Positions 1 to 34,635 of a stretch of DNA of 34,635 nt are shown here, one piece after another. The notes under the pieces were generated by a model, which saw only the letters and a program-made list of their open reading frames with translations, was not told the origin of the DNA and ran no database searches. Source of the stretch: Oscillospiraceae bacterium (lineage in GTDB: Bacteria; Bacillota; Clostridia; Oscillospirales; Acutalibacteraceae); the NCBI GenBank assembly GCA_031266365.1, contig JAISBE010000021.1, forward strand, positions 1 to 34,635, read 5' to 3'. Made by a program: the position numbers and the translations under genes. Each line of letters begins with the position of its first letter. Within the stretch, counting starts at the first letter, position 1.

Positions 1-1
1 A

Positions 2-97
2 GATTACCAATGCACAATCGAGTGTTTACTCGAAAAAAACAGGTTCATCAAAAACCCAAATCAACTTAAAACAGGATGGAAGGTAGCATTATCATGA
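2..97 (+). CDS. C-terminal end of an upstream tail gene (partial, LysM/XkdP-like?)
   Basis: An open frame enters from the left edge and ends at a TGA at 95-97 that overlaps the ATG of the hub gene (ATGA). About 31 residues are visible and end with NPNQLKTGWKVALS. This resembles the close of a LysM-type repeat (NPN-x-PG-x-K-x-x-x), as in XkdP-like proteins encoded just before the hub in Firmicutes contractile tails. The overlap implies translational coupling. Too little is visible for a firm family call. Confidence 0.45.
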   Translation, partial: DYQCTIECLLEKNRFIKNPNQLKTGWKVALS

Positions 98-1260
98 ATT
101 TTGAAGCTCAAACAACAAACGGCGTAACCATAAACCCCGGCAATCCCTTGGCTTTTTGCATAAGTAAATCCAGTGATATCCCCGCAGATAGCCTAACTTG
201 CCTATTTGCAATATCAGAGCCGCATAAATTTAAAAAAATTTGCGTATACGAAAACTTCACAGACTGCCAGCACCCGCAAACTCCAAGCTTTGCCCCCGAA
301 ACAGCAGAGGAAAGACAGTACAAAAATCCTGACCACAAACTAAATTTATTCGCCACTCCGCCTCATGAAGCTTACCCAATCTCAGATTTTCAAAATAACG
401 AACTCAATTTTAAGCCTTCTTTTTCATCAAAAAAACAAAAACATCTTATTTTTAGCGGCTTTGTGGATGAGCAATCATACCTTGAAAGTGCAGCAGGCAG
501 CTTTCTTAAAATCACCGCCAGAAGTCTTGCAGCACTGCTTCTCGACAATGAAGCCCATCCTCAAATATACAGCCACCCATGTTTAGACACACTGTTCAGA
601 AAGCACCTCGCTCCATATGGCGTAACAAGCTTTTTAGGAAGTAACCGCATATTTCACCGAGAATTTCACGTCCACAAAGGGATGAGCGAGTGGGCAGTTT
701 TAGAAAAATTTTGTGAAAACTATTTAAACGTTTCCCCTAGACTTCACTCCAACGGCATTTTTGATGCAACTGTAAGCAAAAACCACAAAAATTTTTCTCC
801 CTCTCAAAATTCTAATTTAACCGAAAATTCCCAATCATTGCACTTTTCCAATAAGTATAGCGGTATTCGCTATACTTCCATTCAGAAATATTACAAAAGG
901 CATCACATACTATCGGATATTTTTATTCGCACAGGCCGCAGCAGTGACTACTCTATACACCTAAAAGATGAGCATTCGCGAGAAGAAAACATAACAAAAA
1001 AGCGCTATATAGATTCATTTGATACGGAAAATTCCGCAATTTTAGGGGAAGTAATGCTATCCTCTTCAAGAAATAAATCTCAGGAAATAATAATCACCAG
1101 CCCTGGGTATATCAAAGCAGAAATATTTGAACAAGCAAGCTTGAATTCGCCAAAATTTGGAAAAATAAACAATTTAATCGTCCATGGCATAAAATATAAA
1201 CGCGATATGCGCTCAGAGTTTAGTCAATTTAGGCTCAAACCTTCAATAAATCAAAACTAA
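94..1260 (+). CDS. Contractile tail baseplate hub protein (Mu gp44 / gpD / XkdQ-like)
   Basis: This is probably the baseplate hub that sits under the tail tube and holds the spike. The protein is about 388 residues if translation starts at ATG 94, where ATGA overlaps the previous stop and GGAAGG lies upstream. An in-frame ATG at 76 is possible but lies further into the upstream gene. The stretch FSGFVDEQSYLES...ITARSLAALLLDNEA matches the hub pattern of a 'GYVD' strand followed by a 'GR/AR-S-x-x-xLLDNEA' strand. It is followed by a segment (HVHKGMSEWAVLEKFC) like the small domain of gp27/gpD hubs. Position directly before spike, gpW, gpJ and gp48 homologues supports the call. In Mu the spike follows at once; here two reversed GTPase genes separate them. 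Confidence 0.75.
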   Translation: MNFEAQTTNGVTINPGNPLAFCISKSSDIPADSLTCLFAISEPHKFKKICVYENFTDCQHPQTPSFAPETAEERQYKNPDHKLNLFATPPHEAYPISDFQNNELNFKPSFSSKKQKHLIFSGFVDEQSYLESAAGSFLKITARSLAALLLDNEAHPQIYSHPCLDTLFRKHLAPYGVTSFLGSNRIFHREFHVHKGMSEWAVLEKFCENYLNVSPRLHSNGIFDATVSKNHKNFSPSQNSNLTENSQSLHFSNKYSGIRYTSIQKYYKRHHILSDIFIRTGRSSDYSIHLKDEHSREENITKKRYIDSFDTENSAILGEVMLSSSRNKSQEIIITSPGYIKAEIFEQASLNSPKFGKINNLIVHGIKYKRDMRSEFSQFRLKPSINQN

Positions 1261-1287
1261 TTTATTAATTCTACCATCTTGCGAAAA

Positions 1288-1953
1288 TTAACAGCAGCCA
1301 ACTTTTCTATTTAATGGCAATTCAATTTCAACAGCCTCAAACCTATCCAATTTCAAACGTTCACCCTTTAAAAGCACCCTAGCAACGATATATTTTAGAT
1401 CATTAATTCCCCCTGAATATCGCGCTGAGGTTTCTAAATAATCATCAACTGTGAAATATATGGCTTTATCTTTCAAATCTTTTCTAATCACCACTTCTTC
1501 AAGATCAGTTTTATTCCCAATCAGAATAATTTTACAATTCGACCCAGCACTATCTCTAACATATTCGATCCACAAATCCACATTTTCAAATGATTTTCTG
1601 TTCGTCTTATCGAACACCACAAGCGCAACATTTGAGCCAGTTAAATAAGTTTTTGTAAGGGCTCTATAGCGTTCTTGGCCTGCTGTATCCCAAACCTGGA
1701 TGAATACCTCCTCTCCTTTAATATCACAAAACTTCATAAGAGATATTCCTGCAAAAATTGTTGGCTCTAAGTCATCTCGGAAAGCGCGATTACCTAACGC
1801 TTCGCAAAGCGCCGTTTTACCAACATCTGCATCTCCAAGCAACACAACCTTATAAATTTTTTTACCTTCTCCAAATACTCTTGTGCTTTGCGCTAAACCA
1901 CAAAATGATAAACAGCTAATTAAAAATCCCAAAAAAACTTTTCTCAAAAACAT
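1288..1953 (-). CDS. Rab-like small GTPase with N-terminal signal peptide and C-terminal Cys-Cys
   Basis: The Ras/Rab G-protein motifs are complete: P-loop GDADVGKT (residues 40-47), switch I Thr in EPTIFAG, switch II WDTAGQE (88-94, with the catalytic Gln), NKTD (147-150) and ETSA (174-177). The segment RYRALTKTYLTGSNVALVVFD is Rab-type. The start is set at ATG 1953, not the upstream ORF start at 2034, because AAAGGGTGG lies just before it. That start exposes a signal peptide: MFLRK, a hydrophobic run, then GLA before Gln22, a plausible signal peptidase I site. LISC inside it could instead be a lipobox. The protein is 221 residues and ends in GCC, like the double-cysteine prenylation end of eukaryotic Rabs. 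It lies 46 bases after a second GTPase gene, reversed inside a tail operon. Export and action in a eukaryotic host are inferences; transfer from a eukaryote is the likeliest origin. Confidence 0.88.
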   Translation of the reverse strand: MFLRKVFLGFLISCLSFCGLAQSTRVFGEGKKIYKVVLLGDADVGKTALCEALGNRAFRDDLEPTIFAGISLMKFCDIKGEEVFIQVWDTAGQERYRALTKTYLTGSNVALVVFDKTNRKSFENVDLWIEYVRDSAGSNCKIILIGNKTDLEEVVIRKDLKDKAIYFTVDDYLETSARYSGGINDLKYIVARVLLKGERLKLDRFEAVEIELPLNRKVGCC

Positions 1954-1999
1954 ACTGGCCACCCTTTCTAAATCAAACAAAATATTTTTATTATAAATA

Positions 2000-2671
2000 T
2001 CACCAACAACGTTTCTTAATTTTTTCGTTCTCATTGACTAAATATATTCTTGGCAAGGGATCAGCTTGATAAAACCCATTTTCACATTCTAAACTCTGTT
2101 TCAATGCACTTAAAAATAATTCATTTATCATTTCATTTGATAAAGCCGACGTTTCAAAATACGGGATATCATGTTCATCTGCCCAAGACTTAACACTTCC
2201 GCCTCCTCTCCGCTCTCTATCTAAATCAACTTTATTGCGCACCAAAATGAACTTGCAGTTCAAAACCCTTTTACTCACTAAATTCAGCCACTTTTCGATA
2301 CTTTTAAATGGCGAAAAATTCATAGCATCAAACACTATGATCGCCACATGCGCTCCTTTATAATAAACCTGATTTGAATATTGGTAGCATTCACTCCCAG
2401 ACATATCAAAAACTTGCATTTTTATGGTATCATTTTCAAAATTTAACTCTTTTGATACACGATTAACCCCAAGAGTAGGTTTATTTTCTAAAAATCCATG
2501 ATTTAAAAACCTTTCTAAAACAGCTGTTTTGCCAACACCCACATCCCCAACCAGCAAAACTTTAGGTGAAAAATTTTCTTCCGAAAAATTTGCGCTTATG
2601 TTTAAATTACTTCTAAGCCCCATGATTTCCGAAATAAGCATAGTAAAAGATAATGCCCTTTTAAAATACAT
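2000..2671 (-). CDS. Rab/Ras-like small GTPase, divergent switch II (Gln to Ser)
   Basis: A second small GTPase of 223 residues. The P-loop is GDVGVGKT (42-49), with KPTLGV as switch I, FDMSGSE (88-94) in place of WDTAGQE, RNKVD as the guanine-specificity motif and FETSA near 170-175. The catalytic Gln position is Ser93, which in Ras proteins slows GTP hydrolysis, so it may be long-lived in the GTP state (inference). Start ATG 2671 is chosen because AGAGGTG sits 6 bases upstream; a GTG at 2680 overlaps this site. The N-terminus (MYFKRALSFTMLISEIMGL) is weakly signal-like but contains a Glu, so export is less certain than for its neighbour. The C-terminus is basic and ends KKRCW, with one Cys near the end. 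It is first in a two-gene minus-strand operon behind a promoter at 2723-2751. Confidence 0.85.
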   Translation of the reverse strand: MYFKRALSFTMLISEIMGLRSNLNISANFSEENFSPKVLLVGDVGVGKTAVLERFLNHGFLENKPTLGVNRVSKELNFENDTIKMQVFDMSGSECYQYSNQVYYKGAHVAIIVFDAMNFSPFKSIEKWLNLVSKRVLNCKFILVRNKVDLDRERRGGGSVKSWADEHDIPYFETSALSNEMINELFLSALKQSLECENGFYQADPLPRIYLVNENEKIKKRCW

Positions 2672-2722
2672 ATCTATCACCTCTTTTATTTTAGATAATT
2701 ATAACCTTATTTAAAAATATTA

Positions 2723-2751
2723 TCAATACTTTTGCACTAATTATTTGTCAA
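2723..2751 (-). promoter_or_regulatory. Putative promoter of the GTPase pair
   Basis: On the minus strand a perfect -35 TTGACA (2751-2746) is followed after 17 bases by TATTGA, running into TAATAT. It lies about 50 bases upstream of the first GTPase start, in AT-rich DNA. The -10 is imperfect. Confidence 0.5.
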
Positions 2752-2833
2752 AATTTACGTATTTTTAAAAAATATTTTATGTATTTTGCTCAACGAAGCC
2801 TGAATTTTAATTTTTAAAAAGGAGGAATTATCC

Positions 2834-3208
2834 ATGCAGCTAAGCCAAAACCCCACAAAACAAGAAGGAGCTACTTTCGGCGAAATAACAGATAGCATAG
2901 AAAACAAAGTCACAGTGCAATCCTCTTCTGAGCACAGAAATATCCCTATAATTGCACCGTTTGGCCTAACTTATTCGCCACCAATCGGCGAAAATACCGT
3001 TTTACTGCACAGCGGTGAAAAATTCATCAGTACCGGCGTATTTATGAAAAATAAAAAACTAAAACCCGGAGAATTAATGCTCTATTCACAATCAGGCGCA
3101 AACATATTACTAAATAACCACGGCGAAATCATACTGACATCAAGCGGCGGCGCTAAAATCATCCTAGATAAATCCGGCAAAATTTTTCTCAATAACTGTG
3201 TATTATAG
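2834..3208 (+). CDS. Baseplate spike / assembly protein V (gpV, Mu gp45-like)
   Basis: This 124-residue protein probably forms the membrane-piercing spike at the tail tip. An N-terminal OB-fold-like part (residues about 10-75, GATFGEITDSIENKVTVQ...IIAPFGLTYSPPIGENTVLL) is followed by short repeated beta strands with Gly/Asn turns (GANILLNNHGEIILTSSGGAKIILDKSGKIFLNN). These resemble the triple-stranded beta-helix of gpV/gp45 spikes. The ATG at 2834 has a strong AAAGGAGG site. It is followed 57 bases later by the gpW gene. It is short for the family, with no obvious C-terminal metal-binding tip motif. Restarting transcription after the reversed GTPase pair would need its own promoter or read-through. 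Confidence 0.75.
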   Translation: MQLSQNPTKQEGATFGEITDSIENKVTVQSSSEHRNIPIIAPFGLTYSPPIGENTVLLHSGEKFISTGVFMKNKKLKPGELMLYSQSGANILLNNHGEIILTSSGGAKIILDKSGKIFLNNCVL

Positions 3209-3264
3209 CACAACAAATTTTCTCTAATAAGCCCTTATTTAGTCAATCAAAGGAGGTCAACAGC

Positions 3265-3612
3265 TTGGACACACTCATCAAAGATGGCGATTTTTCTTTA
3301 AATAGCAGCGGTCAACCTTTAACAATTTTCGGTACACAAGAGATTTTGCAAAGAGTCAGGCTTCAACTTTGCATAAAAAAAGGCAGTTTTTTATATAACC
3401 CTGACCTCGGCAGCGACCTATTCACACTGCCAACTTATAATGGAGATATAGAAACCAAAGCCCTCTTTCTCACAAAAAAAGCCCTAGAAGATATCAGCGG
3501 CACTGCAGTAGAGGGGGTGAAAGTTCAAAAAAATCAAGAAGAACAACTTCAATTAAAAATATCAATTCTCATTAATCAAAAAAAGCATTCACTTGAAGTT
3601 AATATTAAATAA
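3265..3612 (+). CDS. Baseplate wedge protein gpW/gp25-like
   Basis: A 115-residue protein of the GPW/gp25 family, a baseplate wedge component that helps start sheath assembly. Diagnostic features are 'GQPLTIFGTQEILQRVRLQL', then 'KGSFLYNPDLGSDLFTLP', a typical gp25-like core, and a C-terminal beta region. It starts with TTG at 3265 behind a near-perfect AAAGGAGGTC. It sits between spike and baseplate J as in Mu (gp46) and P2-like tails. Confidence 0.8.
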   Translation: MDTLIKDGDFSLNSSGQPLTIFGTQEILQRVRLQLCIKKGSFLYNPDLGSDLFTLPTYNGDIETKALFLTKKALEDISGTAVEGVKVQKNQEEQLQLKISILINQKKHSLEVNIK

Positions 3613-3650
3613 AATCAGTGGCTTTAAATATAGAAAGGCGGTGGCTAAAT

Positions 3651-4730
3651 TTGGCAGACACTTATAAATCTATACTCGAAAGAATGAAAGAAAAATTTAG
3701 CGAATTATCCGGTTTCCAAGTCAACGAAACCTCAGATATCGGCATCAGAATGCGCGTGCTCGCTGGAGAAATTTTCTCTGCTTTAACAAATTTAGAGTGG
3801 CTAAAAAGGCAGATATTCCCCCAAACGGCCGAAAATTTTCAACTAGATCTACACGCTCAACAAAGAGGGCTCACAAGGAAAAAATCAACGAAATCAACCG
3901 GTACTCTAAAATTCACAAGAACTTCCCCATTAGACTACGATATAATAATCCCCCAAAACACAACTTGCATCGCCCACAATTGCGAAGGAATCTTCAATCA
4001 GCCCCTCTACTTTAAAACAACCCAAGAAGCCACACTAAAAGCCGGCCAGCTTGAGGTTTCTGTTTCAGCGGAATCACAGGACAGCGGTGCCAAAATGAAC
4101 ACCGCGCCCAAAACCATCACGGTGATGTCCGATCCCCCCGCTGGGATAAGTGCCGTTATAAATTTGAAAGAATTCACAGGCGGCACCGACGCAGAAGACG
4201 ATTCACAACTTCGGGCACGCCTTCTTCAAAGTTATAAAAATATCCCCAACGGCACAAATTGCGCTTTCTATAAAAACATCGCGCTAAAGCACGAAGGCAT
4301 TCACTCCGTGAGCGTTTTGCCAAGGGAACGCGGTCGCGGCACTGTGGACATTTACATCGCAGCGCAGGGCTCTGTTCCCAACCCAGAAATAGTCCAAGCG
4401 ATACAAAAAGAAATAACCGATTTACGCGAAATTAACGTCGACGTCCAGGTGCACACAGCAACTCTTTTAAGCCTAACCCTCACTGTGGAAATTGAAATAA
4501 AGCCCGACTACACATTCAGCGAAGTAAAAGAAGCATGCGAAAGCGCGATTAAAGGGTATTTTTATTCATTGAAAATCGGCGAAGACGTTAGACTTTGCGC
4601 CGTCGGCAACGTGATTTTTAGCGTCAACGGCGTGCACAACTACTCTTTCTCCGGCGGGTTGTCTCACGACAAATCCATCGACAAAAAGCAGCTCGCTGTT
4701 TTGAAATCTGTTTCCATAATTCTAAAATGA
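3651..4730 (+). CDS. Baseplate J-like protein (gpJ, Mu gp47-like)
   Basis: This protein links baseplate wedges and is conserved in contractile tails and injection systems. Features are the N-terminal 'YKSILERMKEKFSELSGF...GIRMRVLAGEIFSALTNLEWLKRQIFPQTA', a central beta domain with 'EFTGGTDAEDDSQLRARLLQ', and a C-terminal alpha/beta domain. I place the start at TTG 3651, because AAAGGCGG lies 9 bases before it. A GTG at 3618 would add 11 residues but has no good ribosome site. From 3651 the protein is 359 residues, normal for the family. It is followed 11 bases later by the gp48-like gene. Confidence 0.85.
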   Translation: MADTYKSILERMKEKFSELSGFQVNETSDIGIRMRVLAGEIFSALTNLEWLKRQIFPQTAENFQLDLHAQQRGLTRKKSTKSTGTLKFTRTSPLDYDIIIPQNTTCIAHNCEGIFNQPLYFKTTQEATLKAGQLEVSVSAESQDSGAKMNTAPKTITVMSDPPAGISAVINLKEFTGGTDAEDDSQLRARLLQSYKNIPNGTNCAFYKNIALKHEGIHSVSVLPRERGRGTVDIYIAAQGSVPNPEIVQAIQKEITDLREINVDVQVHTATLLSLTLTVEIEIKPDYTFSEVKEACESAIKGYFYSLKIGEDVRLCAVGNVIFSVNGVHNYSFSGGLSHDKSIDKKQLAVLKSVSIILK

Positions 4731-4741
4731 GGTGATTTATC

Positions 4742-5221
4742 TTGCCCTGCCTGAATTCCTTGACGCAAAATCTCATCCCTCTCGGCTTCTACAACCTAAA
4801 TAAAAACTCCCTAATTTTCGCCGAACTCTCCGCATATGCGGCCGCACTTGATGAGCTCTTTGCAAAAATAGATGAAGTTGAAAAAGAGTGCTTTCTCGGC
4901 ACTGCCACTGGGTTTGGTCTAGACAATATGGAACGAATTTTGGGCTCTCCGCAAAAAGATCTGCCAGTGCAAGCGCGGCGCGAAATGCTCATCAAGCGTA
5001 TATCGATCACAGAGAACAATTTTACAAAGCTCGGGATAATAAATTCCATAATCGCTTCCGGAATGCGTACAGAAATCGAAGAAACCCCAACCGAGGAAAA
5101 ATTGCACATTAAGTGCACAGAAATATTAAAGCCTTTGCAATCAAATTTACAATATATAAGATCGGCAATGGAATTTCTCCCGGCACATATCGAAGCGACA
5201 TTCGATTTTCCCAAAACCTAA
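4742..5221 (+). CDS. Baseplate-associated protein, YmfQ/DUF2313 family (Mu gp48-like)
   Basis: A 159-residue protein with the YmfQ layout: an N-terminal helical part (LSAYAAALDELFAKIDEVEKECFLGTATGFGLDNMERILG), an 'R-R-E-M-L-I-K-R' helix, and a C-terminal part ending 'LPAHIEATFDF', as in Mu gp48. It starts with TTG at 4742 behind GAGGTGAT. In Mu-like phages the tail fibre gene comes next, but here the operon ends and no fibre, chaperone, lysis or head gene follows in the window. Confidence 0.75.
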   Translation: MPCLNSLTQNLIPLGFYNLNKNSLIFAELSAYAAALDELFAKIDEVEKECFLGTATGFGLDNMERILGSPQKDLPVQARREMLIKRISITENNFTKLGIINSIIASGMRTEIEETPTEEKLHIKCTEILKPLQSNLQYIRSAMEFLPAHIEATFDFPKT

Positions 5222-5396
5222 AACTCAATTTATCCCACACAGAAAATCATAAAATCAATGCATCTACAATAATAAAATATAAACCTTTTTGCAAAATTAG
5301 CGTTTAAAAGTAGGTCTGCTATATCATCACACTGCCATGTTCCTTCAACAAATCTTGACCGCAACAGATTTTTTTAAATTAAGCACCTCAAGCCAA

Positions 5397-5810
5397 TCAG
5401 ACTTTGATCAAGCGCCCTATGCACTTTTGTTGCGGCATGCCTAAAGTCTTTATTATCAATTGAATAAGCTGTTGGTCTGTTTCACAAATATTTTTAATTT
5501 TATCGTCAAATACTTCATAAACAGCCCATTTGCTTCCATTTTTGCTGATATAACGGATCGAATAAATGCAATATTCAGCTTTTTCAAGCATTTCGCTAAA
5601 CTGACAAGTCTTATCCGCTTTCACTAAAAATACAGGCTCTTTATTTCGGTCATCTAAATCCACATCCCAATTGCTTTTGCGATCGCCCTGAATTAAATTT
5701 TCTTCCTTACATAAACCAATTTCCAAAACTTTATATTCATCATCCGCCAAAACATTAGTATAAAACACAAAATTTAATGATAATAGCAAAACAGACAAAA
5801 CTCTTTTCAT
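5397..5810 (-). CDS. Small secreted protein of unknown function with several cysteines
   Basis: A 137-residue protein with a clear Sec signal peptide: MKRVLSVLLLSLNFVFYTNVLA, with cleavage likely after VLA before DDEYKVLE. The mature part is acidic to mixed and has cysteines in GLCKEEN, KTCQF, EYCIYS, NICETD and KCIGR. These could form disulfides outside the cell. I do not recognise a family. AAGGGATG lies upstream of ATG 5810. It is reversed relative to the tail operon and shares with the first GTPase the combination of signal peptide and placement next to tail genes. A role as exported accessory or effector is speculation. Confidence 0.65.
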   Translation of the reverse strand: MKRVLSVLLLSLNFVFYTNVLADDEYKVLEIGLCKEENLIQGDRKSNWDVDLDDRNKEPVFLVKADKTCQFSEMLEKAEYCIYSIRYISKNGSKWAVYEVFDDKIKNICETDQQLIQLIIKTLGMPQQKCIGRLIKV

Positions 5811-6169
5811 AAAATCTACACATCCCTTAAAATCATTTAAATTTCAACTAAAAATCCATAATTTAAGTTTAACATGTTTTATAATATTTTCAACATTTTT
5901 TAGAAATTATATTCAATTTATTTAGCATTTTTATACTATTTTTTAAAAAAATTATATCAAAAATAAAAACTTTCGCGCAACAAAAACTCTCCCGAATCAA
6001 TTAAAAATACAGGGCGCATCACGCCAAATATCGCAAAATCACCTTAAAAATTTTACAAAAATCAAGAAAACTGTGATAAAATAAAAAAGTGTTTGAATGA
6101 AAATATTCTCAACAGCGCAGAAATTAGCACCTATCTGCCAAACAAATATTAAGACAAGAAGGTAAAACT
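5811..6169. other. AT-rich intergenic region with probable yycJ promoter
   Basis: Very AT-rich DNA between divergent genes, with no ORF of note. An extended -10 element TGTGATAAAAT at 6072-6082 (plus strand) lies about 90 bases before the metallo-hydrolase start and is its likely promoter. The -35 is poor. Confidence 0.4.
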
Positions 6170-6964
6170 ATGACAAAAATATACCCGCTTTTTAGCGGCA
6201 GTCGTGGAAACAGCACATATCTTGAATGCCAAAATACAGCTATTTTAATTGACGCAGGATGCAGCACTAAACAAATAGAAGCCATGCTAAAAAAAAATGA
6301 ACTGGACTTAACAAAAATAAAATCTATTTTAATAACCCATGAACACAGCGACCACATAATGGGATTGCGCACACTTGCAACCCGGTACGGCATAAAAGTT
6401 TATTCTTCAAAAGGAACAATAAAGGCACTAATCGAGCACGGAATATTAAACGACAAAATTTCATATGAGGCGGTCTCAGACAAAGGTTTTGAAATTGGCG
6501 ATATATTCGTGAAGCCCTTTTTTACTTCTCACGACAGCAACGAGAGCTTTGGTTATGTGGTCACAACCCCTGATCAACGCAAAACAGCATTTGCAACCGA
6601 TATGGGATTTGTTTCCAACGAAGTTAGAAACGCTATAAATGGCTGTGACGTTTTATTCATAGAGTCTAATCATGACGTCGGGATGCTAGAGAATGGCAAA
6701 TATCCTTATTTTTTAAAAAGGCGAATTTTATCCAATAAAGGACACCTTTCAAATGAAGCTTGCGCCCAAGAATTGCCAGGATTTGTAAAAAAAGGCACAA
6801 CTAGGATCGTTTTAAGCCACTTAAGTGAGCAAAATAACATCCCCAAACTCGCCTATGAAACATCCATAGCAAGCCTTTTGTCAAATGGAATGAAATCTCG
6901 CTTAGATTTTGATATAAAAATTGCCTCAAAAGAAAATCATCTTGGTGAGCACATTATAATTTAA
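6170..6964 (+). CDS. walJ: MBL-fold metallo-hydrolase, YycJ/WalJ (VicX) family
   Basis: A 264-residue metallo-beta-lactamase-fold protein. The N-terminus 'YPLFSGSRGNSTYLE' and metal motif THEHSDH are characteristic of YycJ/WalJ, a conserved Firmicutes protein described as a predicted exonuclease or hydrolase with links to cell-wall and replication-repair coordination. Later metal ligands appear in 'ATDMGF' and near 'IESNHD' and 'LSHLSEQNN'. AAGAAGGT precedes ATG 6170. It is usually near walRK; here it is alone, so the symbol rests on sequence only. Confidence 0.85.
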   Translation: MTKIYPLFSGSRGNSTYLECQNTAILIDAGCSTKQIEAMLKKNELDLTKIKSILITHEHSDHIMGLRTLATRYGIKVYSSKGTIKALIEHGILNDKISYEAVSDKGFEIGDIFVKPFFTSHDSNESFGYVVTTPDQRKTAFATDMGFVSNEVRNAINGCDVLFIESNHDVGMLENGKYPYFLKRRILSNKGHLSNEACAQELPGFVKKGTTRIVLSHLSEQNNIPKLAYETSIASLLSNGMKSRLDFDIKIASKENHLGEHIII

Positions 6965-7468
6965 ATTCACAAAATTGCCCAAAAGCGCAAGCCCTCAAAA
7001 CAATTATTCTTTACTTACCCTAAAACATTTTAAATAAAATTTCTATTCCCCAGCCCAGCGATTGACAAAGCTATCTAAATCAAAAAATAAAAAAGCTGCC
7101 CCAAATGGTAACCCAAAAAGTTACCGGATTGAGTTTGGCATTGTCAAATCTCGCGAGAATGGCATTTTTTTGAAAAAATTCCTTCTAATTTAATAAATTT
7201 TCATATTGGCTATAGGACGGGTTTTATTTGTACACCAGCATATAGTTAAGCAGGATTCATCGATGTGCAATCTCCACGAAAGATGCCAAATTGAGGCGGC
7301 GGCTCATAAAACAAAGATATGTATCTCGAAAAAATCGTTAAGATACATATTTTAGGTCTCACCCTTGGTGCTTGTTTTTTATTTCGGCTGCTAATATATT
7401 TTTTAAGCGTGAATTGGTCACAACCGAAGTGTGTGTAGTGCGTTGGCGATAATTATTGTCTTTATGCA
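6965..7468. other. Gene-poor region with a 10-bp inverted repeat
   Basis: No convincing gene. A perfect inverted repeat, ATATGTATCT (7317-7326) and AGATACATAT (7341-7350) with a 14-base loop, could form a hairpin downstream of the minus-strand peptide gene at 7469-7768. On that strand it is followed by a short T-rich stretch, so a weak terminator is possible. Confidence 0.4.
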
Positions 7469-7768
7469 TCAGTCGCCCCAGTCGTAATACCTGTCGAATA
7501 ACCCTTCGTGGGTTACAATGTTATCCGCGATGTGACTTCCCATGTTTTGTGCATCATTTAGCTTACACTGACAAATAGAGCGCCACAACTCCCCATCAGC
7601 GTTGGTCATGAAAGGCGGAAGAACCCGTTCCGCATGCTGTGCAACTAAACGTACCGCAGCGTGACTTATTTCATCGCCTGTACCACCGCTGACTTTTGAT
7701 AAAGTAGCCGCATCTCGTTGTTGTGGTTGGTCTTCAACATTTTGCGGTTTATCATCGTATTTTCCCAT
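7469..7768 (-). CDS. Putative double-glycine-leader peptide precursor (orphan)
   Basis: A 99-residue open frame. Residues up to about 29 end in TLSKVSGG, matching the double-glycine leader rule (hydrophobic at -7 and -4, GG at -2/-1) used by C39-peptidase exporters for bacteriocins and related peptides. The predicted core is about 70 residues (TGDEISHAAVRLVAQHAERVL...), with a close pair CQC and a tail rich in Asp/Tyr/Trp. Its base composition is richer in GC than the flanks. No good ribosome site precedes the ATG at 7768, which lowers confidence in both start and expression. No exporter or immunity gene is adjacent. Confidence 0.5.
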   Translation of the reverse strand: MGKYDDKPQNVEDQPQQRDAATLSKVSGGTGDEISHAAVRLVAQHAERVLPPFMTNADGELWRSICQCKLNDAQNMGSHIADNIVTHEGLFDRYYDWGD

Positions 7769-8039
7769 AAATATATTTGATATGATTTAAATAGTTATAT
7801 ATAATATTTTATTTCATATCAATATAAATTTTAAAAAATAAGGCAAAGGCATTCAATTTTCACCGATAAAAAAGGAATAGAGAAAGCCGCGTGGAATATT
7901 TTATTATATAGCGATATATTTATATAAATTATACGCGTGTCTATGTTGCCTATTAACATAAACTAAAAAGTAAACCGGGTTACTGCATCGAGTTTGGCAG
8001 CAATTGGCAAAATTGAAATGAGGCCCTGCCCCAATAAAG

Positions 8040-8370
8040 GATAAAGCACAGTAAAACGAAAAAATTCGGCGAACTAATTCAACATTTCACGCAAAAATCG
8101 GTAAAAAATAAATTATTGTTGATAATTTATTATTCAATATATTTTTACTTTTGGCTCTAAAACTTTTGTTTGTTCTACCTTGCCCTCCAATATTTTTTAT
8201 CGAGGCTCCGATATTGCACCGCTTCCGCCACGTGATCTTCTTTAATTACTTCTCTTTCATCTAGGTCCGCTATGGTGCGCGCCACCCTCAAAACTCTATC
8301 ATAAGCCCTTGCAGAAAGATCCAGTTTTTCAAATGCCTGTTTCAAAAGCTTTTTCGCGGCATCTGTTAAC
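8040..8370. repeat. Tandem duplication unit 1 (copy of the comM 3' region)
   Basis: This 331-base unit is nearly identical to 8371-8702, with a handful of substitutions and one A-tract difference. It begins GATAAAGCACAG and ends ATCTGTTAAC. It contains a copy of the last ~65 codons of comM plus the downstream spacer. Confidence 0.95.
8176..8370 (-). pseudogene. Truncated comM 3' fragment
   Basis: About 65 C-terminal codons of comM duplicated within unit 1. The frame appears intact to the stop, but there is no start, upstream domain or ribosome site. It is a by-product of the tandem duplication and is not expected to make protein. Confidence 0.85.
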
Positions 8371-8702
8371 GATAAAGCATAGTAAAACGAAAAAATTCGG
8401 CAAACTAATTCAACATTTCACGCAAAAATCGGTAAAAAAATAAATTATCGTTGATAATTTATTATTCAACATATTTTTACTTTTGGCTCTAAAACTTTTG
8501 TTTGTTTTACCTTGCCCTCCAATATTTTTTATCGAGGCTCCGATACTGCACCGCTTCCGCCACGTGATCTTCTTCAATTACTTCTCTTTCATCTAGGTCC
8601 GCTATGGTGCGCGCCACCCTCAAAACTCTATCATACGCCCTCGCGGAAAGATCCAGTTTTTCAAATGCCTGTTTCAAAAGCTTTTTCGCGGCATCTGTTA
8701 AC
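8371..8702. repeat. Tandem duplication unit 2 (spans the live comM 3' end)
   Basis: The 332-base second copy abuts unit 1 exactly at 8370/8371. It holds the real stop region of comM. The join with the rest of comM is at ATCTGTTAAC followed by GGACACATC. Confidence 0.95.
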
Positions 8703-10036
8703 GGACACATCTTTTGCATGAAATCAGAGGTAATTCTGGCATTGCAAGAAATAGGCGAATCTTTGTATCTTAAATTTTGTACCCCTCGAGCTTTATTAAC
8801 CCTTTCCTTTATATCTTGTGAACTCTCAGAAGCGCCTCTAGCCGATAATTCATCGAACTCCACTGCTGGGACTTCAACGTGAATATCCAAGCGATCTAAA
8901 AGCGGCCCTGAAACGCGTGAAAGATAATTTGCAACGGCCTTCTGTGAGCACGTGCAAGGCCTGGTCGGATGGCTATAATACCCGCAGGTGCAGGGATTCA
9001 TCGCAGCAACCAACATGATCGAGCATGGATATGAAAAAGTCCCGTGCACGCGCGAAATCGTCACTATGCCATCTTCAATAGGCTGCCTCAGCACTTCCAT
9101 CGATGATCGCGAAAATTCCGGAAGCTCATCCAAAAACAAAACACCATTGTGCGCCAGCGAAATCTCCCCCGGATGCGGAATATTCCCACCGCCAGCCAAT
9201 CCCGCTGCAGATATGGTGTGATGCGGTGCCCGGAACGGCCTTTTATGCACCAAAGAAACACATCTTTCCAGAGTTCCGGCGATAGAGTGTATCTTAGTGG
9301 TTTCAATGGATTCTTCAAACGTCATATTCGGTAAAATTGAGGCAAGTCTTTTAGCCAGCATACTTTTCCCAGATCCAGGTGGGCCTATCAACATAATATT
9401 GTGACCACCAGCTGCGGCAATTTCAAGAGCGCGTTTGGCTTCATACTGCCCGCAAACTTGCGAAAAATCTAATAAGCACGATCTCTCTTGATCGCGCAAA
9501 AGCACCGGTTTTGCAGGGGGAATTTTTTTCTTATCGTTTAAATGGTCCAAAAGTTCGCCAACTGTTTTTAACGGATAAACATTCAACCCCTCCACCACCG
9601 CCCCTTCGGCTGCATTTTCCATAGGGAGATAAAAATCTTTTATGCCGAGTTCATTTGCCTTAATCGCCATCGGTAAAACACCATTAACAGGCCGTATCTC
9701 TCCAAAAAGAGAAAGTTCCCCCACAAAGGCAGAACTTTTTAAAGGAACATCGAGCTGCGAACTGGCACTTAACAGCGCAATCAATATTGGAAGATCGTAA
9801 AGCGATCCGCCTTTTTTAACATCGGCTGGGGCGAGATTGATCGTGATTCTGCTGACAGGAAATGAAAAACCACAGTTCCGAAGTGCAGACCGAACCCTAT
9901 CCCTCGCTTCCTTCACAGAGGCATCTGGCAGCCCCACTAATTCAAAACACGGAAGACCAGAACAGAGATCCGCTTCAACATTCACCAAAAAAGCATCCAT
10001 ACCGAGCAACCCAAAACTAAATAAGTTTGCAACCAT
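8507..10036 (-). CDS. comM: YifB/ComM-family AAA+ ATPase (Mg-chelatase-like)
   Basis: A 509-residue, full-length protein. It has the N-terminal ChlI-type domain (residues 1-170, including ITINLAPADVKKGGSLYDLPI), then AAA+ with Walker A GPPGSGKS (218-225) and Walker B VLFLDELPEF. A Cys-rich insert NPCTCGYYSHPTRPCTCS and a C-terminal Mg-chelatase domain follow ([19 protein letters not shown]). ComM in Gram-negatives is a hexameric helicase that extends recombination branches during natural transformation; the role in Firmicutes is less clear. AAAGGATGA precedes ATG 10036. Its 3' end lies in a tandem duplication but the reading frame is unbroken. It has no operon partner (dprA and topA are absent here). 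Confidence 0.9.
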   Translation of the reverse strand: MVANLFSFGLLGMDAFLVNVEADLCSGLPCFELVGLPDASVKEARDRVRSALRNCGFSFPVSRITINLAPADVKKGGSLYDLPILIALLSASSQLDVPLKSSAFVGELSLFGEIRPVNGVLPMAIKANELGIKDFYLPMENAAEGAVVEGLNVYPLKTVGELLDHLNDKKKIPPAKPVLLRDQERSCLLDFSQVCGQYEAKRALEIAAAGGHNIMLIGPPGSGKSMLAKRLASILPNMTFEESIETTKIHSIAGTLERCVSLVHKRPFRAPHHTISAAGLAGGGNIPHPGEISLAHNGVLFLDELPEFSRSSMEVLRQPIEDGIVTISRVHGTFSYPCSIMLVAAMNPCTCGYYSHPTRPCTCSQKAVANYLSRVSGPLLDRLDIHVEVPAVEFDELSARGASESSQDIKERVNKARGVQNLRYKDSPISCNARITSDFMQKMCPLTDAAKKLLKQAFEKLDLSARAYDRVLRVARTIADLDEREVIEEDHVAEAVQYRSLDKKYWRAR

Positions 10037-10281
10037 CTTCTCTCATCCTTTATTTCGGTGTAGATAAGGTTTACTTTTTAAAATTGCAAACCAACACGCA
10101 TGTATATATTAAATAACATATGCAAATTTAGAATGATTTTCAAGATAATTTTCTGCTAAATATTACAAAAAATTTCAAAACAGATATAGTTTTTTCTCAC
10201 AAACTAAGTTTTATTAAAGCAAATACTTATTCCAATAAAACTCAATTCTTAGAATTTGAAATCAAAATATTAAAATTTAAT

Positions 10282-10358
<77 letters not shown>

Positions 10359-10376
10359 ATCTTTTCTAACGCTATT

Positions 10377-10406
10377 ATTATACTACAAAACCATTTTAAA
10401 TGTCAA
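10377..10406 (-). promoter_or_regulatory. Promoter of tRNA-fMet
   Basis: Minus-strand TTGACA (10406-10401), 18-base spacer, then a perfect TATAAT (10382-10377), about 20 bases before the tRNA 5' end. Confidence 0.8.
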
Positions 10407-11245
10407 GTTGAAAATGAAAAATTATATATATGAGTCTTTTATTGCCAATTTTAACACTTTTTCAAAAAATTTATTCAAATTTTTAGCAATAATTTAATGT
10501 GCTAAGAGGTATCTAGATCAGCAAGGTAATACTTGACAAATATACTGTTGCTCCCTCCACCCCGTTTGTATGGCGCACGCTCCCTAAACTTTCAAAGACT
10601 CCTTATCTAATTTAACCCTTAAAAATCAAAACAAAGCGTCCATGCTGTATTAGAGACGATTTTTAACGTCATACAGGCTATATTTGCGCTACATTAAATA
10701 ATAACTGTAAAGTGTAATCTCCATCAATTGCAACCTAATATCAATAAATTTATCCGCTGCCGCGTGAGATTTTTTTAAAAATCCTGATGCAAAAAGTTCA
10801 TTATTATAGCTTTAAAAGTTTGCAATACTCTGTTTAAAACATTAATATTAAGATTTTTTGCGAATCGTATTATCATAGGTACGCGGCATTGGCAGTCAAA
10901 TGCATCGCTTGTTAACAATGAACCTAAAAAGTGGGCCGGGTAAAACTTGATTTACTACTATTATTTCGGCCTACTTACTTTTCAGGCTGGCGAGCGCGTT
11001 GGGTGACTTCAATTGCCGACAATCACCCTTCAATGGATTTATCTGCGCCACTATTTTCGCTTGAGGCACCCGTGGATGACTGGCTATATCGACCACTACA
11101 TTATAATTGGGATTAAGCAACAAAAATTTAGTGCTCAACCGAGCGTTATTGCAACCGTTTGATATCGTTTGATCTGGATTTATGATGCATTAAATAATAA
11201 TTTCTTCGTATCCTATTTCACTATCTTATTACCGGACACAATTAT
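10407..11245. other. Gene-poor region; one doubtful small ORF
   Basis: About 840 bases without a supportable gene. The only candidate is a GTG-initiated 61-codon frame at 10931-11116 (plus), ending DDWLYRPLHYNWD. It lies in a GC-richer patch (10870-11120) and has no ribosome site. It may be the end of a decayed gene, and I recognise nothing in it. Confidence 0.4.
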
Positions 11246-11274
11246 TTGACATCCAACTTGATATATTCTATACT
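11246..11274 (+). promoter_or_regulatory. Promoter of tRNA-Ser
   Basis: TTGACA (11246-11251), 17-base spacer, TATACT (11269-11274), about 36 bases before the tRNA. Confidence 0.75.
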
Positions 11275-11309
11275 TTGAAAGTGTGAAATAACAAATAATA
11301 CGGGCCAAT

Positions 11310-11399
11310 GGAGAGTTGTCCGAGTGGCTTAAGGAGCTGGTCTCGAAAACCAGTGTGCGTGAAAATGCATCTAGGGTTCAAATCCCTAACTCTCCGCCA
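11310..11399 (+). tRNA. tRNA-Ser (CGA)
   Basis: A 90-base class II tRNA with acceptor GGAGAGT/ACTCTCC, a long variable arm, anticodon loop CTCGAAA (anticodon CGA), TTCAAAT T-loop and encoded CCA. Confidence 0.95.
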
Positions 11400-11536
11400 T
11401 TTTTCCAGTGTCATCGCAATGCCTATCTGCTAAAGACTCATTGTGAGCGCATTAGGAAATAACCCCCCTTAGCCGTGTTGAACCTGCAAAATCCCCTACT
11501 GGGTAAATTTCTCAAATAAACGGCTGTATGGCATTG

Positions 11537-12032
11537 GTCGATAGCGCAAAAACGCTCTTCGCAACTATACTTAGAATTTTTGAACGCAACAAATATACCT
11601 GGACAATCCTCCTATCCTCAAATTTTTGATATTTGCAAAATTTCAACGCAAACGCTTCTGTTAATTCCGGCAACCAGCGACGATAATCCTCACGCATGGC
11701 ATGGCAATTTTGACTCAAATGTTTTGTGAACAAGCGCACTTCTTTACGCAGCTGACTCCAGTAAGCTCAGTCGATAGCGCAAAAACGCTCTTCGCAACTA
11801 TACTTAGAATTTTTGAACGCAAAAAATATACCTGGGCAAACCTCCTATCCTCAAATTTTTGATATTTGCAAAATTTCAACGCAAACGCTTCTGCTAATTC
11901 CGGCAACCAGCGACGATAATCCTCACGCATGGCATGGCAATTTTGACTCAAATGTTTTGTGAACAAGCGCACTTCTTTACGCAGCTGATTCCGGTAAGCT
12001 CGGTCGATAGCGCAAAAACGCTCTTTGCAGCT
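11537..12032. repeat. 233-bp tandem repeat, about 2.1 copies
   Basis: Units start at 11537, 11770 and 12003 (each with GTCGATAGCGCAAAAACGCT), so the period is exactly 233; the third copy is only about 30 bases. Copies 1 and 2 differ at a few positions. On the minus strand each unit contains the same open stretch (MREDYRRWLPEL...FCKYQKFEDRR). Because 233 is not a multiple of three, the frame is lost between copies. I read this as duplicated, decayed coding DNA and do not recognise the parent. Confidence 0.85.
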
Positions 12033-12190
12033 TTTTTAGAGATACAGATTGTCTTATCTGGGATAGCGAGAATTATTATTTTTAAAAAATTATTTGGTAA
12101 GATAAAAATATTGCTCTTCTGTTTAGGTCAAAGCTTTTAAAAACTAAATTGACAATTATTTGTATTCATTATATAATAATATTAAATTTT

Positions 12191-12266
12191 AGGGGCATAG
12201 CTCAGTTGGTAGAGCAGTGGTCTCCAAAACCACGTGCCGAGGGTTCAAGTCCTTCTGCCCCTGCCA
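12191..12266 (+). tRNA. tRNA-Trp (CCA)
   Basis: A 76-base cloverleaf with acceptor AGGGGCA/TGCCCCT, anticodon loop CTCCAAA (anticodon CCA), TTCAAGT T-loop and encoded CCA. It lies 47 bases before tRNA-Thr, probably co-transcribed. Confidence 0.95.
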
Positions 12267-12313
12267 AATTTCTGAATAAACAACTGTTTCGAGGCAAAAA
12301 TTTATATTTTCCT

Positions 12314-12389
12314 GCTTCTATAGCTCAGTAGGCAGAGCACTTCCTTGGTAAGGAAGAGGTCAGCAGTTCGAATCTGCTTAGAAGCTCCA
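12314..12389 (+). tRNA. tRNA-Thr (GGT)
   Basis: A 76-base cloverleaf with acceptor GCTTCTA/TAGAAGC, anticodon loop TTGGTAA (anticodon GGT), TTCGAAT T-loop and encoded CCA. Confidence 0.95.
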
Positions 12390-12488
12390 AACAATTAGCA
12401 AATAATTTAATAATATATATTAAAATTTCATTAAATATTCACTTTTATATATAAAAAATTATTTTATTTAAGCATGAGGGCTTTTAAT

Positions 12489-12968
12489 TTGAAAATTGAA
12501 GAAAAATTAGTTAAATTATTAATAAAAAAGAATTTAACAATTGCCTGTGCTGAATCTTGCACAGCTGGTTTGCTCTCGGCATCTATCGTCAACGCTCCAT
12601 CCGCCTCAAAAATTTTAAATTATAGCGCTGTCACCTATTCTAATGAGGCAAAAAAGCAACATTTAAATATATCAGAAAACGATATTGCAAATTATGGTGT
12701 GGTAAGCGAAGAAATTGCTTCTCAAATGGCAAAAAATATCGCTCAAAAGGCCGGTTCTGATATTGGCATTTCTGTAACCGGTAATGCCGGCCCGGAGCAA
12801 GGCGATTGCTCTAAACCTGTTGGCACGGTGTGTTTTGGTTTTTATATCTTAGGCAAAGTTTATTCTGTAACTGAGCTCTTTTTAAACATGCCTAGAAACG
12901 ATGTGAGACTTTCCAGTGTATATTTTTGTATAAATAAATTAATTGAACTTTTAGATAATGTGAGGTAA
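12489..12968 (+). CDS. pncC: Nicotinamide-nucleotide amidohydrolase (CinA C-terminal domain family)
   Basis: A stand-alone CinA C-terminal domain protein of about 159 residues. In this family PncC converts NMN to nicotinate mononucleotide for NAD recycling. Key motifs are AESCTAG near the N-terminus, then SGVVSEEIA-like NYGVVSEEIASQMA, and VTGNAGP...KPVGTV in place of the usual TGIAGP. I prefer TTG 12489 as start, because GAGGG lies 8 bases upstream. The ATG at 12474 has no ribosome site and itself overlaps GAGGG. The N-terminal MoaB-like half of CinA is absent, as in many PncC proteins. hpf follows 27 bases later and may be co-transcribed. Confidence 0.85.
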   Translation: MKIEEKLVKLLIKKNLTIACAESCTAGLLSASIVNAPSASKILNYSAVTYSNEAKKQHLNISENDIANYGVVSEEIASQMAKNIAQKAGSDIGISVTGNAGPEQGDCSKPVGTVCFGFYILGKVYSVTELFLNMPRNDVRLSSVYFCINKLIELLDNVR

Positions 12969-12995
12969 ATATATCAACACGAGGGGGATAATAAA

Positions 12996-13523
12996 GTGAA
13001 TATTAAAATTTCTGGGAGAAAAGTCCATTTAAAAGAGAGCTTTAAAGAGCGAGTTGAAAAAAAGCTTTCTAAGTTTGATAGAATATTCGGAAAAGACGCT
13101 GAAGCTTCTGTTACAGTTACGGTTGAAAAACATCGGCAAACAGTCGAGGCGACAATCACACACAGCGGGATGGTTTACCGCGCCGAACAGACAGATGACG
13201 ATATTATTTACGCTTTGGATGAGGTAATCTCGGTTTTGGGCAGGCAAATAAGGAAGCATAAATGCCGCTTAGAAAAACGCCTGAGAACAGGTCTCACCTT
13301 AAATAATAATGGAAACGAAACTGTTGACGTGAAAGAAAACTATAAAATCGTGCGCAATAAACGTTTCCCAATCAAACCTTTAGACGTCGAAGAGGCAATC
13401 CTGCAAATGAATATGGTCGGACATCAGTTTTATATGTTCAGAAATCAAGATACCGATGAAATAAACGTTGTTTATCACAGAAAAAGTGGCGGTTACGGCC
13501 TTTTAGAGCCTGATATCGAATAG
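12996..13523 (+). CDS. hpf: Ribosome hibernation promoting factor, long form
   Basis: A 175-residue long-type HPF. The N-terminal S30AE domain (residues 1-100, MNIKISGRKVHLKESFKERVEKKL...) binds the decoding centre. After a linker, the C-terminal domain (about 118-175, IVRNKRFPIKPLDVEEAILQMNMVGHQFYMFRN...VVYHRKSGGYGLLEP) drives 100S ribosome dimer formation in Firmicutes. It begins with GTG at 12996 behind GAGGGGG. Length and domain order are normal. Confidence 0.95.
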   Translation: MNIKISGRKVHLKESFKERVEKKLSKFDRIFGKDAEASVTVTVEKHRQTVEATITHSGMVYRAEQTDDDIIYALDEVISVLGRQIRKHKCRLEKRLRTGLTLNNNGNETVDVKENYKIVRNKRFPIKPLDVEEAILQMNMVGHQFYMFRNQDTDEINVVYHRKSGGYGLLEPDIE

Positions 13524-13567
13524 CACGAACATTTAAATAGCTAATATTGCCAAATTTTTATATAACT

Positions 13568-14167
13568 TCATGTGATATTTTCCCTATTTTTTATTTTATA
13601 AACCAGTTTTTTAATCTCTATTATAAGAGATCTACTCATTTTAAAATTTTTTTCATTATCTGTATTCTTCCATAATATTTGCCCGGCAAATTGAGTGTTG
13701 ATTGTGCTAAAAATTAACTGCAATTGGCGCTTAATTATTTTGGCCCCTTCGCTGCAATTTGTCCCACAGGTTAACAGCATAATCCCCATTTTATTCATGG
13801 GATTACGTATTTCCCCGCGAACAACCCTTTCGGCAAAATAAGGCTGCATGCGATCGAATATCAGCTTTAAAGGAGCCGGGAAGCTTAGATTGTAAATCGG
13901 AGATGCAACTATTATTAAACTAGAATGTTTTATTAAATTATCTATATAACAAAAATCTTTGTACCGACAGGTAAATTCGCTATCGCAAATCCCGCACCCA
14001 ATGCAAGGTTTTATATTTTGTTCATATGCTTTTAAGATTTCATATTCATAATCCCTACTTATTTCCGAAAGAAATTTATTTGTAAGCTCGGCTGTATAGC
14101 CACTTTCATGTGGTGAACCAAAAAATACCAGCGCTTTTTTAGATTTTATAACTACATCTCTCAACAA
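13568..14167 (-). CDS. Flavodoxin-fold NAD(P)H-dependent FMN reductase
   Basis: A flavodoxin-like oxidoreductase. ALVFFGSPHESGYTAELT forms the phosphate-binding loop for FMN, and 'CIGCGICD...CRYKDFC' is the Cys-containing segment common in the NADPH-dependent FMN reductase/iron-sulfur flavoprotein group. 'IIVASPIYNLSFPAPLKLIFDRMQPYF' lines the flavin site. The open frame extends to GTG 14215, but a TGTGATATAAT element at 14218-14228 would start transcription about there, so translation likely begins further in. TTG 14167, with AGGT upstream, is my choice and gives about 199 residues. It diverges from secA. The substrate is unknown. Confidence 0.75.
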   Translation of the reverse strand: MLRDVVIKSKKALVFFGSPHESGYTAELTNKFLSEISRDYEYEILKAYEQNIKPCIGCGICDSEFTCRYKDFCYIDNLIKHSSLIIVASPIYNLSFPAPLKLIFDRMQPYFAERVVRGEIRNPMNKMGIMLLTCGTNCSEGAKIIKRQLQLIFSTINTQFAGQILWKNTDNEKNFKMSRSLIIEIKKLVYKIKNRENIT

Positions 14168-14217
14168 ATCACGACCTATTATCAATTTTTGGTTTAAAAA
14201 CATTAGAATATGCACTT

Positions 14218-14228
14218 ATTATATCACA
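14218..14228 (-). promoter_or_regulatory. Extended -10 promoter of the FMN reductase gene
   Basis: TGTGATATAAT on the minus strand, identical to elements before dnaD (21085-21095) and the right-hand peptide cassettes. On the plus strand, tandem ATGATATAAT-like motifs around 14271-14292 are candidates for secA promoters. Confidence 0.5.
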
Positions 14229-14432
14229 TGATATCTTTAAAAATTTAATAAGATGCTTTTTTTTAAACAATATGATATAATACATGATATAATATATTTA
14301 ATTAAACCCTTAGATTATGCTTTCTTAACAGTTTTTAAAAATTAACCAAAATAAATATGATTTTCATAGCCACAAATAAATTAAAAAATCAACTTCTACC
14401 CAAATTATATAGTTACTATACGAGGTGAATTA

Positions 14433-17183
14433 ATGAGCTTTTTAAATAAGTTATTCGGAAATTACAGCAAAAGAGAATTAAAAAGAATTCAACCGCTCTG
14501 CGACTCAGTGTTAGCACTGGAAGACCAGTATCGAGCGATGAGCGAAACAGAGCTTAAATCGCAGACGAACGCTTTAAAACAAAAATTAGAAAATGGTGCA
14601 ACAGAAGACGATATCTTACCTGAAGCGTTTGCGGTATGCCGCGAAGCTGCCGATAGAGTGCTGGGGCTTCGGCACTTTCCTGTTCAGATAATAGGCGGTA
14701 TAGTGCTGCACCAGGGAAGAATTGCTGAGATGAAAACCGGTGAAGGTAAAACACTGGTCGAAACGTTGCCGGGGTATCTAAACGCACTTTCAGGACAAGG
14801 GGTACACATCGTTACGGCTAACGACTACCTCGCAAAACGCGACTCTGAACTTATGGGTAAAGTTTACCGATTTTTGGGATTAACGGTTGGGTTAATCGTT
14901 CCACATATGGAGAATGCTGCAAGGGCAGAGGCGTATTTAGCTGATATCACTTACGCCACCAACAACGAGCTAGGATTTGACTATCTTCGCGATAATATGG
15001 TGGCATATAAAAATCAAAAAGTTCAAAGAGGGCATCACTATGCTATTGTGGACGAAGTGGACTCCATATTGATAGACGAAGCGCGGACCCCGCTAATCAT
15101 CTCGGGGCCGGGGGATAAATCAACAGATCTTTACACAATTGCGGATAATTTCGTAAAAACGCTTAAAATTATGAAAATTGCAGAAATAGACACAAAAGAA
15201 GATAACGAAGAATTATTCGGCAATGCTGATTATGTGGTCGATGAAAAAGCAAAAACAGCTACCTTAACTCAAAATGGTGTTAAAAGAGCGGAAGATTATT
15301 TTAAACTCGAAAATCTTACCGATCCTGCAAACGTGACCATACAGCACCACATTAATCAAGCGCTCAAAGCTCACGGTGTGATGAAGAAGGATATTGAATA
15401 TGTCATTAGAGATGACGGTGTTGTGATCGTCGACGAATTCACCGGAAGGTTGATGTTCGGCCGGCGCTATAACGACGGGTTACATCAGGCTATAGAAGCT
15501 AAAGAAGGCGTTAAAATAGAACGTGAATCGAAAACACTCGCGACGATCACATTTCAGAATTACTTCCGTCTTTATAAAAAACTTTCCGGCATGACCGGTA
15601 CTGCAATGACTGAAGAGCCGGAATTTAGAGAAATCTATAAACTCGATATAATAGAAATACCCACGAATAAGCCCTTGCTTAGGAAAGACTTCCCAGATGC
15701 TATTTTTAAAACAGAGAATGGCAAATTTATCTCAGTTATCCGCGATATAGAAGAATGCCACAAAAAAGGGCAACCCGTACTCGTTGGTACCGTATCTATT
15801 GAAAAATCGGAAGTGTTGAGCAAACTGTTGAGCAAAAGCGGCATAAAGCACGCTGTATTAAACGCAAAATATCACGAAAAAGAAGCTGAAATAATCGCTC
15901 AGGCTGGAAAGCAAAACGCCGTTACAATCGCCACTAACATGGCCGGGCGCGGTACTGATATTTCCCTCGGCGGCAACGCGGAATATTTGGCTAAATCGGA
16001 AATGCGCCGTATGCAAATTTCGGAAGAATTAATAAGCGAAGCCAGTGGTTTTGCCGAAACGGATAACGAGGAAATCATCAATGCACGGAAATTATACACA
16101 GATCTCATAGCAAAGCATAAAAAAATCACACAGGCTGAAGCTGAAAAAGTGCGAGAAGCCGGCGGTCTTTATATTATGGGCACTGAACGACACGAATCGC
16201 GAAGGATTGATAACCAGCTGCGAGGTCGTTCCGGCAGGCAAGGAGACCCGGGGAGCAGTAAATTCTACCTGTCAACTGAAGATAGCCTCATGCGTTTGTT
16301 TGGCGGAGAGCGCATGAAGAAATATATGAATATACTGCACGTTGAAGAGGATGAAGCTTTAGAAGATAAAATGCTTTCAAGAAGTATCGAAACTGCACAG
16401 AGAGCTGTTGAAGGAAGAAACTTCCAAGCGAGAAAAAGTGTTCTTCAATATGATGATGTCCTAAATAAACAAAGAGAATTGATATACGCCCAGAGAGATA
16501 AGGTCTTAAACGGAGAAAACCTTAGAGATCAAATGATGGTTATGTTTGAACAGACCGTTGAGCAAATCGTGAAAAGATATTTGCCCGGAGAAGACTATCA
16601 GGATCATTGGGATTTAAAAGGCCTCCGCAATTACTTTATGGGCTGGCTTATAAAAGAAGATGATTTACAATTCTCTCAGAAAGAACTCGAAAGCCTTTCG
16701 CCAGATTATTTAATAAAAGAGACTATTGGCATAGCGAAAAAGCTCTATGAAGAGCGTGAGCAAGCTTTAAGCCCTATGCTGATGCGCGAAATTGAAAGGG
16801 CAATATTATTGCGCTGTGTGGACACAAAATGGATGAATCATATCGACGCAATGGAAGAACTTAAGCAAGGCATTAGACTGCGCGCTTATGGACAAAAAGA
16901 CCCTGTGGTGGAATACCGCATGGAAGGGTTTGATATGTTCGACGAGATGATAGCATCCATACGCGAAGATACAACAAGATTGCTTTTGACCGTTAAAGTT
17001 GTTCAGGAAGCCCCTCCACCCCCTAGGACGGATATACCTAACCCTCAAAACTTAACAACCAGCGGAGGCTCAGAGACAAATACGAGTAAAACGATAAAAA
17101 GTGGCCAAAAACCCGGAAGAAATGATTTGTGTACATGCGGCAGCGGAAAAAAATACAAAAGATGCTGCGGACAGGATAATTAA
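14433..17183 (+). CDS. secA: Preprotein translocase motor subunit SecA
   Basis: A full-length 916-residue SecA, the ATPase that drives proteins through Sec[11 protein letters not shown] is Walker [21 protein letters not shown] contains the DEVD Walker B, and [20 protein letters not shown] and [15 protein letters not shown] are the second motor-domain motifs. '[22 protein letters not shown]' marks the helical scaffold. It ends with the zinc-binding SEC-C motif [19 protein letters not shown] lies just before ATG 14433. Its presence makes export of the signal-peptide proteins at 1288-1953 and 5397-5810 plausible. Confidence 0.98.
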
Positions 17184-17272
17184 TTTATAAAAGCACACTT
17201 CATCAAATAAATCCTGAAAAGTATTGCAACAAGGATTTGCATATGATAAAAAGATGGAGTAAAGAATAAAAA

Positions 17273-17461
17273 TTGAGATGTTTAAAATGCGAAAGCAACT
17301 TTTGCATAAAGGCGCACAATCACGGCAGACAGAGATATTAATGCAAAGACTTTTGGAAGGCAATTTATGCAAACTGAAGATAAAAACGCCACGCAATGAG
17401 CCTTTCCGCTATATCTTTGCACAATTAAGATATTTGGGCGCTTGTTTGTGATCCTTTTTGA
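17273..17461 (+). pseudogene. Decayed transposase fragment (zinc-ribbon/InsA-like N-terminus)
   Basis: Reading from 17273, CLKCESNFCIKAHNHGRQRY is followed by a stop, then CKDFWKAIYAN, more stops, then KRHAMSLSAISL. The pattern C-x2-C ... G-x-QRY-(Q)-CK matches the zinc ribbon that opens many IS1-like and related transposases, with the Gln codon CAA apparently mutated to TAA. Only the N-terminal part survives, with no catalytic domain or clear terminal repeats. It sits in the 357-base gap between secA and ackA; I see nothing else there. Confidence 0.5.
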
Positions 17462-17540
17462 AACACCCTCAAATCCGGAACTTTGTATTAAATTTCACCG
17501 CTTAAAAATCTTATTGTTAGAAATTCAGGAGAGGTAAACG

Positions 17541-18764
17541 ATGAATATACTCGTTATAAATGCTGGCAGTTCTTCTTTAAAATATAAATTAATAAATATT
17601 CAAAATGAATCCGTGCTCGCTAAAGGGAACTGCGAAAGGATAGGCTTAAAAGACAGCATATTTAATTATAAAACTCAAAATGGAAACGAAATGAAAGTCG
17701 TTTGCGATTTAAAAGACCACATGGCCGCTTTTATTAAGGTCAAAGATGCGCTCACAAATGAAAACACAGGTGTGATAAAAAATCTCGATGAAATTTCCGC
17801 AATTGGTCACAGAGCTGTGCATGGAGGATCCTTCTTCAAAGAAGCAACTCTATTGACCGAGGACGTGATAAATAAAATGGAGAGTTTAATTCCATTGGCC
17901 CCTCTGCACAACGGCGCTATAATACAGGGAATTAAAGCTTGTTTTGCTGTTTTTGATAAATCTGTTCCTGAAGTGGCCGTTTTTGATACGGCTTTTCACT
18001 CCACCATGCCACCAAAAGCATTTATGTTTCCGATAGCATATGAATATTATGAAAAATACGGGATTCGACGCTATGGCTTTCACGGCACCTCTCACCGCTG
18101 TGTTAGCGCTAGGTGCGCCAAATTGCTTGAAAAGGACATCGAAACGCTAAAAATGATCACTTGCCACCTCGGAAACGGCTCATCGATCGCTGCAATTAAA
18201 AACGGAAAGGTAATAGATACCAGTATGGGGTTAACTCCACTGGATGGATTTATGATGGGAAGTAGATCTGGCGCTTTGGATCCTTCTGTTGTCACATTTT
18301 TGCAAGAACACGAAAAATTATCGCCGAGAGAGACTGATGAAATATTAAATAAAAAATCGGGATTACTGGGAATTTCTGGCATATCAACCGACGACAGAGA
18401 CATCACCATCGCAGCGGCAAAAGGAGATAAAAGGGCAATTTTAGCCCATGAGATGCTGGTTTACCAGATCACTAAATATATAGGGGGTTATATCGCAGCT
18501 ATGAACGGCTGCGATGCCATTGTTTTTACCGCCGGATTGGGCGAAAATCAGCCCTCACATCGTAAAAATATTTGTAGTTCCTTTACCTACTTAGGTGCCC
18601 AAATCGATGAATCAATCAATGACAAAATGGTTAAAGGCAAGGAAGGAAAAGTTTCCACAAATAACTCAAAAATAGATATATTTGTAATTCCAACCGACGA
18701 AGAACTAATTATTGCAAAAGATACTCAAAAGGTTGTAATTCGCTTACTAAATACCAAAAATTAA
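17541..18764 (+). CDS. ackA: Acetate kinase
   Basis: A 407-residue complete acetate kinase, interconverting acetyl-phosphate plus ADP with acetate plus ATP in fermentation. Visible family signatures are NAGSSSLKYKL at the N-terminus, GHRAVHGG, FDTAFHSTMPPKAFMFPI, RRYGFHGTSH, CHLGNGSS, GLTPLDGFMMGSRSGALDPS and FTAGLGENQP. AGGAGAGG precedes ATG 17541. No pta is adjacent. It suggests an acetate-producing fermenter. Confidence 0.97.
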   Translation: MNILVINAGSSSLKYKLINIQNESVLAKGNCERIGLKDSIFNYKTQNGNEMKVVCDLKDHMAAFIKVKDALTNENTGVIKNLDEISAIGHRAVHGGSFFKEATLLTEDVINKMESLIPLAPLHNGAIIQGIKACFAVFDKSVPEVAVFDTAFHSTMPPKAFMFPIAYEYYEKYGIRRYGFHGTSHRCVSARCAKLLEKDIETLKMITCHLGNGSSIAAIKNGKVIDTSMGLTPLDGFMMGSRSGALDPSVVTFLQEHEKLSPRETDEILNKKSGLLGISGISTDDRDITIAAAKGDKRAILAHEMLVYQITKYIGGYIAAMNGCDAIVFTAGLGENQPSHRKNICSSFTYLGAQIDESINDKMVKGKEGKVSTNNSKIDIFVIPTDEELIIAKDTQKVVIRLLNTKN

Positions 18765-19024
18765 CTTTAATAATAATTAGAGAATTATTTATGTGCCTTA
18801 ATTTGGCAGAGAAAAATCAGTTTTAAATAAATAAAATTATGTGAAAAATTGCTAAATATATTTTTGCAATATCATACTAAAATTACCGGTTATTTAATTG
18901 CCAATTGGCTTTTTTACTATTTTAAATAATAAAAATTTTACTTATTTGTTTTCTTATAACATTAATTTACCACTTCTAATTTTTAAAAGCTATCTCTCAC
19001 ACCTAATTTGAATTTATTGCAATA
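18765..19024. other. AT-rich intergenic spacer
   Basis: About 260 bases of strongly AT-rich sequence after ackA. I see no gene, repeat or clear terminator with a T-run. Confidence 0.5.
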
Positions 19025-19053
19025 TTGATATTATTGTACAGTTGCGATATAAT
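19025..19053 (+). promoter_or_regulatory. Promoter of the 19090 leader-peptide gene
   Basis: TTGATA (19025-19030), 17-base spacer, perfect TATAAT (19048-19053). Transcription would begin about 19060, downstream of an in-frame upstream start at 19042. This supports initiation at ATG 19090. Confidence 0.75.
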
Positions 19054-19089
19054 AATATTGAGTATAATAAAAGAGAGGGGAAAGTGGCT

Positions 19090-19281
19090 ATGAGAAAATT
19101 AGAAAAAAGCAAAATTTTCGAAGAACACAGAATTAACTACCCTGATCTAAAAAACGTTGTTGGTGGATCAAAATTTTCTTCAAACAACGGACGAGTACTA
19201 CACCACCAACCGCCGAAACGTTGCAGCCCCAAGGACATCCTCAGCGCACATTTTGCTTCATGGAAATGGCCGGTGATATGA
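19090..19281 (+). CDS. Double-glycine-leader secreted peptide precursor (orphan)
   Basis: A 63-residue precursor. Leader residues 1-26 end DLKNVVGG, fitting the D/E-L-x-x-I/V-x-G-G rule for cleavage by C39 peptidase/ABC exporters. The predicted 37-residue core begins SKFSSNNG, is basic, and contains His-His, PPKRC with a single Cys, and a Trp-rich end (FASWKWPVI). The single Cys could allow a disulfide dimer or modification. AGAGGGG lies 9 bases before ATG 19090, and a consensus-like promoter lies upstream, so expression is likely. No exporter, immunity or modification gene is next to it; tRNA-Gly follows. Function (bacteriocin, signal or other) is unknown. Confidence 0.65.
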   Translation: MRKLEKSKIFEEHRINYPDLKNVVGGSKFSSNNGRVLHHQPPKRCSPKDILSAHFASWKWPVI

Positions 19282-19445
19282 AATATTTTCCATCGTACTT
19301 CGGGTCCATAACGATTTCCCTAAAATAGACTGTATAGTACCACAAGTCTTTATGGAGTGGTAGACCTCTTTTGTCCGCATATCTGATATTAGATAGCATA
19401 AAAAGTGTTTACTCGCATAATTACAGTTTATAGTAAAGTTAAAGG

Positions 19446-19473
19446 TTTGATTCTTTCTAAAAAGTAATATAAT
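19446..19473 (+). promoter_or_regulatory. Putative promoter of tRNA-Gly
   Basis: TTTGAT (19446-19451) with a 16-base spacer to TATAAT (19468-19473), 12 bases before the tRNA. Confidence 0.5.
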
Positions 19474-19485
19474 ATCAGATATACT

Positions 19486-19560
19486 GCGGAAGTAGTTCAA
19501 CGGTAGAGCGTCAGCTTCCCAAGCTGAAAGTTGCGGGTTCGAGTCCCGTCTTCCGCTCCA
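19486..19560 (+). tRNA. tRNA-Gly (CCC)
   Basis: A 75-base cloverleaf with acceptor GCGGAAG/CTTCCGC, anticodon loop TTCCCAA (anticodon CCC), TTCGAGT T-loop and encoded CCA. Confidence 0.93.
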
Positions 19561-19663
19561 TAAAGGTGTTGTTTATAGCATCCGCGCAAATTAGCAAATC
19601 ATTTTCAGGCGCATCAATAGTGATATGCCGTCTGTCCGTTGCGGCAATTTCACTTTTTAGTTA

Positions 19664-19713
19664 ACCCACAAAATTTTGGTATCTTTCAAGGCCAATTTCA
19701 TCATTTTGTGGGT
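19664..19713. repeat. 11-bp perfect inverted repeat
   Basis: ACCCACAAAAT (19664-19674) and ATTTTGTGGGT (19703-19713) separated by 28 bases. The 50-base element sits in non-coding DNA between tRNA-Gly and the TSCPD gene. It may be the ends of a tiny mobile remnant or a hairpin, and I see no gene inside. Confidence 0.7.
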
Positions 19714-19792
19714 AAAAATTAGATGTTAAAAATCTAAAAATATCGCTCGAGCCAATCGATATGAAACGTTAGATTTTAAGTTCACGCTATCA

Positions 19793-20059
19793 TCATGATC
19801 GTTTATCTTTCATCAAACCAAGAGCTTCCTGCAAAGCTATTGCCAGCTGATCAGGGCAGGAAGTTTTTTTATTGCCACAAGGAATACCGCGAAATTGCTC
19901 AATAACATCTTTTGCATGCATTCCTTTAACAACCTTCTGAATACCCAATGTATTACCAGCGCAACCTCCATAAAATTTAACGTTTTTTATTATTTCGCCA
20001 TCCAAATCAATTTCTATCCGCCAAGCACAGGTCCCTTTGGTTGTGTATATGTAATGCAA
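19793..20059 (-). CDS. TSCPD-domain protein (TIGR03905-like)
   Basis: An 88-residue small protein with the family's Cys/Gly pattern: KGTCAWRIEIDLDG, FYGGCAGNTLGIQKVVKGM, FRGIPCGNKKTSCPDQLA. TSCPD refers to the last motif. The biochemical role is not established; in some organisms the domain is fused to ribonucleotide reductase. A TTG start at 20059 is supported by AAGGAG upstream. It lies 32 bases after the PHP-domain gene and is likely in its operon. Confidence 0.88.
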   Translation of the reverse strand: MHYIYTTKGTCAWRIEIDLDGEIIKNVKFYGGCAGNTLGIQKVVKGMHAKDVIEQFRGIPCGNKKTSCPDQLAIALQEALGLMKDKRS

Positions 20060-20091
20060 TAAACCAGCTCCTTTTCATATATAAAGTAAAA

Positions 20092-20937
20092 TTAAAAACG
20101 CGATCTTTTTACTTTTTTAAGATTTTTCAGAGCTTCCAATTGATCTGGCGGTGTAACGCACGTTGCGAGAGGATGAGGAACCTCCACATACATCCCGTGA
20201 AAATCCGTTCCTCCTGTCATAACGAGTCCATATTTTTGTGCAATATCTATAAATATTTTCTCATCTCCCTGTTTATTCTTGGGATGCCAAACCTCTACGC
20301 CATCCAATCCTCGTGATGCCAATTCTTCTAAAAGTTCATAGTTATCAAAAAATCCCGGATGAGCTAAAACAGCTAATCCCCCTGCCCCATGTATTTGCTC
20401 GATCAGGTAATGAACATCAGGATACGCTGCTTGTATATAAGCCAAGCCCGTTTTTTTATTGAATAATTTATTATAAACACTCCCAAAAAACGAATTAGTA
20501 TACCCAGAGTCAATTAATGCGTGCATAATGTGCGCTTCAAAAATATTGGTACTACCTTGCGCTCTTCTCATCACCATCTCTGGAAATATAGAATATACAC
20601 GCATAACTTTTTGAAGCATCGTCACCAATGCTTTTTTTCTAATCTCACCAATTTTTTTACAAAGACCCTCTAATCTATCTGTATTATCACATAAATATCC
20701 TATAATATGTACATTTTTATTTCTTTTATAATCAAAACCTGATAATTCTATTCCAGAAAGCACCTCTACTCCGTGCTTTTCGCCAAACACTTTTGCCCTA
20801 ACATAGCCTGCAAAAGTATCGTGATCTGTAACCGAAATTGTTTGCACACCTCTTTTTTTAGCTATGAAAACTAGTTCATCAATTCCCGTGGAACCATCCG
20901 ACATTTTAGTATGGCAGTGTAAATCCGCTATCATCAA
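20092..20937 (-). CDS. PHP-domain metal-dependent phosphoesterase (TrpH/YciV-like)
   Basis: A 281-residue PHP protein. N-terminal DLHCHTKMSDGS and SVTDHDTF supply His/Asp metal ligands; IELSG, LAHPGF and GGTDFHG provide the others. Relatives (TrpH/YciV, RNase AM) hydrolyse 3',5'-bisphosphates or trim RNA 5' ends; which applies here cannot be told. The middle has a larger helical insert (about residues 85-150). It starts with TTG 20937 or the next codon ATG 20934, both behind AGGATGATG. It leads a two-gene operon with the TSCPD gene. Confidence 0.85.
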   Translation of the reverse strand: MMIADLHCHTKMSDGSTGIDELVFIAKKRGVQTISVTDHDTFAGYVRAKVFGEKHGVEVLSGIELSGFDYKRNKNVHIIGYLCDNTDRLEGLCKKIGEIRKKALVTMLQKVMRVYSIFPEMVMRRAQGSTNIFEAHIMHALIDSGYTNSFFGSVYNKLFNKKTGLAYIQAAYPDVHYLIEQIHGAGGLAVLAHPGFFDNYELLEELASRGLDGVEVWHPKNKQGDEKIFIDIAQKYGLVMTGGTDFHGMYVEVPHPLATCVTPPDQLEALKNLKKVKRSRF

Positions 20938-21084
20938 ATCATCATCCTAACTTGTCACAAATGTGCAGGTTTACTATTCTCTTTTACATTATATAGTATA
21001 TTAAAAATAAATTCTAGAAGCAAACTTGTCTTTTTTTGAAAAATTATATTTTTACATAAATTTTTCTTTCTCTTCGCCAAAAGC

Positions 21085-21095
21085 TGTGATATAAT
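21085..21095 (+). promoter_or_regulatory. Extended -10 promoter of dnaD
   Basis: TGTGATATAAT with TATAAT at 21090-21095 and no good -35. Transcription would start about 21102, leaving a ~38-base leader to ATG 21140. Confidence 0.55.
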
Positions 21096-21139
21096 AATTG
21101 AGTGCTTATAAATTTAAATTTCGATTACGGGGTGTTATT

Positions 21140-22174
21140 ATGGATTTTTCATTGGACATGGGCCATTGGAATTCTGTTTTTGCTGTACCGACTTTAATCG
21201 TCGATCAGTATATTAAACTTGCAAATTTAGCCCAAATAAAGGTTTTATTATGGACCTTACGGCACACAGAAAATAATTTTTCCGACGAAGATATAGCTAA
21301 AAGCTTATCAATGCATAATGATGACGTTAAAGAAGCCATGAGATATTGGATTAAAACGAAAATCATCTCTACAAAACCTAAAGAAAATTCTCATTTACCC
21401 AAAACTAACACACCTAGCTTTTCTTTTCCACAAATTTTAAACAAATCCACTTTAAATTTTGAACCGAATAAAGAAAAACTAAAATATCCCACCCCTCCTA
21501 TAAAATTATTAAAAAGGTCAGTTCGACCTATTTCTCGCCCCCTAAAACCAGATAGTAAATCCATCGCCAAGCGAATAGATGAAGATTCTGATATTTCTTT
21601 TCTTGTGCAAGAGGCTCAAATTATTTTAGGCAGACCCATCTCTAACGGCGATACCGCTACGCTTCTCACAATTCATGATAGTGATGGCCTCCCCGTGGTG
21701 GTTATAACTATGCTGCTGCAATATGCGAAAGATATAGGCAAGGCTAACATGAAATATATTGAAAAAGTAGCAATCAATTGGGGCGAAGAAGAGATCAATA
21801 CTCTAGAAAAAGCAGAAAATAAAATCCGAGCTCTCGGGGCGCGGAAAAAATCTTGGGCTACTTTAAAAAAAATCATCGGTGGAGAAAATCGTTCCCCTTC
21901 TACCGACGAAGAAGAAGCCGCAAATCGCTGGATAAATGAATGGAAAATAAATGAGGAACTAATAAAAGAAGCATACGATCGCTGCGTCAACACTAAAGGA
22001 AAATATATTGTAAAATATATGGACAGCATCATAAAGCGTTGGAAAACCGTTGGAATTAATTCATTAGAACAAGCTAAAGCGGAATATCACACTAACAATC
22101 GCAAAAACAGCTCTAAAGGTTATAAATCTTCTTATAATATCGTTGAATACGAAAATTCTAGTATTTTTTATTAA
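21140..22174 (+). CDS. dnaD: DnaD-family primosome protein
   Basis: A 344-residue replication-initiation/restart protein. An N-terminal winged-helix-like DnaD domain (MDFSLDMGHWNSVFAVPTLIVDQYIKL...) is followed by a Lys/Pro-rich linker. Two DnaB_2/DnaD C-terminal type domains come next (about residues 135-220 and 255-325; the second contains EAYDRCVNTKGKYIVKYMDSIIKRW). The longer frame from 21098 begins before the likely transcription start; ATG 21140 has ACGGGGTG 7 bases upstream. It is directly followed (20 bases) by the helicase-loader gene, a common pairing in Clostridia. Confidence 0.9.
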   Translation: MDFSLDMGHWNSVFAVPTLIVDQYIKLANLAQIKVLLWTLRHTENNFSDEDIAKSLSMHNDDVKEAMRYWIKTKIISTKPKENSHLPKTNTPSFSFPQILNKSTLNFEPNKEKLKYPTPPIKLLKRSVRPISRPLKPDSKSIAKRIDEDSDISFLVQEAQIILGRPISNGDTATLLTIHDSDGLPVVVITMLLQYAKDIGKANMKYIEKVAINWGEEEINTLEKAENKIRALGARKKSWATLKKIIGGENRSPSTDEEEAANRWINEWKINEELIKEAYDRCVNTKGKYIVKYMDSIIKRWKTVGINSLEQAKAEYHTNNRKNSSKGYKSSYNIVEYENSSIFY

Positions 22175-22194
22175 CTTTAAAAAAGGAGCAATTT

Positions 22195-23211
22195 ATGGCG
22201 TATCATAGAGAAATTTATGAAGCGGTTCAAAAAAAGCTTGCAAATTTGCGTTTACAAAAGGAAATTCAAGCAAAAAAAAGAAAGCAAATTTTTTATTTGA
22301 AAGTGCCACAGGCAGAAAAAATCGAACTTTTATTATCAAAAACCGCTATAAAAATCGCCAAAGCTATCTTAAACGGCGGTGATATAAAAAATCAGCTTCA
22401 AAATCTTAAAAATGAAAATTTAAAACTGCAAGAAGAGCTGATTAAATTGCAAGCGCAAGCTAAATTTCCGCCACATTATTTTAAAATAGAATATCAATGT
22501 TGCAACTGCAGTGATACCGGCTACATAGATGGCAAGATGTGCAGCTGTATGAAAAAATTACTGAGGCAAGAAGCCTATGATCGTCTTAATCGCCTATCTC
22601 CGATTTCTCTATGTTCATTCGACACATTCTCGCTCAAATATTATCCAGATAACATTTCAGAACAGAAAACTAAATCCCCAAAGAAAGTAATGGAAAAAAT
22701 TTTTGAATATTGCAAAAATTACGCTGATCAATTCAGCGTGCATTCGTCTAGCCTTTTATTTCAAGGTTCAACCGGTTTGGGTAAAACCCATCTCTCTCTT
22801 GCTATAGCCGAAAAAGTTATAAACAAAGGTTTTGGAGTGATATACGGTTCCACTCCTAATATAGTTGCCAAAATTGAAAAAGAGCGATTTTCTGCCTCCA
22901 AAGAGCTCATAAGCTCAGATAGCGAAAACTGCCTTACCGATTGCGACCTCCTTATTTTAGACGATTTAGGAACGGAATTTGCCACTTCGTTTTCCTGCGC
23001 AACCATATATAACATTATTAATTCCCGCATAACTTTAGGAAGGTCAACCATTATAAGCACAAATCTTTCCACAATAGAACTGGAACAAACCTACTCAAAT
23101 CGTTTGGTTTCGAGAATCATGGGGAGCACAGTTCGGGCAGAATTTATTGGAAATGACATCAGACAGCAAAAAAGAATAGAGAAGAATATCAGAATAAAAA
23201 ATTCGTATTAA
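22195..23211 (+). CDS. dnaI: Replicative helicase loader (DnaI/DnaC-like AAA+ ATPase)
   Basis: A 338-residue loader that places the replicative helicase on DNA. A coiled-coil N-terminus (residues about 1-95, many Lys/Glu/Leu) precedes a zinc-binding knuckle C102-x2-C105...C116-x-C118. The AAA+ domain has Walker A GSTGLGKT (191-198), Walker B LLILDDLGTE and the sensor segment STNLS. The arginine-finger region is 'NRLVSRIMG'. AAAAGGAG precedes ATG 22195. The symbol follows the Firmicutes naming; dnaC would also be used. Confidence 0.9.
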   Translation: MAYHREIYEAVQKKLANLRLQKEIQAKKRKQIFYLKVPQAEKIELLLSKTAIKIAKAILNGGDIKNQLQNLKNENLKLQEELIKLQAQAKFPPHYFKIEYQCCNCSDTGYIDGKMCSCMKKLLRQEAYDRLNRLSPISLCSFDTFSLKYYPDNISEQKTKSPKKVMEKIFEYCKNYADQFSVHSSSLLFQGSTGLGKTHLSLAIAEKVINKGFGVIYGSTPNIVAKIEKERFSASKELISSDSENCLTDCDLLILDDLGTEFATSFSCATIYNIINSRITLGRSTIISTNLSTIELEQTYSNRLVSRIMGSTVRAEFIGNDIRQQKRIEKNIRIKNSY

Positions 23212-23266
23212 AATACATAATAAATAAAAAATGCAATATCTCATTAAAATTATTATAGGAGTGAAC

Positions 23267-23968
23267 ATGGAAAGCTCAATTGAAATAACATACATATTAG
23301 ATCTCTCAAAAACCATCGCGGCTGATTTATTTAAAGAAACTCAATATCCATGGCAGGTGTTGCCCAAAATTCAATCTTTTATTCTTTCCTTAGGAAAAAA
23401 TTTATCAAGTGATAAATATATATTTAAAAACGATATTTGGTTGGCTAAAAACGCCAAAGTCGCAAATTCCGCACAGATTTACGGACCAACAATCATTGAT
23501 GAAAATGCAGAAATAAGGCCCGGCGCGTTTATACGCGGAAACGTGATAGTTGGTGCAGGATCCGTTGTTGGAAATTCCACTGAATTAAAAAACGCAATCC
23601 TTTTTGATAAAGTGCAAGTTCCGCATTATAACTATGTTGGAGATTCAATCCTCGGATACAAAGCACATCTCGGAGCAGGCGCAATTACCTCAAACGTAAA
23701 ATCCGACGGAGAGAAAATTGTGATACACGCAAAAAATGATATCAAAACAGGTCTGAAAAAACTGGGCGCTATTTTAGGAGATTGCGTGGAAATAGGTTGT
23801 AACGCTGTTTTAAATCCTGGGACTATAATTGGACGAAACAGCACAATTTACCCGCTTTCTTCCGTAAGAGGTGTTATTCCGGAAAACCATATTTATAAAA
23901 GCTCTTCTTGTATAATACCCAAAAATAAAATACACGATTCATTGACAATATCTAAATTTATGGTATGA
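23267..23968 (+). CDS. Left-handed beta-helix (hexapeptide repeat) protein, GlmU C-terminal-like
   Basis: A 233-residue protein. A short N-terminal helical part is followed by hexapeptide repeats from about residue 60 (IWLAKNAKVANSAQIYGPTIIDENAEIRPGAFIRGNVIVGAGSVVGNSTELKNAI, given here in pieces of the coil). Motifs KVQVPHYNYVGDSILG and GAGAITSNVKSDG are like the acetyl-CoA site of GlmU. There is no uridylyltransferase domain, so it is a stand-alone UDP-GlcNAc-acyltransferase-like protein whose substrate is unknown. ATG 23267 is supported by TAGGAGTG; the frame opens earlier at 23231 without a site. Confidence 0.82.
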   Translation: MESSIEITYILDLSKTIAADLFKETQYPWQVLPKIQSFILSLGKNLSSDKYIFKNDIWLAKNAKVANSAQIYGPTIIDENAEIRPGAFIRGNVIVGAGSVVGNSTELKNAILFDKVQVPHYNYVGDSILGYKAHLGAGAITSNVKSDGEKIVIHAKNDIKTGLKKLGAILGDCVEIGCNAVLNPGTIIGRNSTIYPLSSVRGVIPENHIYKSSSCIIPKNKIHDSLTISKFMV

Positions 23969-24019
23969 TAAATTGAAAAAATGTTTTTTATATATCCATG
24001 TTATACCAGAAAGGAATGA

Positions 24020-24544
24020 ATGTTAAAATCAGATAACAGATCTCAAAAAATCACACAAACAGCATCCATAGCAGCGATATATGCCATATTAACATATATT
24101 TCTGCATCGATGGGATTGGCCTATTTGGGAATGCAGTTTCGCATATCAGAAGCGTTAACCATTTTGCCCATCTTTACTCCTTCTGCCATTCCCGGTTTGG
24201 CGATAGGCTGCTTAATAGCCAATATTGGAAGCCCGTATGGAATAATAGATTTAATACTAGGGCCTTTTTCCTCATTTCTCGCAGCAAAACTCACACGAAA
24301 ATTACGTCATTTTCGTGTGAGAGGTATTCCAATTTTAGCACCCTTACCATCAATTATAATAAATGTGTTAGTTGTGGGATCTTTAGTCACATGCATGCTG
24401 CCAGAAGGCTTTACACTTATATCACTTTTAGCTTCAATGATCAATATTGGATTAAGCGAATTGGCAATTTGTTATGGAATAGGTTTACCTTTAGCTGTGC
24501 TTTTAGAAAAGACTAATATAATTAAAACACTATCTGTATCATAA
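24020..24544 (+). CDS. queT: QueT-family queuosine precursor transporter
   Basis: A 174-residue, mostly hydrophobic protein with about five membrane segments. FRISEALTILPIFTPSAIPGLAIGCLIANIGSPYGIIDLILGP is typical of QueT (the S-component of an energy-coupling-factor importer for preQ0/preQ1). AAAGGAATG precedes ATG 24020. Only about 50 bases separate it from the upstream gene, and I see no preQ1 riboswitch. A striking perfect hairpin lies inside the gene (24290-24321). Confidence 0.88.
   Translation: MLKSDNRSQKITQTASIAAIYAILTYISASMGLAYLGMQFRISEALTILPIFTPSAIPGLAIGCLIANIGSPYGIIDLILGPFSSFLAAKLTRKLRHFRVRGIPILAPLPSIIINVLVVGSLVTCMLPEGFTLISLLASMINIGLSELAICYGIGLPLAVLLEKTNIIKTLSVS
24290..24321. other. 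Perfect 12-bp hairpin inside queT
   Basis: CTCACACGAAAA (24290-24301) and TTTTCGTGTGAG (24310-24321) with loop TTACGTCA. It encodes part of KLTRKLRHFRVR in the cytoplasmic loop between membrane segments. Confidence 0.8.
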
Positions 24545-24555
24545 AATATTTTTTC

Positions 24556-24590
24556 ACTGTTAACATCTCTGAATAACAGTTTTAATTTTT
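24556..24590. terminator. Weak bidirectional terminator between queT and rubrerythrin
   Basis: ACTGTTA (24556-24562) pairs with TAACAGT (24574-24580), followed on the plus strand by TTTAATTTTT. The genes converge here, and an A-rich run on the left side could serve the minus strand. Confidence 0.45.
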
Positions 24591-24599
24591 AAAAGATAC

Positions 24600-25211
24600 T
24601 CACATGCCTCTTTTGGAAAATGGAGCCAACTCTAGCCGGATGAAATATCCTTTGTTGTGGTCACAAACCGGGCATGTATCCGGGGCTTTCGTTCCATCGT
24701 ATATATGACCGCAGTTTAAGCATATCCATTTAGTCTCTATATCGGAAATAAATAATTTCCCCTGCTCGATTAAATCAGCATAATATCCAAAACGGTCGCC
24801 ATGAACTTTTTCTGCTTTAGCAATCATATCAAACTTTGCAGAAATTTCAGAAAATCCTTCCAGCTCGGCCTGTTTCGCGAAGTCCGCATACGCGTGTTCA
24901 TATTCATTGTATTCGTTATTGCGCGCTTTTCTCAATAGCTTCACAGTATCAGGGTAAATATCAATCGGATAATCTCCGTCAGCAGAAATGCTCTCCCCTG
25001 CAAATTCTTTTAGTAAATTATAATAAATTTCGGCATGTTCTTTTTCTTGATTAGCAGTGAACAAAAACACAGATTCTATAACATGCAAACAATGCTTTTT
25101 AGCATGAGATGCGGCAAAAGTATACCTATTACGAGCTTGGCTTTCTCCTGCAAATGCACGGATCAAATTTTGTTTTGTTGCGCTGTTTTTAAAATCAACT
25201 TTCATTTTCAT
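24600..25211 (-). CDS. rbr: Rubrerythrin
   Basis: A 203-residue peroxide-reducing diiron protein of anaerobes. The N-terminal four-helix domain carries Glu/His ligands (FAGESQARNRYTFAA, ANQEKEHAEIYY, ARNNEYNEYEHAY, AKAEKVHGDRF). The C-terminal rubredoxin-like domain has two CxxC knuckles (CLNCGHIYDG, CPVCDH). AAAGGGAG precedes ATG 25211, and a second ATG two codons on is the usual family start (MKVDFKNSATKQNL). It is single-gene with its own promoter. Confidence 0.95.
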   Translation of the reverse strand: MKMKVDFKNSATKQNLIRAFAGESQARNRYTFAASHAKKHCLHVIESVFLFTANQEKEHAEIYYNLLKEFAGESISADGDYPIDIYPDTVKLLRKARNNEYNEYEHAYADFAKQAELEGFSEISAKFDMIAKAEKVHGDRFGYYADLIEQGKLFISDIETKWICLNCGHIYDGTKAPDTCPVCDHNKGYFIRLELAPFSKRGM

Positions 25212-25276
25212 TGCTCCCTTTTAATTTTGTGTTTACATTAAATCAAACACTTTAATGATTTTTTTGAATCATAGTA

Positions 25277-25306
25277 ATTATATCATTTAACGCATTAAAA
25301 AGTCAA
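25277..25306 (-). promoter_or_regulatory. Promoter of rubrerythrin
   Basis: Minus-strand TTGACT (25306-25301), 18-base spacer ending in TGA, then TATAAT (25282-25277): a strong extended -10 promoter about 65 bases before the start. Confidence 0.75.
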
Positions 25307-25728
25307 TATTACTACAAGAAAGGCACAGGAAATAGTATTTATATTTGAATAAAGGACACAATTAGGTATCATTTTCGCACTCACAGCCCGCTTTTTCAAC
25401 ATTTTGACGAAACTTTCTGCGGTATTAAACCTCCAAAAGCTCACATAGATTCGTTTTTTCAAAGATGCAATTAAGGAGAATAACGCCATCAGGGATTTTT
25501 ATTCGGGAACGCATTGGTTTTACTCAGCCATTCTCCCTTTCTTTTATCATACTTTCTTTATCCTAAATTCTCAATGCCAGTAAAATTTCCGCTACACACG
25601 ATTGCACAAATATCGGTAATCCATGCGTATGATCCCTCAAAAAGCGCGATAACTCTTCGCACTGCCCCATCATTTGGTGCTCCTTACCGCTGTTAGTAAA
25701 TACTGTCGCCCAGAAGAAAGGTGAAAAT
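25307..25728. other. Gene-poor region, possibly a decayed gene
   Basis: No supportable gene. On the minus strand around 25690-25565 a GC-richer stretch reads open in one frame (GAPNDGAVRRVIALFEGSYA... then ...NFTGIENLG before a stop). It has no start and breaks upstream. It may be the C-terminal remnant of a lost gene, and I do not recognise it. Confidence 0.35.
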
Positions 25729-26361
25729 ATGGACAAACAAAAAATAATACATTTGGCTATATCTGCATTAAGAAATGAATACCCAAAAGCCAATTGTTCG
25801 CTGATTTACAAAAATCCATTAAATCTTTTAATCGCCACTCGCCTTTCAGCACAGTGCACAGACGCAAGAGTAAATCTCGTTACACCTAAATTATTTAAAA
25901 AATTCCCAACCCTTGAATCTCTTTGCAATGCAAGTGTGCAAGATATTGAAGATTGCATACACTCATGTGGTCTTTATAAAACCAAGGCGAGAGACATAAT
26001 AGCCATGTGCCAACTATTAAAACAAAACTATAACGGAATTATTCCAGATAATATCGAAGAGTTGATAAAACTTCCGGGAGTTGGCCGCAAAACCGCCAAT
26101 CTCATTGTTGGGGATATTTTTCACAAACCCGCTGTAGTTGTGGACACTCATTGTATCCGTATCACCAAAAGGCTTGGCTTACACAAAGAAAAAAATGCAG
26201 AAAAAATTGAAAAAATATTAAAAAATCTCCTTCCACCTGATGAATCAAACGATTTTTGCCACAGACTGGTATTACATGGAAGGGCTGTGTGTTGTGCAAA
26301 ACTCCCCAAATGCAAAAATTGTGTTATGAGAAATTTTTGTAAAAGCTTGATATTTTTATAA
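25729..26361 (+). CDS. nth: Endonuclease III (DNA glycosylase/AP lyase)
   Basis: A 210-residue base-excision repair enzyme for oxidised pyrimidines. The helix-hairpin-helix LPGVGRKTA contains the catalytic Lys121, and VVDTH contains Asp139. The C-terminal 4Fe-4S ligands are C188-x6-C195-x2-C198-x5-C204, the exact family spacing. AGAAAGGTG precedes ATG 25729. Complete and normal. Confidence 0.95.
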   Translation: MDKQKIIHLAISALRNEYPKANCSLIYKNPLNLLIATRLSAQCTDARVNLVTPKLFKKFPTLESLCNASVQDIEDCIHSCGLYKTKARDIIAMCQLLKQNYNGIIPDNIEELIKLPGVGRKTANLIVGDIFHKPAVVVDTHCIRITKRLGLHKEKNAEKIEKILKNLLPPDESNDFCHRLVLHGRAVCCAKLPKCKNCVMRNFCKSLIFL

Positions 26362-26428
26362 TCATATGATATAACTATAAATATAATATATATAAATTCC
26401 AATATAAGTTTAAGGAGTTTGATCAGAA

Positions 26429-27244
26429 ATGGAAGAACAAAGATTATATTTTATAGATCAAATTAAATCTTACGACGAAACATTCAAGTTAGACGAAGAA
26501 GTATTTATAAATTGCTATTCCAAAAAACAATTAGAAGCCGTCTCTTCCAAAGAAGATCGAAAATTTCTAGGCGAGTTTGCAAAAGATAGTAAAAAAGATA
26601 AAATTGCGCAGTTCGAGGCAAAAGATGACGTTTACCCTATGTATGAATACAAAGCACACAACCGTTTTGCATTTGCTGAAAAAGGCTTCGTAAAATGCGC
26701 AGACACCGATAATACATACATAATTTTTCTCAAAGATGTCTTATGGATTAGAGTTTTAATAATTGCACTTTTGCTCGCATTGCTTGGCGGGGGAATTTTT
26801 GCGGCCACAAAGTATTTAACCAGCAGCGCTCCACCTTTAGATAAAGTCCTAACTTCAGCTGCACCTCCAGATGCAACACCTACTATCGATCCAAATGCAG
26901 TCGAGACTGATTCTACTGATAAAACGGCCAACGATAAAAACGGAAAAACCCACGCTCAAGTCTCGACTATACATAAAATTGAATTACCCGCTAATTCACG
27001 CATTGCGTATACTAAACTTCAAAATAATGAAGGAAACCCATCTGCTACATTTACACTTACAATAAATGGAAAAGAAATAGCAAAAACAGGATTAGTTCCG
27101 GGCGGACGTGCAATTAATCAATTAACGTTAAATGAATCATTGCCTCAAGGTACATATAACGGGGTAATAGTGCAGCAATTTTTTGATTCCAATGGGAATC
27201 TATTGAACAGCGCCAAGATACAAGTACAGGTCATAGTGACGTAG
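26429..27244 (+). CDS. Unknown single-pass membrane protein with extracytoplasmic domain
   Basis: A 271-residue protein I cannot assign. An acidic/basic soluble N-terminal part (1-103, presumably cytoplasmic) is followed by one membrane segment (about 104-128, WIRVLIIALLLALLGGGIFAA). A Pro/Thr/Asp-rich linker (130-170) leads to a C-terminal beta-rich domain (about 175-271: LPANSRIAYTKLQNNEGNPSA..., ending SAKIQVQVIVT). That domain looks like an Ig- or CalX-type sandwich, with 'VPGGRAINQLTLNESLPQGTYNGVIVQQFFD'. AAGGAG lies 11 bases before ATG 26429. The topology suits a signal-transducing or anchoring protein, but no function is shown by sequence. Confidence 0.7.
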   Translation: MEEQRLYFIDQIKSYDETFKLDEEVFINCYSKKQLEAVSSKEDRKFLGEFAKDSKKDKIAQFEAKDDVYPMYEYKAHNRFAFAEKGFVKCADTDNTYIIFLKDVLWIRVLIIALLLALLGGGIFAATKYLTSSAPPLDKVLTSAAPPDATPTIDPNAVETDSTDKTANDKNGKTHAQVSTIHKIELPANSRIAYTKLQNNEGNPSATFTLTINGKEIAKTGLVPGGRAINQLTLNESLPQGTYNGVIVQQFFDSNGNLLNSAKIQVQVIVT

Positions 27245-27555
27245 GCTTTTATTTTAAAAAGTCGTATTACTTTGACTTTGTATTAATAAGCGGCAAAAGA
27301 GTGATAAAAATTACAAATTAAATTTAGATTTATAAAAATATTGCATTTTACATCTGAATAATCGTGGCAATTTATACGCATATCGTTTCTGCATACTATT
27401 ATTGACATATTAAACTTAAAATTTTCTCACTGGCTATCGTTAATTGCAAAAAACGATAGCCTAATCTATATAAATCAGTAAAACCATTTTAAATTTTTTT
27501 CAAAGCCTTTCGCGCCGTTAAGTGAGTGCTGTGGCCGAAGTATTTGGTCTATTAA
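27245..27555. other. Intergenic region with a perfect 10-bp hairpin
   Basis: It contains GGCTATCGTT (27432-27441) and AACGATAGCC (27452-27461) with a 10-base loop. The hairpin is strong, but no T-run follows, so it is not a classic terminator. Nothing else is recognised. Confidence 0.5.
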
Positions 27556-27584
27556 TTGCAAATAATAGCGAAGTATGGTATAAT
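27556..27584 (+). promoter_or_regulatory. Promoter of dapF-pyrG
   Basis: TTGCAA (27556-27561), 17 bases, TATAAT (27579-27584), with TG one base before the -10. It lies about 52 bases before the dapF start. Confidence 0.75.
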
Positions 27585-27636
27585 ATTATTATAGAAATTT
27601 TTATTTACAAACTTCACGGCCAAGGAGGGCAACAAC

Positions 27637-28482
27637 TTGAACTTAAAGTTCACTAAAATGCAAGGATGTGGTAATGATTATATATATTTCGATTGCTTTT
27701 CTCAAAATATAGAAAATCCACAAAATCTTAGTGTTAAATTATCCAATCGGCACTATGGCATCGGCGGAGATGGCATTATTCTTATCTGCCCGTCTTCAAT
27801 CGCAGATGCAAAAATGAAAATGTTTAATGCAGATGGCAGTGAAGGAAAAATGTGCGGAAATGGAATTCGCTGCGTAGGTAAATATTTAGCCGATAATAAT
27901 ATTGTCAATGGCGACGAAATTACTATAGAAACTTTAAGCGGAATTAAATCTCTAAAAATCAATCGCAAAGATGACGAAGTCCAGTCGTTAAGGGTCGATA
28001 TGGGAAAACCCATTTTTTCTTCAGCAGCAATACCCGTAAACCTAAATTCAGAGCGTATTTTAAATTTACCGCTCCAAGTCGCCGGCAAGATTTATAAAAT
28101 CACCTGTATATCCATGGGCAATCCTCATTGCGTCGTGTTCGTTGATTCCATAGATATCCTAAACCTTGATGAAATAGGCCCAAATTTCGAAAATCATGAA
28201 ATATTTCCCAATAAAATCAACACAGAGTTCGTAAAAATAAACAACACTTTGCCACAAACTTTAACTATGCGCGTATGGGAAAGAGGCAGCGGCGAAACAT
28301 TAGCTTGCGGGACTGGAGCATGCGCGGCTGTGGTCGCGGCAGTCGAAAGTGGCTATTTCAAAAAGGGCACCGATATAACTGCAAAACTGCGCGGAGGAGA
28401 TCTCATAGTTAATTACACAGATGAAACAGTTTATATGACCGGCGATGCTAAAAAAGTATTCGAAGGAGTTATGCAAATTTGA
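27637..28482 (+). CDS. dapF: Diaminopimelate epimerase
   Basis: A 281-residue PLP-independent epimerase that makes meso-diaminopimelate for lysine and peptidoglycan. The two catalytic cysteines lie in MCGNGIRC and ACGTGACA. '[12 protein letters not shown]' opens the first domain, and '[10 protein letters not shown]' is a further signature. It starts with TTG 27637 behind AAGGAGGG. Its last codons overlap the pyrG start by 4 bases (TTGA), implying coupled translation. Confidence 0.96.
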
Positions 28483-30077
28483 AGAAATACATATTTGTGA
28501 CTGGTGGTGTTGTTTCTGGACTCGGCAAAGGAATAACAGCAGCATCGTTAGGCCGGCTACTAAAATCTAGAGGCCTTAAAATTGCGGCTCAAAAGCTAGA
28601 CCCATATATCAATGTGGATCCTGGGACAATGAGCCCCTATCAGCACGGCGAAGTTTTTGTGACGGAAGACGGTGCAGAGACTGATTTGGATCTCGGCCAT
28701 TACGAGCGTTTTATTGACGAAAATTTAAATAAATTTTCAAATTTAACAACAGGTAAAGTATACTGGAACGTTTTAACCAAAGAACGCGGTGGTGAATATC
28801 TTGGCGAAACTATTCAGGTTATCCCCCATATCACAAATGAAATTAAAAATTTTATATATTTAGTTGGAGAAAATCCAAACGCCGACGTTGTCATAACGGA
28901 GATCGGCGGCACAACCGGCGATATTGAAAGTCAGCCATTCCTGGAAGCAATCAGGCAGGTATCCTTAGAAGTTGGCCGTAAAAACTGTCTTTTTATACAC
29001 GTAACTCTAGTCCCGTATATAAAAAGTTCTGGAGAGCACAAATCTAAACCAACTCAACATTCCGTTAAAGAACTCCGTTCATTGGGTATAAATCCCGACA
29101 TCATAGTTGCACGCTTTGACGAACCAATAAGCGATGATATACGGCAAAAAATATCACTATTTTGCAATGTTAAACCCGATTGTGTAATACAAAATATCAC
29201 CGTTTCCAAGCTTTACCAAGCTCCACTTATGCTTGAAAAAAGCGCCTTTTCCGATATTGTCTGCAGAGAGCTTGATTTAAATTGCCCAAAAGGGGATATG
29301 ACCGAATGGACAGATATGCTCAATAGAATCGAAAATGCGAAAAAAACAGTGAAAATCGCACTTGTTGGAAAATACGTCCGCCTGCACGACGCTTATCTTT
29401 CAGTCGCCGAAGCATTAAGTCATGGAGGATATGAAAACAGTGCAAAAGTGGAAATAAAGTGGATAGATTCCGAGCTAGTAACAGAATTTTCCGCTGACGA
29501 TCTACTCTCTGATTGCAACGGCATTTTGGTCCCCGGGGGATTCGGAAAGCGCGGCATAGAGGGCATGATAACAGCCGTAAAATATGCGAGAGAGCACGAT
29601 ATTCCTTTTTTAGGGTTATGCCTCGGCATGCAGATTGCTGTAATCGAGTTTGCACGAAACGCTTTGAACCTTAAAGAGGCAAATTCCAGCGAATTCAAAC
29701 CGGACGGAAAGTTTTCGGTGATAGACCTAATGCCCAATCAGCACGACGACCTTCCAAAAGGCGGAACAATGCGCCTCGGCGCTTATCCGTGCAAAATTAA
29801 AAAAGGTTCAATTTTGGAGCGCGCCCACAAATTAAAGGAGATAAATGAAAGGCATCGCCACCGTTATGAATTCAACAACAGCTTTAGAGAGCAATTCGAA
29901 AAAAGCGGAATGATATTTTCTGGTACATCGCCGAACGAATTACTAATAGAGGCCATCGAATTGCCCAAAAATAAATTTTTCGTCGGCGTGCAATACCATC
30001 CCGAATTCAGAAGCCGCCCAAACCATGCCCATCCCCTGTTTCACGAATTCATCAAAGCCACCGCTACCCTCAACTAA
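28479..30077 (+). CDS. pyrG: CTP synthase (glutamine-hydrolysing)
   Basis: A 532-residue full-length enzyme that aminates UTP to CTP. The N-terminal synthase domain starts [17 protein letters not shown], with [25 protein letters not shown] UTP/ATP site residues. The C-terminal class I glutaminase has the nucleophile Cys in GLCLGMQ and the His/Glu pair in QYHPEF. It begins with TTG 28479, overlapping dapF. Confidence 0.97.
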
Positions 30078-30183
30078 AGCTGTGGATAAAATCTCCCATG
30101 CACCCAATAATCACTATTTCTCTTTTGTTATAGCACATATAATTCTGTTTTTCTGCCATTTATAATAATTTTAAATTTTATGC

Positions 30184-30212
30184 TTGACAAGTTGATATAT
30201 TTATGGTAATAT
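30184..30212 (+). promoter_or_regulatory. Plus-strand promoter-like element facing the peptide cassettes (copy 1)
   Basis: TTGACA, 17 bases, TAATAT. The same block is repeated at 32010-32038. Transcription would run antisense into the 3' end of the membrane-protein gene at 30243-30542. Confidence 0.5.
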
Positions 30213-30242
30213 AAATGTGTTGTAGCGTTCATAAGTGATGGT

Positions 30243-30542
30243 TTATTTAGTGATTTTAATCACCGCGCCAAAAAAATTAAATGTAATTAATAGCGCCAAA
30301 ATTACATAAAAGCATTTTAATATGATAACAATATAATGCATCCTTTTTTTTACTCTTTCATTAAGTGACGGCGTAATATATAAATAAATATACCAAATAA
30401 CTAGTAAAACAAGCATAACAGAAGTCAACGTCCATATAGCCGCTTTAATCCAATTATTGGATATAAGCCATGAGCTTACCAAACCGAAGAAAACTACAAA
30501 AAAAATGTCAAACCAGACCTCACCTTTACTTTGCCATCTCAC
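30243..30542 (-). CDS. Small three-segment membrane protein, putative immunity partner (cassette C, second copy)
   Basis: A 99-residue protein with three predicted membrane helices (about 10-28, 33-56, 70-92), separated by a conserved NNWIKAAIW and a basic loop TPSLNERVKKRMH. It is clearly homologous to the proteins at 30715-31023 and 32076-32360. GTG 30542 begins MRWQSKGE and follows AGGAGG with identical spacing in all three genes. The immunity role is inferred only from its place after double-glycine peptide genes. It lacks its own peptide gene: only the last codons of one remain upstream (30684-30696). Confidence 0.75.
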   Translation of the reverse strand: MRWQSKGEVWFDIFFVVFFGLVSSWLISNNWIKAAIWTLTSVMLVLLVIWYIYLYITPSLNERVKKRMHYIVIILKCFYVILALLITFNFFGAVIKITK

Positions 30543-30613
30543 AAAAATTGCCTCCTATGATTTAAGATTTAGAGTTCGCTATATAATAAGCACACACCCA
30601 AGCAAGAAGTTTC

Positions 30614-30638
30614 CCGTTCCTGCTTTAAGCAGGAACGG
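30614..30638 (-). ncRNA. Conserved intercistronic hairpin (copy 1)
   Basis: A perfect inverted repeat, CCGTTCCTGCTT (30614-30625) and AAGCAGGAACGG (30627-30638). It is related to those at 31092-31118 and 32433-32463, always between a cassette gene end and the AGGAGG of the next membrane-protein gene. No T-run follows on the minus strand, so it is more likely an RNA processing or stability element than a terminator. Confidence 0.7.
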
Positions 30639-30683
30639 AATCTCATCTTTGGTGTCGCTAGCGATCTTTAGCAGCTACAGTTT

Positions 30684-30696
30684 TCATGCCACAGTG
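30684..30696 (-). pseudogene. Residual 3' end of a deleted double-glycine peptide gene
   Basis: The 13 bases TCATGCCACAGTG match the stop end of the two neighbouring peptide genes at 31151 and 32512 (minus-strand codons ...T/A-V-A-stop). They are preceded on the left by the same AGCAGCT-type block as at 31141. To the right the sequence switches at once to the post-membrane-protein block. The rest of the peptide gene is gone, probably by recombination between cassettes. Confidence 0.6.
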
Positions 30697-30714
30697 TTCA
30701 TAGTGATGGTTTAT

Positions 30715-31023
30715 TTAGTGATTTTTAAAAAACCATGCAAAAAAATCAAATGCAATTAATAGTGCCAAAATGATATACGACACCTTTAGTATAATAAAAG
30801 TGTAATACATCCTTTTTTCTACTTTTTCACTAAGCGATGGCGTAACACGTAAATAAATATACCAAATAACTAGTAAAACAAGCATAACGGAAGTAAGCGT
30901 CCATATGGCCGCTTGAATCCAGTTATTGGATATACTTAATCTCAGTGGGCTTAACAAACCAACGAAAACTACAACAAAAATGTCAATCCAGACCTCATCC
31001 TTACTTTCCCATTTCCATCTCAC
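30715..31023 (-). CDS. Small three-segment membrane protein, putative immunity partner (cassette C, first copy)
   Basis: A 102-residue homologue of the 30243 and 32076 products. It has a Trp-rich start MRWKWESKDEVW, helices at about 13-30, 37-60 and 74-96, and the conserved NNWIQAAIWTLTS and TPSLSEKVEKRMYY. GTG 31023 follows AGGAGG at 8 bases. It is immediately downstream of the peptide gene at 31151-31576, with the conserved hairpin between. Immunity or partner function is inferred. Confidence 0.77.
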   Translation of the reverse strand: MRWKWESKDEVWIDIFVVVFVGLLSPLRLSISNNWIQAAIWTLTSVMLVLLVIWYIYLRVTPSLSEKVEKRMYYTFIILKVSYIILALLIAFDFFAWFFKNH

Positions 31024-31091
31024 AAAAATTGCCTCCTACGATTTAAGATTTATAGTGCTAGCGATACAGCACACCCCTAAATAAAGGATTT

Positions 31092-31118
31092 TCTGCTCCT
31101 ACTTAAAGCAGGAGCAGA
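31092..31118 (-). ncRNA. Conserved intercistronic hairpin (copy 2)
   Basis: TCTGCTCCT (31092-31100) pairs with AGGAGCAGA (31110-31118), continuing inward. The single non-matching position is a G-U pair in the minus-strand RNA but a mismatch in plus-strand RNA. It lies between the peptide and membrane-protein genes of cassette C. Confidence 0.7.
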
Positions 31119-31150
31119 TTTCTGTCGCTAGCAAGCCTTAGCAGCTGTTA

Positions 31151-31576
31151 TCATGCCACGGTGCACTCGCGAGAAATTGCTATTGCATCTCTCACTGCCT
31201 TACATAGCATAAGGAGCGGCCCACCTGGAAGTACGTATGCTCCTATTATAGATGCTACAAACGCAGCGCTTACAGTGCCCTTCAGGAACGCATCTATCAT
31301 CTCAGGATGAGAACGCAGATAATCCATAATCCTGTTCACTGCGCAACCAAGGCAAAATCCGCTACTCAACCATGGTCTGTCGGGCAGGTTTCTTGTAACG
31401 CATACCAATATTGTCAAATCATTGCCACAATTGTCACAATGCCCTATTGGGCCAGTTAATCCTCCCGGCGCGCCGCCGTTCACTTGCTCCAGCTCCTTTA
31501 AGCTAAGCTCAACAACCTCGCTGTTGTTTAAATTGGTTTTGCTTAATAATTGTTCTTCTGTTTGAATTTTTAACAT
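31151..31576 (-). CDS. Double-glycine-leader peptide with zinc-ribbon-like core (cassette C)
   Basis: A 141-residue precursor. Leader residues 1-35 (MLKIQTEEQLLSKTNL... ending ELEQVNGG) perfectly match the bacteriocin-type leader with Glu -8, Leu -7, Val -4 and GG. The core of about 106 residues begins APGGLTGP. It has C47-x2-C50 and C75-x2-C78, a spacing like a small zinc ribbon or disulfide knot, then a helical segment. It ends in a Gly/Ala/Leu-rich hydrophobic tail (ASIIGAYVLPGGPLLMLC) and CTVA. AAAGGAAC precedes ATG 31576. The core is longer than usual class II bacteriocins. Secretion would need a C39-peptidase exporter, not in this window. Toxin, signal or effector roles are all possible. 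Confidence 0.8.
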   Translation of the reverse strand: MLKIQTEEQLLSKTNLNNSEVVELSLKELEQVNGGAPGGLTGPIGHCDNCGNDLTILVCVTRNLPDRPWLSSGFCLGCAVNRIMDYLRSHPEMIDAFLKGTVSAAFVASIIGAYVLPGGPLLMLCKAVRDAIAISRECTVA

Positions 31577-31998
31577 AATAATATGTTCCTTTCGTTAAAT
31601 AAAATTTTTTTAAAATAGTGACAATTTGAGAAACTAAACTTTCTCAAAAGTGGTATAATTAAAAATATACCAAATATTTTTTATCCAGAAAATAAATGCA
31701 TGGCGTACACCTCCCGGTTCAGCGCAAAACTTTGCTGTTTCAGCTGAGTTTATTTGTGAAAAAATGGCTATCCGGCGAAAAAATTATTTACGAGTTTATC
31801 GCGAGTATTCAAGTAAATATATTTTTGGAATTATTACTTTATCTGTTAGTTGGACGTAATGTTGGATTCAAAAGTGTGACAATTTCTTGAAAAACCATTC
31901 CCTCACTTTTTTATTATATCACATATAGTTCCGTTTCGGCAACAACTTTTTCTGTTTTTAACAACATTTTTTTGCTTTTTTCTCATTTGTATAATTTT
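31482..31998. repeat. Long direct repeat: peptide leader and 5' region (copy 1)
   Basis: About 517 bases strongly similar to 34118-34635. It covers the leader-coding part of the peptide gene and about 420 bases upstream. Similarity stops where the core-coding sequence begins. Confidence 0.9.
31913..31942 (-). promoter_or_regulatory. Promoter of cassette C with long leader
   Basis: Minus-strand TTGCCG (31942-31937), 18 bases, then TGTGATATAAT with TATAAT at 31918-31913. Transcription would start about 31905, giving a ~330-base 5' leader before ATG 31576. Near the gene the leader holds TGGTATA/TATACCA and TTGAGAAA/TTTCTCAA dyads. It also contains a six-codon frame MHLFSG behind GGGAGGTG, with synonymous changes between the two repeat copies. 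Confidence 0.6.
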
Positions 31999-32009
31999 AA
32001 ATTTTATGC

Positions 32010-32038
32010 TTGACAAGTTGATATATTTATGGTAATAT
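32010..32038 (+). promoter_or_regulatory. Plus-strand promoter-like element facing the peptide cassettes (copy 2)
   Basis: TTGACA (32010-32015), 17 bases, TAATAT (32033-32038), in a block shared with 30184-30212. It points antisense into the membrane-protein gene at 32076-32360. Confidence 0.5.
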
Positions 32039-32075
32039 GAATGTGTTGTAGCGTTCATAGCGATCTTCTACTGTT

Positions 32076-32360
32076 TTAGATAAAGTGTAAAATATTCAAC
32101 ATAGCTAATAATGCCATAATGCCAGCAAAGAATTTCAATATAATAACAGTATAATGCATCCTTTTTTCTACTTTTTCACTAAGCGATGTGGTAATACATA
32201 AATAAATATACCAAATAGCCAATAAAACAATCAAAATAAAGGCCAATGACCATATGGCTATTTTAATCCAGTTATTGAATATTAAATTTTGGCTTAACAG
32301 ACACAATGAAGTTACACCCAAAATATCCCAAAAGATATCACCTTTACTTTGCCATCTCAC
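32076..32360 (-). CDS. Small three-segment membrane protein, putative immunity partner (cassette B)
   Basis: A 94-residue homologue of the 30243 and 30715 products (MRWQSKGDIFWDI, NNWIKIAIWSLAF, TTSLSEKVEKRMHYTVIILKFF). Three hydrophobic helices with a basic loop before the third. GTG 32360 follows AGGAGG with 8-base spacing. It directly follows the cassette B peptide gene, separated by the third hairpin. Confidence 0.77.
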   Translation of the reverse strand: MRWQSKGDIFWDILGVTSLCLLSQNLIFNNWIKIAIWSLAFILIVLLAIWYIYLCITTSLSEKVEKRMHYTVIILKFFAGIMALLAMLNILHFI

Positions 32361-32432
32361 AAAAATTGCCTCCTACGACGAAATTTTAAATTACAGAGTT
32401 AGCGATACATAACAACGAACCTGAATAAAGAA

Positions 32433-32463
32433 TTTCTCGCCCCAGCTTAAAGCCGGAGCGAAA
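32433..32463 (-). ncRNA. Conserved intercistronic hairpin (copy 3)
   Basis: CGCCCCAGCTT (32438-32448) pairs with AAGCCGGAGCG (32450-32460). Two positions pair only as G-U in the minus-strand transcript. It lies between the cassette B peptide and membrane genes, like copies 1 and 2. Confidence 0.65.
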
Positions 32464-32511
32464 TCTTTTCTTTAGGTATTGCTAACAGATCTTAACCAAC
32501 CGCAACAACTA

Positions 32512-32928
32512 TCATGCCACAGCGCAGAATCTAAAACCCATTAGCGCAGCTACTGTAGCACATATCTGGCGGGCTATTTTAACGGGAAGCCATATCCCTC
32601 CCAGTATCGCCGCGAAATGCGCCGCATTTATAGTGCCATTCACTATTTGGTCCAGTACCTCAGGATGTTCCTTTACATAATCTTTCACCATGTCCACCGC
32701 GCAACCGAAACAAATTCCACTATCCTTCCAGTTTTGGTCGGGCAGCTGTCTTGTAACGTATACCAATAACGTGTTATTGTTGGCACATCGATCACAATGA
32801 CCAAACCCGGGTGAATCACCTACTGGCGCGCCACCGATTACTCGCTCCACCTCCTCCACTGAAAGCGCGATTGGGCCGGAAATATTCATGTTTAATAATT
32901 GTTCTCCTGTTTTTACATTTTTATTCAT
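32512..32928 (-). CDS. Double-glycine-leader peptide with zinc-ribbon-like core (cassette B)
   Basis: A 138-residue precursor. The leader (1-33) ends SVEEVERVIGG, and the core starts APVGDSPG. The core has C45-x2-C48 and C73-x2-C76, with LVYVTRQLPDQNW between, very like the cassette C core (GHCDxC, VTRxLPDxxW, GxCxGCAV). It ends in a hydrophobic amphipathic tail (AAHFAAILGGIWLP...) and FCAVA. AAAGGG lies 8 bases before ATG 32928; the longer frame from 32991 is not needed. The leader DNA is more diverged from the other two cassettes. Confidence 0.8.
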   Translation of the reverse strand: MNKNVKTGEQLLNMNISGPIALSVEEVERVIGGAPVGDSPGFGHCDRCANNNTLLVYVTRQLPDQNWKDSGICFGCAVDMVKDYVKEHPEVLDQIVNGTINAAHFAAILGGIWLPVKIARQICATVAALMGFRFCAVA

Positions 32929-33075
32929 GGTTATTACCCTTTCTTTTAAAAATAAATTTTTAATTATAAATATTGTATTTTTAGTTTTCACGCCACGTTG
33001 CAGCGTTCATAGCGATCTTCTACTTGGGTATGCACACACATTTAAAAATCAACTAACGGGCAAATATAAAACTTT

Positions 33076-33237
33076 TTATTCACTCTGATTGCGATTAATA
33101 ACTAAGTAAATATACCTAATAACTAACAAAATATAAATAGTAATCACCAGCGCCATAATCGAAGTTGGCCACTCCCACTTATTCTCTATTGCAATCCACC
33201 ACAGCATCATACCGATAATAGCTTTTAGTTTTTCCAT
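33076..33237 (-). CDS. Short membrane protein, truncated relative of the cassette partners
   Basis: A 53-residue protein from ATG 33237, behind AGGAGG (10 bases). It starts MEKLKAIIGMMLWW; the segment NKWEWPTSIMALVITIYILLVIRYIYLVINRN aligns with the NNWIK...LLVIWYIYLYITPS part of the three-helix partners. It has two helices instead of three. Downstream it has the same GCGTTCATAGCGATCTTC block (33003 on) that follows the cassette B partner at 32051. Confidence 0.6.
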   Translation of the reverse strand: MEKLKAIIGMMLWWIAIENKWEWPTSIMALVITIYILLVIRYIYLVINRNQSE

Positions 33238-33556
33238 AATTCGTTTTCCTCCTACAAATCCTGGCGTGTAGCGCACAATAATAACTCTATATTTAAGCAT
33301 ACTTATCGTAAACTCAAATATTTTATGCGCATTCACCAATTATGTTAGTTAAAAATATCATTAAAAAATACCAAAATATAATTTTAGTATTTTGCCATCG
33401 GTTAGGCGGCTCAAATATCTTTGCTTTTACCACTAAGGTGCGCAAGGGGGAAGAAATATCTATGCACCTTGCAGTCTTGCATTGAGTCGGATAGCATGCC
33501 TTTTAGTTAAACAAAAAAATTGCACAAAGTTGTCCATAATCTCAAATATCTATCAA
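33238..33556. other. Intergenic region with a dyad
   Basis: No gene seen. It contains AAGGTGC (33435-33441) and GCACCTT (33464-33470), 22 bases apart, a possible structure between two cassette genes. Confidence 0.4.
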
Positions 33557-33739
33557 TTACTTATTTCTAAAGCGTTTAATAATAAACGCCAAAAAATCGA
33601 TGATTTCAGGAGCGAACAAAATTCCAAAATCAGCTATTGTACGTGCAGATAATGGTGCACAATCTATAGAGGATACTATAATACACCCTGTTATAAATAG
33701 TAACCAAGAGGTTTGCTTTTTATCCAACCATTTCAACAT
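33557..33739 (-). CDS. Small two-segment membrane protein (cassette A)
   Basis: A 60-residue protein, MLKWLDKKQTSW..., with two hydrophobic stretches (about 11-29 and 36-54) and a basic end (KRFRNK). GAGGGGGA lies 6 bases before ATG 33739. It lies 77 bases after the cassette A peptide and is the best candidate partner for it. It is not obviously homologous to the three-helix family. Confidence 0.6.
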   Translation of the reverse strand: MLKWLDKKQTSWLLFITGCIIVSSIDCAPLSARTIADFGILFAPEIIDFLAFIIKRFRNK

Positions 33740-33816
33740 GATTTTTCCCCCTCACTCAGTTTTAACTCAAGTTTCCGAGTCCTTCACACCATCTGACAAA
33801 CTAGATGTAGCTAAAC

Positions 33817-34212
33817 TCAATGTACAGTTATGGTGCCAGCATCAAACACTGTTTTTGCAACTCCAATCACCACACCGAATGGCCCATACTTTGCAGCATT
33901 CTTAAAAGTAGCACCAACGTTGGCAGCCAAGCGCGCCGCGTCTGTTATACTTTGTCGCCTGTTTTTCTCTTCAATGCAGCGTGCGCATAAAGTAGGATAA
34001 CCGGGGACTTCTATCACTGTTGCGCCACAAATTTGGCAATGAGCGTACGTTACACCAGGCCGTTGATAAGGTGCCCTCACCCCGTCACAAATCGTGTGCC
34101 CTCCTCCGTGGCCGGTGACTTGCTCCAGCTCATTCAAGCTAAGCTCTGCTAGCTCGCTGTTGTTTAAATTGGTTTTGCTTAATAATTGTTCTTCTGTTTG
34201 AATTTTTAACAT
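33817..34212 (-). CDS. Double-glycine-type leader peptide with zinc-ribbon-like core (cassette A)
   Basis: A 131-residue precursor from ATG 34212 (AAAGGGAAC upstream). Leader residues 1-33 are nearly identical to cassette C (MLKIQTEEQLLSKTNLNNSE...), but the cleavage site reads ELEQVTGHGGG, with His where the second Gly is expected. The core has C59-x2-C62 and C76-x2-C79 with a shorter gap than the other cassettes, then a basic helix. It ends in a Gly/Ala/Val-rich tail (KYGPFGVVIGVAKTVFDAG). It shares leader but not core with cassette C, as if cores are exchanged behind a constant leader. Confidence 0.75.
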   Translation of the reverse strand: MLKIQTEEQLLSKTNLNNSELAELSLNELEQVTGHGGGHTICDGVRAPYQRPGVTYAHCQICGATVIEVPGYPTLCARCIEEKNRRQSITDAARLAANVGATFKNAAKYGPFGVVIGVAKTVFDAGTITVH

Positions 34213-34635
34213 AATAATATGTTCCCTTTCATTTAAATAAAATTTTTTAAAATAGTGACAATTTGAGAAACTAAACTTTCTCAAAAGTGGTATAATTAAA
34301 AATATACCAAATATTTTTTACCCTGAAAATAAATGCATGGCGTACACCTCCCGGTTCAGCGCAAAACTTTGCTGTTTTAGCTGAATGTATTTGTGAAAAA
34401 ATGGCTATCCGGCTAAAAAATTATTTACGAGTTTATCGCGAGTATTCAAGTAAATATATTTTTGGAAATGTTACGTTGTTTGTTAGTTGGACGTAATGTT
34501 GGGTTCATAAGTGTGACAATTTCTTGAAAAACCATTCCCTCACCTTTTTATTATATCACATATAGTTCCGTTTCGGCAACAACTTTTTCTGTTTTTAACA
34601 ACATTTTTTTGCTTTTTTCTCATTTGTATAATTTT
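34118..34635. repeat. Long direct repeat: peptide leader and 5' region (copy 2, runs off window)
   Basis: Counterpart of 31482-31998, including the leader codons, the two dyads, the MHLFSG mini-frame and the promoter. The window ends inside it, so a further cassette may lie to the right. Confidence 0.9.
34550..34579 (-). promoter_or_regulatory. Promoter of cassette A
   Basis: Minus-strand TTGCCG (34579-34574), 18 bases, TGTGATATAAT (TATAAT 34555-34550), identical in layout to 31913-31942. Confidence 0.6.

What the first reader, a model, noticed from the sequence alone, without database searches (positions are those of the whole stretch)
1288..1953. Secreted Rab-like GTPase with a eukaryotic-style Cys-Cys end
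The sequence shows all five Ras/Rab G motifs with an intact catalytic Gln, a ribosome-site-supported start that exposes a Sec signal peptide, and a terminal GCC. Established knowledge: terminal CC/CXC is the geranylgeranylation signal of eukaryotic Rabs, and bacteria lack that machinery. Inference: the protein was acquired from a eukaryote and is exported to act on host membranes.
Basis: partly seen in the sequence, partly recalled or inferred. Interest (0 to 1): 0.95.

Follow-up and report, generated by a model that had tools for sequence, protein, structure and literature searches.

The report
Secreted Rab look-alikes with lipid-anchor tails
A bacterium with a very small genome carries two side-by-side genes for Rab-like switch proteins, one of which starts with a predicted export leader and ends in the Cys-Cys of eukaryotic Rabs, so it likely releases a counterfeit Rab that a host cell would lipid-anchor to its own membranes.

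Summary
Window 1288-1953(-) encodes a 221-aa Rab-like GTPase with intact G motifs and catalytic Gln, a Shine-Dalgarno-supported start giving a predicted Sec leader, and a GCC end. (1) A second Rab-like GTPase (2000-2671, -) lies directly upstream, with Ser for the catalytic Gln and only a doubtful leader. (2) The pair sits between hub and spike-like genes of a prophage-tail remnant; these adjoin in three relatives. (3) The leader + Rab + prenyl-tail design recurs: in nine genomes of the family 19 of 53 Rab-like GTPases end in CC, CXC or CAAX, against CC/CXC in 0 of 259 other ORFs and no such tail in 31 archaeal GTPases. In two relatives, 20 of 22 paralogue pairs show dN>dS while leaders, and mostly tails, stay alike. 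Rab genes and signal peptides are already published for this clade (PMC10579323); its main text does not mention prenylation. This genome lies outside the sampled ATP-translocase lineages and has no translocase hit. Best reading: a Sec-exported Rab mimic that the host would geranylgeranylate. Secretion, prenylation, host and donor are unproven; the gene tree does not resolve the donor.

The parts
1288..1953 (-). GTPase-1: Rab-like GTPase, 221 aa, predicted Sec leader, intact G1/G3/G4/G5, ends GCC
1891..1953 (-). predicted Sec leader of GTPase-1, residues 1-21, cleavage-type site GLA|Q
   Evidence: hydropathy and -3/-1 rule; no SignalP run
1291..1296 (-). codons of the terminal Cys-Cys
1959..1967 (-). 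Shine-Dalgarno-like AAAGGGTGG before ATG 1953
2000..2671 (-). GTPase-2: Rab-like GTPase, 223 aa, doubtful leader, G3 DMSGSE (Ser for Gln), ends KKRCW
2591..2671 (-). possible leader of GTPase-2, residues 1-27
   Evidence: core 1.55, within the range of non-exported window proteins (up to 1.86-2.01), so not decided; relative P0122 scores 3.0
2678..2684 (-). Shine-Dalgarno-like AGAGGTG before ATG 2671
2698..2726 (-). promoter-like TTGATA-17-TATAAT upstream of the pair (11 of 12, best in 1-6000)
   Evidence: 22 such sites found against a mean of 17.0 in shuffles, so weak alone
76..1260 (+). baseplate-hub-like gene of the prophage-tail remnant
   Evidence: phrog_177 7.8e-4; 30% to L036 hub, 4.7e-40; no Pfam match
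2834..3208 (+). gene next to the hub in relatives, spike-like by place (my label)
   Evidence: 36-38% to L036/L037 neighbours; phrog_25991, unknown function
3265..3612 (+). baseplate wedge-like gene
   Evidence: phrog_975 2.3e-5, phrog_43 1.1e-4
3618..4730 (+). Baseplate_J gene
   Evidence: Pfam 1e-48, phrog_6 3.4e-66
4742..5221 (+). gp48-like tail gene
   Evidence: Pfam just under its cut-off

Best explanation
Window 1288-1953(-) encodes a Rab-like GTPase with a predicted Sec leader and a Gly-Cys-Cys end, which the cell likely secretes into a eukaryotic host, whose own Rab escort protein and geranylgeranyl transferase would lipidate the CC end so that the mimic sits on host membranes and likely diverts vesicle traffic. 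Its upstream partner GTPase-2 (2000-2671) likely does a related job, perhaps in a GTP-locked form. Shown by sequence: the two genes and their spacing, the G motifs, the leader-like N terminus of GTPase-1, the CC end, the Gln-to-Ser change in GTPase-2, and the place between hub and spike-like genes. Inferred: one transcript; Sec export, which in a single-membrane cell means release outside; entry to the host cytosol; prenylation; GTP cycling; export and state of GTPase-2; host and donor.
For: Rab fold and sequence. Leader and start. Recurrence: 19 of 53 Rab-like GTPases in nine family genomes end CC/CXC/CAAX, 16 of them CC/CXC, on unlike leaders; 44 of the 53 have a hydrophobic leader core of 2.0 or more, against 3 of 22 other window proteins. 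Controls: CC/CXC in 0 of 259 other ORFs (recounted), all tail types in 0 of 31 complete archaeal GTPases; Fisher p 5.7e-14 and 6.5e-5, though paralogues are not independent. The arrangements are those listed for the Rab transferase (PMC1175975 passages). P0122, 57% like GTPase-2, ends CAVF. Paralogues in G005 and G321: dN>dS in 20 of 22 pairs (bootstrap at least 0.95 in 9), leaders more alike than bodies in 21 of 22 and last 12 residues in 18 of 22; in the 7 pairs from Cys-ended families 6 of 7 and 7 of 7 for dN>dS and tails. Five SecA pairs show the usual excess at third positions. Small genome, 1.10 Mb at 98.67% complete.
Against: 34 of 53 GTPases lack such an end; many in G005 have, by eye, a hydrophobic C-terminal stretch instead. 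CXC ends also occur in 2 of 14 other bacterial Rab-like frames, so the tail is not special to this clade. GTPase-2 ends RCW and its leader score (1.55) is no better than that of cytosolic window proteins. This genome has no ATP/ADP translocase hit and one sub-cut-off ankyrin hit, so intracellular life is not shown. No host is known. Vacuolar residents would need a second crossing step. The selection data come from relatives. The donor is unresolved, and the 102-row tree puts GTPase-1 with other clostridial GTPases, not with any eukaryotic Rab (98/87).
Confidence: 0.6

Rival explanations
1. The GTPases are exported but the Cys tail is an unused relic of the donor gene: they act at the bacterial surface or in a vacuole and are never prenylated.
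For: 34 of 53 relatives lack the tail, G005 has a family with a hydrophobic C-terminal stretch (by eye), and GTPase-2 ends RCW.
Against: In the seven pairs from Cys-ended families the paralogues are only 53-71% alike, yet the last 12 residues are more alike than the body in all seven. The ends take the several forms that eukaryotic prenyl transferases use and sit on unlike leaders.
Confidence: 0.22
2. They are cargo of a phage-tail-like injection particle rather than Sec substrates, since they sit inside a tail module.
For: Placed between hub and spike-like genes; two relatives with such GTPases encode a contractile sheath and Baseplate_J genes.
Against: In this genome no PF04984 sheath and no match to the relative's terminase was found; the genes face the other way with their own promoter-like site; the GTPase-1 leader is Sec-like; no GTPase match of G005 or G033 lies on the contigs that carry sheath or Baseplate_J. 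The contig starts at the hub gene, so missing parts cannot be excluded.
Confidence: 0.07
3. They are house GTPases of the bacterium (MglA-like polarity switches) with no host role.
For: Small Ras-like GTPases do occur in free-living bacteria; some form a clade without CC ends. GTPase-2's leader is doubtful.
Against: GTPase-1's leader would remove it from the cytosol; the sequence is closest to Rabs; I found Rab-like proteins in 9 of 398 family genomes (six more matched in frames of 459-1194 aa, not examined), and in 391 genomes of the class every match outside G000 lay in a frame of 347 aa or more, not examined.
Confidence: 0.06
4. Contaminating eukaryotic DNA or an assembly error.
For: The genome is a 22-contig draft.
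Against: One 34.6-kb contig with SecA, PyrG and tRNA genes on the same piece, bacterial ribosome-binding sites, uninterrupted frames, leader-bearing Rab-like genes in eight other genomes.
Confidence: 0.02

Closest known systems
Eukaryote-like Rab GTPases of the clostridial 'small genome clade' (Takahashi et al. 2023, PMC10579323; abstract, Results section and passages read)
   Same: Same family by inference (G005 carries an Oscillospiraceae record title, and is listed as same family as the window), genomes near 1 Mb, small GTPases mainly of Rab type, signal peptides predicted for at least 20 of 42 eukaryote-like proteins, proposed acquisition from protists.
   Different: The window genome falls outside the sampled translocase lineages in the SecA tree and has no ATP/ADP translocase hit. 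In that paper's main text no word begins with prenyl, geranyl, cysteine, CAAX, C-termin, secretion, phage or injection (it does speak of Sec export and names prophages once as a gene category). Its supplementary tables could not be read here.
Legionella Rab-domain effectors (review passages, PMC7542358)
   Same: Bacterial proteins with a eukaryotic Rab GTPase domain thought to subvert host trafficking.
   Different: Delivered by Dot/Icm (established knowledge). The two Legionella-type loci in my scan (L102, L128) are 327 and 304 aa and end ANCRV and IDLRM, so the leader-plus-CC design was not seen in these two.
Host-prenylated CaaX effectors: Legionella AnkB and Pel proteins (passages, PMC7542358 and PMC13081727), Salmonella GtgE (search listing only, PMC13423502)
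   Same: A bacterial protein carries a eukaryotic prenylation signal to reach host membranes.
   Different: Those use CaaX boxes. Here the end is the CC/CXC type used by Rab escort protein plus RabGGTase, on a Rab itself, with a predicted Sec leader.
Eukaryotic Rabs (Rab43, Rab8, Rab11, Rab6)
   Different: Predicted N-terminal export leader; 33-48% local identity in the listed hits; GTPase-2 lacks the catalytic Gln.

Membership tests
Rab GTPase | Ras-family domain with G1, G3, G4 and G5 motifs | tested here: met
   GTPase-2 has Ser at the catalytic Gln
Rab GTPase | Rab fold | tested here: met
Rab GTPase | C-terminal prenylatable Cys arrangement | tested here: met
   GTPase-1 GCC; GTPase-2 has only one Cys in its last five (RCW). 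Arrangements per PMC1175975 passages
Rab GTPase | Branches within eukaryotic Rabs | tested here: inconclusive
   GTPase-1 with clostridial rows, apart from eukaryotes and archaea (98/87, long branches); no supported place, archaea a clade without it (100/99); sister to archaea not rejected (p-AU 0.086)
Rab GTPase | GTP cycling and geranylgeranylation by RabGGTase with REP | not testable with these tools
   needs protein
Clostridial small genome clade (PMC10579323) | Reduced genome of about 1 Mb | tested here: met
   1,101,550 bases, 98.67% complete
Clostridial small genome clade (PMC10579323) | ATP/ADP translocase | tested here: not met
   no PF03219 match; the paper itself names one member without it, GCA_017634155.1, which may or may not be this genome
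Clostridial small genome clade (PMC10579323) | Placement in the clade | tested here: inconclusive
   SecA: outside the 100/100 clade of seven; sister position 64/61; grouping with G005, G151, G121 rejected, p-AU 0.0004; with G035, G028 p-AU 0.52. One gene only
Sec-secreted protein | n-region, hydrophobic core, -3/-1 cleavage site (GTPase-1) | tested here: met
   by simple hydropathy; no SignalP
Sec-secreted protein | n-region, hydrophobic core, -3/-1 cleavage site (GTPase-2) | tested here: inconclusive
   core 1.55, within the range of cytosolic window proteins; relative P0122 3.0
MglA/Rup bacterial GTPases | Placement in that family | not tested
   no MglA or Rup sequence was in the tree; 12 other bacterial MAG GTPases were, and GTPase-1 is not in their two CC-less clades
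Dot/Icm-type effector | Type IV secretion signal and apparatus | not tested
   no search for such a system was run

The most novel reading that the evidence does not exclude
A previously unrecognised effector class: monoderm bacteria living in protists release counterfeit Rabs through the ordinary Sec pathway, with no needle or type IV machine, and rely on the host's Rab escort protein and geranylgeranyl transferase to install them on host membranes. The leader and CC/CXC/CAAX tail are kept while the switch body diversifies under positive selection, in at least two lineages, one of them without an ATP/ADP translocase.
Probability: 0.45. Interest if true: 0.85.

Novelty: new variant of a known kind. 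Interest (0 to 1): 0.66.

Why it matters
Host-prenylated effectors are known to me mainly as CaaX proteins of type III or IV secretors. A Rab mimic that uses the Rab-type CC/CXC tail and plain Sec export would show that a single-membrane symbiont needs no dedicated injector to reach host trafficking. It would give a sequence rule (leader + Ras domain + terminal Cys) for finding such effectors in uncultured symbionts, and it makes an open question about bacterial Rab-like proteins testable: whether they really enter the host Rab cycle.

Tried and rejected
Longer start at 2034: no ribosome site and no leader. Close relatives in named genomes by the single protein: none. Contractile injection system in this genome: no PF04984 sheath; the tail genes match a prophage in G020 with terminase and capsid matches and a portal match just under its cut-off, so I read them as a prophage remnant. 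Terminase in this genome by L036 query: none. Tandem duplication of the two GTPases: neither shown nor rejected (p-AU 0.24). One clostridial CC family: p-AU 0.23. Eukaryotic donor by tree: unresolved; three tests did not finish, two were completed and the third (both GTPases with eukaryotes) was not repeated. Ankyrin as a sign of host life: one sub-cut-off hit in G000. Lipoprotein reading of the leader: considered by eye only. Literature: searches listed only 12 of 594 and 12 of 81 papers.

Rows dropped: G005:C77 (in-frame stop), so 27 of 28 G005 matches are in the tail table; one of four G412 matches (589-aa frame) not extracted; six family genomes whose matches lie in 459-1194-aa frames not examined; two GTPases were misfiled among 261 'other' ORFs and I recount 259; five G005 and two G033 rows judged degenerate, and the G203, both G337 and two G412 rows, left out of the 102-row tree; 66 of those 102 used; two archaeal frames cut by contig ends and one 39-aa frame left out of the 31; G321 is not in the SecA tree because no SecA match was found. 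The two G151/G121 rows with low leader scores were scored from an ATG that is probably not the start.

Full report
Observation. The minus-strand frame 1288-1953 is a 221-residue Ras-family protein (Pfam Ras 1.5e-37). GDADVGKT, DTAGQE, NKTD and ETSA are all present and the last residues are KVGCC. ATG 1953 has AAAGGGTGG five bases before it; ATG 2034 has nothing of the kind. With the 1953 start the protein begins MFLRK and a hydrophobic core (mean hydropathy 2.70), followed by GLA|Q; with the 2034 start this is lost (0.86). Of 22 other window proteins scored, 19 lie at 1.86 or below; the three above are QueT (2.24, a membrane transporter), a hexapeptide protein (2.01) and a small leader-bearing protein at 5397-5810(-) (2.49). 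Five eukaryotic Rabs score 0.57-1.83. This was a hydropathy and -3/-1 check, not SignalP.

Setting. The pair lies on the opposite strand between a baseplate-hub-like gene (76-1260) and a spike-like gene (2834-3208), followed by wedge, Baseplate_J and gp48-like genes. I compared five relatives with Baseplate_J; in three (G020, G006, G030) the hub and spike-like genes adjoin or overlap, the other two gave no hub or spike match. In G020 the run is a prophage with terminase and capsid matches and a portal match just under its cut-off. No PF04984 sheath and no match to that terminase was found in this genome. The tail genes therefore look like a prophage remnant into which the GTPase pair was inserted; the contig begins at the hub gene, so the rest cannot be seen.

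Recurrence. A search of 60 relatives found GTPase-1 homologues in 3: G000, G005 and G033. A search of 398 family genomes found matches in 15; from nine of them I extracted Rab-like proteins, six matched only in frames of 459-1194 aa and were not examined. In 391 genomes of the class 11 had a match; outside G000 every match lay in a frame of 347 to 1392 aa, which from length I take to be ordinary large GTPases, unexamined. The nine genomes gave 53 Rab-like proteins. Ends in CC, CXC or CAAX: G000 1 of 2, G005 6 of 27, G033 0 of 5, G121 0 of 2, G151 4 of 4, G203 1 of 1, G321 6 of 7, G337 1 of 2, G412 0 of 3, in all 19 of 53, 16 of them CC/CXC. One G121 protein ends CCKK, also an arrangement listed for the Rab transferase (PMC1175975 passages). 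Of the 53, 44 have a leader core of 2.0 or more; two G412 frames are cut at contig ends. Controls: CC/CXC in 0 of 259 other ORFs of at least 100 aa from the same loci, with two CaaX-like ends (recounted); 0 of 31 complete archaeal GTPases with any such tail; but 2 of 14 other bacterial Rab-like frames end CXC. Fisher p 5.7e-14 against the ORFs and 6.5e-5 against the archaea, with the caution that paralogues are not independent.

Selection. In G005 and G321, 22 paralogue pairs are at least 50% identical. dN exceeds dS in 20 of 22 (bootstrap at least 0.95 in 9), differences at codon positions 1 and 2 rival or exceed those at position 3, leaders are more alike than bodies in 21 of 22 pairs and last twelve residues in 18 of 22. 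Seven of these pairs come from Cys-ended families: 6 of 7 have dN>dS and in 7 of 7 the last twelve residues are more alike than the body. Five SecA pairs treated the same way show the usual excess at position 3. This suggests diversifying selection on the body between a kept leader and, mostly, a kept tail. It is a simple NG86 count, pairs share members, recombination between paralogues could add to it, and it was not possible for the window genes themselves.

The genome. 1.10 Mb, 98.67% complete. The SecA tree puts six translocase-bearing genomes and G151 in one clade (100/100) with G000 outside it; a sister position is possible (64/61), grouping with G005, G151 and G121 is rejected (p-AU 0.0004) and a position with the large-genome G035 and G028 is not (0.52). 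No ATP/ADP translocase was found in G000 or G151. This is either a basal member of the published clade or a separate reduction.

Origin. In the 102-row tree a starred split (98/87) puts GTPase-1 with 39 clostridial rows and one gammaproteobacterial row, apart from all eukaryotic and archaeal rows; several of these branches are long and the join may be an artefact. GTPase-2 lies on the other side and pairs with P0122 beside trichomonad and environmental Rabs without full support (87/83 and 95/52). In a 66-row tree no starred set holds GTPase-1 and the archaeal GTPases form a clade without either (100/99). A sister position to archaea is not rejected for GTPase-1 (p-AU 0.086) or GTPase-2 (0.40). 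A eukaryotic donor is the likeliest reading but is not shown, and for GTPase-1 it may be an old acquisition shared by this bacterial family.

Literature. Rab-type small GTPases and signal peptides in this clade are published (PMC10579323; abstract, Results section and passages). In its main text no word begins with prenyl, geranyl, cysteine, CAAX, C-termin, phage or injection; its supplements were not readable. Searches for prenylated bacterial Rabs in Clostridia or symbionts (seen as listings, those of 88 and 89 capped at 12 papers) showed no such report, in an open-access library. Host-prenylated CaaX effectors of Legionella are known (passages).

Verdict. Most likely GTPase-1 is a Sec-exported Rab mimic meant for host prenylation, with GTPase-2 as a partner of unsettled export. 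The export, the lipid, the host and the donor remain to be shown. On checking I lowered the claim for GTPase-2's leader and added the tree result for GTPase-1; the odds rest on GTPase-1 and are unchanged.

Noticed in passing
L031-L032 (G005:C72), L033-L034 (G033:C36, C7): Cluster with contractile sheath, two gp19-type tube genes, GPD hub (under cut-off), Phage_base_V spike, gp25, two long Baseplate_J frames and Tail_P2_I in G005 (sheath and J also in G033), with no head gene among the ten G005 proteins scanned: looks like a contractile injection system in the small-genome clade.
   Followed up: partly
G005 loci L043, L047, L048, L050, L051, L053, L063: A second GTPase family with leader MKFKKF/MNFKKF...VSA/VHA and, by eye, a C-terminal hydrophobic stretch instead of Cys ends.
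   Followed up: partly
L087 8001-8525 (Deltaproteobacteria MAG nzgw171): Rab-like protein with leader-like N terminus and end SCKC; also CAC, CCM and CCN ends in an Acidobacteria and two Gammaproteobacteria MAGs (L114, L090, L094; contamination not excluded).
   Followed up: no
window 31151-31576, 32512-32991, 33817-34284 (-): Three small proteins with, by eye, related double-glycine-type leader peptides; two end in CaaX-like CTVA and CAVA, perhaps by chance.
   Followed up: no
window 5397-5810 (-): 137-aa protein with a strong predicted Sec leader and no Pfam, PHROG or NCBIfam match at E 0.001, next to the tail remnant.
   Followed up: no
G151:C27 and G203:C10 (L198, L205): Ankyrin-repeat matches lie within about 1.2 kb of a leader-bearing Rab-like GTPase gene.
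   Followed up: no
G005:C7 (L040 1588-5504): The ATP/ADP translocase match is followed within 0.6 kb by two Rab-like genes in a row (ends KCSC and AGYC).
   Followed up: no
G005:C93, G033:C49 (L071, L072): A terminase 57-66% identical to that of the G020 prophage in two reduced genomes, one copy with a stop: an old shared prophage or gene-transfer-agent-like element.
   Followed up: no
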